Below, piece after piece: positions 1 through 64,000 of a stretch of DNA of 64,000 nt (position 1 is the stretch's first letter; every line of letters begins with the position of its first letter). The notes under the pieces were generated by a model, which was not told the origin of the DNA, searched no databases, and saw nothing but the letters and a program-made list of their open reading frames with translations. The position numbers and the translations under genes were made by a program. The stretch is from Geodermatophilus marinus (GTDB lineage: Bacteria; Actinomycetota; Actinomycetes; Mycobacteriales; Geodermatophilaceae), in assembly GCF_003428645.1 (NCBI RefSeq), contig NZ_QVQH01000004.1:1-64000 (forward strand), read 5' to 3'.

Positions 1-131
1 CGCATCCAGCGGATGCCCTTCTGCGCGGACGATTTGGGCCTTAGACAAGCCACATCGTTCCTGCTCAGAGGGGCATTCGTGCTTTCCGACGCGCAGTCAC
101 ACGCCTATCCGACGGTGGATCGAGGCTCAGC
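1..131. mobile_element. possible insertion-sequence end abutting a broken LuxR gene
   Basis: This stretch has a lower GC content and no GC-skewed third codon positions, unlike everything after about position 132. In the frame of the LuxR-like gene it contains a stop at 42-44 and no usable start codon. The text around 111-130 (gacggtggatcgaggctcag) resembles, from memory, the terminal region of actinobacterial IS1380-type elements. No transposase or confirmed inverted repeat is visible because the window starts here, so the assignment is an inference. Confidence 0.3.
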
Positions 132-797
132 CGGGCTCGGCTGCGGACCGCCCACGCCGAGATCGCGCTGGCCGTCGAGGACCTCGGCGCCGCCGCCGAG
201 GCGGTGACCGAGCTGGAGGACACCGCGCAGCGGTACGCCAGCCCCGGCTTCAGCGCGGCCGCCCGGCAGTGGCGAGGCGCTCTGCTGCTGGCCTCGGACC
301 GCCCGGACGAGGCCCTGCCCGCGCTGTCCGCCGCCTGCTCCGCCTGGCGCGACCTGCACGCTCCCTACGACTGCGCCCGGGTCCGGGTGCTGCTGGCACG
401 CGCGTACCGGGGGCTGGGCGACGGCGACGCGGCCGACCTCGAGCTGAGCGCCGCCGCCGAGGTGTTCGACCGGCTGGGCGCCGTCCCGGACGCCGCCGCC
501 GTCGCCGGGCTGCGCGGCGGGCCGGCGCTGCCCGGCGGCCTGACCGAGCGCGAGGCCGAGGTGCTGGCCTGCCTCGCCACCGGCCGCACGAACGCCGAGA
601 TCGCCGACGCGCTGGCGATCAGCCGCAAGACCGTCGCCCGACACCTGTCGAACGTCTTCACCAAGCTCGGCGTCGGAACCCGCACGGCAGCGGGGGCCTG
701 GGCGCACCGGCACGGTCTGGCTGGGTCGGACGACCCATCCCACCGCGGCGCGGATTGGGGCACCCGTCCGATGCGGGGGCCGCGACCGCGCTCCTAG
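132..797 (+). pseudogene. 5'-truncated LuxR-family transcriptional regulator
   Basis: The C-terminal part is a classic LuxR/FixJ helix-turn-helix: LTEREAEVLACLATGRTNAE followed by a recognition helix with SRKTVARHLSN, ending near HRHGL. Before it lies an alanine-rich helical region like the TPR-like part of large LAL/MalT-type regulators. Coding-like sequence continues upstream of the first GTG (204) to about 132, then loses coding character, with a stop at 42-44. Regulators of this class are usually 500-900 residues, so most of the protein, including any ATPase domain, is missing. A short GTG-started 197-residue fragment (204-797) could still be made as a bare DNA-binding domain. Its stop TAG is part of the -10 of the next gene. 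Confidence 0.7.
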
Positions 798-800
798 CGT
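795..800 (+). promoter_or_regulatory. -10 element TAGCGT of the FAD oxidoreductase gene
   Basis: TAGCGT fits the actinobacterial TANNNT -10. Its first three bases are the TAG stop of the LuxR remnant. It predicts a start of transcription near 807 and a leader of about 38 nt containing the AGGAGG ribosome site at about 831-836. Confidence 0.45.
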
Positions 801-844
801 CGCCCCGTCCTCCCGACGACGGAGGGGACGAGGAGGTCAGGACG

Positions 845-2233
845 ATGAGCTGGACGACGCGGAGCCGTGGCCCCCGCCGGGTCGGTGGGACAGCGCTCGT
901 GGTGGGCGCCGGCATGGCCGGGCTGTGCGCTGCCCGCGTGGCGGCGGAGCGGTTCGACCGCGTCCTGGTGCTCGACCGCGACACCCTCCCGCCGGCACCC
1001 GCGCCCCGGGCGCGGGTGCCCCAGGGCCGCCAACCGCACCTCCTGCTCCCGGCGGGCGCACGGTGTCTGGAGGGGTGGTTCCCCGGTCTGGTGGACGACC
1101 TGGTGGCGCGGGGTGCGGTGCCGCTCGACCTGTGCGCCGACTTCTACTGGCACCAGTGCGGCGGCGTCCTGCGGCGCCCCGCCTCCGCGCTGCGCGGCCC
1201 GGCGATGTCCCGCCCGTTCCTGGAGGACGCCGTCCGCCGGCGGGTCGGCCTGGTGCCCGGCGTCACCGTGCGCGACGGGGTCACCGCGGTCGGCCTCACC
1301 GCCGACCCCACCGGCCGACGGGTGACCGGGGTCCGGCTCGGCGACGGCAGCACGGTCGCCGCGGACCTGGTCGTCGACGCGACCGGCCGGTCGGCGCACA
1401 GCCTGGACTGGGTGCGCGCGCTCGGGTACGAGCCGCCGCCGGTCTCCGTCGTCCGGGTGGACACCCGCTACGTGTCCCGCACCTACCGCCGGTCCGGCCC
1501 GGCGGAGGGCGGCTGGAAGGCCGCCGCCGTCGTCGGCGAGCCCGCGACCCGCCGGCTCGCCGTCGCGCTGGCGATCGAGGGCGACCGGTGGATCACGTTC
1601 GTCGCCGGCCTGGGGGGCGAGTCGCCGCCGGTCGACGAGGAGCAGCGCCGGGCCTACGTGCGGACCCTGCCCTCACCGGTCATCGCCGACCTCATGGCGA
1701 CCTGCGAGCCGCTCGGTGCAGCCTCGACGCACCGGTTCGCCGACGACCGGCGCCGCCACGTCGAGCGACTGCGCCGGTTCCCGCTCGGGTGGGTGCTCCT
1801 GGGCGACGCGGTGAGCAGCTTCGACCCGATCTACGGCCAGGGGATGACCTCGGCCGCGCTCCAGGCCGAGGCGCTCGGACGCTGCCTCGACCGGACCGGC
1901 GCGGTCGACCGTGCTCTCGCCCGCCGCTACTTCGCGGCGGCGAGCCGCGTCGTCGCCGTCCCCTGGTCCCTCGCGGTCGGTGGCGACTTCGCCTACCCCG
2001 GCACCGAGGGACCCAGGCCCGCGGGCACCGACCTCCTCAACCGGTACGTGGCCCGGACCGTCGTCGCCGCGCAGCACGACGACGCGGTGGCGCTGCGGCT
2101 CAACGAGGTGCAGGCCATGGTGCGCCGCCCGGGGTCGCTGTTCCTCCCCGGGATCGCGCTCCGGGTCCTGCGCAGGGGGCGGGCCACCGGCCCCGCGAGC
2201 GAACGCGTCCTCCCCCGGCCGGCGCGGGCGTAG
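845..2233 (+). CDS. FAD-dependent oxidoreductase (monooxygenase-like)
   Basis: A 462-residue flavoprotein of the aromatic hydroxylase/squalene-epoxidase-like group. Residues 17-26 form the Rossmann FAD-binding turn (VVGAGMAGL), with the ribose-binding acid D44 in LVLDRD. The second FAD motif, GDAVSSFDPIYGQGM, lies at about 318-335. No substrate can be deduced. The ATG at 845 was chosen because AGGAGG stands 8-9 nt upstream; longer readings back to 269 overlap the LuxR gene in another frame and look like GC-driven open frame. In the intact ancestor the adjacent LuxR regulator may have controlled this gene, which now seems to have its own promoter. Confidence 0.85.
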   Translation: MSWTTRSRGPRRVGGTALVVGAGMAGLCAARVAAERFDRVLVLDRDTLPPAPAPRARVPQGRQPHLLLPAGARCLEGWFPGLVDDLVARGAVPLDLCADFYWHQCGGVLRRPASALRGPAMSRPFLEDAVRRRVGLVPGVTVRDGVTAVGLTADPTGRRVTGVRLGDGSTVAADLVVDATGRSAHSLDWVRALGYEPPPVSVVRVDTRYVSRTYRRSGPAEGGWKAAAVVGEPATRRLAVALAIEGDRWITFVAGLGGESPPVDEEQRRAYVRTLPSPVIADLMATCEPLGAASTHRFADDRRRHVERLRRFPLGWVLLGDAVSSFDPIYGQGMTSAALQAEALGRCLDRTGAVDRALARRYFAAASRVVAVPWSLAVGGDFAYPGTEGPRPAGTDLLNRYVARTVVAAQHDDAVALRLNEVQAMVRRPGSLFLPGIALRVLRRGRATGPASERVLPRPARA

Positions 2234-2236
2234 CCT
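2231..2236 (+). promoter_or_regulatory. -10 element TAGCCT of a leaderless serine hydrolase gene
   Basis: TAGCCT lies six bases before the ATG at 2243, the spacing expected when transcription begins at the start codon. The TAG is also the stop codon of the upstream flavoprotein gene. No Shine-Dalgarno sequence precedes 2243, which agrees with leaderless translation. Confidence 0.5.
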
Positions 2237-2242
2237 CCCGCA

Positions 2243-3394
2243 ATGCTGCGTCGGCGAGGTCTCCTCGTGGCGGCCGCGGTCGTCACGGCGGTGGTGGTGG
2301 GGACGGCACCGGCGGCCGCCGGGCGTCCGGGTGGGCAGGACGTCGAGGCCCTCCGGGCCGCCCTCGGCGAGCTCGTGCGCCAGGACGGCGGACCGCCCGG
2401 CGTCGTCGTGACGCTCGACCGCGGGCACGGGCCGGAGGCGCTCACCGCCGGCGTCGCCGACGTGGCGACCGGGCGGCAGCCCGGGGCGGATGACGCGATG
2501 CGCGTGGCGAGCGTGGCGAAGGCCTTCAACGCGGCCACCGCGCTGGGCCTGGTGGCCCGGGGGGAGCTGTCCCTCGACGACACGGTCGGGCGGTGGCGGC
2601 CGGACCTGCCGGCGGCCTGGTCCGGCGTGACGCTGCGGCAGCTGCTGGGGCACACCAGCGGCATCCCGGACTTCAGCGCGAGCGACCGCTTCGTCGAGGC
2701 CCTCCTGGCCTCCCTCCAGGACCCGCCGCCGCCCCGGGAGCTGCTGTCCTACCTCGACGACCCCGCCCTGCTGTTCCCGCCCGGGACGCAGTACCGGTAC
2801 TCGAACAGCGACAACGTCGTGGTGGCCCTGGTGATCGAGGCGGCCACCGGCGACGGCTACGCCGACGTGCTGGGGGAGGTCGTGCTGGACGCGGCCGGGC
2901 TCGACCGCACGAGCCTCCCCGGTGGAACCGCTCTGCCGACGCCCTACCTGCACGGCTACGACGTCTCCGAGGTGCCACCCGAGGACGTCAGCACGCTCGT
3001 GGCCGCCGGCTGGAGCTGGGCATCGGGCGGCGTCGTCTCCACCCCGGCCGACCTCGGCCGCTTCATCGCCGCCCACGTGCGGGGCGATGTCACCGACGCC
3101 GCGACCAGGGAGGAGCAGTTCCGCTTCCGGCCGGGGTCGTCGGAGCCACCCGGCCCCGGCGACAACGCCGCCGGCCTGGGGCTGTTCCGCTACGAGACCC
3201 GCTGCGGCACCGTCTTCGGGCACACGGGGAACACGCTCGGCTACACCCAGTTCGCGGCCGCGACCGCGGACGGGCGGCGGGCGGTCACCGTCTCGGCGAG
3301 CGCGCAGCTCACGCCCTCCACCTCACCCGACCGGTTCGAGGAGCTCCGGGAGGTCTTCGAGCTCGCCACCTGCGCTGCGCTGGCCGAGCGCTGA
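2243..3394 (+). CDS. secreted serine hydrolase, beta-lactamase / D-Ala-D-Ala carboxypeptidase family
   Basis: A 383-residue class C beta-lactamase-fold (PF00144) protein. Residues 1-26 are a Sec-type signal peptide ending AAA-G. The active-site triad motifs are all present: SxxK at 90-93 (SVAK), YxN at 186-188 (YSN) and HTG near 326. Members act as DD-peptidases, esterases or amidases outside the membrane, and the sequence does not separate these. Only 9 nt separate it from the flavoprotein gene, but the leaderless promoter suggests independent expression. Length is typical of the family. Confidence 0.85.
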   Translation: MLRRRGLLVAAAVVTAVVVGTAPAAAGRPGGQDVEALRAALGELVRQDGGPPGVVVTLDRGHGPEALTAGVADVATGRQPGADDAMRVASVAKAFNAATALGLVARGELSLDDTVGRWRPDLPAAWSGVTLRQLLGHTSGIPDFSASDRFVEALLASLQDPPPPRELLSYLDDPALLFPPGTQYRYSNSDNVVVALVIEAATGDGYADVLGEVVLDAAGLDRTSLPGGTALPTPYLHGYDVSEVPPEDVSTLVAAGWSWASGGVVSTPADLGRFIAAHVRGDVTDAATREEQFRFRPGSSEPPGPGDNAAGLGLFRYETRCGTVFGHTGNTLGYTQFAAATADGRRAVTVSASAQLTPSTSPDRFEELREVFELATCAALAER

Positions 3395-3433
3395 GCCGAT
3401 CCCGTGCGGCGCCGCCGGTCCGGCGGAGCGCGG

Positions 3434-4066
3434 TCAGGCGGGGTCGCCGTCGCGCAGGTGACCGGCCGGGTCGCTGCCCGGCAGCGGCGTGTCCGCCAGC
3501 CAGCGGGCGAAGCCGGCGGGGTCGCGGCGCTCCATCTCGTCGAGCGTCTCCTGCCGCCGGGCCACCAGGCGCTGCCGGGCCGCGACGTCCATCCGCCCCG
3601 TCAGCGCCGCCGTCGTCCGCGTCCACTCGCGGCCGAGCTCCTCGGTCGACAGCCCGGCCACCGGCGGCAGCGGACCGTCGAGGTGGTCGACCGCGGTGGG
3701 CCGCGCGGCCTCCAGCTCGGCCCGCCGCTCCCGCGCCAGCCACCAGCCCAGCCCGCCCAGGGCACCGGCCCCGGCCACGAGCAGGCTGAGCACCGCACCG
3801 CCGAGCACCGAGGTGCCCGAGAGCACCAGCAGGGCGGCCACGGCCACCGCCGCGCTGCGCCAGGCCGCGTCGGCGACGACGCGGCGGTCCCCCCGGGCCG
3901 ACTCGCGGGCGAGGCCGGCCCCGAGGCAGCCGGACACCAGCCCGGCCAGGACCACCGCGACGATCCCGCTGAGGGGCAGCGCCAGGCCGCCGACCACGGC
4001 CACCACGGCACCGAGGACGGCGAGGACCCCGAGCAGGGGCCGGACGAGGGGACCGTCGAGGGACAC
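3434..4066 (-). CDS. hypothetical membrane protein
   Basis: A 210-residue protein, not recognised as a named family. It has about four hydrophobic segments: a pair near residues 8-45 and a pair near 70-118, separated by a basic loop. A hydrophilic C-terminal half contains EELGREWTRTTAALTGRM and an arginine-rich helix, probably cytoplasmic. The GTG at 4066 is preferred over starts further upstream because GGAGG sits 7 nt before it. It is convergent with the serine hydrolase gene (39 nt gap) and divergent from the universal stress gene. Confidence 0.7.
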   Translation of the reverse strand: MSLDGPLVRPLLGVLAVLGAVVAVVGGLALPLSGIVAVVLAGLVSGCLGAGLARESARGDRRVVADAAWRSAAVAVAALLVLSGTSVLGGAVLSLLVAGAGALGGLGWWLARERRAELEAARPTAVDHLDGPLPPVAGLSTEELGREWTRTTAALTGRMDVAARQRLVARRQETLDEMERRDPAGFARWLADTPLPGSDPAGHLRDGDPA

Positions 4067-4234
4067 GGGCAGCCTCCAGGGGCGCGGGCCGGACCGGGCG
4101 CAGGGTGTGACACCCGGTGTCGCACTACCCAACGCGTCCGGTCACGCACACGTCACACCGGGGTCTTCCCCGGGCCGGTCCGGACGAGGACCCTGGAGGA
4201 GCACGGGGGCGACGAGTCCTTGCGGAGGTGTCCC

Positions 4235-5134
4235 GTGTCGATGACGACCCCACTCCAGCCCACCGCCGCCCCGCGGGGGGACGACGGACCCACGGCTCCC
4301 GTCGTGGTGGGCACCGACGGGTCGGAGTGCGCACTCGAGGCGGTGCGCTGGGCGGCGGCGGAGGCGGCCCGCCGCGGGGCCCCGCTGCGGATCGTGCACG
4401 CGGCCTCCACCGCGGCGCACCGCGGCGTGGCGGGTGCGGCCCCTCCCGGCCTGTCCCGGGCCCGCGGGGTCACCGCCCAGGCCTTCACCGTGGCCCGGCA
4501 CGCGGCCCCGACGGTGACGGCCTCCACCGAGACGGTCACCGGGGACCCGGTCAGCGCCCTGCTCCGCGCCGCCGGCGACGCCCAGCTGGTCGTGCTCGGC
4601 ATCGCCACCACGGGGGCGCCCGACGAGATGGTGCTGGCCCCGGTCGCGCAGCGGGTCACCGGTCGTTCGCCGCTGCCGGTGGTCGTCGTCCCCCGGCAGC
4701 GGCACCCGGCGGTCGGCGGGTCCCGGCCGGTGGTCGCCGTCCTCGGGCTCGACCGCCCCCAGGACGACGAGCCGGTGGCCGACTTCGCCGCCGCGGCCGC
4801 CACGCACCTGTCCCGGCCGCTGCTGGTGCTGCACGCCGAGCACGGCCGCCCCGCCTCGTGGACCGCCGACCCGGAGGCCTGGGCCGCCCGCCACCCCGAC
4901 CTCACCGTGACCCACGAACCGCTGGCCCACCCGACCGGCGGCCGGGTGCTGGCCGCCGCCTGCCCGACGCCGCTCCTGGTGCTCGGCGCCGGCCACGGCG
5001 GGCTGCTGCACCGGGCGCAGGACTCCCTGCACCGCTGGCTCCTGCGGCACTGCACCTCGCCCATGGCGCTCGTCCCGCCGCCGGACCGGCGCAGCGGGCT
5101 GGAGACGCCGGAGGACGCCCTCGCCTCGGGCTGA
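4235..5134 (+). CDS. universal stress protein, tandem Usp domains
   Basis: A 299-residue protein. The first Usp domain (about 18-150) starts with the typical strand PVVVGTDGSECALEAVRWAA and ends in a segment like VTGRSPLPVVVVPRQ. The second, more diverged domain occupies about 160-285 and ends SPMALVPPPD. Tandem Usp proteins of actinobacteria bind ATP and are associated with stress or hypoxic survival. In domain 1 the ATP-binding G-2x-G-9x-G(S/T) pattern is not clean. GGAGG at 4223-4227 lies 7 nt before the GTG at 4235 and 13 nt before an in-frame ATG at 4241, so GTG is preferred. A strong hairpin terminator follows. Confidence 0.85.
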   Translation: MSMTTPLQPTAAPRGDDGPTAPVVVGTDGSECALEAVRWAAAEAARRGAPLRIVHAASTAAHRGVAGAAPPGLSRARGVTAQAFTVARHAAPTVTASTETVTGDPVSALLRAAGDAQLVVLGIATTGAPDEMVLAPVAQRVTGRSPLPVVVVPRQRHPAVGGSRPVVAVLGLDRPQDDEPVADFAAAAATHLSRPLLVLHAEHGRPASWTADPEAWAARHPDLTVTHEPLAHPTGGRVLAAACPTPLLVLGAGHGGLLHRAQDSLHRWLLRHCTSPMALVPPPDRRSGLETPEDALASG

Positions 5135-5142
5135 GGCGGCAG

Positions 5143-5180
5143 CGGGGCACCCCGCCGGCCGCACCGCCCGGGGTGCCCCG
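5143..5180 (+). terminator. hairpin terminator after the universal stress gene
   Basis: Perfect 12-bp inverted repeat (cggggcaccccg at 5143-5154, its complement at 5169-5180) separated by 14 nt, just after the stop codon. There is no U-tract, as is usual for very GC-rich actinobacteria. Confidence 0.65.
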
Positions 5181-5215
5181 GCCCGGCTCCGCGGGCCCCG
5201 GCAGGATCGGCGCCC

Positions 5216-5992
5216 GTGGGCTCCTCCGTCGTCGACCTCGGACCGGGCCTCGCCGTCGCGCTCGTCCTGCTGGCGGTGCTCGCCGCCGTCGCGGGCCGGC
5301 TCTCCGGCCTGGGGCAGGGGCGACCGGTCCTGGTGGCCTCCGCCCGGGCCGCGCTGCAGCTGGCCGTGGTCTCCGCGGTCCTGGTCGCGGTGGTCGGGTC
5401 GCTGGCCCTCGCGGCCGCCTTCGTCCTGCTCATGGTCACCGTCGCGGCGGTCACGGCCGCGGGCCGGGCGACCGGGCTGGTGCTGCGCTCCCCCGGCGCG
5501 CCCCGGCGGGTGGCCGCGGCCGCGGCCGCGATCGGCGTCGGCGCGACCCCGGCGGTCGCCCTGGTCCTGGCCAGCGGCACCGTGCCGCTGCGGGGTGCGG
5601 CCGTGATCCCGATCGCCGGGATCCTCGTCGGCGGGGCCATGACGGCGACCTCCCTGGCCGGGCGGCGGATGCGCGAGGAGCTGACCGCGCGCCGCGGTGA
5701 GGTCGAGGCGGCCCTCGCCCTCGGCCTGCCCCGGCGGGAGGCCCTGCTGGAGATCGGCCGCCCCGCCGCCGCGACCGCCCTGGTGCCCCCGCTCGACCAG
5801 ACCCGGACGGTGGGCCTGGTCACCCTGCCCGGCGCCTTCGTCGGCGTCCTGCTCGGCGGGGGCGGCCCGCTGGAGGCCGGCGCGGCGCAGCTCCTGGTGC
5901 TGGTGGGCCTGCTGGCGGCGGAGACGGTCGCGGTCTGGGTGGTCACCGAGCTGGTCGGCCGCGGCCGGCTCCTGACCGGCATGCCCCGCTGA
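5216..5992 (+). CDS. FetB/YbbM-like (UPF0014) ABC transporter permease
   Basis: A 258-residue integral membrane protein with about seven hydrophobic segments, full-length for the UPF0014 (PF03649) family. Recognisable family signatures are the internal stretch around ALGLPRREALLEIGRPA (coupling-loop region) followed by QTRTVGLVTLPGAFVGVLLG. Escherichia coli FetB pairs with the ATPase FetA and exports iron, giving peroxide resistance. No FetA-like ATPase is adjacent here: the flanking genes are a stress protein and an HtrA-like protease. The GTG start at 5216 follows a weak CAGGAT -10-like hexamer by 8 nt, so it may be leaderless. Confidence 0.8.
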   Translation: MGSSVVDLGPGLAVALVLLAVLAAVAGRLSGLGQGRPVLVASARAALQLAVVSAVLVAVVGSLALAAAFVLLMVTVAAVTAAGRATGLVLRSPGAPRRVAAAAAAIGVGATPAVALVLASGTVPLRGAAVIPIAGILVGGAMTATSLAGRRMREELTARRGEVEAALALGLPRREALLEIGRPAAATALVPPLDQTRTVGLVTLPGAFVGVLLGGGGPLEAGAAQLLVLVGLLAAETVAVWVVTELVGRGRLLTGMPR

Positions 5993-6103
5993 GGCGTCCA
6001 GCGACCTCACAGGGAGCGGACAGCTGCGGGGCAGACCCGGGGCGGACAGTCGGTGCCGAGGACGGCGGACCGCTCGCCGCCCACGAGGAGGACCTGAGCA
6101 CCT

Positions 6104-7366
6104 GTGACCGAGTACGGCACCCATCCCGGCGCGCCCGGCGCGCCGGGCACCCCTGGCAACCACGGCACCCCCGGCCCGGCCGCGACGTCCACCTGGGCGG
6201 CGCCCGCGTGGCAACCCGCACCGGGCCAGGTGCCGCCCGCCTTCCAGCCCCCCGCGCCGCCCCGCGAGCGCCGCGGCGGCCGCCTGCGCATCGGCGTGGC
6301 CGGCCTGCTCGCCGGCGCCGTCATCGGCGGTGGCGCCGGGGCGGGCGTGGTGGCGCTGTCCGACGGCGGCACCGGCGGGGGCACGGGCACCGTCGCCGCC
6401 CAGAACGTCACGATCACCAACCCCGAGACGGCCACCGCGGTGACCGCGGCGGCCGCGAAGGCCACCCCCAGCGTGGTGACCGTCTACGTCGCCTCCCCCT
6501 CCGGCTCGGGCTCCGGGTCGGGCGTGGTCCTGACCGACGACGGCTACGTGCTCACCAACAACCACGTGGTCGAGGGCGGCGGGCGGGGCGGGGTGTCGGT
6601 CCGCACCGCCGACGGCACGCTCCACGACGCGACCGTGGTGGGCACCGAGCCGACCTACGACCTGGCCGTGCTCAAGCTCGACGGGGCCTCGGACCTGGTG
6701 CCGGCCGGCTGGGCCGACTCCGACGAGGTCCAGGTCGGCGACACGGCGGTGGCCATCGGCGCCCCGCTCGGCCTCACCGACACCGTCACCGACGGGATCA
6801 TCAGCGCCACCGGCCGGGCCGTCGCCACCGGCTCCCCCGAGGGCGACGCCACGGTGATCGACGCCCTGCAGACCGACGCGGCGATCAACCCCGGCAACTC
6901 CGGCGGCGCCCTCGTCGACGGCGCCGGGCAGGTCATCGGGATCAACACCGCGATCGCCACGGTGGCCTCGGGCGCACCCGGCGGCCAGGCGCAGAGCGGC
7001 AGCATCGGGGTGGGCTTCGCCATCCCGGGCAACGTCGCGCAGCGGATCGCGGCGGAGATCATCGAGGACGGGTCGGCGGACACCACCTACCTCGGGGTCA
7101 GCGCCCGCACCGCGGCCGCCGACGGCAACACCGAGGTGGGCATCGGCGCCGAGGTGGTCCAGGTGCAGCCGGGGACGCCGGCCGCCGATGCGGGCCTGCA
7201 GCCGGGCGACGTCATCACCGCGGTCGGGGACCGGCTGGTCACCACCTCGACCGAGCTGACCGCCGCCGTCCGCAGCGTCAGCCCGGGTGACGACGTCACC
7301 CTGACCGTCGACCGCACCGGCGGGACCGACGAGGTCGAGGTGACCCTGGGGGCCACCTCGGACTGA
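6104..7366 (+). CDS. membrane-anchored HtrA-like serine protease with PDZ domain (S1C)
   Basis: A 420-residue trypsin-like protease. Residues 1-60 are a proline/glycine-rich cytoplasmic tail, 62-86 a single membrane segment, 115-310 the protease and about 320-415 a PDZ domain. The catalytic triad is H154 (TNNHVVEGG), D186 (YDLAVLKLD) and S266 (NPGNSGGAL). It should degrade or sense misfolded proteins at the outer face of the membrane. The architecture matches actinobacterial PepD/HtrA proteins. The GTG start is supported by conserved architecture; a GAGGAGG lies about 13 nt upstream, rather far. No two-component partner is adjacent. Confidence 0.92.
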   Translation: MTEYGTHPGAPGAPGTPGNHGTPGPAATSTWAAPAWQPAPGQVPPAFQPPAPPRERRGGRLRIGVAGLLAGAVIGGGAGAGVVALSDGGTGGGTGTVAAQNVTITNPETATAVTAAAAKATPSVVTVYVASPSGSGSGSGVVLTDDGYVLTNNHVVEGGGRGGVSVRTADGTLHDATVVGTEPTYDLAVLKLDGASDLVPAGWADSDEVQVGDTAVAIGAPLGLTDTVTDGIISATGRAVATGSPEGDATVIDALQTDAAINPGNSGGALVDGAGQVIGINTAIATVASGAPGGQAQSGSIGVGFAIPGNVAQRIAAEIIEDGSADTTYLGVSARTAAADGNTEVGIGAEVVQVQPGTPAADAGLQPGDVITAVGDRLVTTSTELTAAVRSVSPGDDVTLTVDRTGGTDEVEVTLGATSD

Positions 7367-7391
7367 CCGCTCGGAGGACGGGCGGGGTGCC

Positions 7392-7397
7392 TAGGCT
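7392..7397 (+). promoter_or_regulatory. -10 element TAGGCT, leaderless DUF445 gene
   Basis: TAGGCT is followed after 7 nt by the GTG at 7405. An upstream GTG at 7387 would overlap this element, so it was not used as the start. Confidence 0.5.
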
Positions 7398-7404
7398 CGG
7401 TCGG

Positions 7405-8685
7405 GTGTCGGCACCCCGCCCCCCCGCGCCCCTCGCCGGGGCGCTCGACGACCCGGGGCGGGCCCGCGACCTCGCCCGGATGAAGCGGCTGGCCACCGGC
7501 TTGTTCGTGGTGGCCGCCGCCGTGTTCCTGGCCTTCGTCCTCGTCGGCGAGGAGGCGGGGGCCTGGGTCGGCTACGTGCGCGCGACCGCGGAGGCCTCGA
7601 TGGTCGGCGCGCTCGCCGACTGGTTCGCGGTGACCGCGCTGTTCCGGCACCCGCTGCGGCTGCCGATCCCGCACACCGCGATCATCCCGCGCAAGAAGGA
7701 CCAGATCGGCGCCAGCCTCGGCACCTTCGTGCAGACCCAGTTCCTCACCCGCGAGGTCGTGCAGGACACGGTCGCCGCCATGGACCTGCCCGGCCGGCTC
7801 GGCACCTTCCTCGCCGCGCCGGGGCGGGCCGAGCGGCTGGCCGGGGACGCCGGGGTGGCCCTGACGTCGCTCACCGACCTGCTGCGCGACGACGACGTCC
7901 AGGCGGCCGTGGCCGCGCTGGTCGACCGCAAGCTGCACGGGACCCCGGCGGCGCCGGTCGTGGCGCGGGCCCTGGAGCTGGTCATCGAGGGCGACCGCCA
8001 CCAGGAGGTGCTCTCGGCGGGGCTGCGCGGGCTGACCCGCTTCCTCGAGGAGAACCGCGTCGTCTTCCGCGCCCAGCTCGGCGACGCCTCGCCGGCCTGG
8101 GTGCCCGACTGGGTCGACGACCGGGTGTTCGACCGCATCTTCACGCTGCTGCTCGGGTTCCTCGACGAGGTCGGGGACGACCCGCGGCACGAGCTGCGCC
8201 GCAGTTACGACGCCCGGCTGCGGGCCTACGTCCACGCGCTGCGGACCGACCCCGACACCGCGGCCCGGGTCGAGGAGCTGAAGAAGGACCTCATCGAGCA
8301 CCCCGCCGTCCGCACCTGGTCGGGGTCGCTGTGGGTCAACGCCAAGACCGCCCTGCTCTCCGCGGCCGCGGACCCGGACTCGGAGCTGCGCGTGCGGGTG
8401 GCCGCGACCATCCGCGACCTGGCCGGGCGGCTGCGCGGCGACGAGGTGCTGCGCGAGCTGGTGCAGCGCCAGGGCGTGCGGGCGGCGGGGTACCTGGCGG
8501 AGCGCTTCTCCGGGGACCTGGCCCGGCTGGTCGGCACCACCGTCGAGCGCTGGGACACCGAGGAGACCAGCCGGCGGCTGGAGCTGCAGGTCGGGCGGGA
8601 CCTGCAGTGGATCCGCGTGAACGGCACCGTCGTCGGCGGGCTCGCCGGCCTGGTGATCTACACGCTGGCCCAGCTGCTGGGGTGA
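7405..8685 (+). CDS. DUF445 family membrane protein
   Basis: A 426-residue protein of the DUF445 (YjiN-like, COG2733) family, whose biochemical role is unknown. A membrane segment near residues 26-48 and a terminal one near 400-422 (GLAGLVIYTLAQLL) flank a long, charged, mostly helical region. The family hallmark EASMVGALADWFAVTALFRH follows the first membrane segment, then PHTAIIPRKKDQIG. The start at GTG 7405 rests on the TAGGCT element 7 nt upstream. It is convergent with rlmB, with 70 nt of GC-rich inverted-repeat sequence between them. Confidence 0.85.
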   Translation: MSAPRPPAPLAGALDDPGRARDLARMKRLATGLFVVAAAVFLAFVLVGEEAGAWVGYVRATAEASMVGALADWFAVTALFRHPLRLPIPHTAIIPRKKDQIGASLGTFVQTQFLTREVVQDTVAAMDLPGRLGTFLAAPGRAERLAGDAGVALTSLTDLLRDDDVQAAVAALVDRKLHGTPAAPVVARALELVIEGDRHQEVLSAGLRGLTRFLEENRVVFRAQLGDASPAWVPDWVDDRVFDRIFTLLLGFLDEVGDDPRHELRRSYDARLRAYVHALRTDPDTAARVEELKKDLIEHPAVRTWSGSLWVNAKTALLSAAADPDSELRVRVAATIRDLAGRLRGDEVLRELVQRQGVRAAGYLAERFSGDLARLVGTTVERWDTEETSRRLELQVGRDLQWIRVNGTVVGGLAGLVIYTLAQLLG

Positions 8686-8755
8686 TGCCCGCCGCCGATC
8701 CCGGGGGGCCGGGCGGGTCGGCCGCGTCCCGAGACCGCGCCCCCGGCGCGCCCGG

Positions 8756-9715
8756 TCAGCCGCGGAGCAGCGCGGCCTGGTAGAGCGCGATGCCGGCGGC
8801 GACGCTCACGTTGAGCGACTCGGTGTCCCGGCCGATCGGGATGCGGACGACCAGGTCGCACCGCTCGCGCACCAGCCGCGACAGCCCGCTGCCCTCGGCG
8901 CCGACCACGAGCGCGACCGGGTCGGCGAGGACGTCGGCGTCGTGCAGGTCCACGTCGCCGTCGCCGGCCAGCCCGACGGTGGTGAGCCCGGCGTCCTGGT
9001 AGGCCGCCAGCGCGCGGGCCAGGTTCACCGCGCGGGCCACCGGCAACCGGGCGGCGGCGCCGGCGCTGGTGCGCCACGCGGACGCGGTCATGCCGACCGA
9101 ACGCCGCTGCGGCACGACCACGCCGTGCGCGTCGAAGGCCGCGGCCGAGCGGACCACGGCGCCGAGGTTCCGCGGGTCGGTCACCCCGTCCATGGCGACG
9201 ACGAGCGCCGGCCGGCCGGAGTCCCGGGCGGCGTCGAGCAGGTCGTCGGGGTGGGCGTACTCGTACGGCGGGACCTGCAGGCCGATGCCCTGGTGCAGGG
9301 CCCCGCCGGCCATCCGGTCGAACTCGGCCCGGCCCACCTCGAGCAGCGGCAGGCCGCGGTCGTTGGCCAGGTGCAGCGCCTCGGTCACCCGCTCGTCGCC
9401 CGCGGTCCGGCTGTCCCCGGTCACCACGTACAGCGCGGTCGCCGGGATCCGCGCCCGCAGCGCCTCGACGACCGGGTTGCGCCCGAGCAGCAGCTCCGGG
9501 GCCTCCTCGGCGCGCTGGCGGCTGCGGTCGCGCTCGGCGCGGCGTCGCGCGTCGGCCTGGGCGCGCCGCTGGGCGGGGTGCCCCGGGCGCATCTCGGCCG
9601 GCGGGGTGGCGCCGCGGCCGGCCAGCGCGCGGCGGCCCTTGCCCCCGGTGCCGGCGGTGGCGCCCTTCTTGCCGGCGCCGCTGCTGCGGCCCCGGCGCTG
9701 GCTGTTGCCGGCCAT
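8756..9715 (-). CDS. rlmB: 23S rRNA 2'-O-ribose methyltransferase, TrmH/SpoU family
   Basis: A 319-residue SPOUT methyltransferase. Residues 1-72 are a disordered basic Gly/Arg/Ala tail probably contacting RNA. Residues 75-150 are the SpoU substrate-binding domain ([12 protein letters not shown]). The catalytic trefoil-knot follows, with motif 1 NLGAVVRSA (183-191), motif 2 [10 protein letters not shown] (270-279) and motif 3 [16 protein letters not shown] (299-314). By homology it methylates a guanosine in the peptidyl-transferase region of 23S rRNA; the exact site is inferred. Its ATG overlaps the cysS stop (TGATG), so translation is coupled to cysS. Confidence 0.92.
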
Positions 9716-11118
9716 CAGCGGGTCAGCTCCCATCGCGTCCCGTGCGGGGTGTCCTCGACCTGGACGCCGAGCCCGGTGAGCTGGTCCCGGATGGCGTCGG
9801 CGGCCGCGTAGTCCTTGCGCGCCCGGGCGGCCTGCCGCTGGTCCAGCGCCAGGGCCACCAGCCCCCCCGTCACCTCGGCCAGCCGGTCGCCGGCCCCGCC
9901 CGCCGACCAGCGGGGGTCGAGCGGGTCCAGGCCCAGCACGTCGAGCATGGCACGCACGGCGCCGAGCGCCCGGGCGACCGCTGCGTCGTCGCCGCCGGCC
10001 AGGGCGGTGTTGCCCTCGCGAACCGCCCCGTGCACGGCGGCGACGGCGGCGGGCGTGCCCAGGTCGTCGTCCATGGCCGCGGTGAAGGCCTCCGGCAGCG
10101 CCCGCTCCCCCGCGTCGGCGCCCACCAGCTCGGCGGCGCGGGTCACGAACGACTCCAGCCGCCGGTACGCCGCCGCGGCCTCCGCGAGCGCGGCGTCGGT
10201 GAACTCGACCGTCGAGCGGTAGTGCGGGGCCACCAGGTAGTACCGCAGCTCCACCGGCCGCACCCGCTGCACGACCTCGTCGACCAGCGCGGTGTTGCCC
10301 AGCGACTTGCTCATCTTCTCGCCGCCGAGGGTGACCCAGCCGTTGTGCAGCCAGTACCGGGCGAAGCCGTCGCCGGCCGCCTGCGACTGGGCGCGCTCGT
10401 TCTCGTGGTGCGGGAAGCGCAGGTCCAGCCCGCCGCCGTGCAGGTCGAACGCGGGCCCGAGGTAGCGCCCGGCCATCGCCGAGCACTCCAGGTGCCAGCC
10501 GGGCCGGCCGCGGCCCCACGGCGTCGTCCACGCCGCGGTCTCCGGCTCGGCGTCCTTGTGCGCCTTCCAGAGCGCGAAGTCGCGGGGGTCGCGCTTGCGC
10601 TCGTCGCTGTCGGTGTCGGCGGCGGGGTCGAGGTTGTCGAGCTTCTGCCCGGTCAGCTCGCCGTACCCGGGGAAGGAGCGGACGTCGAAGTAGACGTCGC
10701 CGTCGGCGACGTAGGCGTGCCCGTGCTCGACCAGCCGCTCGATGAGGGCGACCATGTCGGGGACGTGCCCGGTGGCGCGCGGCTCGTAGGTGGGCGGCAG
10801 CAGGCCGAGGGCGTCGTAGGCCCGGGTGACGGCGAGCTCGTTGGTGTACGCCCAGGCCCACCACGGCACCCCGGCCTCGGCGGCCTTCGCCAGGATCTTG
10901 TCGTCGATGTCGGTGACGTTCCGGACGTAGGTGACCTCGTACCCCCGCGCGGCCAGCCAGCGGCGCAGCACGTCGAACACCAGCGCGGAGCGCACGTGCC
11001 CGACGTGCGGGGGGCCCTGCACGGTGAGCCCGCAGACGTACATGGAGGCCTGCCCGGCACGCAGGGGCGTGAAGTCGCGGACCGCGCGGGCGGCCGTGTC
11101 GTACAGGCGGAGGCTCAC
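9715..11118 (-). CDS. cysS: cysteinyl-tRNA synthetase
   Basis: A 467-residue class I aminoacyl-tRNA synthetase that charges tRNA-Cys in the cytoplasm. The HIGH-type motif is PPHVGH (36-41), preceded by zinc ligand C29 in YVCGLTVQ; further zinc ligands lie in WHLECSAM and HHENER. The KMSKS loop is [11 protein letters not shown] near 267. The length is normal. The GTG at 11118 is 7 nt after a TAGACT -10 element, so the message is probably leaderless. It forms an operon with rlmB downstream and lies below ispD-ispF, separated by a tandem repeat. Confidence 0.97.
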
Positions 11119-11119
11119 C

Positions 11120-11197
11120 GCGCGGAGTCTACGGAGCGCGCGATCGGCCCGGCGCGGAGTCCACGGAGCGCGCGATCGGCCCGGCGCGGAGTCCACG
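11120..11197. repeat. 32-bp tandem direct repeat, about 2.4 copies, at the cysS promoter
   Basis: Units at 11120-11151 and 11152-11183, plus a partial unit at 11184-11197. Each begins gcgcggagt and contains acggagcgcgcgatcggccc. Copy 1 differs from the others at the base that makes the minus-strand hexamer TAGACT rather than TGGACT, so only the copy next to cysS carries a good -10. Confidence 0.85.
11126..11131 (-). promoter_or_regulatory. -10 element TAGACT of cysS
   Basis: Minus-strand TAGACT separated by 7 nt from the GTG at 11118. No Shine-Dalgarno sequence is present, so leaderless initiation is likely. Confidence 0.5.
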
Positions 11198-11207
11198 CGG
11201 CGCCGGA

Positions 11208-11723
11208 TCAGCCCGGCGGGGGCCCCGCGGACGGCGGGAGGTCGTCGGCCCGGACCACCAGCGCGGTGGCCAGCGCCGCCCGCCCCTCGCCCCGGCCGGT
11301 GAGACCGAGCCCGTCGGTGGTCGTCGCGGTCACGCTCACCGGTGCGCCGAGCGCGGCGGAGAGCACGGCCTCGGCCTCCGCCCGGCGCGGGCCGAGCCTC
11401 GGGGTGTTCCCCACGAGCTGCACGGCGGCGTTGCCCACCCGCCAGCCCGCCGCGGCCAGCACCTCGCGCACGTGCTGCAGCACGGCGGCGCCGCGGGCAC
11501 CGGCCCAGCGCGGGTCGTCGGTGCCCAGCAGCCCGCCGATGTCGCCGAGGCCCGCGGCGGAGAGGACGGCGTCGGTCAGGGCGTGGGCGACGACGTCGCC
11601 GTCGGAGTGACCTGCGCAGCCGTCGACGGCGGGCCACTCGAGCCCGGCCAGCCAGCAGGGCCGGCCGGCCTCGACGGGGTGGACGTCGACGCCGGTGCCG
11701 ACCCGGGGCAGCGGCGCGGTCAC
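11208..11723 (-). CDS. ispF: 2-C-methyl-D-erythritol 2,4-cyclodiphosphate synthase
   Basis: A 171-residue enzyme of the MEP isoprenoid pathway: it cyclises CDP-methylerythritol phosphate to MEcPP with loss of CMP. The metal-binding motif is [10 protein letters not shown] (residues 8-17, D13 and H15), followed by [15 protein letters not shown] with the third histidine. The C-terminal [16 protein letters not shown] matches the CDP-binding end. The GTG at 11723 overlaps the ispD stop by four bases (GTGA), so the two consecutive pathway enzymes are translationally coupled. A short PPSAGPPPG tail is the only extra sequence. Confidence 0.96.
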
Positions 11724-12382
11724 CGGGCGACCAGCAGCTCGGCGAGCGCGAGGTCGTGCGCCACCGTCACCTTGGCGGCCCGCTCGTGGCCCTCGACGGT
11801 CGCCACCGGCACACCGGCCGCCCGCACCACGGCGGCGTCGTCGGTGAGCTCGGCGTCCTCGGGCAGGGCGGCGTACGCGGCGGCCAGGGGCGCGCGCGCG
11901 AAGCCCTGCGGGGTCTGCACCCGCCGCAGCGCGGCGCGCGGCAGCGTGCCGGTGACCAGACCGCTCGCGTCGACGGAGACGGTCGTGTCGATGACGGGCA
12001 GGACCGGCACCACGGCCGGGGCGCCCGCGGCGAGGGCGGCCAGCACGCGGGCGACCACCTCCGGCGGGGTCAGCGGGCGGGCGGCGTCGTGCACCAGGAC
12101 GGCATCGGTGCCGGGGCGCACCACGGCCAGGGCGGCGCGCACCGAGGCGGTCCGCGTCGCCCCGCCGGTCACCACCCGGGCGCCGGCGGGCACCGCGGCG
12201 GTGACGGCCTCGTGCTCGGCGGCCGGTGCGGTCACGACGACCTCGTCGACGCCGCCGGTCAGCAGCGTCTCGACGGCCCAGCCGACGAGCGGGCGGCCGG
12301 CGAGCGGGACGAGGGCCTTCGGTCGTCCGACCCCCAGACGCAGACCACTCCCGGCCGCTGCGACGATGCCGACAGCGTGCAC
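11720..12382 (-). CDS. ispD: 2-C-methyl-D-erythritol 4-phosphate cytidylyltransferase
   Basis: A 220-residue nucleotidyltransferase transferring CMP to methylerythritol phosphate. The N-terminal CTP-binding loop is [18 protein letters not shown], and the catalytic middle contains [12 protein letters not shown], with VQTPQGF further on, all diagnostic of IspD. The GTG start is 37 nt after the carD stop on the same strand. The carD-ispD-ispF order is conserved in actinobacteria and suggests a shared transcript from the carD promoter. Confidence 0.96.
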
Positions 12383-12419
12383 GGGAGTGGTCGGGTGGTG
12401 CGGGTGGCCGGAGCCGGCC

Positions 12420-12902
12420 TCAGCTGGCGAGGACCTCGTCGAGGAGCACCTCGGCCTTGTCCTCGTTGGTGCCCTCGGCGAGGGCCAGCTCGCTGACCAG
12501 GATCTGGCGGGCCTTGGAGAGCATGCGCTTCTCGCCGGCCGAGAGGCCGCGGTCCTTGTCGCGACGCCACAGGTCGCGGACGACCTCGGCGACCTTGTTC
12601 ACGTCGCCGGAGGCGAGCTTCTCGAGGTTGGCCTTGTACCGGCGCGACCAGTTGGTCGGCTCCTCGGTGTGGGGGGCGCGCAGGACCTCGAAGACCCGGT
12701 TGAGCCCCTCCTGACCGACGACGTCGCGGACGCCGACGATCTCTGCGTTGTCGGCCGGTACCCGTACGGTCAGATCACCCTGGGCGACCTTGAGCACGAG
12801 GTAGGCCTTCTCTTCACCCTTGATGACCCGCTTCTCGATCGCCTCGATGAGCGCGGCACCGTGGTGCGGGTAGACAACGGTCTCGCCGACAGTGAAGCCC
12901 AT
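12420..12902 (-). CDS. carD: CarD, RNA polymerase-binding transcription factor
   Basis: A 160-residue global regulator. The N-terminal Tudor-like RNAP-interaction domain starts [20 protein letters not shown]. The C-terminal helical DNA-binding domain includes [13 protein letters not shown] and the basic [19 protein letters not shown]. In mycobacteria CarD binds the beta subunit and stabilises open promoter complexes, notably at rRNA promoters, and is essential. The ATG has AAGGGG about 9 nt upstream. It is the first gene of the carD-ispD-ispF run. Confidence 0.97.
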
Positions 12903-12929
12903 GTGTGTGTGACCCCTTTCGCTCTCTAA

Positions 12930-12935
12930 AGACTA
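12930..12935 (-). promoter_or_regulatory. -10 element TAGTCT upstream of carD
   Basis: TAGTCT on the minus strand lies 27 nt before the carD ATG, predicting a leader of roughly 20 nt that contains the ribosome site. The opposite strand carries TAAACT at 12972-12977, a candidate -10 for the divergent prenyltransferase gene. Confidence 0.45.
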
Positions 12936-13024
12936 CCACGGAACACTGACGAACGGACCGCTCTCTTTTCGTAAACTCGCAGGTCAGAGGGCCGACGGAG
13001 TACTTGGCAGGGGTTGACAGCAGC

Positions 13025-13882
13025 ATGGTCGGTGTGCCTCCGAGGCGCTCCCGGACGGGTCCGTCGCTGCGCGCCCTGGTGCTCGCCACGCACGCCGGGC
13101 CGACGGTCGCGGTCACCACCGTGGCGGGTCTGCTGGCCCTGGCGGCGGGCGTCCCGGGGGGCCGCGCGGCCCTGGTCACCGTCGCCGTCCTCGCAGGTCA
13201 GACGTCGATCGGGTGGAGCAACGACTGGCTCGACGCCGACCGCGACCGGGCCGTCGCCCGGGCCGACAAGCCGGTCGTGCAGGGCGCCGTCGCGCCGTCG
13301 CTGCTGCGCGCCCTGGCGGTCGGCTCGGCCGCGCTCTCCGCCGTGCTGTCGCTGGCGCTCGGACCCGTGCCCGGCCTGCTGCTGCTGGTGCTGGTCGCCA
13401 GCGGCTGGGCCTACAACGCCGGCCTCAAGCGGACGGCCGCCTCGGCGCTGCCCTACGTCACCGGCTTCGGTGCCCTGCCGGCCGGGGTGGTGGCCGCCGC
13501 CCCGGGGACCCCCTCGGCGCCCTGGTGGCTGGTGACCGCGGGCGCGGCGCTGGGCGCCGCGGCCCACCTGGCCAACGCCGCCCCGGACCTCGAGGAGGAC
13601 CTCGCCACGGGGGTCCGCGGGCTGCCGCACCGGCTGGGGGCGCGGGTCTCCGCGGTCGCCTGCGCGGCGCTGCTGGGCGCGGCGTCGATGGTCCTCGTGC
13701 TGGGGCCCGAGGGCCCGCCCGGCACCGCGGGGTGGGTGGGCCTGGCCCTGGCGGCCCCGGCCGTGGTGGTCGCCGCTCTGGCGGGGACGCCGCGGTTCCG
13801 CCGGGCGGCCTTCCCGGCGGTGATGCTGCTGACCGTGCTGGACGTCGTGCTGCTGCTGGCCGGCGGGGCCGCGGTCACCTGA
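13025..13882 (+). CDS. UbiA-family prenyltransferase
   Basis: A 285-residue polytopic membrane protein with 7-9 hydrophobic helices. The first aspartate-rich motif is NDWLDADRDR (66-75), and a second, weaker acidic motif, DLEEDLATGVRGLPHRLG, lies near 182. UbiA enzymes transfer a polyprenyl chain to an aromatic or sugar acceptor; the substrate cannot be told from sequence. MenA and the decaprenyl-phosphoribose synthase have different surroundings. ATG 13025 was chosen with AGGGG about 11 nt upstream; a TTG at 13004 is an alternative. It is divergent from carD. Confidence 0.8.
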   Translation: MVGVPPRRSRTGPSLRALVLATHAGPTVAVTTVAGLLALAAGVPGGRAALVTVAVLAGQTSIGWSNDWLDADRDRAVARADKPVVQGAVAPSLLRALAVGSAALSAVLSLALGPVPGLLLLVLVASGWAYNAGLKRTAASALPYVTGFGALPAGVVAAAPGTPSAPWWLVTAGAALGAAAHLANAAPDLEEDLATGVRGLPHRLGARVSAVACAALLGAASMVLVLGPEGPPGTAGWVGLALAAPAVVVAALAGTPRFRRAAFPAVMLLTVLDVVLLLAGGAAVT

Positions 13883-13923
13883 CGGGGCCCGGGGGCACGC
13901 CAGGGGACCGCGGCCCGGGGCGG

Positions 13924-14850
13924 CTACCTCTTGCCGTTCCCGTTGCCGTTCCCGTTGCCGTTCCCGTTGCCGCCGCCGTTGCTCGCGCGGCCGGCCGGCG
14001 CGGGTGCCGGGGCCGGCTCCGCGGGCGCCACCTCGACGGGCTCGGGCTGCTCGGCCGGCTCCTCGACGGCCGGCGCGCCGGCGTCGCGGGCGGCCGTGCG
14101 CTCGGCGGCGCGGTCGGCGTTGCGCTGGTGGGCGGCGTCGCTGACCCGCTCGCCGGTGACCCAGCCGTTCCGGGCGCCCTCGCTGACCCAGCTGCCGTGA
14201 CCCTGGTCACCGGCCGGCCCCTCGGCCCACTCCTCCTCGGTCAGCGCGGGTCCGGTGGCCGGCTCCTCGACGACGGGCTCCTCGGCGACGGGCTCCTCGG
14301 CGATCGGGGCGTCCGCGGCCTCGTCGTCGACACCCGCGTCGTCGGCACCCCCGTCGTCGGTCCCCCCGGCGGGGTCGTCCCCGACCGGGTCGTCCACCGC
14401 GGGGACGTCGGTGGCACCGTCCTCCGGCTCGGTCAGCTCGGCGGGGTCGCCGCTCTGCTCGACGGCGGCGGGGTCGTCCTGACCGGGGAGGGCTCCGGCG
14501 GTGGCGGCGCCGGTGAGCGCGACGGCGACGGCGCCGGCTCCGACGGCGGTCTTCGCGACGACGCCCGCGGCGGCGATCTTGGTGACGAGTACGGTGACGA
14601 GCATGCGAGGCCTCTTCCGTGAGGTCCGGGCGGGTCGCCCGGCCGTCCGGGGGGACGGTTCCGAGTGGGTGGCGAGGAGACCGGTCGCCAGCAGCTCGGC
14701 CAGCGCCGCGTTCGGCCGTCCCGGCTCGGTGGCGCAGGCCCGGACCGCGTCGGTGAACGCGGTCAGGCCGGTACCCCCGGGCGCGGGGCGGCCGGCGAGG
14801 ACCGCCTCGAAGGCGGCCTCGGCGGTGCGGTCGTCGGCTGGCACGGTCAT
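13924..14850 (-). CDS. hypothetical membrane protein paired with an ECF sigma factor
   Basis: A 308-residue protein, not a recognised anti-sigma family. Residues 1-80 are soluble and helical, ending in a basic patch (RTSRKRPRM). One membrane segment spans about 84-118. The rest is an acidic, Pro/Glu-rich low-complexity extracellular region with repeated EEPVAEEPV elements, and the protein ends in a run of alternating Gly-Asn and a final KR. It starts 10 nt after the sigma factor stop, the usual position of an anti-sigma factor. The topology (cytoplasmic N-terminus, one helix, long outer tail) suits that role, but no zinc-binding HxxxCxxC motif is present. Confidence 0.65.
   Translation of the reverse strand: MTVPADDRTAEAAFEAVLAGRPAPGGTGLTAFTDAVRACATEPGRPNAALAELLATGLLATHSEPSPRTAGRPARTSRKRPRMLVTVLVTKIAAAGVVAKTAVGAGAVAVALTGAATAGALPGQDDPAAVEQSGDPAELTEPEDGATDVPAVDDPVGDDPAGGTDDGGADDAGVDDEAADAPIAEEPVAEEPVVEEPATGPALTEEEWAEGPAGDQGHGSWVSEGARNGWVTGERVSDAAHQRNADRAAERTAARDAGAPAVEEPAEQPEPVEVAPAEPAPAPAPAGRASNGGGNGNGNGNGNGNGKR
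13931..13978. repeat. 12-bp tandem repeat encoding a Gly-Asn tail
   Basis: Three exact copies of ttgccgttcccg and one variant (ttgccgccgccg) in tandem. They lie inside the minus-strand gene and encode its repeated Gly-Asn C-terminus, so copy number may vary between strains. Confidence 0.85.
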
Positions 14851-14860
14851 CTCGTCCCTG

Positions 14861-15454
14861 TCATCGCGCGAGAGCCGCGGAGGGGTACGCCCGCGGGACC
14901 ACCCGTCGGGGTGAACCGTCGCCGAGCGCGGCCCGGAGGGTGCGCAGACCCCGCCGCTGCAGCGCCTTCACGGCGCCCGGCGAGCGGCCCAGCACCTCGG
15001 CCACCTGCTCGACCGTGAGGTCCGCCAGCACCCGCAGCAGCAGCACGGTGCGCTGGTCGGCGGGCAGCGAGCCGCACAGCCGGTGCACGTCGGCGGCCCC
15101 GATGCGGGTGAGCGCGTCGTCCTCGGCGTCCCCACCGGCCCGCTCGGCCAGGACGGTGTCGTCGTCGGTCACCTGCGGACGGCACCCCCGCCGGCGCCAG
15201 TCGTCGACCAGCCTGCGGTGGGCGATGGTGAAGACCCAGGCGCGCAGCGCCGCCTCGTCCCCGGAGAAGCCGCGCAGCCCGGTCAGGACGCCGATGAAGG
15301 TCTCGCTGGCCAGGTCGTCGGGCTCGGCCGCGCCGTGCAGCCGCAGGTAGCCGGTGACCGCCGGGGACAGGTCGCGGTAGAGGACCTCCATCGCCCACGG
15401 GGCGCCCGCCCTGGCCGCCGCGAGGACGTCGTCGAACGGCAGTCCCGTCGCCAT
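14861..15454 (-). CDS. ECF-type RNA polymerase sigma factor
   Basis: A 197-residue sigma-70 family regulator with only regions 2 and 4. Region 2 includes DLASETFIGVLTGL and the DNA-melting stretch RAWVFTIAHRRLVDDWRRRG. Region 4 is LPADQRTVLLLRVLADLTVE followed by the HTH QVAEVLGRSPGAVKALQRRG. The ATG at 15454 is preferred because GGGAGGGCGG directly precedes it; a longer start at 15490 exists. Its signal and regulon are unknown, and the downstream membrane protein is the likely sensor. Confidence 0.9.
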   Translation of the reverse strand: MATGLPFDDVLAAARAGAPWAMEVLYRDLSPAVTGYLRLHGAAEPDDLASETFIGVLTGLRGFSGDEAALRAWVFTIAHRRLVDDWRRRGCRPQVTDDDTVLAERAGGDAEDDALTRIGAADVHRLCGSLPADQRTVLLLRVLADLTVEQVAEVLGRSPGAVKALQRRGLRTLRAALGDGSPRRVVPRAYPSAALAR

Positions 15455-15528
15455 CCGCCCTCCCGTGCCGGCCGTCGTCCCCTCCTCCATCGGCAGGGGC
15501 GGGCGGGCACTGGACGGCGGTCACCCGG

Positions 15529-15600
15529 GAGAAGGACCCTCCTGCGCCCCACCGTGGAAGGGCCCCTGCACGGCGCCGGTCCCGCCCGTCACCGGACCGG
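15529..15600. repeat. degenerate member of the dispersed palindromic repeat family
   Basis: Begins gagaaggaccctcctgcgcc, matching the 5' consensus of the copies at 34936, 48391 and 50424, but the complementary right arm is degenerate. It lies between the photolyase stop and the sigma factor start, both read on the minus strand. Confidence 0.5.
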
Positions 15601-15608
15601 CGGCGGGG

Positions 15609-17168
15609 TCAGGGGGCGGCGGTGCCCCGGCGGCGCTCCTGGTCGACGACCTCCGGCAGGTCGCGCAGCCGGTCCAGCCCGGCCAGGGGTCGGCGCATGC
15701 GCTGGTTGCCCGCCAGCCGGTCGCGGGTGCGCTCGAGGAAGGCCCAGTAGCCGGCGGTGAACGGGCAGGCGTCCTCGCCCAGGCGGCGCCGCGGGTCGTA
15801 CCGGCAGCCGCCGCAGTAGTCGCTCATCCGGTCGATGTAGGCCCCACCGGCCGCGTACGGCTTGGTCGCCAGCACCCCGCCGTCGGCGTGCTGGCTCATC
15901 CCGACGACGTTGGCCACCATCACCCAGTCGTAGCCGTCGAGGAAGCTGCGGTGGAACCAGTCGGACATGGCCAGCGGGTCGACGCCGCGCTGGAGGGCGT
16001 AGTTGCCCAGCACCATGAGCCGCGGGATGTGGTGCACCCAGCCGTCCCGGCGCACGTCGGCGAGGACGCCGGACAGGCACGCGGCGTCCACCGCCCCGTC
16101 GTCGAGGTCGGCCAGCCAGCCCGGCACCGGCTCGTGCGCGGCCAGCGCGTTGGCGTGCCGGTACCCGCGGCCGAGGTACCAGTACATGTGCCAGACGTAG
16201 TCCCGCCAGCCCATGACCTGGCGGACGAATCCCTCGACGCTGTTGAGCGGCAGCGGGTCGCCCTCGGCGAGCGACCGCCGGTAGCGCTCCTCGGCGGCGC
16301 GGACGACCTCGAGCGGGTCGAGCAGGCCGAGGTTGAGCACCGGGGAGAGCAGCGAGTGGGCCAGCCAGCGGTCGCCGGCCAGCATCGCGTCCTCGTGCGG
16401 GCCGAAGGCCCCCAGCCGGTTGTCGAGGAAGTCCTGCAGCCGGTGCAGCGCCTCGGCCCGCGTGACGGGGAACCGTCGCGGTCCGTCGTCCCCGACGAAG
16501 GAGACCTCGCCGGCCGCCTCCCAGCGGTCCAGGTCGGCCCGCACCTCCTCGTCGACGGCGTCCTCCTCGGGCCACCAGGGCTCGGGGACGCCGAGGCGCC
16601 CGTCGGCCGGAGGGGGCTCGCGGTTGTCCTCGTCGAGGTTCCAGCGGCCGCCGACCGGGCCGGCGCCGTCCAGCAGGACCCCGTGCTGGCGCCGGCTGTC
16701 GCGGTAGAAGTCCTCCATGAGCAGCCGGCGCCTCCCCCGGCCGCCGGCCCAGCCGGCGAACTCCTCGTGGGTGGCGACGAAGCCACGGGCGGCGAGCACG
16801 GTCAGGCCGGGGCGGCGGAGCACGTGGTCGCGGCTGCCCCAGGTCGTCGGCGCGCACACCGACAGCGGCTCGTCGTACCGGTCGAGCGCCTCGGCGTAGG
16901 TGCGCACCCGGTGCAGGTCGGCCCGGTCGCCGAGCTCGGCGGCCCGGTGGCGCAGCGCGGAGAGCACGAGGTGGGCCTTCTGCCGGTGGAACCGCCGCCG
17001 GGCGAGGACGCCCCTCGACTCGACCAGCAGGACCGGCTGGTCCGGCGCGTCGAGGAAGTGCGGGCCGAGCTGGTCGGCGAAGCACCAGCGACGGGTTCCG
17101 GGGGCGCGCTCGGGGAACGTCGCGAGGGCCGGGTCGGGCCCCGTGGACGACGACGGACCGTGCGCCAC
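15609..17168 (-). CDS. iron-sulphur bacterial cryptochrome/photolyase (PhrB/FeS-BCP type)
   Basis: A 519-residue member of the deoxyribodipyrimidine photolyase-related family. Residues 27-170 form the N-terminal Rossmann-like domain, and the FAD-binding helical domain follows. Four cysteines that would hold a [4Fe-4S] cluster are C364, C452, C455 and C468 (in YCGGCRYD and DACPF). Their spacing (88, 3, 13) equals that recalled for Agrobacterium PhrB. PhrB repairs (6-4) photoproducts with light; the same lesion is inferred here. GTG 17168 is preferred, with GGGAGG about 8 nt upstream. It is divergent from the lipoprotein gene. Confidence 0.9.
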   Translation of the reverse strand: MAHGPSSSTGPDPALATFPERAPGTRRWCFADQLGPHFLDAPDQPVLLVESRGVLARRRFHRQKAHLVLSALRHRAAELGDRADLHRVRTYAEALDRYDEPLSVCAPTTWGSRDHVLRRPGLTVLAARGFVATHEEFAGWAGGRGRRRLLMEDFYRDSRRQHGVLLDGAGPVGGRWNLDEDNREPPPADGRLGVPEPWWPEEDAVDEEVRADLDRWEAAGEVSFVGDDGPRRFPVTRAEALHRLQDFLDNRLGAFGPHEDAMLAGDRWLAHSLLSPVLNLGLLDPLEVVRAAEERYRRSLAEGDPLPLNSVEGFVRQVMGWRDYVWHMYWYLGRGYRHANALAAHEPVPGWLADLDDGAVDAACLSGVLADVRRDGWVHHIPRLMVLGNYALQRGVDPLAMSDWFHRSFLDGYDWVMVANVVGMSQHADGGVLATKPYAAGGAYIDRMSDYCGGCRYDPRRRLGEDACPFTAGYWAFLERTRDRLAGNQRMRRPLAGLDRLRDLPEVVDQERRRGTAAP

Positions 17169-17268
17169 CCGCCTCACCTCCCGGCGGCCATCCTGCGCCC
17201 CGGGATACGCTCGGGGCGACCCGGCCATCGACGTGCGGTGGCCGGCACGCCCCTGGAGGTCCACCGCT

Positions 17269-18021
17269 GTGAACCGCGCACTGCGCGCCGCCACGATGGG
17301 TGCACTGCTGATCGGCCCCGTCGCGCTGACCGCCTGCAGCGCCGGGCAGGTGACCCAGACCGCGACCCAGGACCGCGACAAGGTGGGCCCCTCGGAGCAG
17401 GTCGGCGACATCCTCCTGCGCCAGGTCCTGCTCGAGTACCCCGAGGAGGGTGCTTACGAGGAGGGCGAGGACGCCTCGCTCATCATGGCGATCGTCAACA
17501 CCGGCCAGGCCGAGGACACGCTGCTCTCCATCGAGGGCGAGGGCTTCGACGAGGCCGTCCTCACCGCCGAGCCCACCCCGGTCCCGCCCGCCCCCGACGC
17601 GGCGGCCCCCGAGGGCACCGCCACCCCGTCACCGGGCGCCACCGCGACCACCTCGCCCGAGGGCACCGGGACGACCTCCCCCGACGGCACGGCCACGCCC
17701 GGCTCGCCGACGACGACCGCACCGGCCACCGGCACCGCGTCGACCGGGGTCGAGATCGCCGTCCCGGGCAACTCGACGGTGTACCTGGGCCCCGACGACA
17801 CCGCCGTCGAGCTGGTCGGCCTGTCCGAGCCCCTGACCGCCGGCCAGGGGCTGGACGTCACGCTGACCTTCGCCGACGCCGGCGAGGTCACCGTCACCGC
17901 CCGGGTGGCCACGCCCGAGGAGGAGATCGAGCGCGGCGAGCCGTTCGACTTCCACCACGAGGAGCAGGAGACCGGCTCCGACAGCCGCGAGGTCGCCACG
18001 GGGGCCGGCCAGGGCGAGTGA
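17269..18021 (+). CDS. lipoprotein, possibly DUF461/PCuAC-like
   Basis: A 250-residue exported lipoprotein. The signal peptide ends in the lipobox LTAC with lipidated C23. An Ig-like beta-sandwich seems to be split by a low-complexity Thr/Pro/Ser/Gly linker (about 105-155): the first half has EDASLIMAIVNTGQAEDTLL and the second VPGNSTVYLGPDD and TFADAGEVTVTARV. This layout resembles copper-chaperone-like (DUF461/PCuAC) proteins, but no clear H/M copper ligands are visible, so copper binding is not claimed. GGAGG lies 9 nt before the GTG. It is followed by radA on the same strand. Confidence 0.75.
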   Translation: MNRALRAATMGALLIGPVALTACSAGQVTQTATQDRDKVGPSEQVGDILLRQVLLEYPEEGAYEEGEDASLIMAIVNTGQAEDTLLSIEGEGFDEAVLTAEPTPVPPAPDAAAPEGTATPSPGATATTSPEGTGTTSPDGTATPGSPTTTAPATGTASTGVEIAVPGNSTVYLGPDDTAVELVGLSEPLTAGQGLDVTLTFADAGEVTVTARVATPEEEIERGEPFDFHHEEQETGSDSREVATGAGQGE

Positions 18022-18064
18022 CCCGCTCCCGCCCCGGCTGCGCCGTCCTGTCGGTACCCGCGGT

Positions 18065-18070
18065 TACCGT
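18065..18070 (+). promoter_or_regulatory. -10 element TACCGT of leaderless radA
   Basis: TACCGT is followed after 6 nt by the GTG at 18077, with no Shine-Dalgarno sequence between. Confidence 0.5.
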
Positions 18071-18076
18071 CCGGGC

Positions 18077-19450
18077 GTGCCCGCCCCCGGAGTGAAGTCC
18101 CGTCCCGCCCACCGCTGCACCGAGTGCGGCTACGGCGCCGCCAAGTGGGTCGGCCGCTGCCCGGAGTGCCAGGCCTGGGGCACGCTGCAGGAGGTCGGCC
18201 CCCCGGCCGCCCCGCTGCGCGCGGTCGCGGCGGGGCCGGTCAGCGCGCCGGCCCGGCCCATCGCGCAGGTCGAGCTCACCGGGGCCCGCGCCGTCCCCAC
18301 CGGCATCGCGGAGTTCGACCGCGTGCTCGGTGGCGGCCTGGTGCCCGGGGCCGTGCTCCTGGTCGCGGGGGAGCCCGGGGTGGGCAAGTCCACGCTGCTG
18401 CTCGAGGTCGCCCACCGGGTGGCCGAGGTCAACGGGCCCGCGCTCGTGGTCTCCGGCGAGGAGTCCGCGGCCCAGGTGCGGCTGCGCGCCGAGCGCATCG
18501 GCGCCCTGCACGACGAGCTCTTCCTCGCCGCCGAGACCGAGCTGTCCGCCGTGCTCGCGCACGTGGAGCAGGTCGCCCCGTCGCTGCTGGTGCTCGACAG
18601 CGTGCAGACGGTCCGCTCCCCCGCCGTCGACGGCACCGACGGCGGGGCCACCCAGGTCCGGGCCGTCGCCGGCGCCCTCACCGCGGTCGCCAAGGGCCGG
18701 GGGATGACGACCGTCCTCGTCGGTCACGTCACGAAGGACGGCGCCATCGCCGGCCCCCGGGCGCTCGAGCACCTCGTCGACGTCGTGGTCTCGTTCGACG
18801 GCGAGCGGCACTCCACCCTGCGGCTCGTGCGGGCCACCAAGAACCGGTTCGGCCCGGCCGACGAGATCGGCTGCTTCGAGATCGGGGACGGCGGGGTCGT
18901 CGGCGTCCCCGACCCCTCGCACCTGTTCGTCTCGCGGCGGTCCGCCCCCGTGGCCGGCAGCTGCGTCACGGTCACGATGGAGGGCAGCCGGCCGCTGCTG
19001 GCCGAGGTGCAGGCCCTCGTCGCCTCCTCGTCGGGTGGCGGCTCACCGCGCCGGGCGGTGAGCGGGCTCGACTCGCAGCGGGTGGCCATGGTCAACGCGG
19101 TCGTCGAGCGGCGCGGCGGGGTCCGACTGGCCGACGCCGACGTCTTCGCCGCCTCCGTGGGCGGGGTGCGGATCGTCGAGCCCGCCGCCGACCTCGCCCT
19201 CGCCCTCGCCATCGCCTCGGCGGCGCGGGACACCCCGCTGCCGCCCGGCCTGGTGGCGCTGGGCGAGGTGGGGCTCTCCGGCGAGATCCGCCGGGTGGGG
19301 GGCACGGGTCGCCGGCTGGCCGAGGCGGCCCGCCAGGGCTACCGGGTCGCCCTCGTGCCCGAGGACGCCGGCCCCGCCCCGCGGGGCATGCGGCTGGTCG
19401 AGGTGCCCGACCTCGCCGCGGCCTTCGCCCGGCTGTCCCGGGACGGGTGA
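18077..19450 (+). CDS. radA: DNA repair protein RadA (Sms)
   Basis: A 457-residue RecA-like branch-migration ATPase acting in recombinational repair. The N-terminal zinc finger has C14, C17, C28 and C31. Walker A is GEPGVGKST (98-106), and the RadA-specific KNRFG motif is near residue 255. The C-terminal Lon-like domain includes [20 protein letters not shown]. All family hallmarks and the length are normal. It lies 77 nt upstream of disA, a conserved neighbour; in Bacillus RadA inhibits DisA. Confidence 0.97.
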
Positions 19451-19488
19451 GCCCACCCACCGGCACCCGCCAGTACCGTGGGGGCACG

Positions 19489-19494
19489 TACACT
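19489..19494 (+). promoter_or_regulatory. -10 element TACACT upstream of disA
   Basis: TACACT predicts transcription from about 19501 and a leader of about 27 nt with AGGAG placed 6 nt before the disA GTG. disA can therefore be expressed apart from radA. Confidence 0.45.
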
Positions 19495-19527
19495 CGGCCG
19501 CCACCACACCAGACGTCAGGAGCGCTC

Positions 19528-20613
19528 GTGCCGCCCGTTGTGGACCCCGAGGTCGCGCTCCGCGATCTGCTCGGTCGCATCGCACCGGGGACGCCGCTGC
19601 GCGACGGCCTGGAGCGGATCCTCGCCGGTCGCACCGGGGCGCTGATCGTGCTCGGCTACGACCGCGTGGTGGAGTCCATCTGCACCGGCGGGTTCGCCCT
19701 CGACGTGGCGCTGTCGGCGACCCGGCTGCGCGAGCTGGCCAAGATGGACGGCGCGGTCATCGTCTCCTACGACGGCAGCCGGATCGTGCGCGCCGGCGTG
19801 CACCTGATGCCCGACCCGACCGTGCCCACCGAGGAGTCGGGTACCCGGCACCGCACCGCGGAGCGGGTCGCCGTCCAGACCGGCTTCCCGGTGATCTCGG
19901 TGAGCCAGTCGATGCACATCATCAGCGTGTACGTGGCCGGGCGCCGTTACACCCTCGAGCACCCGACGACCATCCTGGCCCGCGCCAACCAGGCCCTGGC
20001 CGCGCTGGAGCGCTACAAGCTGCGGCTCGACGAGGTGGCCAGCACGCTGTCGGCGCTGGAGATCGAGGACCTCGTCACCGTCCGCGACGCGATGAGCGTC
20101 AGCCAGCGGCTGGAGATGGTCCGGCGGATCGCCGACGAGATCGAGGGGTTCGTCGTCGAGCTCGGCACCGATGGCCGCCTGCTGGCCCTCCAGCTGGACG
20201 AGATGCTCGCCGGGGTCGAGGAGGACCGCGGCCTGCTGGTCCGCGACTACCTGCCCGGCGGGGCCCGCCGGCCCCGGACGATCGAGCAGGTGCTCACCGA
20301 CCTGCGCGCGCTCTCGGCCACCGAACTGCTCGACCTGTCGGCGGTCGCCCGCTGCTACGGGCTGCCCACCTCCGCCGAGGCCCTCGACTCCCCCGTCAGC
20401 CCGCGCGGCTACCGGCTGCTGGCCCGCGTGCCCCGGCTGCCCAATGGCATCATCGACCGGCTCGTCGACCACTTCGGCGGCCTGCAGAAGCTCCTGGCCG
20501 CCACCATCGAGGACCTCCTGGCCGTGGAGGGCGTCGGCGAGGCCCGCGCCCGCGGCATCCGCGAGGGGCTGTCCCGCCTGGCCGAGACCTCCATCCTCGA
20601 CCGCTACAGCTGA
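19528..20613 (+). CDS. disA: DNA integrity scanning protein, diadenylate cyclase DisA
   Basis: A 361-residue enzyme making cyclic di-AMP from two ATP and scanning DNA for branched structures. The DAC domain (about 10-150) has the catalytic DGA at 74-76 and the RHRTA motif at 107-111. A helical linker follows, then a RuvA-like helix-hairpin-helix DNA-binding domain at the C-terminus ([19 protein letters not shown]). GTG 19528 is chosen because AGGAG lies 6 nt upstream. Its stop is followed at once by a large inverted-repeat region. Confidence 0.97.
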
Positions 20614-20766
20614 CGGCCCCGTCCCGGGGCTCGTCCCGAGCATGCGCGGGATGAGGAGGACGAGGTCCTCGTGCTGCCCCCCAGCACCCGCAGGCTCGTG
20701 CCGGGCCCCTGCCAGGGGGCCGAGCTCCCGGACGGGGCCCGACCGGGCCGAGCAGGAGGTCCTCGT
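20614..20766. repeat. nested palindromic repeats between convergent disA and a hypothetical gene
   Basis: The outer arms are ggccccgtcc (20615-20624) and its exact complement (20730-20739). Inside lie the self-complementary cgaggtcctcg (20661-20671) and a copy with gtgctgccccccagcacc. Read on the minus strand, the sequence after the stop of the gene at 20767 (gaacgaggacctcctgctcg) matches the 5' end of the dispersed repeat family. The region therefore seems to hold one element per convergent gene and probably acts as a bidirectional terminator. Confidence 0.65.
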
Positions 20767-21444
20767 TCAGGTGACGGTGAAGGGGGTGTCCGGGCTGGTC
20801 GCGGTGTCCAGCCGGCCGCGCAGCGCGTAGTCCCCGGGCGGGAGCGGCAGCCGCTCCGCCCCGCACCCCGGCTCGCTCGACAGCCCGCCCCACACGAGGG
20901 GGAACGCCGCCGACTCCCCCGGGGCGAGGGTCCGGGTGTCCTCGCCGGCCTCCGGGAGGCAGTCGTTGCTCCCCCACACCCGGTTGCCCGCCCCGTCGAG
21001 CAGCACGATCTCCTGCAGGCCCTTGTCGAGCGGGCGGACGCACGGCACGGCCGAGGCGTTGGTCACCACCAGCTCGAAGGTCGCCCGCTCACCCGAGGGC
21101 GCGCTGCCGGGGCCGCGCACCTCCAGCCCGATCATCTCGTCGCTGCACGGGCCCCCCGGCTGCGGCGCGGCCGGCTCGGGCGCCGGCGCCAGCGCCGGCA
21201 CCGACGGCTCGGTGGGCGGCTGCACGCCGGTCAGCGAGGGGACGACCCGCTCCAGCGCGGGCGGGGCCGAGGGCGCGGCGGCGGTCTCGGCCGCCTCCAC
21301 GGTCCGGGTGCCCTCGTCGTCCCCCGTCGCGGCCGCCACGGTCAGCCAGCCGCCCCCGCCGAGCAGCGCCACCGGGAGGGTGAGCACCAGCAGCCGGCGG
21401 CGCCAGTAGACGCCGGTGGGCAGTGGTCCGACCGGGTGGAGCAC
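20767..21444 (-). CDS. hypothetical membrane-anchored protein
   Basis: A 225-residue protein. An N-terminal membrane segment (about 18-38, LLVLTLPVALLGGGGWLTVA) is followed by a Pro/Ala-rich linker and a C-terminal beta-sandwich domain (about 105-225). That domain has four cysteines (CSDEM, VPCVRP, NDCLPE, GCGAE), likely two disulphides, and resembles DUF4232/BsuPI-type extracellular domains only in general character. The GTG at 21444 is 6 nt after a TACCGT element, so it is probably leaderless. It is divergent from mutY and convergent with disA. Confidence 0.7.
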   Translation of the reverse strand: MLHPVGPLPTGVYWRRRLLVLTLPVALLGGGGWLTVAAATGDDEGTRTVEAAETAAAPSAPPALERVVPSLTGVQPPTEPSVPALAPAPEPAAPQPGGPCSDEMIGLEVRGPGSAPSGERATFELVVTNASAVPCVRPLDKGLQEIVLLDGAGNRVWGSNDCLPEAGEDTRTLAPGESAAFPLVWGGLSSEPGCGAERLPLPPGDYALRGRLDTATSPDTPFTVT

Positions 21445-21450
21445 GCGTCG

Positions 21451-21456
21451 ACGGTA
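21451..21456 (-). promoter_or_regulatory. -10 element TACCGT, leaderless hypothetical gene
   Basis: Minus-strand TACCGT, 6 nt before the GTG at 21444. Confidence 0.45.
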
Positions 21457-21520
21457 GTCGGGGGCGCCGGAGGCCCTCGCGGCGGCACGCCGTCGCCCCG
21501 GGGCGGCAGACTGGGGCCCC

Positions 21521-22414
21521 GTGGAGAGCACCGCCGCCCCCCGTCCGGCGCCCGACGTCGGCGACACCCTGGTCGACTGGTTCGCCGGCGCCGCCCGGGA
21601 CCTGCCGTGGCGCCGCCCCGGCGTCGACGCGTGGGCGGTGCTGGTCAGCGAGGTGATGCTGCAGCAGACCCCCGTCGCGCGCGTCGAGCCGGTGTGGCGG
21701 GAGTGGGTGGCGCTCTGGCCGGCGCCCGCCGCGCTCGCGGCGGCCAGCCCCGCCGAGGTGATCCGCGCGTGGGGCAAGCTGGGCTACCCTCGGCGGGCGC
21801 TGCGGCTGCGGGAGACCGCCGCCGCGCTCGTCGAGCGCCACGGGGGCACCGTGCCCGCCGACGTGGCCGCCCTGGAGGCGCTGCCGGGCGTGGGGACCTA
21901 CACGGCCCGCGCCGTCGCCTGCTTCGGCCACGGCACCCCCCAGCCGGTCGTGGACACCAACGTGCGGCGGGTCGTGGCCCGCCTCGTGCACGGCCGCGCC
22001 GAGGCCGGCACCGCGCGGGCCTCGGACCTCCGCGACGTCGCCGCCCTGGCCCCGGCCGACCCCGGGCGGGCGGTGCGCTTCTCCGTGGCGGTGATGGAGC
22101 TCGGCGCCCTCGTCTGCGTCGCGGGCACGCCGCGCTGCACCGCCTGCCCCGTGACCGGCGCCTGCGCCTGGGTGCGGGCCGGCCGCCCGCCGCACGAGGG
22201 GCCGCCGCGCCGGGTGCAGCGGTTCGCCGGCACCGACCGCCAGGTGCGGGGGCGGCTGCTCGACGTCCTGCGGGCGGCCGACGGCCCGGTCGAGGCCGCC
22301 CGGCTCGAGGAGGCCTGGGACGACGCGGCCCAGCGGTCCCGGTGCCTGGACTCCCTGCTGGTCGACGGGCTGCTCGAGCAGCTGCCCGACGGCCGCTTCA
22401 CCCTGCCCGCGTAG
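21521..22414 (+). CDS. mutY: A/G-specific adenine glycosylase MutY
   Basis: A 297-residue base-excision repair enzyme that removes adenine opposite 8-oxoguanine. Catalytic E44 lies in SEVMLQQTP; the helix-hairpin-helix is LPGVGTYTARAVA (about 125-137), followed by the catalytic aspartate in VVDTNVRR. The [4Fe-4S] loop has the C-x6-C-x2-C-x5-C pattern (CVAGTPRCTACPVTGAC). It lacks a clear C-terminal NUDIX-like 8-oxoG-recognition domain, ending about 75 residues after the cluster, as in other short actinobacterial MutY proteins. CAGACT about 8 nt before the GTG may be its -10. Confidence 0.95.
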   Translation: MESTAAPRPAPDVGDTLVDWFAGAARDLPWRRPGVDAWAVLVSEVMLQQTPVARVEPVWREWVALWPAPAALAAASPAEVIRAWGKLGYPRRALRLRETAAALVERHGGTVPADVAALEALPGVGTYTARAVACFGHGTPQPVVDTNVRRVVARLVHGRAEAGTARASDLRDVAALAPADPGRAVRFSVAVMELGALVCVAGTPRCTACPVTGACAWVRAGRPPHEGPPRRVQRFAGTDRQVRGRLLDVLRAADGPVEAARLEEAWDDAAQRSRCLDSLLVDGLLEQLPDGRFTLPA

Positions 22415-22496
22415 CGACGCCGGCCCGCCCGGTGACGCCGCCCGGCGCCCGCCTCGGGCGGGCCCGGACCCGGGGCGCCTCGCCTCGCGCGGACGC

Positions 22497-22537
22497 GGCG
22501 AGGGCCGCCCCCCGCGGTGCGGGGAGCGGCCCTCGCC
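22497..22537 (-). terminator. strong hairpin terminator of clpC
   Basis: Perfect 12-bp arms (ggcgagggccgc at 22497-22508 and its complement at 22526-22537), with an inner cccgc/gcggg extension, placed 16 nt after the clpC stop. There is no U-tract. It may also stop mutY transcription from the other side. Confidence 0.75.
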
Positions 22538-22552
22538 GGTCGTGCTAGCGGG

Positions 22553-25096
<2,544 letters not shown>

Positions 25097-25133
25097 CTGC
25101 TGCTTCTCCTCTGACCGGCTGGTCCGGCGCTGC

Positions 25134-25152
25134 CCTCCCCGTGGCGGGGAGG
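25134..25152 (-). other. hairpin in the clpC 5' leader
   Basis: cctccccg and its complement (8-bp stem, 3-nt loop) lie between the putative clpC -10 and its ribosome site. It could affect message stability or translation. No function is established. Confidence 0.4.
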
Positions 25153-25193
25153 AGCACCCGACGTCCGTCGGCGCGCGGGGCACCGGTCTTTCC

Positions 25194-25199
25194 ACTGTA
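25194..25199 (-). promoter_or_regulatory. -10 element TACAGT upstream of clpC
   Basis: Minus-strand TACAGT predicts transcription near 25187 and a leader of about 90 nt. No convincing ClgR or HspR box is recognised by eye. Confidence 0.35.
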
Positions 25200-25323
25200 G
25201 TCGCGGACCCCGGCTCCCCGTCGGTGCACGGGGCCCGGTGGGGAGCAGGGGCTGCCCGGTCCAACTGATGCTGACGGGACGGTGTTCCGGCCGGGTTACG
25301 CCGTCAGCGGACAGCGGCGTCGG

Positions 25324-25581
25324 TCAGCGGGTGAGGGCGAGGCAGATCCAGCACAGCGGCCACTCCTCGTCGGCGTCGTCCGGCCAGGTCCAGTCGACCG
25401 GGTCGAGGAGCGCGACCGGGGCGAGGCAGACCGCCCGACCGGCGATGAGCCCGTCGTCGCTGACCGCGTGCAGCCGGCCGCCGGGCATGTGCACCGTCTC
25501 CCCGGACCACGGGCGTGGCTGCACCTCGTCGGCGCCGACGGTCCACGGCCCGTGCCGGGTGTGGTCGCAGGCGGCGCTCAC
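25324..25581 (-). CDS. small hypothetical protein with a C-terminal CxxC
   Basis: An 85-residue protein of unknown function. It is rich in Trp and acidic residues and ends WPLCWICLALTR, with a CxxC pair (about C76 and C79) plus C5 and C52. No membrane segment is evident. Its GTG overlaps the stop of the upstream STAS gene as GTGA, so the two are almost certainly co-translated. A metal- or redox-linked partner of the STAS protein is possible but speculative. Confidence 0.6.
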   Translation of the reverse strand: MSAACDHTRHGPWTVGADEVQPRPWSGETVHMPGGRLHAVSDDGLIAGRAVCLAPVALLDPVDWTWPDDADEEWPLCWICLALTR

Positions 25582-25886
25582 GCCGACCGCACCTCGAGCC
25601 GCACGCCCTCGGCCCCGAGCCGCTCGGCCAGGTCGGCGAGCAGCCGGCACGCCTCCGCGTCGACGCTGGCCGCGGGCATCAGCCGGACGGTGACGTGCCG
25701 GTGGCCCAGACCCTGCAGGGCGAGCACGCCCCCGCGCAGCAGGTCCGCCGTCACCGCGTCCAGGTGCCCGCGCACCCGGATCGCGCCGGCCCTCTGGTCG
25801 AGGGTCGCGGTGAAGCCCGGCGACTGGGGCCGGACGTCGGCGAACCGGTCGCCGGGAGCAGTGGTGGGAGCCGCTTCGTGGCGCAT
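25578..25886 (-). CDS. STAS-domain protein
   Basis: A 102-residue single-domain STAS (anti-sigma factor antagonist-like) protein: FTATLDQRAGAIRVRGHLDA is the first strand pair, and RLMPAASVDAEACRLLADLA holds the loop where SpoIIAA-type proteins carry a phosphorylated serine. S74, in MPAASVD, is the candidate site. No anti-sigma kinase gene is nearby. ATG 25886 is 7 nt after a weak TAACGC hexamer, so it may be leaderless. It is coupled to the downstream CxxC protein. Confidence 0.7.
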   Translation of the reverse strand: MRHEAAPTTAPGDRFADVRPQSPGFTATLDQRAGAIRVRGHLDAVTADLLRGGVLALQGLGHRHVTVRLMPAASVDAEACRLLADLAERLGAEGVRLEVRSA

Positions 25887-25963
25887 GCCCGGAGCGTTAC
25901 TCGATCGTCCGGAATACCCCAGGGACCTTCGCCCCTGCCCGTGCCGTCCGCGACCGGGGACGG

Positions 25964-26000
25964 CGACGGCCCGGCCCCTCGGTGAGGGACCGGGCCGTCG
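25964..26000 (-). terminator. hairpin terminator of lsr2
   Basis: Arms of 17 nt with one mismatch (cgacggcccggcccctc at 25964-25980, gagggaccgggccgtcg at 25984-26000) and a 3-nt loop, 15 nt after the lsr2 stop. Confidence 0.75.
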
Positions 26001-26015
26001 TGGGCGCACCCGCGA

Positions 26016-26369
26016 TCAGTGGGCGGCCTCGTAGGCCTCCACGACGCCGGCCGGGATGCGACCGCGGTCGCTCACGTTGTGCCCGTTCTTGCGGGCCCAG
26101 TCGCGGATCGCGCCGGCCTGCTCGCGGTCCATGCGCCCGCCGCCACCGGTCGCCCGCGACCGGCCACCGCCGGAGGCGCGACCGCTGCCGCGGCCCACCT
26201 TGCGAGCGGCCTGCACGTACCGGGAGAGCGCGTCCCGCATCTGCTCGGCGTTCTTCTCCGAGAGGTCGATCTCGTAGTTCGTGCCGTCGAGAGAGAAGCT
26301 CACGGTCTCATCGGCCGGCAGGTCCTCGTCGAGGTCGTCGCTCAGGATCACCTGGACCTTGCGAGCCAT
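26016..26369 (-). CDS. lsr2: Lsr2, nucleoid-associated xenogeneic silencer
   Basis: A 117-residue H-NS-like protein of actinobacteria that bridges AT-rich DNA and silences horizontally acquired genes. The N-terminal dimerisation domain (1-60) starts [15 protein letters not shown] Gly/Arg/Ser linker follows, and the C-terminal domain holds the AT-hook-like RGR at 102-104 within [16 protein letters not shown] lies 7 nt before the ATG. The long upstream region (26370-26551) is less GC-rich than its surroundings, fitting possible autoregulation. Confidence 0.97.
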
Positions 26370-26434
26370 TCGGACTCCGTTTCCACACGGCCCCTTTCAG
26401 GGCATCATCGCCACCCGGTCGGGATGGCATGCAC

Positions 26435-26441
26435 ATTCTTA
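26435..26441 (-). promoter_or_regulatory. probable lsr2 promoter (-10 TAAGAAT)
   Basis: The 182-nt gap 26370-26551 holds no gene. It carries minus-strand TAAGAAT about 65 nt before the lsr2 ATG and several short AT-rich tracts unusual for this genome, where Lsr2 itself might bind. Confidence 0.4.
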
Positions 26442-26551
26442 CCCCAATACCGCGCGGAGAACAGCACGAAAATGGCGGTACACCCCAACCGGTGACGGAC
26501 GGAACTGTTCCGGTCCAGGGCGTCGTCGGCGTTTCCGGACCGTTCCCGTGC

Positions 26552-28057
26552 TCATCCGGTAATCGGCCGCACCAACGGGAAGAGGATGGTCTCGCGGATA
26601 CCGAGCCCGGTCAGCGTCATCATCAGGCGGTCCATGCCCATGCCCACACCGCCGGTGGGTGGCATCCCGTACTCGAGCGCCTCGAGGAAGTCCTCGTCGA
26701 GCACCATGGCCTCCGGGTCTCCGGCCGCGGCCAGCAGCGCCTGCTGGGTGAACCGCTCCCGCTGGACCACGGGGTCGACCAGCTCGGAGTAGCCGGTGGC
26801 CCGCTCGACCCCCCCGATGTAGAGGTCCCACTTCTCGGCCACCCCCGGGGTCGAGCGGTGCGCCCGGGTGAGCGGTGAGGTGTCCACCGGGTAGTCGAGC
26901 ACGAACGTGGGTTCCTGCAGCGAGTCCTGGACCAGGGCCTCGAACAGCTCCTCGACCACCTTGCCCGGCAGCCAGGCGGGGTCGACGCCGACGTCGTGCC
27001 GCTCGGCGAGCGCGCGCAGCCGCTCGACCGTCGTCCCCGGGGTGACCTCCTCGCCGACCGCGTCGCTGACGAGGTCGAAGAGCCGGGCCTGCCGCCACTC
27101 CCCCGACAGGTCCACCTCGGTGCCGTCGTGGTGGCGCGCGACGTGGTCGCCGAACAGGGCCGCGCAGCACTCCTGGACCAGTTCGCGGGTGAGGGTCGCC
27201 ACGTCCTGGTAGTCGAGGTAGGCGGCGTAGAACTCCAGCATCGCGAACTCCGGGGAGTGCGAGCTGTCGGCGCCCTCGTTCCGGAAGTTGCGGTTGATCT
27301 CGAAGACCCGGTCCAGCCCCCCGACGATGCAGCGCTTGAGGAACAGCTCCGGCGCGATCCGCAGGTACAGGTCGAGGTCGAAGGCGTTCATGTGCGTCCG
27401 GAACGGGCGGGCCGCGGCCCCGCCGTGCACCGTCTGCAGCATCGGCGTCTCGACCTCGAGGAAGTCCCGGGCGGTCAGCCCGGAGCGCAGGGCGGCCGTC
27501 ACCGCGGCCCGCTGGCGCACGGTCCGGCGGGCCTCGTCGCGCACGATGAGGTCGACGTAGCGGCGGCGGACCCGCAGCTCCTCGCTCATCGGCTTGTGCG
27601 CCACCGGCAGCGGCCGCAGCGCCTTGGCGGTCAGCCGCCACGAGTCGGCGAACACCGAGAGCTCACCGCGGCGCGACGTGCCGACCTCGCCCTCGACGAA
27701 GACGTGGTCGCCGAGGTCGACGTCGGCCTTCCAGGCGTCGAGCGCGGCCTCGCCCACGCGGTCGCGGGAGAGCATGACCTGCAGCTCGGCGTCCCCCTCG
27801 CGCAGCGTCGCGAAGCAGAGCTTGCCGGTGTTGCGGGAGAAGATGACCCGCCCGGTGACGCCGACCCGCTCGCCGGTCATCGTGTCGGGCGCGAGGTCGG
27901 GGTGCCGCTCGCGGACCCCGGCCAGGGACGCCGTCCGCGGCACCGTGACCGGGAAGGGGTCGGCCCCCGCCTCCCGGAGCCGGTCGAGCTTGGCCCGGCG
28001 GACCCGGAGCTGCTCGGGGAGTTCGTCGTCCGGCTGGCCAGGGGGGAGCTCGCTCAC
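26552..28057 (-). CDS. lysS: lysyl-tRNA synthetase, class II
   Basis: A 501-residue enzyme charging tRNA-Lys. The N-terminal OB-fold anticodon domain spans about 55-160 ([19 protein letters not shown]). The class II catalytic domain follows, with motif 2 [20 protein letters not shown] and motif 3 near the C-terminus, [20 protein letters not shown]. No membrane domain of the LysX type is fused. GTG 28057 is 8 nt after TAGGCT, whose TAG is the coaX stop. It is the last gene of the CoA/NAD cluster. Confidence 0.96.
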
Positions 28058-28065
28058 GGGGCCCG

Positions 28066-28071
28066 AGCCTA
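28066..28071 (-). promoter_or_regulatory. -10 element TAGGCT of lysS inside the coaX stop
   Basis: Minus-strand TAGGCT begins with the TAG stop codon of coaX and lies 8 nt before the lysS GTG. It would let lysS be transcribed alone as a leaderless or nearly leaderless message. Confidence 0.5.
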
Positions 28072-28932
28072 CGAGGCGCCGCCCCGGGGCCGGCCGGGAC
28101 CGCGGGAGCGGCCGCCGGGGGGCGCTGCGGCGGGGCGGGCCCCGCCGGCGGTGGCCTGGTGGCGCTCGAAGGCCAGCCGCAGGCCGTGCACGGTGAGGTC
28201 GGGTTCCCGCTCGGTGATCGACCGGCAGCTGCCGGCCACCAGGGGCGCCAGCCCGCCGGTGCCGACGACGACCGGGTCGGCGCCGAACTGGGCGGCCAGC
28301 TCCCCCGCGATCCGGCTGACCAGTCCGTCGACCAGCCCGGCGAAACCGAGGACCAGCCCCGACTGCAGGGCCGCGACGGTGTTCTTGCCGATCGCGTGCG
28401 GTGGCACGGTGAGCTCCACCGACCGCAGCTGCGCGGCGCGGGTGGCCAGCGCCTCGAGGCTCACCTCCACGCCGGGGGCCAGCGCGCCGCCGAGGAACTG
28501 CCCCTCCGGGCCCACGGCGTCGACGTTGGTCGAGGTGCCGAAGTCGACGACCACCACGGGGCGGCCGGAGCCGCCGGGCCCGCGGCCGAACAGCTCGTGC
28601 GCGGCGAGGGCGGTGACGACGCGGTCGGCACCGACCTCGCGGGGGTTGTCCACGTGCAGGGGGACGCCGGTCCGCACGCCGGGGCCGATGAGGACCACCG
28701 GCACCTCGAGGGAGTCGAGCAGCTGGCGCAGCGCGGGCAGCAGGGCCGGCACGGTGGAGCAGGCCGAGACCCCGGTGACCTCGGCGTCCCGGAGCAGCCC
28801 CCGCCACAGCATGCGCAGCTCGTCGGAGGTCGCCCGCGGCGCGGTGGTCACCCGCCAGCAGCCGACCCGCCGGTCCCCCTCGAAGGTGGCCAGCACCGTC
28901 TGGCTGTTGCCGACGTCGACGGTCAGCAGCAC
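28069..28932 (-). CDS. coaX: type III pantothenate kinase
   Basis: A 287-residue ASKHA-fold kinase phosphorylating pantothenate, the first step of CoA synthesis. The phosphate-binding motif is [12 protein letters not shown] (3-14). Further hallmarks are [11 protein letters not shown] (pantothenate site) and [16 protein letters not shown]-terminal basic, Pro/Gly-rich tail (about 258-287) is outside the usual fold. It starts 37 nt after nadC. Clustering with panC and panD puts successive CoA-route enzymes on one transcript. Confidence 0.95.
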
Positions 28933-28969
28933 GGCCGCCTCCCCCGCGGGCGCTGCACGGTCGGGGCCA

Positions 28970-29953
28970 TCAGGCGCCCGCCGGGACCGGCTGCGCAGGT
29001 CGGGCGACCTCCACCCGCAGGTCGAGGGCCACGTCGAGGGCCGGCGCGGAGTGCGTCAGCGCGCCGACCGAGAGGTAGTCCACCCCGGTGGCGGCCACCT
29101 CGCGGGCCACCTCCAGGGTCAGCCCCCCGGTGGCCTCCAGCTCCGCGCGCCCGCCGACCAGCGCGACGACCTCCCGGAGCACGGCCGGCGGCATGTTGTC
29201 GCAGAGCAGGAAGTCCGCGCCGGCCGCCACGGCCTCGACCGCCTGCGCCGGCTCGTCGACCTCCACCTGCACCGCCACCCGCGGCGCGCGCTCCCGCACG
29301 GCGGCGACGGCGGCGGCGACCGACCCGGCGGCCGCGACGTGGTTGTCCTTGACCATCGCCACGTCGTAGAGGCCCATCCGCTTGTTCGAGCCCCCGCCGC
29401 AGCGGACGGCGTACTTCTCCAGCGGGCGCAACCCCGGGGTGGTCTTGCGGGTGTCCAGGACGACGGCGCCGGTGCCCTCGACGGCGTCCACCCACCGCCG
29501 GGTCAGCGTGGCGATGCCGCTGGCCCGGCCGGCGATGTTCAGCGCGCTGCGCTCGGCGGCGAGCAGCGCGCGCACCGGGCCCCGGACGGTGAGCAGCACG
29601 TCCCCGCGGCGCACCCGGTCGCCGTCGGCGGCGCCGGCGGTCAGCGCGGCGCCCGGGGCCAGCCGGGTGAAGACGCGGGCGGCGAGGGGCAGGCCGGCGA
29701 CCACCCCGTCGGCGCGGGCCACCAGGTCGGCGGTGCCGAGCCGACCGGCCGGGACGGTCGCGGCGCTGGTGACGTCGTGGGTGACCGCGAGGTCCGGGGC
29801 GCTGGGCAGCGGTGCGCCGCCGGTGAGGTCCTCGGCGAGGGTGCGCTCGACCAGGTCGGCCACCCAGGCCTCGCTCAGCCCGGTCCCGGCGAGGTCCCGG
29901 GGGTCGCCGGTCACCCCTCCGGCTCCCCGCCCGACCCGGGGGTCGCCGGTCAC
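28970..29953 (-). CDS. nadC: nicotinate-nucleotide pyrophosphorylase (carboxylating)
   Basis: A 327-residue quinolinate phosphoribosyltransferase that makes nicotinate mononucleotide for NAD synthesis. Diagnostic segments are VVLDTRKTTPGLRPLEKYAV, CGGGSNKRMGLYDVAMVKDN and the C-terminal ELEATGGLTLEVAREVAATG. Two GTG starts exist: 29953, overlapping the nadB stop as GTGA, and 29914, with GGGGAG about 8 nt upstream. A 39-nt-period direct repeat created them, so VTGDPR occurs twice. The overlap start is preferred because the neighbouring junctions use the same coupling. Confidence 0.93.
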   Translation of the reverse strand: MTGDPRVGRGAGGVTGDPRDLAGTGLSEAWVADLVERTLAEDLTGGAPLPSAPDLAVTHDVTSAATVPAGRLGTADLVARADGVVAGLPLAARVFTRLAPGAALTAGAADGDRVRRGDVLLTVRGPVRALLAAERSALNIAGRASGIATLTRRWVDAVEGTGAVVLDTRKTTPGLRPLEKYAVRCGGGSNKRMGLYDVAMVKDNHVAAAGSVAAAVAAVRERAPRVAVQVEVDEPAQAVEAVAAGADFLLCDNMPPAVLREVVALVGGRAELEATGGLTLEVAREVAATGVDYLSVGALTHSAPALDVALDLRVEVARPAQPVPAGA

Positions 29954-31626
29954 CACGGCGGCACCACCGGCGTCCCCACCGGGCGGCGGGCCACGGTCAG
30001 GGCGCCGTCGCGGTCGAGCCGGAGGTCGAGGTGCACCCGCCAGGCCTCCTCGGTGCCGGGGTGGTCCTCCCGCCAGTGGCAGCCGCGGGTCTCCTCCCGG
30101 GCGGCGGCCGCGGTCGCCAGCGCGGCGGCCACGGTGAGCAGGTCGGTGGCCTCCCAGCCGGCCACGCCCGGGGGCACCTCGGGGCCGAGGCCGGCGGCCA
30201 GGGCGGCCAGCCGGCCGGTGGCCTCGGCCAGGCCCGCGCCGCTGCGCAGCGCCCCGACGCGGGCGGACATGGTGTCGGTGACCTCGCGGCGGCCGGCCGG
30301 GTCGAGCAGCCCGGAGGGCACCGCCGGGGCGACGACGGCGGGCATCGCGGGCGGCAGCGCCCGGGCCAGCTCGGCGCCGATGCGGGCGGCGAAGACCAGC
30401 CCCTCCAGCAGCGAGTTGGAGGCCAGCCGGTTGGCCCCGTGCACGCCGGTGCAGGCCACCTCGCCGCAGGCGTAGAGGCCGGGCACCGTCGTCCGCCCGG
30501 CGAGGTCGGTGACCAGGCCGCCGGAGGCGTAGTGCGCGGCCGGGGTGACCGGCACCAGGTCGGTGGCCGGGTCGATGCCCGCCGACCGGCAGCTCGCGGT
30601 GATCGTCGGGAAGCGCTCGGCCACCCGGGGGACCTCCCGGGCGTCGAGCCACACGTGCGGGACGCCGTCGCGCAGCTGCACCCCGGTGATCGCCTTGGCC
30701 ACGACGTCGCGGGGCGCCAGCTCGGCCATCGGGTGGACGCCGAGCATGAACCGCTCCCCCGTGCCGTCGCGCAGGACCGCGCCCTCGCCGCGCAGGGCCT
30801 CGCTGACCAGCGGCTGCTGGCCGCGGACCCCGGGGCCGAGCCACAGCGAGGTGGGGTGGAACTGCACGAACTCGAGGTCGGTGGCCACGGCGCCCGCGCG
30901 CAGGCCGAGGGCGACGCCGTCCCCCGTGGAGACCGACGGGTTGGTGGTCGCCGCGTACACCTGACCCATGCCGCCGGTGGCGAGCACGACCGCGCGGGCG
31001 CGCACCGCGCCGACGCCGTCCGCGCTGCCCTCGCCGAGCACGTGCAGGGTGACGCCGGCGGCGCGGCCGTCGGCGTCGGTGAGCAGGTCCAGCACCATCG
31101 CGTGCTCGACGAGGGTGACGAGGGGGTCGGCGCGGACGGCGTCCTGCAGGGTGCGCTGCACCTCCGAGCCGGTGGCGTCACCGCCGGCGTGCACGATGCG
31201 GTCGGCCGAGTGGCCGCCCTCGCGGGTGAGCAGCAGCCGGCCCGACGGGTCGCGGTCGAAGGCCGCGCCCCACTCGATGAGCTGGCGCAGCCGGCCCGGG
31301 CCCTCGTGCACCAGCACGTCGACCGCCGCGGTCTCGCACAGCCCGACCCCGGCGACCTCGGTGTCGCGGGCGTGCGCCTCCGGGCTGTCGGTGGGGTCGA
31401 GGACCGCCGCGATGCCGCCCTGCGCCCAGCGCGTGGAGCCGGCGTCGGCGCGGACCTTGGTGACGACGGCCACCGACAGCCCCGCCGCCCGGGCGTGCAG
31501 GGCCACGCAGAGGCCGGCCACCCCGGAGCCCACCACGCAGACGTCGGCGGTGAGCTCCCACCCGGGCTCGGGGGCCGACAGGCGCAGCGGCAGCCCGGTG
31601 ACCGGGGCGGCCGCGACGGTGGTCAC
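29950..31626 (-). CDS. nadB: L-aspartate oxidase
   Basis: A 558-residue flavoenzyme oxidising L-aspartate to iminoaspartate, the first step of de novo NAD synthesis. The FAD Rossmann motif is [15 protein letters not shown] (about 29-43). The succinate-dehydrogenase-like catalytic region includes [20 protein letters not shown] and [20 protein letters not shown]. No nadA (quinolinate synthase) lies in the window, so the pathway must be completed elsewhere. Its GTG overlaps the panD stop (GTGA) and its stop overlaps nadC. Confidence 0.96.
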
Positions 31627-32132
31627 CGGACCGGCACACCCAGGTCGCTGCGCGCCTGGAGGAGGACCTCGTCCTGCCCTCCGCTCGCGAGCCCGCGAGG
31701 GGACCCGGGACGAGGCCGTGACGCCAGGGGGCTCCGCCGGTGATCCTCCGCGCCCGGCACGGGGGCCGAGGGGTCGGCGCCGAGGTCGACGACCCGGTTG
31801 GCGGCGTCGACGTGCACGACCCTGGGCAGGTAGGACTTCGCCTCGGTCTCGTCCATGAGGCCGTAGCTGATCAGGATGACCAGGTCGCCGGGGTGCACCA
31901 GGTGCGCGGCGGCACCGTTGATGCCGATCACCCCGCTGCCGCGCTCGCCGGGGATGACGTAGGTCTCCAGCCGGGCGCCGTTGGTGATGTCGACGATGGC
32001 CACCTGCTCGCCGGGCAGCAGGTCCGCGGCGTCGAGGAGGTCCTCGTCGACGGTCACCGAGCCCACGTAGTGCAGGTCGGCCTGGGTGACCGTCGCCCGG
32101 TGGATCTTGGACTTGAGCATCGTGCGCATCAT
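31623..32132 (-). CDS. panD: aspartate 1-decarboxylase with a repeat-derived C-terminal tail
   Basis: A 169-residue pyruvoyl enzyme making beta-alanine for pantothenate. The self-cleavage site is G24-S25 in HYVGSVTV, where Ser becomes the pyruvoyl group. Core motifs [13 protein letters not shown] and [16 protein letters not shown] are intact. The family usually has 115-140 residues; here residues 131-160 are encoded by a copy of the dispersed palindromic repeat, adding a basic low-complexity tail. The ATG overlaps the panC stop (ATGA) and the stop overlaps nadB. Confidence 0.94.
31655..31740. repeat. dispersed palindromic repeat inside the 3' end of panD
   Basis: Begins ggaggaggacctcgtcctgc and shares the 5' consensus. 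The arms are cctcgtcc (31667-31674) and ggacgagg (31708-31715), enclosing the palindrome gctcgcgagc (31683-31692), which also occurs in the copy at 48416-48425. Confidence 0.7.
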
Positions 32133-32983
32133 CGGGTCTCTCCGAGTTCCACGGGCAGGTTGTCGATGAGTCGGGTGCTGCCGGCGCGCGCGGCGACCAG
32201 CAGGCGGGCCGGTCCGGCCGCGGGGGCCGGGCCGAGGTCGGGGTCGGTGAGCTCGAGGTAGTCGGGCACCAGACCGGGGGTGCCGGCCAGCACCTCCCGC
32301 GCGGCGGCGAGCACGGCACCGCCGCCCCGGGGGCCGGCCGCGGCGCCGGACCGCAGTGCCCCGGACAACGCGGCGGCGGTGGCCCGCTGTTCCGGCGAGA
32401 GGTAGCGGTTGCGGGAGGACAGCGCCAGCCCGTCCTCCTCGCGGACGGTGGGGACGCCGACCACCTCGACGCCGAGGGCCAGCTCGCGGGCCATCGCGCG
32501 GATGAGCACCAGCTGCTGGTAGTCCTTCTCGCCGAACAGCGCGAGGTCGGGCCGGACCAGCCCGAACAGCTTCGCCACCACGGTGAGGACGCCGGCGAAG
32601 TGGCCGGGCCGCACGGCACCCTCGAGCACCGACCCCAGCGGGCCGGGCTGGACGCTCACCCCCGCCGCACCGGGCGGGTAGACCTCCTCGACCGGCGGGT
32701 GGAAGACGGCGTCGGCGCCCTCCTCGGCCAGCGCGGCGAGGTCGGCGTCCCAGGTGCGCGGGTAGCGGTCGAAGTCCTCCCCCGGGCCGAACTGGGCGGG
32801 GTTGACGAACACCGAGGCGACGACGCTGCCGGCCCGCTCGCGGGCGGCCCGGACCAGCGTGCGGTGCCCCTCGTGCAGCGCGCCCATCGTCGGCACGAGC
32901 GCGACCGGGGCGGGCAGCCGGGCCCGCAGCGCGCGGAGGTCGGCGGTGGTCTCGGCCACCGCGGGGGCGGTGGCGGTGCTCAC
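32129..32983 (-). CDS. panC: pantothenate synthetase
   Basis: A 284-residue ligase joining pantoate and beta-alanine with ATP. Motifs: [20 protein letters not shown] (HIGH-like HEGH), [36 protein letters not shown] and [15 protein letters not shown]. It sits directly before panD, the supplier of its beta-alanine, with a four-base ATGA overlap, and after the DUF2520 gene with GTGA. No panB is in the window. Confidence 0.97.
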
Positions 32984-33930
32984 CGGGAGCCCGCCGCGTC
33001 GCCGGCCTGCGCGGCCTCCAGCAGCTCCAGCAGCGGGGCGCCCTCGTGCCGCTTGAGCCGGCCGGCGACCAGGGCGCGCTCGGTGGTGCGCCGCGCCATC
33101 GCGACGTAGCCGGCGACCGCGTCCGGTGCCCGCTCGGTCAGGGTCTCCAGGTGGTCGGCCACGGTGCCGACGTCCCCCCGGCTGACCGGGCCGGTGAGCC
33201 CGCGGTCGCCGCGGCGCAGCCCGTTGTCCAGGGCGGCGGTCAGCAGCGGGGCGAGCACCCGCGCGGGGCTGTCCACCCCGGCGGCCCGGAGCAGGTCGGC
33301 CGCCTCGGCGACGAGGGTGACCAGGTGGTTGGCCCCGGTGACCAGGGCCGCGTGGTACAGCCGCCGGTCGTCCTCGGCGACGGCGAACGGCTCGCCGCCC
33401 ATCTCGAGGACCAGCGCCTCGGCGACCGGCAGGTGCTCCGGGGCGCTGGTGACCGCGAAGGGGGCGCCGGCCAGGCGGTCGACGTCCTCGGGGGCGCCGG
33501 TGAAGGTCATCGCCGGGTGCAGGGCCAGCGGCAGGACGCCGGTCGCCGCGGCAGGGGCCAGGACGGCCAGGCCGTGGGCGCCGGAGGTGTGGAAGGTGAG
33601 CTGGCCCGGCCGCCAGATCCCGGTCTCGGCGAGCCCGGCGACCAGACCGGGCAGCGTGTCGTCGGGGACGGCGAGGACCACGAGGTCGGCGGCGGCGACC
33701 ACCTCGTCGGTGGGCACCAGCGGGACGCCGGGCAGCAGGCGGGCGGCGCGCTCGGCGGAGGCCGAGGAGACGCCGGCGGCGGCGACCACCTCGTGGCCGG
33801 CGGCGGCGAGCGCCGCACCCAGGACGGCGCCGACGCGGCCGGCGCCGACGACGCCCACGCGGAGGCGGGCGGGGGCGGACTCCGCCGGCGGCAGGCCGGC
33901 GGCGCGGGGGGTCCTGCGGGCAGCAGGCAT
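32980..33930 (-). CDS. Rossmann-fold/DUF2520 oxidoreductase, possible ketopantoate reductase
   Basis: A 316-residue COG5495-type protein. The NADP-binding N-terminus is [20 protein letters not shown] (about 25-44). The mid region has [17 protein letters not shown] and HPAMTF, and the helical DUF2520 domain follows (about 160-290, with [19 protein letters not shown]). The overall plan resembles ketopantoate reductases (PanE) and pyrroline-5-carboxylate reductases. Being first in an operon with panC and panD makes the missing reductase step of pantothenate synthesis an attractive role, but this is inference. ATG 33930 has GAGAGG about 9 nt upstream. Confidence 0.8.
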
Positions 33931-34182
33931 CGGTGCACCTCTCGTTCCAGTCCCTACCGGGTACCGGACTCGCAGGTCGCGGACCGCGTCGTCGCGGCCC
34001 GCCGGGTGTCGCGGGTGGTGCCGGCGCCCGGGCCGCTGCGACCGGGTGTGCCACGCGGGGGACGCCGAACGCGAGTCTGTGACCGCCGCGGGGCAGGTGC
34101 AACGCCTGCACCCTGTGGGGTGCCTCACTCGGGGAGGCGCCTACGGTGTCCGGCGGCGGACCGACCGACGGCAGGAGGACGA

Positions 34183-34935
34183 GTGGGCACGATGGAGGGG
34201 CGCACCGCGCTGGTGACCGGCGCCAGCCGCGGCATCGGGCTGGGGATCGCGCGGAGCCTGGTCGACCGCGGGGCGCGCGTCGTCCTCACGGCCCGCAAGC
34301 AGGAGGCCCTGACCGAGGCGGTCACCGCGCTGGGCGGGCCGGACGTCGCGGTCGGCGTGGCCGGCAACGCGGGGGACGCCGGGCACCGGGCCGAGGCCGT
34401 GCGCACCGCCGTCGACAGCTTCGGCGGCCTCGACATGCTGGTCGGCAACGTCGGCATCAACCCCGTGTACGGCCCGATGGTCGACCTCGAGCTGGACAGC
34501 TTCCGCAAGATCCTCGACACCAACGTCGTCTCCACGCTGGGCCTGGTGCAGGAGGCCTGGCGGGCCTGGATGCGCGAGCACGGCGGCTCGGTCCTGGTCG
34601 TCGCCTCGGTCGCGGGGCTGAAGTCCTCGCCGATGATCGGCGGCTACGGGGTGAGCAAGGCCGCGCTGATCAACCTGGTCACGCAGCTGTCGGTCGAGCT
34701 GGGCCCCACCGTGCGGGTGAACGCCGTGGCACCCGCGGTGGTGAAGACCCGCTTCGCCGGCGCCCTGTACGAGGGGCGGGAGGCCGAGGCCGCCGCGCAG
34801 TACCCCGTGGGCCGGCTCGGCGAGCCCGGGGACGTCGGGGAGGCCGCGGCCTACCTGCTCGGCGACGGTGCCGGCTGGGTCACCGGCCAGACGCTCGTGC
34901 TCGACGGCGGGGCGCTCTCGCGCGGCCCGGCCTAG
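34183..34935 (+). CDS. short-chain dehydrogenase/reductase (SDR)
   Basis: A 250-residue classical SDR. The cofactor motif is [12 protein letters not shown] (12-23). An NNAG-equivalent NVGINP follows, then the catalytic Ser in [11 protein letters not shown] and the YxxxK pair in [10 protein letters not shown]. The C-terminus ends [11 protein letters not shown]. Arg after the glycine motif (SRG) and VLTARK suggest NADP preference. It resembles FabG-like enzymes; the substrate is unknown. GTG 34183 with AGGAGG 4 nt upstream was chosen; ATG 34192 is possible. TACGGT at 34142-34147 is a candidate -10. Confidence 0.88.
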
Positions 34936-35016
34936 AAGGACCCCGTCCCCCTCGCCGCTCACACGCTCGCGGTGAGCCTCGGGACGGGGCCTCGCGGTGA
35001 GCCTCGGGACGGGGCC
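34936..35016. repeat. dispersed palindromic repeat with duplicated right arm, after the SDR gene
   Basis: Starts immediately after the TAG stop (aaggaccccgtcccc). The left arm ccccgtccc (34941-34949) can pair with gggacgggg at either 34981-34989 or 35006-35014, because the 25-bp right half (34967-34991) is exactly duplicated at 34992-35016. An inner gctcac/gtgagc stem lies at 34957-34977. Probably also the terminator for the convergent genes on both sides. Confidence 0.75.
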
Positions 35017-35050
35017 ACCCGCGCCCCCCCGACGCCCGCACGGGCCGGGG

Positions 35051-36283
35051 TCAGGCGCGGCCGAGCACCCGGGCGAGGACGTCGTCGTCCTCGCCGTCCT
35101 CGCGGTAGCGGCGACGCCGCCGGCCACCGGCCGGGGCCACCCCGTTCTGCGCGAGGATCTCGGCCAGCCGGGCCGAGCCGGGGTCCCCGGTGGCGGCACG
35201 CGGCACCGGCGGGCGGACCTGCTGGGCCACCGGCTGGTCCCGGCGCTGCTCGGGCGCCGGCTCCGCGGCCTCCCCGACCACGACGGCCGGTCGCTCGACC
35301 GTGAGCAGCGGGTCCGCCGGCGGCGCGGCGGCGTCGGTGCGGCGCCGGCGCGGCTCCTCCGCCGGCGCCGGGGGACGGCCGACGGGGAACTCGTGCCGCG
35401 GCCAGCGGCTGCCGGTGAGGTCCTCGACGGTGAGGGCGGGAGCCGCCGGGGCCAGCTCGCGGGGGGCGGGGACGGCGGCCGTCGGTGCGGGCTCCGCCGC
35501 CCGGACCGGTTCCGCGGTGACGACCGGGTCGGCCACGACCGCCGGGGACTCCACCGTCGCCGGGCCGGTGCGCAGGGACTGGGTCCGCAGCGTCACCCGC
35601 TCGACCAGCATCTCCCCCGAGGCCCGCTCCCCCAGCCCGGTGCGCAGCCGCCCGACGTCGGTGCGCAGGTCGGCCAGGGCGGCGAGCTCCGCGCGCAGCC
35701 CGGCCAGGTCGGCCAGCCCGCCGCGCAGCCCGTCGAGCGCGGCGACCTCCCGCCGCAGGCCCTCGACGTCCGCGCGCAGGGCGGCGACCCGGTCGAGGTC
35801 ACCGCGCAGCGCCGGCAGCTGCCCCAGCTCCGCCCGCAGGCCGGCGGGACCGGTCAGCTCCCGGCCGAGCCGGGCCGCCTCCGCGAGGTCCGGGGCCAGG
35901 CCGGAGACCCGGCCCAGGTCACCCCGCAGCACCTCGAGGTCGCGCCGCAGCGCCGCCAGGTCCCCCCGCAGCGCCGCTTCGACCTCCCGGCGTCCCTCGT
36001 CCTGGGTCCGCTGCTCGCGGCGGACGGCGACGTCGCGCTCGTGCGCCAGCCACTGCGCGACCTCGCGGTCGGTGCCGGCGCCGGCCCCGCGGCGGGTGGC
36101 GACGAGGGCGGCGAGGACGAAGGCCCAGGCGCAGGCCAGCACGGCCAGCCGCAGGACGCGGACGTCGTCGGCGAGCAGGACCACCACGGTGGCGGCCGCG
36201 GCGAGCGCGGCGCCGGCCACCAGGCCGAGCGCCCGCGGGCCTGCCCGGACCGGCGACGGCGCCGCGTTCCCGTCCGTCGACAT
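35051..36283 (-). CDS. DUF6779-type membrane protein with long coiled coil
   Basis: A 410-residue protein. Two adjacent membrane segments (about 18-38 and 46-64) are followed by a long leucine/arginine-rich helical stretch (about 78-215). There LRxDLxxLRxD-type units recur (ALRGDLAALRRDLEVLRGDL), predicting a coiled coil. A disordered Pro/Ala region ends in basic GGRRRRRYREDGEDDD. From memory it matches the actinobacterial DUF6779 type, function unknown. ATG 36283 is 7 nt after TACGCT, so it is leaderless. Confidence 0.75.
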   Translation of the reverse strand: MSTDGNAAPSPVRAGPRALGLVAGAALAAAATVVVLLADDVRVLRLAVLACAWAFVLAALVATRRGAGAGTDREVAQWLAHERDVAVRREQRTQDEGRREVEAALRGDLAALRRDLEVLRGDLGRVSGLAPDLAEAARLGRELTGPAGLRAELGQLPALRGDLDRVAALRADVEGLRREVAALDGLRGGLADLAGLRAELAALADLRTDVGRLRTGLGERASGEMLVERVTLRTQSLRTGPATVESPAVVADPVVTAEPVRAAEPAPTAAVPAPRELAPAAPALTVEDLTGSRWPRHEFPVGRPPAPAEEPRRRRTDAAAPPADPLLTVERPAVVVGEAAEPAPEQRRDQPVAQQVRPPVPRAATGDPGSARLAEILAQNGVAPAGGRRRRRYREDGEDDDVLARVLGRA

Positions 36284-36290
36284 GGCGGCC

Positions 36291-36296
36291 AGCGTA
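36291..36296 (-). promoter_or_regulatory. -10 element TACGCT, leaderless coiled-coil gene
   Basis: Minus-strand TACGCT separated by 7 nt from the ATG at 36283. Confidence 0.5.
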
Positions 36297-36341
36297 ACGC
36301 TCCGCGAGGCCGCGGCCACGTTGCGGACACGGGACACGGCG

Positions 36342-36372
36342 GGGGGCGCCGGGACGTCGTCCCGGCGCCCCC
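36342..36372 (-). terminator. 15-bp perfect hairpin ending the osmoprotectant operon
   Basis: gggggcgccgggacg (36342-36356) and its exact complement (36358-36372), separated by one base, 17 nt after the stop of the binding-protein gene. The real loop will open to a few bases. Confidence 0.8.
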
Positions 36373-36389
36373 GGCGCGGTGGTGTCGGC

Positions 36390-37397
36390 TCAGCCCTGCG
36401 CGAGCGCCCCGTCCGAGCTGAAGACCAGGCCGATCGAGACCTCGCCCTGCTGGATCGCGCTCTTGGTCAGCGGGCCGCCGGCGTCCAGCTCGCGGAAGTC
36501 GGCGAACTGCAGGCCGTAGGTCTCCTCCAGGCCGGGCTGGCACTGCGGCCGCTCCGGGCACTCGGCCGGCCCGCCGAGCACGAGGGACCCGTCCCCGCAG
36601 GCGTCGGCGAGCTCGGAGAGCGTCGAGACGCCCACCTGGTCGGCGAAGGTCTCGGTGACCGCGAACGCGTTCTGGTCGGCGGCCTCGCTCGGCTCGCCGA
36701 ACACCAGCCCGGCCTGCTCGGCCAGCGGCTGGAGGGCGGTGACCGTCTCCTGGACGTCCCCGCTGGCCACTCCCTCGGCGTCGGCACCGTTGACCTGGCG
36801 GTTGAGGAAGTCGGTGACCGTGGCGAGGTACTCGGGGAAGACCTGGATGTCGGCGCCGGACTGCAGCGCCGGCAGGTACAGCTCGCGGTTGCCGACCTCG
36901 GTGACCGAGGCGTCGAAGCCGGCGGCCTGGAGCACGTCGGCGTAGACGTTGGCCAGGATCGTCGACTCGGTGAAGTTGGCGCCACCGACGACGATCGGCC
37001 CGCTGCCCTGCTCGAGGCCGCTGGTGTCCACGTTGGCCTCGACCCACTCGGCGGCGACCTCCTCGGCGCTGCGCCGCTCGAGGTCCACCGCGGCGTTCAT
37101 GTCGATGAGGTCCTCGGTGGTGAGCGCCGCGGACACCGCGTCGAGGGCCGGCAGCAGCGCCGGGTTGGCCGCGGCGGTGGCGGCGTTGACGGCCGGGACG
37201 ACGTTGTCGGCGTTCTGCAGCTGCTGGTCGTCCTCGAGGACGACGAGCTGGTCGCCGGCGACCGGGGCGCAGGCGTCGCCGGAGGCCGTACCGCCGCCAC
37301 CCCCGCCGCCGGTGCCCGACGAGCCGGACTCGCCGCACGCGGTGAGCAGCACCGCCGCCAGGGCGACTGGGGGGATGACCCGGGAGATCCTGCGCAT
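36390..37397 (-). CDS. circularly permuted osmoprotectant-binding lipoprotein (OpuAC/OsmF family)
   Basis: A 335-residue periplasmic-type binding lipoprotein for glycine betaine/choline-like solutes. The signal peptide ends LLTAC with lipidated C21, then a Gly-rich linker. The domain order is unusual. Residues 49-128 (DQLVVLEDDQQLQNADNVVP onward, then ALTTEDLIDMNAAVD) are what normally forms the C-terminus of this family. Residues 132-335 start IVVGGANFTESTILANVYAD, normally the mature N-terminus, and end GLVFSSDGALAQG, normally followed directly by the LVVLEDD segment. The fold can close because the old ends are joined through a linker. It is followed upstream by the permease genes of the same transporter. 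Confidence 0.88.
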   Translation of the reverse strand: MRRISRVIPPVALAAVLLTACGESGSSGTGGGGGGGTASGDACAPVAGDQLVVLEDDQQLQNADNVVPAVNAATAAANPALLPALDAVSAALTTEDLIDMNAAVDLERRSAEEVAAEWVEANVDTSGLEQGSGPIVVGGANFTESTILANVYADVLQAAGFDASVTEVGNRELYLPALQSGADIQVFPEYLATVTDFLNRQVNGADAEGVASGDVQETVTALQPLAEQAGLVFGEPSEAADQNAFAVTETFADQVGVSTLSELADACGDGSLVLGGPAECPERPQCQPGLEETYGLQFADFRELDAGGPLTKSAIQQGEVSIGLVFSSDGALAQG

Positions 37398-37554
37398 GAG
37401 TCCCGCCTTCTGTGTCCCGTGCGGCAGGCGGCCGCGACGCGTGTCTGGCGGGAGGTGTCCCGCGCCGCACATGCAACCCTCCGCATCGGCCCCCGGCCAA
37501 CCCGGATCCGCAGGTGTTGCCCGGTTGTTACGCAAGGTCCCGGGGCCGGGGGGC

Positions 37555-38292
37555 TCAGGAGGGGACGCCGACCGCGGTGGCCTCCGGCTCGCCGGCCGGC
37601 GTGCGGTCGCGGCGCCGGGGCGGGAAGGGCAGCCGGCGCCGGCCGGGCGTCACGGCCCACGAGACCAGCACGAGCACGGCCTCGGTGGCCAGCGCGAGCA
37701 GCGCCACCAGCAGCGCCCCGGCGATCATCTGGCCGTAGTCCTGCTGGCCGAAGCCGAGCGTGATGATCTGGCCGAGCCCGCCCCCGGCGACCAGGGCGGC
37801 CAGCGAGGCGGTGGCCACCACCTGCACCGCGGCCGTGCGCAGGCCGGTCATCACCAGGGGCAGGGCGAGCGGGAGGTCGACCCGGCGGATGACCTGCCCC
37901 CGGCTGAGCCCCATCCCCCGCGCCGCCTCGCGGACGTCGGCGTCCACCCCGCGGAAGCCGACGAAGGTGTTGGTGAGGATCGGCGGGACGGCGAAGACCG
38001 CCAGCGCGATCGTGGTGGCGCGGGGCCCGAAGCCGATGGGCGTGACGGCGAAGACGGTGAGCAGCGCCAGCGTCGGGATCGCCCGGCTCACGTTCGACAC
38101 CACGACGACCGCGCCGCTGCCCCGGCCGGTGGTCGCGATGAGGATGCCGAGCGGGACGGCCAGGGCCGCGGCCGCCAGCACGGCGAGCACCGAGATGGTC
38201 AGGTGCTCGACCAGCAGGTCCAGGATGCCCCCGGGCCTGGTCCAGTTGAACGGGTCGTTGAGGTAGACGAACGCGTCCCGGAAGTCGTTCAC
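37555..38292 (-). CDS. osmoprotectant ABC transporter permease
   Basis: A 245-residue OpuCB/OpuCD-type membrane component with about six helices. The binding-protein-dependent transport signature is VDADVREAARGMGLSRGQVI, preceding RRVDLPLALPLVMTGLRTA. A charged C-terminal tail ends GEPEATAVGVPS. Its GTG overlaps the stop of the other permease (GTGA), so the pair is coupled and probably forms a heterodimeric channel. The binding protein follows after 157 nt. Confidence 0.93.
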   Translation of the reverse strand: MNDFRDAFVYLNDPFNWTRPGGILDLLVEHLTISVLAVLAAAALAVPLGILIATTGRGSGAVVVVSNVSRAIPTLALLTVFAVTPIGFGPRATTIALAVFAVPPILTNTFVGFRGVDADVREAARGMGLSRGQVIRRVDLPLALPLVMTGLRTAAVQVVATASLAALVAGGGLGQIITLGFGQQDYGQMIAGALLVALLALATEAVLVLVSWAVTPGRRRLPFPPRRRDRTPAGEPEATAVGVPS

Positions 38293-39017
38293 GCCCGCAC
38301 CGCCCGGGTCCACGGGGTGAGCAGGCGCTCCGCCCCGGCGAGCAGCAGGTCCGCGGTGAGCGCGAGCAGCACGCAGCCCAGCGCGCCGGTGACGATCTCC
38401 GCCCGGTAGAAGTTGCTGTTGAAGCCGCCGATGATCAGCTGGCCGAGGCCGCCGTTGCCGGTTATGACCCCGACGGTGACCAGGGCGACCGTGGAGACGG
38501 TCGCGATCCGCAGGCCGGCCATGAAGGCGGGCAGGGCCAGCGGCAGGTCGACCTGGAGGAACAGCCGCGCCGGGCCGTAGCCCATCCCCCGGGCGGCCTC
38601 CCGGACGTCGGGTGGCACCGCCTGCAGCCCGGCGAGGAAGTTCCGCACGAGGATGACCAGCGTGTAGAGGGTCAGGCCGACCAGCACCGTGGTGGCCGAC
38701 AGCGGGCCGGTGTACGGGGCCAGGAACGCGAACATGGCCAGCGAGGGGATCGTGTAGACGATCGTCGAGAGGCCGAGGACCGGCCCGGACAGCCACCGGG
38801 TGCGGCGGGCGAGCAGGGCCAGCGGCAGCGCGATCAGGGCCCCGAGCAGCACCGCACCGATCGTGAGCCTGACGTGCTGGCCGGCGTAGCCCACAATGGT
38901 GGACCAGTTGGCGGTCACGTAGGACGGGTCGAACCAGGGGTTCGGCGCCTCCTCCGCCGCGACCACCACCGAGCCGCTCGCCGCGTCCAGCAGAGGGCGC
39001 GCTCCCAGGAAGGCCAC
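38289..39017 (-). CDS. osmoprotectant ABC transporter permease
   Basis: A 242-residue partner permease. Membrane helices start at about residue 50, with the coupling motif VPPDVREAARGMGYGPARLF then LQVDLPLALPAFMAGLR. The first 40 residues are soluble and include a WFDPSYV segment typical of OpuC permeases. GTG 39017 is 7 nt after TAGCGT, so it is probably leaderless. This start is only 3 nt from that of the divergent ATPase gene. Confidence 0.92.
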   Translation of the reverse strand: MAFLGARPLLDAASGSVVVAAEEAPNPWFDPSYVTANWSTIVGYAGQHVRLTIGAVLLGALIALPLALLARRTRWLSGPVLGLSTIVYTIPSLAMFAFLAPYTGPLSATTVLVGLTLYTLVILVRNFLAGLQAVPPDVREAARGMGYGPARLFLQVDLPLALPAFMAGLRIATVSTVALVTVGVITGNGGLGQLIIGGFNSNFYRAEIVTGALGCVLLALTADLLLAGAERLLTPWTRAVRA

Positions 39018-39020
39018 GTC

Positions 39021-40220
39021 GTGGACGCTACTGCCGCCGCCCCCTCCCTGACCAAGCCGAGGCCCGCGGGTGGCGGGGCGGAGGAGATCCGGCTCGAGGG
39101 CGTGAGCAAGACCTACGCCGACGGGACGGTCGGCGTCGCGGAGCTCGACCTGACCTTCGCCGCCGGGGAGCTGTCGGTGCTGGTCGGGCCGTCCGGCTGC
39201 GGCAAGACCACCACCATGAAGATGATCAACCGGATCATCGAGCCGACGACCGGCCGGATCCTCCTCGGCGGCGAGGACGTCACCCGGGTCGACCCCGACC
39301 GGCTGCGCCGGCGGATCGGCTACGTCATCCAGAACGTCGGCCTGTTCCCCCACCAGACCGTGCGCGCCAACGTCGGCACCGTCCCGCGGCTGCTCGGCTG
39401 GGACCGGGCGCGGACCCGGGCCCGGGTCGACGAGCTGCTGGCGACGGTGGGCCTGGACCCGGCCGTGCACGGCGACCGCTACCCGGCCCAGCTCTCCGGC
39501 GGCCAGCGCCAGCGCGCCGGGGTGGCCCGGGCGCTGGCCGCCGACCCCGCCGTCCTGCTGATGGACGAGCCGTTCTCCGCGGTCGACCCGGTGGTGCGGG
39601 ACCGGCTGCAGGGCGAGTTCCTCCGCCTCCAGCAGACGGTGCGCAAGACGATCGTGTTCGTCACCCACGACATCGAGGAGGCGGTGCGGCTCGGCGACCG
39701 CATCGCGGTGATGAGCCACGGGGGTCACGTGGAGCAGTTCGCCCCCCCGGCGGAGGTCCTCGGCTCGCCGGCCAGCCCGTTCGTGGCCGACTTCGTCGGC
39801 GCCGACCGCGGGCTCAAGCGGCTGGCGGTGACGCCGATCGACCCCACCGACCTCGAGCACCCCCCGGTGGTGCGGGTGACCGACGGGCTCGCCGACGCGC
39901 GCGCGGAGCTCGACCGGTCCGGCGCCCGGTGGGCGGTGGTGCTCGACGACCGCGGCGCGCTGCACGGTTGGCTGTCGGCCGACCGGGCCGCGGGCCCCGG
40001 GACCGTGGAGGCGGGGGCCCGGCGGATGGACGCGTGGGTGCCGGCCGACGCCTCGCTCAAGGACGCCTTCGCCACCATGCTGCAGCTGGAGGCCGGCTGG
40101 GTGGCGGTGCTGGACGGCGACCGGTTCCTCGGCGTCCTCACGCCGGAGTCGCTGCACGCCGCGCTGCGCCGGTCGGTGGACGGCGCCATCCCGGAGACCG
40201 CGGGCGCCTCCCTCGCCTGA
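39021..40220 (+). CDS. osmoprotectant ABC transporter ATPase with CBS domains
   Basis: A 399-residue OpuA/ProV-type ATPase. Walker A is GPSGCGKTTT, the signature LSGGQRQRAGVARAL, Walker B LLMDEPFSAVD and the switch histidine is in VTHDIEEA. After about residue 265 a CBS-pair region follows (ARWAVVLDDRGALHGWL and GWVAVLDGDRFLGVLTPESL), which in OpuA senses ionic strength or c-di-AMP. The disA gene is in the same window. GGAAGG 8 nt before the GTG is the ribosome site. Genes for the permeases and binding protein are divergent. Confidence 0.93.
   Translation: MDATAAAPSLTKPRPAGGGAEEIRLEGVSKTYADGTVGVAELDLTFAAGELSVLVGPSGCGKTTTMKMINRIIEPTTGRILLGGEDVTRVDPDRLRRRIGYVIQNVGLFPHQTVRANVGTVPRLLGWDRARTRARVDELLATVGLDPAVHGDRYPAQLSGGQRQRAGVARALAADPAVLLMDEPFSAVDPVVRDRLQGEFLRLQQTVRKTIVFVTHDIEEAVRLGDRIAVMSHGGHVEQFAPPAEVLGSPASPFVADFVGADRGLKRLAVTPIDPTDLEHPPVVRVTDGLADARAELDRSGARWAVVLDDRGALHGWLSADRAAGPGTVEAGARRMDAWVPADASLKDAFATMLQLEAGWVAVLDGDRFLGVLTPESLHAALRRSVDGAIPETAGASLA
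39025..39030 (-). promoter_or_regulatory. -10 element TAGCGT of the permease operon, inside the ATPase start
   Basis: Minus-strand TAGCGT is 7 nt before the permease GTG and lies within codons 2-4 of the divergent ATPase gene, so the two start regions overlap physically. Confidence 0.45.
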
Positions 40221-40433
40221 CCGCCCGCGGGTCGAGGCCCGGCGTCGTCGTCCTCCTGCCGGACATCCCGCCCCCGGGAACGGCCGGTACCGGGACACCG
40301 ACCGGGAGTGGCCGCGGGGTCGGGCGGAGCGGGGGCCCGGAGGGTCCCCCGACGCGCGACGCGGCCGCAGGAGCTCCGCGCAGCAGGGGGACGGCACGTG
40401 GCCGCGGGGTCGGCCGGTAGGCCGGCGATGCGC
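40221..40433. other. intergenic region between convergent genes, with inverted repeats
   Basis: No gene is seen. It holds a hairpin-prone gggggcccggagggtccccc (40331-40350), a probable bidirectional terminator, and two copies of gtggccgcggggtcgg at 40306-40322 and 40399-40414. Confidence 0.4.
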
Positions 40434-40925
40434 TCAGCGGCCCTCCTCGTCCCCCGTCCGGGGCGGGACGCGGCAGGCCGACTCCAGCCACAGCGCGGCG
40501 GCCACGAGCGCGGCGGCGCAGGCGACGCCGACCACGGCGGCCACGGTGTCGCCGCGGGCGGCCGCCAGCCGGGGGACCGCGGGGGCCACGTGGGCCAGCA
40601 CCCCGAGCCAGATCCCGACGAAGACCGCGCCGACGTAGGCGCTGGCCTGGGCCAGGACGGCCAGGCGGGCGACGAGCATCGGCTCCACCGGCCGCAGCGG
40701 GGGTGCGGTGCGCTCGCCGGGCGGGCGGCGGTCCCGCTGGGCGGCCAGCCGCGCGCGCAGCGCGCGGGTGCCGAGCACCTCGGCCACCGCGAGCACGGCC
40801 AGCGGCACCCCCATCCACCAGCGCAGCGGCGGCAGGCTCCCGTAGGTGGTGCGGACCACCAGCCAGGTCGCCAGCGCCAGCCCGGCGGCGAGGACGGCGA
40901 GGTCGCGCCGCGGCACCGGCCTCAC
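40434..40925 (-). CDS. DUF3180 family membrane protein
   Basis: A 163-residue protein with four hydrophobic segments (about 9-26, 35-53, 85-108 and 124-146), typical of DUF3180 proteins that follow folK in actinobacteria. Function unknown. The second segment starts PPLRWWMGVPLAVLAVAEV, a family hallmark. The GTG start is 13 nt after the folK stop, so it belongs to the folate operon. Confidence 0.85.
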   Translation of the reverse strand: MRPVPRRDLAVLAAGLALATWLVVRTTYGSLPPLRWWMGVPLAVLAVAEVLGTRALRARLAAQRDRRPPGERTAPPLRPVEPMLVARLAVLAQASAYVGAVFVGIWLGVLAHVAPAVPRLAAARGDTVAAVVGVACAAALVAAALWLESACRVPPRTGDEEGR

Positions 40926-40938
40926 CGGCGGCCCCCGC

Positions 40939-41445
40939 TCACTGCAGGTGCTCCCAGCGCACGACCGCCGCGACCTCCTCGGGCGGCAGGGCGGCCACCA
41001 GGTCGGCGACCCGGCCCGAGCCGGGCAGCACCGCGGTCGGGTCGAGGGCGAGCCACGGCACGAGCACGAACGCGCGCTCGGCGGCCCGCGGGTGCGGCAG
41101 CGTCAGCGCGGGGTCGTCGGAGAGCACCGGGCTGCCGTCGTCCGCGGTCACGGTGACGACGTCGACGTCCAGCGTGCGCGCGCCCCACCGCACGTCCCGG
41201 GTGCGCCCGGCCGCCTGCTCCAGCTCGTGCGCCCGGGCCAGCCAGCCCGCGGCGTCCCGCTCGCCGCGGACCACCGCGACCGCGTTGAGGTACGGCGGCT
41301 GCTCGACCGGGCCCCACGGCGGGGTCTCGTACAGCGTGGACCGCGCCACGAGCACCCCCTCGTCGTGCAGGGCGCTGATCGCGGCGCGCAGCGCGGCGGC
41401 GCGGTCGCCGAGGTTGGCGCCGAGCGACAGGACGGCGCGGCTCAT
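40939..41445 (-). CDS. folK: 6-hydroxymethyl-7,8-dihydropterin pyrophosphokinase
   Basis: A 168-residue kinase transferring pyrophosphate from ATP to hydroxymethyl-dihydropterin. Motifs: VLSLGANLGDRAAALRAAI (N-terminal), STLYETPPWGPVEQPPYLNA and the metal-binding RWGARTLDVDVVT, then LPHPRAAERAFVLVPW. Its ATG overlaps the folB stop by four bases. It forms an operon folE-folP-folB-folK-DUF3180. Confidence 0.96.
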   Translation of the reverse strand: MSRAVLSLGANLGDRAAALRAAISALHDEGVLVARSTLYETPPWGPVEQPPYLNAVAVVRGERDAAGWLARAHELEQAAGRTRDVRWGARTLDVDVVTVTADDGSPVLSDDPALTLPHPRAAERAFVLVPWLALDPTAVLPGSGRVADLVAALPPEEVAAVVRWEHLQ

Positions 41446-41831
41446 GCCGGGCGTTCCCGGCGGATGGCGACGGTGACGTCCTCGAAGGGCACGCCGAGCT
41501 CGGCGTCGGGCTTGTGCACGGTGATCTCCGCGGCGTCGACCAGCGGGTCGGCGAGGCAGACGTCGGCCAGCCGCTGGGCGAGGGTCTCCAGCAGGCCGAC
41601 CGGCTCCCCGGTGAGGACGCCGTGCAGCCGCTGCGCCAGCTCCGCGTAGTTCACCGTCCGCGCCAGGTCGTCCCCGGCCGCGGCGGGGGCGGTGTCGAGC
41701 TCCAGGACGGCGTCGACCCGGAAGGTCTGCCCCCGCTCGCGCTCCCAGTCGTAGACGCCGTGGTGGGCGTGCGCGCTGATCCCCCGGACGGTGATGCGGT
41801 CGGGGGTGCGCCGGGCGGGCGGCTCAGCCAC
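41442..41831 (-). CDS. folB: dihydroneopterin aldolase
   Basis: A 129-residue enzyme cleaving dihydroneopterin to hydroxymethyl-dihydropterin. Motifs: RITVRGISAHAHHGVYDWER, the mid-domain TVNYAELAQRL and the catalytic lysine region ITVHKPDAELGVPFEDV. GTG 41831 overlaps the folP end by 8 nt. The folP, folB and folK products catalyse adjacent steps. Confidence 0.95.
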   Translation of the reverse strand: MAEPPARRTPDRITVRGISAHAHHGVYDWERERGQTFRVDAVLELDTAPAAAGDDLARTVNYAELAQRLHGVLTGEPVGLLETLAQRLADVCLADPLVDAAEITVHKPDAELGVPFEDVTVAIRRERPA

Positions 41832-42687
41832 GGGGGCTCCTCTCTCGGCGGGCGGCCTGCACCGCCGCCACGGTGCGGACGGCGTCGACCGAGGCGGCCG
41901 CGTCGTGCACCCGCACCCCCCAGGCGCCGGCCTCGGCGGCCAGGACGGTGGTGGCCAGGGTCGCAGCGTCGCGCTGCTCGGCCGGTCGCGGGGGGCCGTC
42001 GGGGTCGGCGAGCAGGCGGCCGAGGAAGGTCTTGCGGGAGGCCCCGACGAGCACCGGCAGGCCCAGCGACACCAGCCGGTCGAGGCCGGCCAGCAGCGCC
42101 CAGTTGTGCTCGGCGCGCTTGGCGAAACCCAGCCCGGGGTCGAGGACGAGCTGCTCGGGGTCCACCCCGGCGGCGACGACGTCCTCCACGCGGGCGGTGA
42201 GCTCGGCGCAGACCTCGGTGACGACGTCGCCGTAGCGCGCCGCGGCGTACATCTCCCGGCTGTGCCCGCGCCAGTGCATGAGCACCCACGGGACGCCGGC
42301 GTCGGCGACCAGCGCGGCCATCCCGGCGTCGGCCAGTCCGCCGCTGACGTCGTTGACCAGCACCGCACCCGCCGCCAGGGCCGCCGCGGCGACCTCGGCG
42401 CGGGTGGTGTCGACGCTCACCCGCGCCCCGGCGGCGGCGAGCTCCCGGACGACGGGCAGCACCCGCCGGCACTCCTCGTCGGCGTCCACCCGGTCGGCGC
42501 CGGGCCGGGTCGACTCCCCGCCCACGTCGACGTAGTCGGCCCCGGCGGCGTGCATGGCCAGCCCGTGGGCGACCGCGGAGGGCGCGTCGGCGAAGCAGCC
42601 GCCGTCGGAGAACGAGTCCGGGGTGACGTTCAGGACCCCCATGACCACGCAGCGGCCGGGGCGCGGGAGCTGGGGGGAGACCGTCAC
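41824..42687 (-). CDS. folP: dihydropteroate synthase
   Basis: A 287-residue TIM-barrel enzyme joining hydroxymethyl-dihydropterin pyrophosphate and p-aminobenzoate, the target of sulfonamides. Motifs: [43 protein letters not shown] and the phosphate-binding [15 protein letters not shown] 42687 overlaps the folE stop as GTGA. Confidence 0.96.
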
Positions 42688-43304
42688 CGGCCCAGCACGA
42701 GGCCCATCGCCTCGGCGCGGGTGGCCGCGCTGTCGCGGAAGATGCCGCGGACGGCGCTGGTGACCGTCGAGGACCCCGGCTTGCGGATGCCGCGCATCGC
42801 CATGCACAGGTGCTCGGCCTGGATGACCACCAGCACGCCCCGCGGCTTGAGGACCTCGGCGAGGGCGTCGGCGATCTGGCTGGTCATCCGCTCCTGCACC
42901 TGCGGGCGCCGGGCGTAGACCTCGACCAGCCGGGCCAGCTTGGACAGCCCGGTCACCCGGCCGTCGTCCCCGGGGATGTAGCCGATGTGGGCCACCCCGT
43001 GGAAGGGCACCAGGTGGTGCTCGCAGGTCGAGTACATCGGGATGTCCTTGACCAGGACCATCTCGTCGTGGTCCTCGTCGAAGGTGGTCGCGAGGACGTC
43101 CTGGGGGTCCTGCCACAGCCCGGCGAAGGTCTCCGCGTAGGCCCGCGCCACCCGGCCCGGGGTGTCGCGCAGGCCCGGGCGGTCGGGGTCCTCCCCCACC
43201 GCGAGCAGGAGCTCCCGCACCGCCGCGGCCGCGCGCTCGTGGTCGACGCCGGGCCGCGGCGGGGCGGGCAGCAGGTCGTCGGGCTCGGCCGCCACCTCGC
43301 TCAC
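42684..43304 (-). CDS. folE: GTP cyclohydrolase I (type IA)
   Basis: A 206-residue zinc enzyme making dihydroneopterin triphosphate, the committed folate step. Motifs: [15 protein letters not shown], the zinc ligands in [13 protein letters not shown] and EHLCMAMRG, and [20 protein letters not shown]. The presence of the CEHH and HLC ligands marks the zinc-dependent type IA form. It starts 61 nt after ftsH, and the same transcript may cover ftsH and the fol genes. Confidence 0.97.
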
Positions 43305-43365
43305 GAGTCCTCCTCGTCGACCCGGGTCGGGCGCGGTCGTGGCGCGGCGGGGGTGGCGGGACCGC

Positions 43366-45360
<1,995 letters not shown>

Positions 45361-45661
45361 ACACCGATGCCGGGCTGCCGGGAGACCGGTCGCGCCCGTC
45401 GACCCTCCTGATCGTCCGGGGGACGCTCCCTGCGACCCGGGCGGGCACCCCGGCGCCGGCGCAGCGTCGTTGCGCTCGACGGTACACCGGGGCCGCTGTC
45501 AGAACCCTGTGCGAGGACCCCGCAACACCTGCGAGGAGGGGTGGGTCGCCCTACCGGGGGAGATCCGCGGTGATCATGGGCCTGTTGCCTGCGACACGCG
45601 CCGGCACGCCGCTCCGGCCGGTCAGACCACCATGATCATCTCGGGCGGGCGGGTCACGTGC
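45361..45661. other. 301-nt intergenic region upstream of ftsH
   Basis: No gene is seen. It must contain the ftsH promoter: no clear -10 with good spacing is found by eye. The distal half holds the long inverted repeat described at 45571-45638. Confidence 0.5.
45571..45638. repeat. inverted repeat with TGATCATGG termini (MITE-like?)
   Basis: tgatcatgg (45571-45579) and its exact complement ccatgatca (45630-45638) enclose 50 nt. From memory, similar short elements with tgatcatgg ends are scattered in actinobacterial genomes. It could be a miniature mobile element or a terminator between hpt and ftsH; no coding capacity is present. Confidence 0.5.
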
Positions 45662-46237
45662 TCACGTCGAGTAGACCGCGGGCCTGAGGGTGGCGATGTA
45701 GGGCAGGTCGCGGTAGCGCTCGGCGTAGTCCAGGCCGTAGCCCACGACGAACTCGTTGGGGATGTCGAAGCCGACGTAGCGCACCGGGACGTCGACCTTG
45801 ACCGCCTCGGGCTTGCGCAGCAGGGCGCAGACCTCCAGCGACGCCGGCCGCCGGCTGCCCAGGTTCTTGAGCAGCCACGACAGGGTCAGGCCCGAGTCGA
45901 TGATGTCCTCGATGACCAGCACGTGCCGGTCGCTGATGTCCCGGTCGAGGTCCTTGAGGATGCGGACGACACCGGAGGAGCTGGTCGCCGACCCGTAGGA
46001 GGAGACGGCCATGAACTCCATCTGGGTGGGCAGCTGCAGCGCGCGGGCGAAGTCGCTCATGAACAGCACCGCACCCTTGAGGACGCCGACCAGCAGCACC
46101 TCGCGGCCCGCGTAGTCGGCGGCGACCTGCCCCGCCAGCTCGCCGATCTTCGCCTGGATCTGCTCCTCGCTGAGCAGCACGTGGTCGATGTCGGGGCCGT
46201 AACCGTGGTGGTTGCCGAGCTCGCCGGACTCAGTCAC
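45662..46237 (-). CDS. hpt: hypoxanthine phosphoribosyltransferase
   Basis: A 191-residue purine-salvage enzyme converting hypoxanthine or guanine to IMP or GMP with PRPP. The PRPP-binding loop is [19 protein letters not shown]. Other hallmarks are [16 protein letters not shown] and [18 protein letters not shown]. The GTG at 46237 lies 8 nt inside the end of tilS, so the genes are coupled. Confidence 0.96.
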
Positions 46238-47270
46238 GCCTGGGACGCTCCTCGGGGGTGTCGGGGGTGGCCCCGGGTCGGGGGCCGCGGTGGCCGCGGG
46301 CCAGCAGCTCCAGACTGCCAGACGCCCGGCGGACCCCGGCGCCGCCCGGCAGGTCGACCGCGCCCTGCCCCCGCCACCCGCCGACCAGGGCGTCGACGGC
46401 GGCGAGGTGCACCGCCTGCAGGTCGGGCACGCCCGCCGCGCGCAGCCAGCCGCGCAGCACCCGGCGGCGCAGGGCGGCGGGCAGCGCGGCGAGGGGGACG
46501 GCGGGCAGCGGGCCGCCCGGGGGCCCGGGCGCGAGCCGGTCCAGCTCGGCGGCGGCCAGTGCGTCGAGGGCGTCGAGGTCCTCGCGCAGCATCGCCGCCG
46601 TCCGGGCCAGCGCGGGCGCCACTCCCCCGCCGAGCACCTCCTCGAGCAGGGGCAGCAGCTCGCCGCGCACGCGGGCGCGGGTGAGGGCGGGGTCGGTGTT
46701 CCAGGGGTCGTCCCAGACCGGCAGCCCCTGGTCGGCGCAGGCCGCGCGGGTGGTCCGGCGGCGCACGCCGAGCAGCGGCCGCCACCAGGTGACGCCGCGG
46801 TCCACCCGCACGGTGACCATGCCGGCGACGCTGCGCGGGCCCGAGCCGCGCCCGAGCCCCAGCAGCACCGTCTCGGCCTGGTCGTCGAGGGTGTGCCCGA
46901 GCGCGACCCGGGCGCCGAGCTCCGCCGCCGCCGCGGTCAGGGCGGCGGACCGGGCCGCGCGGGCCGCGCCCTCGGGGCCGCCGGCCGCGGGCACGGTCGC
47001 GGTGAGCACCCGCACCGGGTCCAGGCCCAGCCCGCGCAGCAGGGCGGCGGTGGCCGCGGCCCGCTCGGCCGAGCCGGGCTGCAGGCGGTGGTCGACGGTC
47101 ACCCCGCCCACGCGGACCCCGGCCGCCCGGGCCTCGAAGGCCAGCGCGGCGGCGAGGGCGACCGAGTCGGGGCCGCCGCTGCAGGCGGCCAGCACCGGCG
47201 CCGGGGAGACCCGCAGGCCGGCCCGGACGGCGGACCGCAGGACCGCGACCGCGCGCGGCGGACCGGCCAT
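46230..47270 (-). CDS. tilS: tRNA(Ile)-lysidine synthetase
   Basis: A 346-residue N-type ATP pyrophosphatase that adds lysine to C34 of tRNA-Ile(CAU), changing it to read AUA. The PP-loop is [16 protein letters not shown], followed by VDHRLQPGS and [22 protein letters not shown]-terminal tRNA-binding region is shortened relative to E. coli, as in other actinobacteria. ATG 47270 is 21 nt after the metalloprotease stop. Confidence 0.95.
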
Positions 47271-47291
47271 GCTCGTCGGCGCCCCCCGGGC

Positions 47292-48377
47292 TCAGGCGGT
47301 GATGGCCGGGCGGCCGTGCACCCGCTCCACCCAGCGCGCGGGCTCGGTCAGCTCCTCGATGCGGGGCAGGTTCGCCGGCCCCTCCCACACGCGGTTGAGG
47401 CCCTCCATGCCGACCAGGTCGACGACACCGCCGACGAAACGCCGGCCGTCGGCGTACTGCTTCATCTTCTGCTCCAGACCCAGCAGCCGGCGCAGCACGC
47501 GGTCCAGCGGGCCGCGGCCCTTGCGGCGCTGGGCGAACCGCTTGCGCAGCGTCCGCACCGACGGGACGACGTCCGGGCCGACGCCGTCCATGACGTACTC
47601 GGCGTGCCCCTCGACGAGGCTCATCACCGCGGTGACCCGGTCGAGGACCTCACGCTGGCGCGGGTCCTGCACCAGCGCCATGAGGCCGGAGTCGTCGCCG
47701 CCCTCGCCGCCGCGGATGGCGTCGGTGACGCCGCGCAGCACGTCGCGCAGCCGGTCGCGCAGCACGTCCGGGGTCAGGTCGGTGGCCTCCACGAACTCGC
47801 CGACCTGCGCCTCGAGGTGCTCGCGCAGCCACGGGACGGCCGTGAACTGCAGCTGGTGGGTGACCTCGTGCAGGCAGACCCACAGCCGGAAGTCCGAGGG
47901 CTCCACGCCGAGCTTGCGCTCCGCGTCGACGATGTTGGGGGCGACCAGCAGGAGCCGGCCGCCGGTGCCGAACACCTCGTACTGGCCGAGGACGCGGGAG
48001 CTGAGGAAGGCGAGGACGCCGCCGGCCTGGACGCCGGTGGCCCGGGAGCCGATGGCGGTGGCCAGCGGGCCGGGCCGGGTCTCCTGCCGGGCGGCGAGGG
48101 CGTCGACCAGCGGGTCGAGCAGGGCCTGCATCCCCGCGGTGTTGGCGTCCACCCAGGCCGGCCGGTCGACCACGGCGACCTGGGGCACCGGACCCCCGGG
48201 CACCGGGGACAGCCCGGTCAGCCCCTCGACGTGGGCGACGGCGACCGCGGCCTGCTCGTGCAGCTCGCGGACGACGGCGGTGGCCTCCTCCCGCGTCGTC
48301 TCGGGGCCGGGGCCGACGAGGCGGCGGGCGGTGCGTCCGGCGAGCTCCCAGTCGACCATGGCGGAGGCGCTGCTCAT
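47292..48377 (-). CDS. zinc-dependent metalloprotease (TIGR03624/F420-associated type)
   Basis: A 361-residue putative protease. The zinc motif HEVTH sits in WVCLHEVTHQLQF (about 167-171), with a downstream EGHAEYVMDGVG providing the third ligand region. It is full length for the family that was named for co-occurrence with F420 biosynthesis; the substrate is unknown. The ATG at 48377 is 6 nt after TACGGT, so it is leaderless. The conserved order is dacB, this gene, tilS, hpt, ftsH. Confidence 0.88.
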   Translation of the reverse strand: MSSASAMVDWELAGRTARRLVGPGPETTREEATAVVRELHEQAAVAVAHVEGLTGLSPVPGGPVPQVAVVDRPAWVDANTAGMQALLDPLVDALAARQETRPGPLATAIGSRATGVQAGGVLAFLSSRVLGQYEVFGTGGRLLLVAPNIVDAERKLGVEPSDFRLWVCLHEVTHQLQFTAVPWLREHLEAQVGEFVEATDLTPDVLRDRLRDVLRGVTDAIRGGEGGDDSGLMALVQDPRQREVLDRVTAVMSLVEGHAEYVMDGVGPDVVPSVRTLRKRFAQRRKGRGPLDRVLRRLLGLEQKMKQYADGRRFVGGVVDLVGMEGLNRVWEGPANLPRIEELTEPARWVERVHGRPAITA

Positions 48378-48383
48378 CGCCTC

Positions 48384-48389
48384 ACCGTA
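48384..48389 (-). promoter_or_regulatory. -10 element TACGGT of the metalloprotease operon
   Basis: Minus-strand TACGGT, 6 nt before the ATG at 48377; it immediately follows the palindromic repeat. Confidence 0.5.
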
Positions 48390-48390
48390 C

Positions 48391-48450
48391 AGAAAGGACT
48401 CTCCTGCCCCCCACTGCTCGCGAGCTCGCAGCGGACCCCTGCAGGAGAGC
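48391..48450. repeat. dispersed palindromic repeat between dacB and the metalloprotease gene
   Basis: Reads agaaaggactctcctgcccc at its left end. Arms are ctctcctgc (48399-48407) and gcaggagag (48441-48449), enclosing gctcgcgagc (48416-48425). It adjoins the dacB stop codon (48451-48453) on one side and the next gene's -10 on the other. Confidence 0.75.
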
Positions 48451-49908
48451 CTAACGGCAGCCGCAGGCGGCCAGCGCGGCCGCGACCGCGTCGAGGGCGG
48501 CCTCGGCGGCGAGCACGTCGCCGGGCGCGTCGTCGGCGACCACGGCGAACACCAGCGGCCGCCCGTCGGCGGTGACGACCGTGCCGGCCAGGCCGTGCAC
48601 CCCGAGCAGCGTGCCGGTCTTGGCCCGGACCGCACCGGGCGCGGTGGCCGGGTCGGCGTCCCCCCGGTCGGCCAGCGTGCCGTCGTAGCCGGCGACCGCC
48701 AGGCCGGGCAGCAGGGCGGACAGGCCCGGCGCCGAGCCGTCGGCGGCGGCGGTGAGCAGGTCGGCCAGCAGCGAGACCGGCACCCGGTCGCCCGCGGCCA
48801 GCCCGCTGCCGTCGGCCAGCTCGAGCCCGGTGGTGTCGAAGCCGGCGTCCTCGATCGCGTCGGTCACCCCCTGCGCGGCACCCTGGAAGGTGGCGGGCAG
48901 GCCGCGCGCGAGGGCCACGTGCCGGGCGAGCGCCTCGGCGAGCACGTTGTCCGACAGGGAGAGCGACTGCTCGACCAGCCGGGCGACCGGCGCGGACTCC
49001 ACCGTGGCGAGGGTGTCGCCCTCCGCGGGGGCCTCGCCGAGCACGACCGCGGCGCCGGGGACGCCGAGTGCCTCGGCCAGGGCGGCACCGGCGTCGAGCC
49101 CGGGCTGCCCGCTGCGCGCCGTCTCGCCCGGCCGCACCCGGGCGCCGTCGACGGCGGTGGCGGTGATCGGCGCCGCGTAGCTCGACGGCGCGTCGTCCGG
49201 ACCCCACCCCGGCGCGGTGAGCGGGCCCTCGAACAGCGAGCTGTCGACGACCACGCGGGTCACCGGCGTCCCCGGGGGCAGCGCCTCCTGCACCTGGGCG
49301 GCGAGGTCGGCGACGGTGGGCGCGCCGGGGTAGGTCAGGGAGGGGTCGGTGCGCGAGAGGGTGGAGTCGCCGCCGCCGACGAGCACCACCTCCCCGGGCG
49401 CGGCCCCGGCCACCACCCGCGTCTCCAGGGTGGCGTCGGGGCCGAGGGTGGTCAGCGCGGCCGCGGCGGTCAGCAGCTTCGCGGTGGAGGCCGGGGTGAC
49501 CGGGTCGGTGGCGTCGCGGTCGAGCAGCACCTCCCCGGTGAGGACGTCGACGACCGCGGCCGACACGCCGGGGCCGAGCGCCGGCGCCGACAGCAGCGGG
49601 GCCAGCGCGGCCTCCAGCGCGGCCGGGTCGGGGGCCGGCGCCTCCCGCGTCAGGCCGGCGAGCACCGGGTCGGCCCCGGGCACCTCCGGCAGCTCGGGGA
49701 CGGCGACCGCGGGCCCGGCGTCGCCGCCGCCCGGGGTGCCCCACGGGACCACCAGGAACACCACCAGGGCGACCACGGCGAGCACCGCCAGCCCCCCCAG
49801 CGTGACCCGGCGGCGGAACCTCGAGTACCGCGGCGTGACGGTCGCCGGCCCGCTCGGCGCGATGGTGCCCACCCCCAGGAGTGACTCCGCCGGGGAGGGC
49901 GCAGCCAC
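48451..49908 (-). CDS. dacB: D-alanyl-D-alanine carboxypeptidase/endopeptidase (PBP4 family, S13)
   Basis: A 485-residue peptidoglycan hydrolase. One N-terminal membrane segment (about 35-57) is preceded by a short cytoplasmic tail. Active-site motifs are SxxK in TPASTAKLL, SxN in [13 protein letters not shown] and KTG in [10 protein letters not shown], as in DacB/PBP4. GTG 49908 was preferred over 49920 because TAGTGT lies 8 nt upstream and overlaps the upstream GTG. The start is about 20 nt from that of the divergent ppa. Confidence 0.92.
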
Positions 49909-49928
49909 GGTGGGCCACACTACGTGCC

Positions 49929-50423
49929 GTGCAGTTCGACGTGACGATCGAGATCCCGAAGGGCCAGCGGAACAAGTACGAGCTGGACCACGCCACCGGA
50001 CGCATCCGCCTGGACCGGATGCTGTTCACCTCCACCCGCTACCCGGCGGACTACGGCTACATCGAGAACACCCTGGGCATGGACGGCGACCCGCTCGATG
50101 CCCTGGTGCTGCTCGAGGAGCCGACCTTCCCCGGGTGCCTGATCACCTGCCGGGCCATCGGCATGTTCCGGATGACCGACGAGAAGGGCGGTGACGACAA
50201 GGTCCTCTGCGTGCCGGCGACCGACCCGCGGATGGCCCACCTCACCGACATCGGCGACGTGTCGGAGTTCGACCGGCTCGAGATCCAGCACTTCTTCGAG
50301 ACCTACAAGGACCTCGAGCCCGGCAAGTCGGTCGAGGGCGCCGAGTGGGTCGGCCGCGCCGACGCCGAGGCCGAGATCGAGGCCTCCCTCGCCCGCGCCC
50401 AGGAAGGCGCCGCCCACCACTGA
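49929..50423 (+). CDS. ppa: inorganic pyrophosphatase, family I
   Basis: A 164-residue soluble Mg-dependent enzyme hydrolysing pyrophosphate, essential to pull biosynthetic reactions forward. Signature: [19 protein letters not shown]-terminal [20 protein letters not shown] and active-site [14 protein letters not shown] 49929 was chosen because the family starts [12 protein letters not shown] in actinobacteria. CACACT 8 nt upstream may be a -10. The window also encodes the membrane pyrophosphatase HppA. Confidence 0.97.
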
Positions 50424-50485
50424 AAGAGGACCCCGTCCTCCCCACCCTTCGCAGGCTCAGGGCGGTGCCCTGGACGGGGCCTTCA
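50424..50485. repeat. dispersed palindromic repeat directly after ppa
   Basis: Starts at the base after the TGA stop (aagaggaccccgtcctcccc). Arms ccccgtcc (50431-50438) and ggacgggg (50472-50479), with an inner cagggc/gccctg hairpin (50458-50472). Position and structure suggest use as the ppa terminator. Confidence 0.75.
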
Positions 50486-50536
50486 GGAGCGCCGGCCGGC
50501 CCTCTCGAGCGGGCAGCAGAGCGCACGACGGACGCC

Positions 50537-50573
50537 GACGGCGGTGTCCCCGGATCCCGGGGGCACCGCCGTC
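50537..50573. terminator. second hairpin downstream of ppa
   Basis: gacggcggtg (50537-50546) and its complement (50564-50573) around a cccc/gggg core. The rest of 50574-50718 holds no gene that I can support. Confidence 0.6.
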
Positions 50574-50718
50574 GCCGTCCCGACCCCGCGGGTCGGGTCA
50601 GCCCCGCGCGTCGGGCAGGACCGCGGGCAGGAAGCCGGAGGCGCTGGTGCCCGTTCGGGGTCAGGGCTGCAAGGTCGTCACGGAACCCCGCTGTGGAGGA
50701 CCAGGGGCCAGGGACTCG

Positions 50719-51006
50719 CTAGTGCCATCGCTCCTCGGGCCGACCGGCCGCCCAGCGGCTCGTCGACTTCCTGGGGGGCGGCGGCTGCGGCTTACCCCGC
50801 CCCCGCCACCACATGACTGCGACGGCGACGACCACGGTCGCACCGCACACGGTGAGGAGGAGCGGTAACCACAGCGGCTCATCGCGGTCGCCGTCAGAGA
50901 GGGAGAGCACGATGCCCAGAGTCGCCAGCGCAGGACCGAGCGCTAGCCAGAGGGACGGGGGCCGCCGGTCTGCCCGATTCACGATCGCCACGCGCCTTCG
51001 GCACAC
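50719..51006 (-). CDS. small hypothetical membrane protein
   Basis: A 95-residue protein with two membrane segments (about 19-36 and 46-66) separated by a short acidic loop (SDGDRDEP), then a basic Pro-rich tail. Translation could start at 51006 or at an internal GTG. Codon bias is weaker than in its neighbours, and the surrounding 500 nt is less GC-rich, so recent acquisition or a relic is possible. No family is recognised. Confidence 0.5.
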   Translation of the reverse strand: MCRRRVAIVNRADRRPPSLWLALGPALATLGIVLSLSDGDRDEPLWLPLLLTVCGATVVVAVAVMWWRGRGKPQPPPPRKSTSRWAAGRPEERWH

Positions 51007-51170
51007 CCGCTCCTGGCCACGCCCATGATCGACACCGTAGGGCTGGCAACGCCGCGCTCCGGCCGGATCGGGCTCTCCGGCGGCGCGTCCACCCGCTCGA
51101 GTGGGATCACAGCATCCTGACGACGCATCGGTGACTCCGTCCAGAAGGACGAAACCCCTGACGGAAGCTG

Positions 51171-51243
51171 AGCCGCCTGTCGGAATCGAACCGACGACCT
51201 TCTCATTACGAGTGAGATGCTCTACCGACTGAGCTAAGGCGGC
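51171..51243 (-). tRNA. tRNA-Thr (anticodon CGT)
   Basis: A full cloverleaf folds on the minus strand: acceptor stem GCCGCCT/AGGCGGC, D-arm TAGCTCAGTCGGTAGAGC, anticodon loop CTCGTAA with CGT, and T-arm GTCGG-TTCGATT-CCGAC. Discriminator is U; CCA is not encoded. It decodes ACG. No integrase or obvious attachment-site duplication is visible in the window. Confidence 0.97.
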
Positions 51244-51302
51244 GGGCGTGCGGGCAACAGCCTACGACACGGGCGCCAACGACCCGCGCCGCCCCGCCCC
51301 GG

Positions 51303-52487
51303 TCAGGCCGGCAGCCGCAGCGCCACCGTCAGCGCCTCCACCGCCACCTGCGGCTTGACGTTCTGGGCCAGCGCCGTCCGGCAGTCGAGGACGGCGCCGA
51401 TGCGGCGCAGCGCCCCCTCCGGCCCGATGCGGGCCGCGAGCTCCTCGGCGTCGGGGCGGCGGTCGGGGTGGGCCAGCGTCGGCGGCTCCCCGCCCTCGGC
51501 GCGGACGACGGCGAGCACGAGGGCGTCGCGGTAGAGCGCCGCGAGGTCGACCAGCGCCCGGTCCAGCGAGTCCCGGCCGAGCCGGGTCGCCCGGCTCTTC
51601 TGCCGCTTCTCCAGCTCCTTGAGCTGGCCGGCCCCGCGGCTGGCCGCGGCCACGCCGGGCCCGCGGGCCCCCACGCCCAGGGAGGCCTTCACGGCCTCGG
51701 TCTCGGCGCCGTCGAGCTCGGCGACGGCCCGGTCGGACTCCTCCTTGGCCGCGCTGACCAGGTCGTCGGCGGCGTTGAGGCAGGCGGCCAGGGACACCAG
51801 GGACAGCGGCACGTCCAGCACGGCCTTGCGGGCCAGCCGGGCGGCCTCGTCGCGGGCGAGGTGCCGGGCCCTGCCGACGTGACCGCCGGCGGCCGCGGCC
51901 GACCAGGCGGCCAGCGCGGGGTCGACGCCGTCCCGGCGGACCAGGACGTCGGCGACCGCGTCGACCGGCGGCTGGCGCAGGCCCACCACCCGGCACCGCG
52001 AGCGGATGGTGACCGGGACGTCCTCGGGATGCAGGCTCGGGGCGCAGAGCAGGAAGACGGTGCGCGGGGGCGGCTCCTCGAGCATCTTCAGCACGGTGTT
52101 GTACGCCTGCTCGGTCATGCGGTCGGCGTCCTCGACCAGCACGATCTGCCAGCGCCCGAGGGACGGCGCCCGGCCGGCGATGCGCACCAGCTCGCGCACC
52201 TCCGCCACTCCCAGCGAGAGGCCCTCGGGGACGACGGTCTGGACGTCGGCGTGGGTCCCGGCGAGCACCGTGCGGCAGGAGTGGCAGGCGGCCGGGTCGG
52301 CGTGCAGGCCGCCGTCCGGGCACTGCAACGCCGCGGCGAAGGCCCGCGCGGCGACCGACCGGCCGGAGCCGGGCGGGCCGGTGAACAGCCACGCGTGGGT
52401 CATCGCGGCCGGCTGCGCCACGGCGGCCCGGAGCTCGGCGACCACCGCCGGCTGCCCGATGACCCGCGCCCAGACCCCGTCGCTCAC
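51303..52487 (-). CDS. holB: DNA polymerase III subunit delta-prime
   Basis: A 394-residue clamp-loader subunit. The P-loop is degenerate (GPPGSGRS, Arg in place of Lys), as expected for delta-prime, which does not hydrolyse ATP. A zinc-module-like CPDGG...CHSC cluster follows, then the SRC-like IRSRCRVVGL. The C-terminal helical collar domain is present. GTG 52487 overlaps the tmk stop as GTGA. The tmk-holB pairing is widely conserved. Confidence 0.95.
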   Translation of the reverse strand: MSDGVWARVIGQPAVVAELRAAVAQPAAMTHAWLFTGPPGSGRSVAARAFAAALQCPDGGLHADPAACHSCRTVLAGTHADVQTVVPEGLSLGVAEVRELVRIAGRAPSLGRWQIVLVEDADRMTEQAYNTVLKMLEEPPPRTVFLLCAPSLHPEDVPVTIRSRCRVVGLRQPPVDAVADVLVRRDGVDPALAAWSAAAAGGHVGRARHLARDEAARLARKAVLDVPLSLVSLAACLNAADDLVSAAKEESDRAVAELDGAETEAVKASLGVGARGPGVAAASRGAGQLKELEKRQKSRATRLGRDSLDRALVDLAALYRDALVLAVVRAEGGEPPTLAHPDRRPDAEELAARIGPEGALRRIGAVLDCRTALAQNVKPQVAVEALTVALRLPA

Positions 52488-53224
52488 GCGCGCACCCCCA
52501 GCAGCTCCCCCACCCGGCCGCGGACGGCCGCGGCCAGCTCCTCCACCGGGCGGGCCGCGTCGAGCACGAGGTAGCGCCCCGGCTCGGCGGCGGCCAGCGC
52601 GCGGAAGGTCTCCCGGACCCGCCGGTGGAACCCCAGCGACTCCGACTCCAGCCGGTCGGCCGCCGCCCGCCCGCGGGCCCGGGCCAGCCCCGCCTCCGGG
52701 GGCAGGTCGAGCAGCACGGTGAGGTCGGGGACCAGGCCGCCGGTGGCCCACGCCGACAGCGCGCGGACCTCCTCCACCGGGATGGTCCGCCCGGCCCCCT
52801 GGTAGGCCAGGGAGCTGTCGACGTACCGGTCGGTGACCACGACCTCCCCGGCCGCCAGGGCCGGCCGGAGGACGGCGTGCGCGTGCTGCGCCCGGTCGGC
52901 GGCGTAGAGCAGCGCCTCGGCGCGGGGCGCCAGACCGGTGTGCGCCCGGTCGAGCACGATCCCCCGCACGGCGGCGCCGACGGGCGTGCCGCCGGGTTCC
53001 CGGGTGGCGCGCGCGGGCCGCCCCTGCCCGGTGAGCCACTCGACGAGCAGCCGCACCTGGGTGGACTTGCCCGCACCCTCGCCGCCCTCGAAGGCGACGA
53101 ACAGCCCCGGCCGGCCCGCGGGGTCGGCGGCCCGGCCGGTGGACTCGACGGGCGGGACGGGGCGGCCGTCGTCGGACTCGGGAATCGCTGGGCTCCTCGG
53201 CGGTGGGGTGCGACCGCGCGCCAC
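52484..53224 (-). CDS. tmk: thymidylate kinase
   Basis: A 246-residue (as annotated) kinase converting dTMP to dTDP. The P-loop is FEGGEGAGKST, the DR(Y/H) motif DRYVDSSLAYQG, and a lid region has ARGRAAADR; ATREPGGTPVG binds the base. The start is uncertain. GTG 53224 overlaps TAGCGT, a likely -10, so a transcript from it would begin downstream. An in-frame ATT at 53185 has GAGGAG exactly 7 nt upstream and would give 233 residues, closer to the family norm. Confidence 0.93.
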   Translation of the reverse strand: MARGRTPPPRSPAIPESDDGRPVPPVESTGRAADPAGRPGLFVAFEGGEGAGKSTQVRLLVEWLTGQGRPARATREPGGTPVGAAVRGIVLDRAHTGLAPRAEALLYAADRAQHAHAVLRPALAAGEVVVTDRYVDSSLAYQGAGRTIPVEEVRALSAWATGGLVPDLTVLLDLPPEAGLARARGRAAADRLESESLGFHRRVRETFRALAAAEPGRYLVLDAARPVEELAAAVRGRVGELLGVRA

Positions 53225-53263
53225 GCTACCGGCCGGCACCGACCGTCCCCGGTCGCGCGGGCC

Positions 53264-53269
53264 TACGGT
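53264..53269 (+). promoter_or_regulatory. -10 element TACGGT of a leaderless methyltransferase gene
   Basis: TACGGT is 6 nt before the GTG at 53276; divergent from tmk. Confidence 0.5.
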
Positions 53270-53275
53270 CGGCGC

Positions 53276-54073
53276 GTGGCCCCCTCCGGTGCCTGGGACC
53301 CCTCCGGCTACCTGCGCTTCGCCGGCGAGCGGGCCCGCCCCTTCGCCGACCTGCTGGCCCGGGTCGATGCCCGGGCCCCCTCGGTCGTCGTCGACCTCGG
53401 CTGCGGGGAGGGGGCGTTGACCGCCTCCCTCGCCGACCACTGGCCCGGCGCGGTGGTGACCGGCGTCGACTCCTCGGCGGAGATGCTCGCCGCGGCGGCC
53501 GCGCACGCCCGGCCCGGCCGGGTGGGCTTCGTGCGGGCCGACGTGCGCGACTGGCGCCCGGACGCGCCGGTCGACGTCCTGGTGACCAACGCCGTCCTGC
53601 ACTGGGTGCCGGGGCACGCGGCGCTGCTGCGCCGGTGGGCCGCGGACCTCGCCCCCGGCGGCTGGCTGGCCCTGCAGGTGCCCGGCAACCAGGCGGCGCC
53701 CACGCACGTCCTGCTGGCCGGGCTGTGCCGCTCGCCGCGGTGGGCGGGCCGGCTGGCCGGGGCCGCGCCCGCCGCCGACGCCGTGCTCGACCCGGCCGGC
53801 TACCTGGGCGTGCTGGAGGAGGCCGGGCTGGCCGCCGAGGCCTGGGAGACGACCTACCTGCACGTGCTCACCGGCGCGGACCCGGTGCTGGCCTGGGTCC
53901 GCAGCACCGTGCTGCGCCCGGTCCTGGCCCGGCTGGCCGACGACGACGCCGCGGAGCTGACCGCCGCGTACGCCGCCCTCCTGCGGGAGGCCTACCCCCG
54001 CCGGCCGGACGGGACGACGCTGCTGCCGTTCCGCCGGGTGTTCGCGGTCGCTCAGGCGGGGACGAGCCGGTAG
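53276..54073 (+). CDS. tam: trans-aconitate 2-methyltransferase-like enzyme
   Basis: A 265-residue class I SAM methyltransferase. Motif I is VVDLGCGEGALTASLA (about 38-53), followed by VTGVDSSAEML, the NAVLHWVPGH segment and LAPGGWLALQVPGN, which are characteristic of Tam proteins. Tam methyl-esterifies trans-aconitate, a damaging by-product of aconitase. The last 22 nt overlap the end of the convergent methyltransferase gene. Confidence 0.87.
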   Translation: MAPSGAWDPSGYLRFAGERARPFADLLARVDARAPSVVVDLGCGEGALTASLADHWPGAVVTGVDSSAEMLAAAAAHARPGRVGFVRADVRDWRPDAPVDVLVTNAVLHWVPGHAALLRRWAADLAPGGWLALQVPGNQAAPTHVLLAGLCRSPRWAGRLAGAAPAADAVLDPAGYLGVLEEAGLAAEAWETTYLHVLTGADPVLAWVRSTVLRPVLARLADDDAAELTAAYAALLREAYPRRPDGTTLLPFRRVFAVAQAGTSR

Positions 54074-54816
54074 GCGTCGGTCCGGTAGGGCAGCTCCAGC
54101 TCGGCCCGCCCCCGGGTGTCGGGGTGGTCGGCGAGCACGGCGGCCACCCGGCCCAGGAACTCCGCGCGGCGGGCGTCGTCCATGGTGGCGACGTAGCTGC
54201 GGGTGCCGATGCCGGCGACCACCTGGGCCGGGGTCACCCGCTGGACGAACCGGGACCGGGTGCGGGTCGCGGTGGCGCCCAGCTCGCGGGCGAACTCGAC
54301 CACGACGCGCTGGTCGGCCTCGTGGTCGCGGGCCTCGGCGGCCAGCACCTCCCCCATCGCCCGCACCCAGGGCACGTCCTCGTCGCGGGTGTTCCACACC
54401 AGGCCCACCACGCCACCGGGTCGCAGCACCCGGCGCATCTCCGCGGCGGCCGGGCCGGGGTCGAACCAGTGCGCGGCCTGCCCCGTGACGACGGCGTCCA
54501 CGGCGGCGTCCGGCAGGGGCACCTGCTCGGCGCCGCCGGCGAGGGCGCGGGCACCGGGGTGCCGGGCCCGCAGCTCGGCGAGCATCTCCCCGGCCGGGTC
54601 GACGGCGACGACCTCGTGCCCGGCGGCCAGGAGGGCGCCGGTCAGCAGCCCGGTGCCGGCGCCCAGGTCGAGGACCTGGAGCGGGCGGTCGCCGAGGACC
54701 GCCGTGACCGCCTCGGCCGGGTAGCCCGGCCGGAGGGCGGCGTAGGCGGCGGCGACGGAGCCGAAGGAGGTCCGCCGCCGCTGCCGGTCCTGGGCGCCGA
54801 GGTCACCGGTCGGCAC
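54052..54816 (-). CDS. class I SAM-dependent methyltransferase
   Basis: A 254-residue methyltransferase of the UbiE/Methyltransf_11 type. Motif I is VLDLGAGTGLLTGALL (about 48-63), motif post-I VVAVDPAGEML, then TGQAAHWFDP and LRPGGVVGLVWNTRDE. The substrate is unknown. GTG 54816 is 5 nt after the topA stop, so it is probably co-transcribed with topA. Its 3' end overlaps tam by 22 nt in convergent orientation. Confidence 0.87.
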   Translation of the reverse strand: MPTGDLGAQDRQRRRTSFGSVAAAYAALRPGYPAEAVTAVLGDRPLQVLDLGAGTGLLTGALLAAGHEVVAVDPAGEMLAELRARHPGARALAGGAEQVPLPDAAVDAVVTGQAAHWFDPGPAAAEMRRVLRPGGVVGLVWNTRDEDVPWVRAMGEVLAAEARDHEADQRVVVEFARELGATATRTRSRFVQRVTPAQVVAGIGTRSYVATMDDARRAEFLGRVAAVLADHPDTRGRAELELPYRTDAYRLVPA

Positions 54817-54821
54817 GGGGC

Positions 54822-57737
54822 TCAGCCGGCGGGGACCGAGTCGCTGCCGGTGGAGGCGGTCCTCGCCGCCGTGCCCTTCTTCGCGGCCGTGGTCTTCGCG
54901 GCCGCGGCCTTCTTCGCCGTGGCCTTCTTCGCCGTGCTCTTCGTCGCCGTGGTCTTCTTCGCCGTGGTCGTGGCCGCGGGGGCCTTCTTCCGGGTGGCCT
55001 TCTTGGTGCTCGGGCGCGCCCGGCGGTCGGCGAGGAGCTCGGCGGCCCGGTCGAGGCTGATCGTCTCGACGTCGTCGCCCTTGCGCAGGCTGGCGTTGGT
55101 CTCGCCGTCGGTGACGTACGGCCCGAACCGGCCCTCCCGCACGGTCACCTGCCCCTGGCTCACCGGGTCGACCCCCAGCTCCTTGAGCGGGGCGGCCGCG
55201 GCCCGGCGGCCACGCTGCTTGGGCTGGGCGAACAGCGCCAGCGCCTCGTCGAGGGTGACCGCGAACAGCGCGGCCTCGCTGTCGAGGGACCGGGAGTCGC
55301 TGCCCTTCTTCAGGTAGGGCCCGTACCGGCCGTTGAGCGCCTGCACCTCCTCGCCGTCCGGCGCGGTGCCGACCGTGCGCGGCAGCGTCAGCAGCCGGAG
55401 GGCCTCCTCGAGGGTGACCGTCTCCGGCGACATGGAGGAGAACAGGCTCGCCGTCCGCGGGGCCTCCTTGCCGCCCTCGGGGACGACCGTGGTCACGTAG
55501 GGCCCGTACCGGCCGGCCTTCACCTCGATCGGGAGGCCCGACTCCGGGTCGGTCCCCAGCCGGCGGTCACCGGAGGGCGCGGCCAGGAGCTCGGCCACCT
55601 TCTCCTGGGTCAGCTCGTCGGGCGGGAGGTCCTCGGGCAGGCTCACGCGGGGGCCGTCGTCGCCGCCCACCTGCAGGTAGGGGCCGTAGCGGCCGACCCG
55701 GACGACGACCCGCTCGCCGTCCGGCCCGGTGGCGCGCAGCGGGATGGAGTTGACGCCCCGGGCGTCGATCTCCTCCAGCTGCTGGCCGATGACCTGCTTG
55801 AGCCCCCCGGAGGCGGCGATGCCGCCGGCGTGCCGGCCGGCGCCGCCGAAGTAGAACTCGGTCAGCCAGTCGACCCGGCCCAGCTCCCCGCTGGCGATCT
55901 CGTCGAGCTCGTTCTCCAGGGACGCGGTGAAGTCGTAGTCGACCAGCGCCGCGAAGTGCTGCTCGAGCAGGTTGACCACGGCGAAGGCGACGAAGGAGGG
56001 CACCAGCGCCGAGCCCTTCTTCCACACGTACCCGCGGTCCTGGATCGTCTGCATGATCGAGGCGTAGGTCGAGGGCCGGCCGATGCCGAGCTCCTCCAGC
56101 CGGGCCACCAGGCTCGGCTCGGTGTAGCGGGACGGCGGCGTCGTGCTGTGCCCCTTGGGCTCCAGCTCGCGGGTGTCGAGCTGCTCGCCGCGCGCCAGGC
56201 GGGGCAGCCGACGCTCGGCGTCGTCGCTGCCGTGGTCGTCGTCGCCGGCGGCGCCCTCGTCCCGGGACTCGACGTAGGCCCGCAGGAAGCCGGGGAAGGT
56301 GATCGTGCGGCCGCTGGCGGTGAACTCGACGGCCTCGTCGGTGCTGCTGCGCCCGGCCAGCCGGATGCTCACGGTCTGCCCGACGGCGTCGGCCATCTGC
56401 GAGGCCACCGTGCGCTGCCAGATCAGCTCGTAGAGCCGGAACTCGTCCCGGGCCAGCTGCGCCGCGAGCTGGCCTGGCGTCCGGAAGCTGTCGCCGGCCG
56501 GGCGGACCGCCTCGTGCGCCTCCTGGGCGCCCTTGGCCTTCTTGGCGTACCGGCGCGGCTCGGCGGGGACGAAGGCGTCGCCGTAGAGCTGGCGGGCCTG
56601 CGTGCGCGCGGCGTTGATCGCCTCGTCGGAGAGGTTGGTCGAGTCGGTCCGCATGTAGGTGATGTGGCCGTTCTCGTACAGGCGCTGGGCCACGCGCATC
56701 ACCTGCGCCGAGGACCAGCCCAGCTTGCGCCCGGCCTCCATCTGCAGCGTGGAGGTGGTGAAGGGGGCGTAAGGCCGGCGGCGGTAGGGCTTCTCGTCGA
56801 CCCGGCTGACCGTGACCTGGCGGCCCTCCAGCCGGGCGGCGAGCCCGCGCGCCCCCGCCTCGTCGAGGTGCACGACCTCGCCGGTCACCCGACCGGTGGC
56901 CGGGTCGAAGTCCCGCCCGGTGGCCACCCGGCTGTCGTCGACGCTCACCAGCCGCGCCCGCAGCGTGGCGGGCTCCCCCTCGTCGGTGGCCGCCCGGTCG
57001 CCGGTGACGGCGAAGGTCCCCTCGAGGGACCAGTAGTCGGCCGAGACGAACGCCATCCGCTCCCGCTCGCGCTCCACGACGATGCGGGTCGCCACCGATT
57101 GCACGCGCCCGGCCGACAGCTTCGGCAGGACCTTCTTCCACAGCACGGGGCTGACCTCGTAGCCGTAGAGCCGGTCGAGGATGCGGCGGGTCTCCTGCGC
57201 GTCGACCAGCGCGGTGTCCAGCTCCCGGGGGTTGGCCACCGCCCGCGCGATGGCCTCGGGGGTGATCTCGTGGAACACCATCCGGCGCACCGGCACGCGG
57301 GGCTTGAGGGTGTCGACCAGGTGCCAGGCGATGGCCTCGCCCTCGCGGTCCTCATCGGTGGCGAGGTAGACCTCGCTGGCCTGCTTGACCAGCTGCCGGA
57401 GCCGGGTGACCTGCTGCCTGCGGTCGGGGCTGACGACGTACAGCGGCTCGAAGGCGTTGTCGACGTCCACGCCGAGCCGCGCCCACGACGCGCCCTTGTG
57501 CTCGGCCGGGACGTCGGCGGCGTTGCGCGGCAGGTCGCGGATGTGCCCGACGCTGGCCTCGACGACGTAGCCGCCGCCCAGGTACCCGGCGATCTTGTTG
57601 GCCTTGGTGGGCGACTCCACGATGACCAGCGGCCGCCCTCCGGCGGCCGCCGTGCGCGAGCGGGCGGGCGTTCGCGTGCCGCCCGAGGTGCTCGGGTCGG
57701 TCTCGCTGCCGGTCTTCGCGGTCTTCGTGGGGGCCAC
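54822..57737 (-). CDS. topA: DNA topoisomerase I
   Basis: A 971-residue type IA topoisomerase relaxing negative supercoils. The TOPRIM domain starts VIVESPTKANKIAGYLG and has TDEDREGEAIAWHL (DxDxE). The active tyrosine lies in ITYMRTDSTNLS. C-terminal repeats each with GRYGPYL or GRFGPYV number at least four, in place of zinc fingers, as in mycobacteria. A lysine/alanine/threonine-rich tail ends the protein. GTG 57737 is favoured by AGGAG 5 nt upstream and by the family start VAPTKTAK; the longer reading to 57902 lacks support. Confidence 0.96.
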   Translation of the reverse strand: MAPTKTAKTGSETDPSTSGGTRTPARSRTAAAGGRPLVIVESPTKANKIAGYLGGGYVVEASVGHIRDLPRNAADVPAEHKGASWARLGVDVDNAFEPLYVVSPDRRQQVTRLRQLVKQASEVYLATDEDREGEAIAWHLVDTLKPRVPVRRMVFHEITPEAIARAVANPRELDTALVDAQETRRILDRLYGYEVSPVLWKKVLPKLSAGRVQSVATRIVVERERERMAFVSADYWSLEGTFAVTGDRAATDEGEPATLRARLVSVDDSRVATGRDFDPATGRVTGEVVHLDEAGARGLAARLEGRQVTVSRVDEKPYRRRPYAPFTTSTLQMEAGRKLGWSSAQVMRVAQRLYENGHITYMRTDSTNLSDEAINAARTQARQLYGDAFVPAEPRRYAKKAKGAQEAHEAVRPAGDSFRTPGQLAAQLARDEFRLYELIWQRTVASQMADAVGQTVSIRLAGRSSTDEAVEFTASGRTITFPGFLRAYVESRDEGAAGDDDHGSDDAERRLPRLARGEQLDTRELEPKGHSTTPPSRYTEPSLVARLEELGIGRPSTYASIMQTIQDRGYVWKKGSALVPSFVAFAVVNLLEQHFAALVDYDFTASLENELDEIASGELGRVDWLTEFYFGGAGRHAGGIAASGGLKQVIGQQLEEIDARGVNSIPLRATGPDGERVVVRVGRYGPYLQVGGDDGPRVSLPEDLPPDELTQEKVAELLAAPSGDRRLGTDPESGLPIEVKAGRYGPYVTTVVPEGGKEAPRTASLFSSMSPETVTLEEALRLLTLPRTVGTAPDGEEVQALNGRYGPYLKKGSDSRSLDSEAALFAVTLDEALALFAQPKQRGRRAAAAPLKELGVDPVSQGQVTVREGRFGPYVTDGETNASLRKGDDVETISLDRAAELLADRRARPSTKKATRKKAPAATTTAKKTTATKSTAKKATAKKAAAAKTTAAKKGTAARTASTGSDSVPAG

Positions 57738-58005
57738 GGTGCTCCTGTCGGTAACGCTGGCTGCGGGCGCCGGATCCGGCGCCAGGGCGGACGCCATCGC
57801 TGCGCGTACACCCTCGGCGACGCCACGGTAGGCCACGATCGGGACGCCGGTCCGGGCGGCGACCCCTCGTCGGTGTGCCGCCGGTGCCCTTCCGCGCTGC
57901 AAGGGGTGGGCCGCGCCCGGTGTTCCCGGCCGCCCGCCGGGCCGTCCCCGGAGGGCGCCGGGCCGTCACCGGAGGGCGCCGGGCCGTCACGGGAGGGCGG
58001 TCCGG
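57738..58005. other. intergenic region between the hydrolase gene and topA
   Basis: 268 nt with no supported gene. It must carry the topA promoter; minus-strand TTACCG near 57750 is a weak candidate. The distal end holds the 21-bp repeats. Confidence 0.45.
57939..58000. repeat. three tandem 21-bp repeats
   Basis: Units at 57939-57959, 57960-57980 and 57981-58000 (last one base short), each gggccgtcaccggagggcgcc with one or two changes. They lie 5 nt after the stop of the DUF1023 gene and may serve as a transcription stop. No spacers, so not CRISPR. Confidence 0.8.
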
Positions 58006-59520
58006 TCAGCGTTGCCCGGCGACCACCTCACCGACGGCCGGGAGGGTGGGCCGGTCGGGGTCCAGGTACCCGGTGTGCCCCGTCGTCCACGACGTCGGCA
58101 GCGGCTCGGCACCCACCCGCGGGTTGTCGGTCTCGGTGCCGTACCAGTCCGCCAGCCAGGTGATCGGGTCCGCCGGCGAGGAGGACTCGTACACCTCCGG
58201 CGCCTCCAGCCCCGCGGCGTCGTTGTCCAGCCCCGGGCTGCCGAGCAGCACGAGGGCGTCGGCGGCCAACCGGCCCGGCTCGTCGGCGGCCCGGTCCACC
58301 ACCACCGTGCCGTAGCTGTGCGCGACGACGGTGACCCTGCCGGGCCGGTCCGCCCGCGTGGCGGCCAGCCCGTCGAGGGCCGCGTCGAGCGCCCGCCCGC
58401 CGTGCCACGAGGCCCCGGGCAGGGGTGCACCGAGCACGGACGGCGGCCGGTAGCCCAGCCAGGCGACCGTCGCGACCGCGAGGCCGGGGGACGCGGCGAG
58501 GGCGGCGTCCCCGACCGCCGCGGCGCCGCGGGTGAGCTCGTCGAGATCCCCCACCGGGTCGTTGCCGACACCGGGGACGAGCAGGCTGACCGCGTCGGCG
58601 GTGTCGAGGTCACCGAGGCCCAGCGCGACCAGCTCCTCCGCGGGCCGGAACTGCCACAGCTGCACCTGCTGGCCGGCGTCCTCCCGCGCGGCGACCTCCC
58701 GCGCGACCGCCACGGCGACGGGGTGCCCCGGATCGGCCGGATCGGCGAGGACGGCGTCGAGGTGCCGGCGGTTGGCCTCGTCCCGCGCCCAGGCCGGCAC
58801 CCCGTCGAGCGACCCGACGAGCACCGGGGTGCGCTCGATCGCCCGCTCGCGCTGGGCGGTCGACAGGCCGGCCCACCAGTCGGCGACCCGCCCGGGCGGC
58901 GCGCCGAGCAGCAGCGTCGGGTGCGGCGCGGGTGGCGCGCCGACCAGCCCGCTGAGCGCCGGGAAGCCGGCCGGGCCGACGGCCGGGCCCACGCCCGTGG
59001 CGGCGAGGGCGTCGGCGGCCGCAGCCGCGGCCAGGACCGCGCCCGCCGCCGCCTCGAGGGCCTCCTCGGCCAGCTGCTGGGCGCGGAGGGCCGTGGCGGT
59101 GTCGTCGACGTCGAGCCCGGGCACCAGCGGGTCGGCGCCCACCCCGCCCGCCGCCGGGCCCAGGCCGACCAGCCGGCCGGCGTCGTCGAGCCGCACCGGC
59201 ACCGACGCCGCCGTCACCAGCGCCCGGGCAGCCAGCTCCTGCGCCGTCGCCGCCGCGCCCAGCAGCGCCCGGGCCTGGTCCAGCGAGCCGGTCAGCGCGC
59301 CCGTGACCGCCGCCAGCACGGTCGACACCTCGGTCAGGGCCGCCCCCGCCGCGGTGCCCGCCGGCCCGTACCAGCAGTCGGTGCCCCCGAGCGCCCGGCC
59401 GACCGCCTCGGTGCGGCCGCGCCAGGCGGGGAGCCGGTCGGCGACAGCCGACAGCGTCCACACCGCACCGCGCAGGAGGGGGACGTCCCAGCCCGCCACC
59501 TCGGTCAGCGGCGCGGTCAC
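58006..59520 (-). CDS. DUF1023 alpha/beta hydrolase fused to an ESX-like helical domain
   Basis: A 504-residue protein. The first 170 or so residues are alanine-rich helices resembling WXG/LXG-type secretion domains (TDCWYGPAGTAAGAALTEVS). The C-terminal half is an alpha/beta hydrolase of the DUF1023 family, with the nucleophile elbow VVAHSYGTVVV (Ser near 400) and a late GHTGYLD histidine. No signal peptide is present. GTG 59520 overlaps the stop of the small upstream gene (GTGA). A type VII-secreted esterase or lipase is plausible but not proven. Confidence 0.82.
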   Translation of the reverse strand: MTAPLTEVAGWDVPLLRGAVWTLSAVADRLPAWRGRTEAVGRALGGTDCWYGPAGTAAGAALTEVSTVLAAVTGALTGSLDQARALLGAAATAQELAARALVTAASVPVRLDDAGRLVGLGPAAGGVGADPLVPGLDVDDTATALRAQQLAEEALEAAAGAVLAAAAAADALAATGVGPAVGPAGFPALSGLVGAPPAPHPTLLLGAPPGRVADWWAGLSTAQRERAIERTPVLVGSLDGVPAWARDEANRRHLDAVLADPADPGHPVAVAVAREVAAREDAGQQVQLWQFRPAEELVALGLGDLDTADAVSLLVPGVGNDPVGDLDELTRGAAAVGDAALAASPGLAVATVAWLGYRPPSVLGAPLPGASWHGGRALDAALDGLAATRADRPGRVTVVAHSYGTVVVDRAADEPGRLAADALVLLGSPGLDNDAAGLEAPEVYESSSPADPITWLADWYGTETDNPRVGAEPLPTSWTTGHTGYLDPDRPTLPAVGEVVAGQR

Positions 59521-59834
59521 CGGCCCGCCACCCCGGCCCGGCCGGTGAGCAGCCGGTCGGACAGCGCCGCGTCGAGCTGCCGGTAGGAGGCCACCGCCTC
59601 GCGCAGGGTGCCGGCCAGCGCCCCGGTGTGACCGGCGACGAGACCGAGCAGCAGCGCCCACCCGTGCGCTGCCCCGGCCGCCGGCCCGCCCGCGGCCGAC
59701 CCCAGCGCGGCGCCCAGCGACCCGGCGGTCGAGCGGCACAGGCCCGCGTCGTCGTCCAGGTCGCGGGCGAGGGCGGCCAGGTCGTCGGCCAGCGCCTCGA
59801 TGGCCTCGAACTGGGCGGCGATCGTCGTGGACAC
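59517..59834 (-). CDS. EspC/WXG100-like small helical protein
   Basis: A 105-residue, all-helical, cysteine-poor protein. Two helices flank a Gly/Ala turn with HGW at 57-59, and the second helix ends in YRQLD (84-88), a YxxxD type VII secretion signal. The plan fits the ESX-secreted EspC/DUF2580 group. GGAGG is about 7 nt before the GTG. It is translationally coupled to the DUF1023 hydrolase, as chaperone-effector pairs often are. No ESX machinery genes are in the window. Confidence 0.72.
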   Translation of the reverse strand: MSTTIAAQFEAIEALADDLAALARDLDDDAGLCRSTAGSLGAALGSAAGGPAAGAAHGWALLLGLVAGHTGALAGTLREAVASYRQLDAALSDRLLTGRAGVAGR

Positions 59835-60002
59835 GCAGGCACCTCCGGCTCCGGCCGGCCACTCCCGGCCGGCGCGGAGCCGGACGCTAGGCCGCGGCCG
59901 GGACGGCCCCGCCCGCTGCGTCCACAGGCCCGGGACCGGTCCACAGGCCCGTGCGGCGGCCTCCGCCCGGCGCGGGCCGGGCGGAGGCTGCCGGGCGTGC
60001 GA

Positions 60003-62264
60003 TCAGGGGACCGAGGTGGTCAGCTCGTCGTCGGTCTGCGCCGGTGCGCCGCCGACGACGACCGACCGCCGCTTGGAGACCACGACCGCGGCGACGACCA
60101 CGGCCACGGAGACCAGCGCGATCGCCACCCGCAGGGCGGTGTTCTGGTCGTCGCCCACCGACATGCCCACGACCGCCGGGGCGATGAGCAGCGCCACGAG
60201 GTTCATCACCTTGATCAGCGGGTTGATGGCCGGGCCGGCGGTGTCCTTGAACGGGTCGCCGACGGTGTCGCCGATGACGGTCGCCGCGTGCGCCTCGCTG
60301 CCCTTCCCGCCGAAGGCGCCGTCCTCGACCATCTTCTTGGCGTTGTCCCAGGCGCCGCCGGAGTTGGCGAGGAAGACCGCCATCAGCGTGCCGGCCGCGA
60401 TGGCCCCCACGAGGTAGGCGGCCAGCGGGCCGAAGCCGAGGCCGAAGCCGACCGCGACCGGGGCGAGGACGGCCAGCAGGCCGGGGGTGGCCAGCTCGCG
60501 CAGCGAGTCCTTGGTGCAGATGTCGACGACCCGGCTGTAGTCCGGGCGCTCGCTGAAGTCCATGATCCCCGGGCGGGTGCGGAACTGCTCGCGCACCTCG
60601 AACACCACGCGGCCGGCCGCCCGCGAGACGGCGTTGATGGCCAGCCCGGAGAAGAAGAACACGACGGCCGCGCCGATCACCGCGCCCACGATGTTGTTCG
60701 GGTTCACCAGGCTGAAGGCGTCGTCGAGGGTGGTGCCGGCCTCCTCGAGGGCCACGGCGATCTGCGCGTTGTAGGAGCCGAAGAGCGCCGTGGCCGCCAG
60801 CACCGCCGTGGCGATGGCGATGCCCTTGGTGATCGCCTTGGTGGTGTTGCCGACCGCGTCGAGGTCGGTGAGCACCCGGGCGCCCTCCTCGTCGAGGTCG
60901 CCGGACATCTCGGCGATCCCCTGGGCGTTGTCGCTGACCGGGCCGAAGGTGTCCATGGAGACGATGACCCCGGCGGTGGTCAGCAGGCCGCAGCCGGCCA
61001 GCGCCACGGCGTACAGGGCGGCACCCCCACCGATGAGGAAGGCGCCGTAGACGGCGGCGCCGATGAGCAGCGCCGCGTAGACCGCCGACTCCAGGCCCAG
61101 CGAGATGCCGGAGAGGATGACGGTGGCGGGGCCGGTCAGCGAGCTGCGCCCCACGTCCTGCACCGGCTTCCGGCTCGTCTCGGTGAAGTAGCCGGTGAGC
61201 TGCTGGATCGCCGCGGCGAGCACGATGCCGACCAGCACCGCCACGAACCCGAGCACCTGCGGGCTGACCACGGAGTCGGGGACGTCGGCGACGCTGGGCA
61301 GCACGGTGAACGACGCCACCGCGACCAGCACCAGGGAGACCACCGCGGAGGTGAAGAAGCCGCGGTTGATCGGCGCCAGCCCGCTGGAGTCGCTCTTGCC
61401 CGGGTTGCTGGCCAGGATGCCGACCACCGAGGCGATGATCCCGATGGCCGCGACGGTCAGCGGGAAGACCATGCCCACCGCGCCGAAGAAGACCTGGCCC
61501 AGGATCAGCGCCGCCACCAGCGTCACGGCGTAGGACTCGAAGAGGTCGGCGGCCATGCCGGCGCAGTCGCCCACGTTGTCCCCGACGTTGTCGGCGATGG
61601 TGGCGGCGTTGCGCGGGTCGTCCTCGGGGATCCCGGCCTCGACCTTCCCGACGAGGTCGGCGCCGACGTCGGCGGCCTTGGTGAAGATGCCGCCGCCGAC
61701 CCGCATGAACATCGCCAGCAGCGCGCCGCCGAAGCCGAAGCCCTCCAGGACGACCGGCGCGGTCTCGTCGAACAGCAGCAGGGCCAGCGCGGCACCGAAC
61801 AGCCCGAGGCCGACGGTGATCATCCCGCAGACGCCACCGGTCCGGTACGCGATGCGGAAGGCGGGCCGGTAGCCGCCGGTCCGGGCGGCCGCGGCCACCC
61901 GGACGTTGCCGCGCGTGGCCAGGGTCATGCCGATGAACCCGACGAGGGCGGAGAACAGCGCCCCCACCAGGAAGAACAGCGCCCGGCCGATGCGGGTCCC
62001 CCACCCGCCGTCGGCCACCGGGAGCACGAGCAGCAGCAGGAAGACGATGACGGCGAAGACGCCGAGGGTCCGGAACTGGCGGCGCAGGTACGCGGCCGCA
62101 CCCTCCTGCACCGCCCGCGCGATGTCGCGCATCGTCGGCGTCCCCTGGTCCGCGGCCATGACCGCGCGCACCAGGTAGGCGGCGAAGGCGAGGGCGGCGA
62201 TCGAGATGGCGAGGACGATCGTCACCAGGACGACGTCCCCGCCGGAGAGTGCGCTGTCCGGCAT
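60003..62264 (-). CDS. hppA: membrane proton-pumping pyrophosphatase
   Basis: A 753-residue integral membrane pump with about 16 helices that couples pyrophosphate hydrolysis to H+ export. The substrate site is DVGADLVGKVEAGIPEDDPR and DNVGDNVGDCAGMAADLFES, with VGDTVGDPFKDTAGPAINPL near the C-terminus. The segment GNTTKAITKG carries Lys where K+-dependent enzymes have Ala, marking the K+-independent type. ATG 62264 has GGAGG 6 nt upstream. It may save pyrophosphate energy alongside soluble Ppa. Confidence 0.96.
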   Translation of the reverse strand: MPDSALSGGDVVLVTIVLAISIAALAFAAYLVRAVMAADQGTPTMRDIARAVQEGAAAYLRRQFRTLGVFAVIVFLLLLVLPVADGGWGTRIGRALFFLVGALFSALVGFIGMTLATRGNVRVAAAARTGGYRPAFRIAYRTGGVCGMITVGLGLFGAALALLLFDETAPVVLEGFGFGGALLAMFMRVGGGIFTKAADVGADLVGKVEAGIPEDDPRNAATIADNVGDNVGDCAGMAADLFESYAVTLVAALILGQVFFGAVGMVFPLTVAAIGIIASVVGILASNPGKSDSSGLAPINRGFFTSAVVSLVLVAVASFTVLPSVADVPDSVVSPQVLGFVAVLVGIVLAAAIQQLTGYFTETSRKPVQDVGRSSLTGPATVILSGISLGLESAVYAALLIGAAVYGAFLIGGGAALYAVALAGCGLLTTAGVIVSMDTFGPVSDNAQGIAEMSGDLDEEGARVLTDLDAVGNTTKAITKGIAIATAVLAATALFGSYNAQIAVALEEAGTTLDDAFSLVNPNNIVGAVIGAAVVFFFSGLAINAVSRAAGRVVFEVREQFRTRPGIMDFSERPDYSRVVDICTKDSLRELATPGLLAVLAPVAVGFGLGFGPLAAYLVGAIAAGTLMAVFLANSGGAWDNAKKMVEDGAFGGKGSEAHAATVIGDTVGDPFKDTAGPAINPLIKVMNLVALLIAPAVVGMSVGDDQNTALRVAIALVSVAVVVAAVVVSKRRSVVVGGAPAQTDDELTTSVP

Positions 62265-62372
62265 GTGTTCCCTCCAAGTGGGTCGACAGCCCCCGGGGCA
62301 CGCGCGCTCCGGTCGGCGGAAGTGGGCGTCCAGCCGCCCGGGGCGGCTTCCCGAGCGCCTGGGTGCCGCGTG

Positions 62373-62378
62373 AGTGTA
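62373..62378 (-). promoter_or_regulatory. -10 element TACACT upstream of hppA
   Basis: Minus-strand TACACT about 109 nt before the ATG predicts a leader near 100 nt. The remaining 210-nt gap (62265-62474) holds no gene. Confidence 0.4.
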
Positions 62379-62462
62379 AGGGAGATCACACCGTGTGTCG
62401 TCGTCCCGCCGGACGTCCGGTGGCGGCGGGCCGCGCGCCCGCGCGGGGTTGCCCCGCGGTGT

Positions 62463-62468
62463 GACAGT
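62463..62468 (+). promoter_or_regulatory. -10-like GACAGT before the helicase gene
   Basis: GACAGT, 6 nt before the GTG at 62475, fits the leaderless pattern of this genome though the first base is not T. Confidence 0.35.
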
Positions 62469-62474
62469 GGTGGG

Positions 62475-64000
62475 GTGACCACGCTCCACCCGGTCCGCTC
62501 GGCTCCCCCCGGCGCGGACCCCCTTCCCCCGGGTGGCCCCCTCCCGACGGGTCCCGCGCTGCCCGGCGCGGACCTGCTCGCCGACGTCCTCGCCGGCACG
62601 CCCGAGGAGGAGCACCCGGTCACCCACGTCCACCGCGTCCGCGCCCGCCCCAGCCGCACGGCCCCCTGGCCGGAGTGGGTGCCCCCGGCGCTGCGCGAGC
62701 GCCTCGCCGCCACCGGGGTCGGCCGCCCGTGGCGCCACCAGGTCGAGGCGGCCCGGCTGGCCCGCGAGGGCCGGCACGTGGTGGTGGCGACCGGCACCGC
62801 CTCCGGGAAGTCGCTGGCCTACCAGGTCCCCGCCCTGACCCGGCTGGCCGAGGACCCGCGCGCCTGCGTGCTCTACCTCGCCCCGACCAAGGCCCTCGCC
62901 CGGGACCAGCTCGCCGCGGTGACCGCCCTGGCCGACCCCTCGGTGCGGCCCGCCGCCTACGACGGCGACACCCCGGCCGAGGAGCGGGACTGGGTGCGCC
63001 GGCACTCGCGGTGGATCGTCACCAACCCGGACATGCTGCACCGCGGCGTGCTCCCGGCCCACCAGCGCTGGTCGAGCACGCTGCGCCGGGTCGCCTACGT
63101 CGTCGTCGACGAGTGCCACGCCTACCGCGGCGTGTTCGGCTCGCACGTGGCGCACGTGCTGCGCCGGCTGCGGCGGATCTGCCGCCGCTACGGCGCCGAA
63201 CCGGTGTTCCTGCTGGCCTCGGCGACCGTGGCCGAGCCGGCGGAGGCCGCCGGCCGCCTGGTGGGTGCGCCGGTGGTCGCCGTGACCGACGACGGCTCGC
63301 CCCGGCCCGGCGCCACCTTCGCCCTGTGGGAGCCGCCGCTGACCGAGCGCACCGGCGAGCACGGCGCCCCGCTGCGCCGCTCGGCGGCCGCGGACGCCGC
63401 CACCCTGCTGGCCGACCTGGTCGAGCGGGGCGCGCGGACGCTGGCCTTCGTCCGCTCGCGGCGCAGCGCCGAGTCCGTGGCCGACCAGGCGCGGCGGGTG
63501 CTCCTCGACCGCGGCCGCGGCGACCTGGCCCGCCGGGTGGACAGCTACCGCGGCGGCTACCTGCCCGAGGAGCGGCGGGAGCTCGAGCGGGCCCTCTCCG
63601 CGGGAGAGCTGCTCGGGGTGGCCACCACCAACGCCCTCGAGCTCGGCATCGACATCGCCGGCCTGGACGCCGTCGTCCTCGCCGGCTACCCCGGCACGCT
63701 GGCCTCGCTCTGGCAGCAGGCGGGTCGGGCGGGCCGGGCCCAGCGCGAGTCGCTCGTGGTCTTCGTCGCCCGCGACGACCCGCTGGACCACTACCTCGCC
63801 CACCACCCGCGGGCGGTCTTCGGGCGGCCGGTCGAGGCCACGGTCACCGACCCGGCCAACCCGCACGTGCTCGGCCCGCAGCTGTGCTGCGCCGCCGCGG
63901 AGCTCCCGCTCGTCCCGGCCGACCTGCCCGACTTCGGCGGGCCGGCGGCCGAGGCCCGGCTGGCGGAACTGGTCGTCGAGGGCCTCGTCCGCCGCCGCCC
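62475..64000 (+). CDS. DEAD/DEAH-box helicase, Hrq1/MrfA (DUF1998) type, 5' part
   Basis: The first 508 residues of a superfamily 2 helicase; the gene runs off the window. Walker A is ATGTASGKSLAY, Walker B DECHAYRG, motif III LLASATV, and helicase C motifs TTNALELGIDIAGLDAV and QQAGRAGRAQ. This pattern, with DECH and early LYLAPTKALARDQ, matches the family with a C-terminal DUF1998 zinc domain (yeast Hrq1, Bacillus MrfA, repair of mitomycin damage). The DUF1998 part lies outside the window. Confidence 0.88.
   Translation, partial: MTTLHPVRSAPPGADPLPPGGPLPTGPALPGADLLADVLAGTPEEEHPVTHVHRVRARPSRTAPWPEWVPPALRERLAATGVGRPWRHQVEAARLAREGRHVVVATGTASGKSLAYQVPALTRLAEDPRACVLYLAPTKALARDQLAAVTALADPSVRPAAYDGDTPAEERDWVRRHSRWIVTNPDMLHRGVLPAHQRWSSTLRRVAYVVVDECHAYRGVFGSHVAHVLRRLRRICRRYGAEPVFLLASATVAEPAEAAGRLVGAPVVAVTDDGSPRPGATFALWEPPLTERTGEHGAPLRRSAAADAATLLADLVERGARTLAFVRSRRSAESVADQARRVLLDRGRGDLARRVDSYRGGYLPEERRELERALSAGELLGVATTNALELGIDIAGLDAVVLAGYPGTLASLWQQAGRAGRAQRESLVVFVARDDPLDHYLAHHPRAVFGRPVEATVTDPANPHVLGPQLCCAAAELPLVPADLPDFGGPAAEARLAELVVEGLVRRR

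Follow-up and report, generated by a model that had tools for sequence, protein, structure and literature searches.

A circularly permuted substrate-binding lipoprotein in an OsmF/OpuC-type importer locus of Geodermatophilus marinus, with other rotations among its relatives

The substrate-binding protein (SBP) encoded in the window, the 64,000-nucleotide stretch of Geodermatophilus marinus DNA analysed here, is very probably the membrane-anchored binding protein of an OsmF/OpuC-type ABC importer, with a chain circularly rotated from the normal segment order A-B-C to C-A-B. We named the segments after the normal order, A covering approximately residues 132-267, B residues 268-335 and C residues 49-125 of the window protein. 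The reading frame opens with an ATG at 37397 and closes with a stop at 36392-36390, and its translation runs from a signal peptide ending in LLTAC21, which we take to be a lipobox with C21 as the lipid anchor, through a Gly-rich linker to QLVVLEDD...NVVPAVN...LTTEDLIDMN...EWVEAN, and only then to IVVGGANFTEST and the terminus VFSSDGALAQG. The features of the locus are as follows, and a promoter and terminator scan found nothing.

36390..37397, minus strand: gene of the permuted substrate-binding lipoprotein, order C-A-B, 335 amino acids plus stop (from the translation, with two PF04069 stretches swapped)
37335..37397, minus strand: signal peptide and lipobox, residues 1-21 (from the sequence; C21 in 111 of 111 aligned ORFs)
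37254..37334, minus strand: Gly-rich linker, residues 22-48, including C43 (codon 37269-37271) (from model pLDDT; C43 in 111 of 111)
37023..37253, minus strand: segment C, residues 49-125, the normal C-terminus, PF04069 profile positions 187-256 (54.3 bits alone)
37212..37247, minus strand: hinge strand 2, residues 51-62, with which the fold now begins (aligned to EgtUC 433-444 via 7txk 201-212; strand at 51-55 in the model)
37005..37022, minus strand: joint of the old C-terminus and old N-terminus, residues 126-131 (length 5-8 in every one of 142 C-A-B ORFs, counting duplicates)
36597..37004, minus strand: segment A, residues 132-267, the normal N-terminus, last residue C267 (codon 36597-36599) (from Pfam; C267 in 111 of 111)
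36681..36707, minus strand: hinge strand 1, residues 231-239, the putative sole remaining covalent link between the lobes (aligned to EgtUC 332-340)
36393..36596, minus strand: segment B, residues 268-335, with C280/C286 in the motif ECPERPQC and the terminus VFSSDGALAQG (from Pfam and cysteine counts)
37555..38292, minus strand: permease 2, BPD_transp_1 (81.4 bits)
38289..38993, minus strand: permease 1, BPD_transp_1, start provisional (68.2 bits)
39021..40220, plus strand: divergent ATPase with a CBS domain, start provisional (ABC_tran 119.6 bits, CBS 33.3 bits)

PF04069 was the sole Pfam family matched by the protein, in two stretches, the better of which aligned residues 134-333 to positions 2-184 of the 257-position profile. 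A profile search of the genome likewise returned positions 2-184 and 187-256 as two places, with 187-256 encoded ahead of 2-184 and hence out of profile order. As encoded, the protein scored 141.8 bits against a gathering cut-off of 21.2, and the two pieces exceeded that cut-off separately (90.6 bits for A+B, 54.3 for residues 49-125), while re-cutting the residues to A-B-C gave a single stretch over profile positions 2-256 at 160.7 bits, confirming the rotated segment order noticed in the preliminary description. In a phmmer comparison with solved structures, residues 130-329 aligned to 3-193 and residues 51-119 to 201-268 of Archaeoglobus fulgidus ProX, the second piece being weak alone at 8.5 bits; the OsmF equivalog NF049931 (NCBIfam) was not reached, at 85.1 bits against a curated cut-off of 400. 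The joint, first estimated at about five residues, measures ~6-7 by the segment limits used here and 5-8 among 142 C-A-B ORFs (107 distinct), so the estimate was near. The cut lies between B and C, not between A and B as in the OpuAC-type rotation, B-C-A.

AlphaFold2, run on 315 residues with an input alignment (A1) of 55 C-A-B proteins, the others being 55-87% identical to the window protein, predicted one confident fold (pLDDT 92.0, pTM 0.86), with segment C blocks at 95-98 from residue 51 onward. The linker was the only long stretch below 50 in this whole-protein model, at mature residues 1-5 and 7-19, rising to ~88 in the C43 block. Within this predicted disordered stretch, residues 22-28 (37314-37334) show G22, G25, S26, S27 and G28 kept in at least 97% of 111 C-A-B ORFs.

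The preliminary description had itself named a competing arrangement, in which residues 49-125 or so form an extra domain and 132-335 a complete binding protein alone. Foldseek could be read in its favour, as the full model aligned to normal-order structures over only ~200-225 columns (best TM by query 0.54, for 4nd9 over 212 columns; best E-value for 1sw1); we took Foldseek as a sequential aligner, of which low full-length scores are expected, though these are no proof of permutation. Given that normal-order structures were covered in parts only, we folded the lobe-1 piece, C+A (49-232), alone, and it formed one compact lobe with a pLDDT of 92.4 and a pTM of 0.87. Against the PDB this lobe gave 1062 matches at E ≤ 10, and the five at E ≤ 0.001 were all B. 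subtilis OpuAC chains (138-148 columns, rmsd 2.5-3.9, TM 0.59-0.61 by query). In B. subtilis OpuAC (2b4l) C runs into A, at 96-155 and 166-241, indicating that segment C packs before A as in a known fold. Leaving out lobe 2 lowered residues 49-58 to a mean pLDDT of 48, from 88-95 in the complete model, which has a strand at 51-55. Moreover, the A+B piece ends at profile position 184 of 257, so that 132-335 lacks the last 73 positions, and the missing 187-256 are precisely what 49-125 match. The profile positions and the lobe model together led us to reject the extra-domain arrangement as highly improbable. In sequence and predicted fold, the window protein contains every segment of the PF04069 fold once, in rotated order, and circular permutation is supported further by the 107 distinct proteins of the same order that a search of the kind first suggested has now recovered.

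Binding proteins of PF04069 type close by bending two hinge strands. In the accessible part of the report on EgtUC (PMC9732360), lobe D1 comprises residues 233-331 and 445-506 and lobe D2 residues 341-432, joined by two strands of ~10 residues. We transferred these limits through the phmmer alignment to 7txk, whose numbering we assumed from the construct limits (residue = 232 + chain index, 274 residues), and with this assumed offset linker 2 (433-444) falls on window residues 51-62 and linker 1 (332-340) on ~231-239; strands are predicted at 51-55 and 231-233. The mapping of linker 2 makes the new N-terminal edge the first residue of hinge strand 2. Each lobe of a C-A-B protein would then be a continuous chain, lobe 1 at ~51-230 and lobe 2 at ~240-335, with linker 1 as their sole covalent join, and the B-C-A and mid-B cuts described below would fall inside lobe 2, keeping both linkers.

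The C-A-B proteins carry a distinctive pair of cysteines. C43 and C267 occurred in all 111 C-A-B ORFs first aligned, a set in which several species appear twice; in the full set of 164 distinct proteins, whatever their order, both were present in 104 of 107 C-A-B proteins, neither in the remaining three (L183, L185 and L186, family code f84) and one alone in none. A cysteine like C267 was found in 0 of 57 proteins of other orders, and a cysteine just before segment C in 1 of 57. C280/C286, which are present without C43/C267 in 32 of 35 A-B-C proteins, thus probably pair with each other. In the un-rotated tree the f84 rows (100/92) are sister to the 30 remaining C-A-B rows in the main clade (100/99), which tentatively suggests that C43/C267 were gained after the rotation; on the other hand, the free tree separates L189, which carries both cysteines, from the rest, and the grouping of every C-A-B protein except f84 as a clade was neither shown nor rejected (p-AU 0.178). 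The 104 co-occurrences perhaps amount to just one or two evolutionary gains or losses, so the disulfide pairing is something we infer; if formed, a C43-C267 bond may re-tie the cut hinge.

The preliminary description had surmised that actinobacterial relatives share the rotation, and full-length C-A-B proteins, counted as genomes with a match spanning the query, were indeed present in 91 of 112 genomes of Geodermatophilaceae. In overlapping samples of the order, class and phylum, 150 of 397 order genomes matched at E ≤ 1e-70, in 22 of 85 genera, with all matches listed spanning the query; full-length C-A-B proteins occurred in 17 of 394 class genomes and 2 of 396 phylum genomes. A further 21 class genomes matched the A+B part only, and all nine of these that were inspected were A-B-C. 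The nearest named relatives of the window protein belong to Geodermatophilus, and the best 80 named loci are titled Geodermatophilus, Blastococcus, Modestobacter, Klenkia, Geodermatophilaceae, Micromonospora, Catellatospora, Actinotalea, a Sporichthyaceae MAG, a Spirochaetaceae MAG and one unverified Bacillus. All 110 loci L006-L115, chosen by similarity, were C-A-B. With this many genomes and 107 distinct proteins, an assembly or sequencing artefact, in favour of which nothing was found, has a negligible probability. A tblastn search of 72,556 plasmid records for plasmid spread gave 318 with a match, none covering 80% of the query.

Several single loci deserve separate mention. The MAG titled Spirochaetaceae (L092), which sits among actinobacterial rows in the tree, and the unverified Bacillus sp. 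AZ43 (L061) hold C-A-B proteins and are probably misnamed or misbinned. A second C-A-B copy adjoins the first in G077, G078, G079, G081 and G083. In Klenkia soli (L110:5797-8106) and at L196:1556-3517, tandem SBP genes have stop-to-stop frames that abut in the same reading frame, a layout that could give rise to a permutant by duplication.

The genes alongside are those of an OpuC/OsmF-type importer, two BPD_transp_1 permeases and an ATPase, here with a CBS domain, and the order divergent ATPase, permease 1, permease 2, SBP was found in 67 of 67 C-A-B loci of at least 10 kb. If the longest reading of both is correct, permease 1 and the divergent ATPase have almost no intergenic gap (38990-39025). 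Permease 2 lies upstream of the SBP gene in 137 of 141 C-A-B, 30 of 34 A-B-C, 17 of 20 B-C-A and 2 of 2 mid-B loci. Among the 11 loci where it was not found, the upstream sequence is shorter than 700 bases in seven, of which three (L120, L159, L192) show permease 2 by tblastn; L016, L003 and L162 have 1.4-1.6 kb upstream with no permease match, and L189 has an ATPase there instead. The four C-A-B exceptions are L114 and L179 (<430 bases upstream), L016 (1.6 kb, no match) and L189 (ATPase, same strand). The SBP had a dN/dS of 0.23-0.42 against 11 relatives, indicating purifying selection.

Other rotations occur in the same operon slot. Most matches in the phylum sample had the normal pattern, with B-C-A over the full profile A2, built partly from B-C-A and mid-B proteins of that sample, in 11 of 396 genomes and, truncated where the contig stops, in one further genome; in another two the cut fell midway through B. 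This mid-B arrangement is a fourth cut point, seen in the sister genomes L122 and L134 and, by eye, in the divergent L160, which was left out of the tree. Eight genomes of one Geodermatophilaceae genus (L146-L153; one of the eight, G094, 70% complete) had B-C-A and no C-A-B, so three orders coexist within one bacterial family. Of the 201 ORFs that had both A and C, 142 (107 distinct) were C-A-B, 35 A-B-C and 20 B-C-A, one had A-C and one C-A, and two were scored B-C-A-B, the latter being a single B cut mid-way (profile position 31 onward first, up to 31 last); partly duplicated intermediates were absent from these 201.

To count origins, we un-rotated 164 distinct proteins and thinned them to 86 (35 A-B-C, 34 C-A-B, 15 B-C-A, 2 mid-B). 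The free tree contained seven order changes, four for B-C-A, forced by well-supported branches, and two for C-A-B. A single clade was rejected for all permuted proteins (p 2e-81), for B-C-A plus mid-B (1.5e-6) and for B-C-A alone (7.5e-7). For B-C-A subsets, which were defined after inspection of the tree and in a tree where L196_2513, L002 and L187 sit on long branches, joining 1+2 (8e-5), 1+3+4 (0.011) and 2+3+4 (1.5e-11) was rejected, and joining 3+4 was not (0.153). C-A-B as one clade was not rejected (p-AU 0.577), its likelihood being slightly above that of the free tree. Provided that reversals are rare, these tests point to at least three B-C-A events, one mid-B event and one C-A-B event. 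A second C-A-B origin may be marked by L189, a divergent C-A-B protein that the free tree separates from the 33 remaining ones and whose gene lies behind the same-strand ATPase.

For four C-A-B proteins, A, B and C each led to the same few nearest A-B-C sisters, mostly L190-L193, and a paralogue chimera was thus unsupported. This argues against the mixing of distant paralogues in particular, and more generally we consider it rather improbable that the swapped order arose by gene fission and fusion or by recombination between two paralogues, even though fission and fusion is one of the two main models of permutation in the accessible part of PMC3320104. We propose instead that A-B-C was rotated to C-A-B in what was probably a single event, in an ancestral member of the actinobacterial class, with tandem gene duplication followed by a new start and a new stop as the likeliest route, although the 201 classified ORFs included no partly duplicated intermediate.

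The ligand-binding residues of A. fulgidus ProX are Y63, D109, Y111, R149, Y190 and Y214, as given in an excerpt of PMC10087775. In the phmmer alignment these correspond to Y190, D241, N243, R283, F326 and D64 of the window protein, so that the aromatic cage (ProX Y63, Y111, Y190, Y214) is replaced by Y190, N243, F326 and D64, two aromatic and two polar residues. The name osmoprotectant-binding protein originally given to the product is thereby left unsupported, as the replacement of two cage tyrosines by N and D means that the ligand need not be betaine. Among ten A-B-C proteins hand-picked as nearest in the tree, Y190, D241, N243, R283 and D64 were identical in 10 of 10 and F326 in 5 of 10; since five pocket residues are common to the A-B-C sisters, most of the pocket predates the rotation. 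ProX of Mycobacterium tuberculosis, actinobacterial like the window protein, presumably has the normal segment order. The available portion of PMC5894108 reports that this protein likewise has no aromatic ligand cage and binds polyphenols.

Taking these observations together, we expect the fold, the pocket and the docking faces to match those of a conventional two-lobed binding protein, which would still close on a small solute and deliver it to both permeases. Its new ends would lie at the border of lobe 2 and hinge strand 2, leaving hinge strand 1 alone to join the lobes covalently, and hinge strand 2 would keep its position and become the first strand of the chain; the C43-C267 pair, probably a later addition, may be disulfide-bonded and so tie the freed strand to lobe 2. 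The rotation itself was probably close to neutral. An adaptive permutation, in which moving the anchor from the lobe-1 tip to the hinge edge alters the hold over the permeases, or a loosened hinge strand alters closing kinetics, seems unlikely to us but carries some weight: C-A-B is kept in many genera (22 of 85 in the order sample at E ≤ 1e-70; 17 of 394 class genomes), C43/C267 look like a response to a cut hinge, and anchoring is offered in the accessible part of the Treponema TpMglB-2 paper as the reason for that permutation (PMC4990184). Against it, the same importer type works with the other orders, as the permease 2 counts indicate (30 of 34, 17 of 20 and 2 of 2), and five of six pocket residues are unchanged in near sisters.

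The window protein shares with normal-order ProX, OsmF, OpuBC, OpuCC and EgtU (PF04069) the profile, fold, operon type and equivalents of ProX Y63, D109 and R149, but theirs is the order A-B-C with two covalent hinge strands and its own is C-A-B with, by our mapping, one; A. fulgidus ProX has a four-tyrosine cage where the window protein is polar at two positions. Rotation of a PF04069-type fold is already known: OpuAC 2b4l was reported in 2008 as a circular permutant relative to ProX proteins, in a comparison of 2b4l, 1r9l and 1sw1, according to an excerpt of PMC2395249. Thus the normal order assumed at the outset as the family background holds for ProX- and EgtU-type proteins, whereas B. subtilis OpuAC is itself rotated in another way. 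OpuAC likewise runs from the old C-terminus into the old N-terminus, but it belongs to a distant subfamily and is B-C-A, which would place its cut inside lobe 2 with both hinge strands kept; profiles A1 and A2, searched against the PDB, did not reach it. The L. lactis OpuA structure 3l6g has C at 193-252 and A at 3-75, a segment order different from that of 2b4l, and the L. lactis and B. subtilis OpuAC are described as 44% identical homologues (PMC2861598). TpMglB-2, a permuted type I glucose-binding lipoprotein described in 2016 (PMC4990184, accessible part), is also a naturally permuted anchored binding protein, but of another fold class, and its permutation adds a fourth lobe crossing where the C-A-B rotation would remove one of two. 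The hinge-border cut and the recurrence of rotation within a single operon slot look new; neither these two nor the C-A-B order itself nor the cysteine pair turned up in the accessible parts of the open-licence literature on binding-protein permutation, including the CPSARST and TpMglB-2 papers.

As a tentative possibility, which we regard as doubtful as a whole, natural rotation was repeated within one actinobacterial family (C-A-B, B-C-A at least three times and mid-B, all in the same operon slot), the C-A-B cut severed one of two hinge strands to give two continuous lobes, and a later C43-C267 disulfide serves as a replacement hinge, the coupling of the lobes possibly depending on the extracellular redox state. 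Because permuted SBPs are annotated as two partial domain matches, more may have been overlooked. Repeated rotations at one operon position offer rare natural replicates for the origin of permutants. One hinge strand of C-A-B proteins appears to be cut at its border, yet the protein is kept across many genera, and as natural C-A-B and A-B-C pairs share most of the pocket, the need for two covalent hinges is directly testable.
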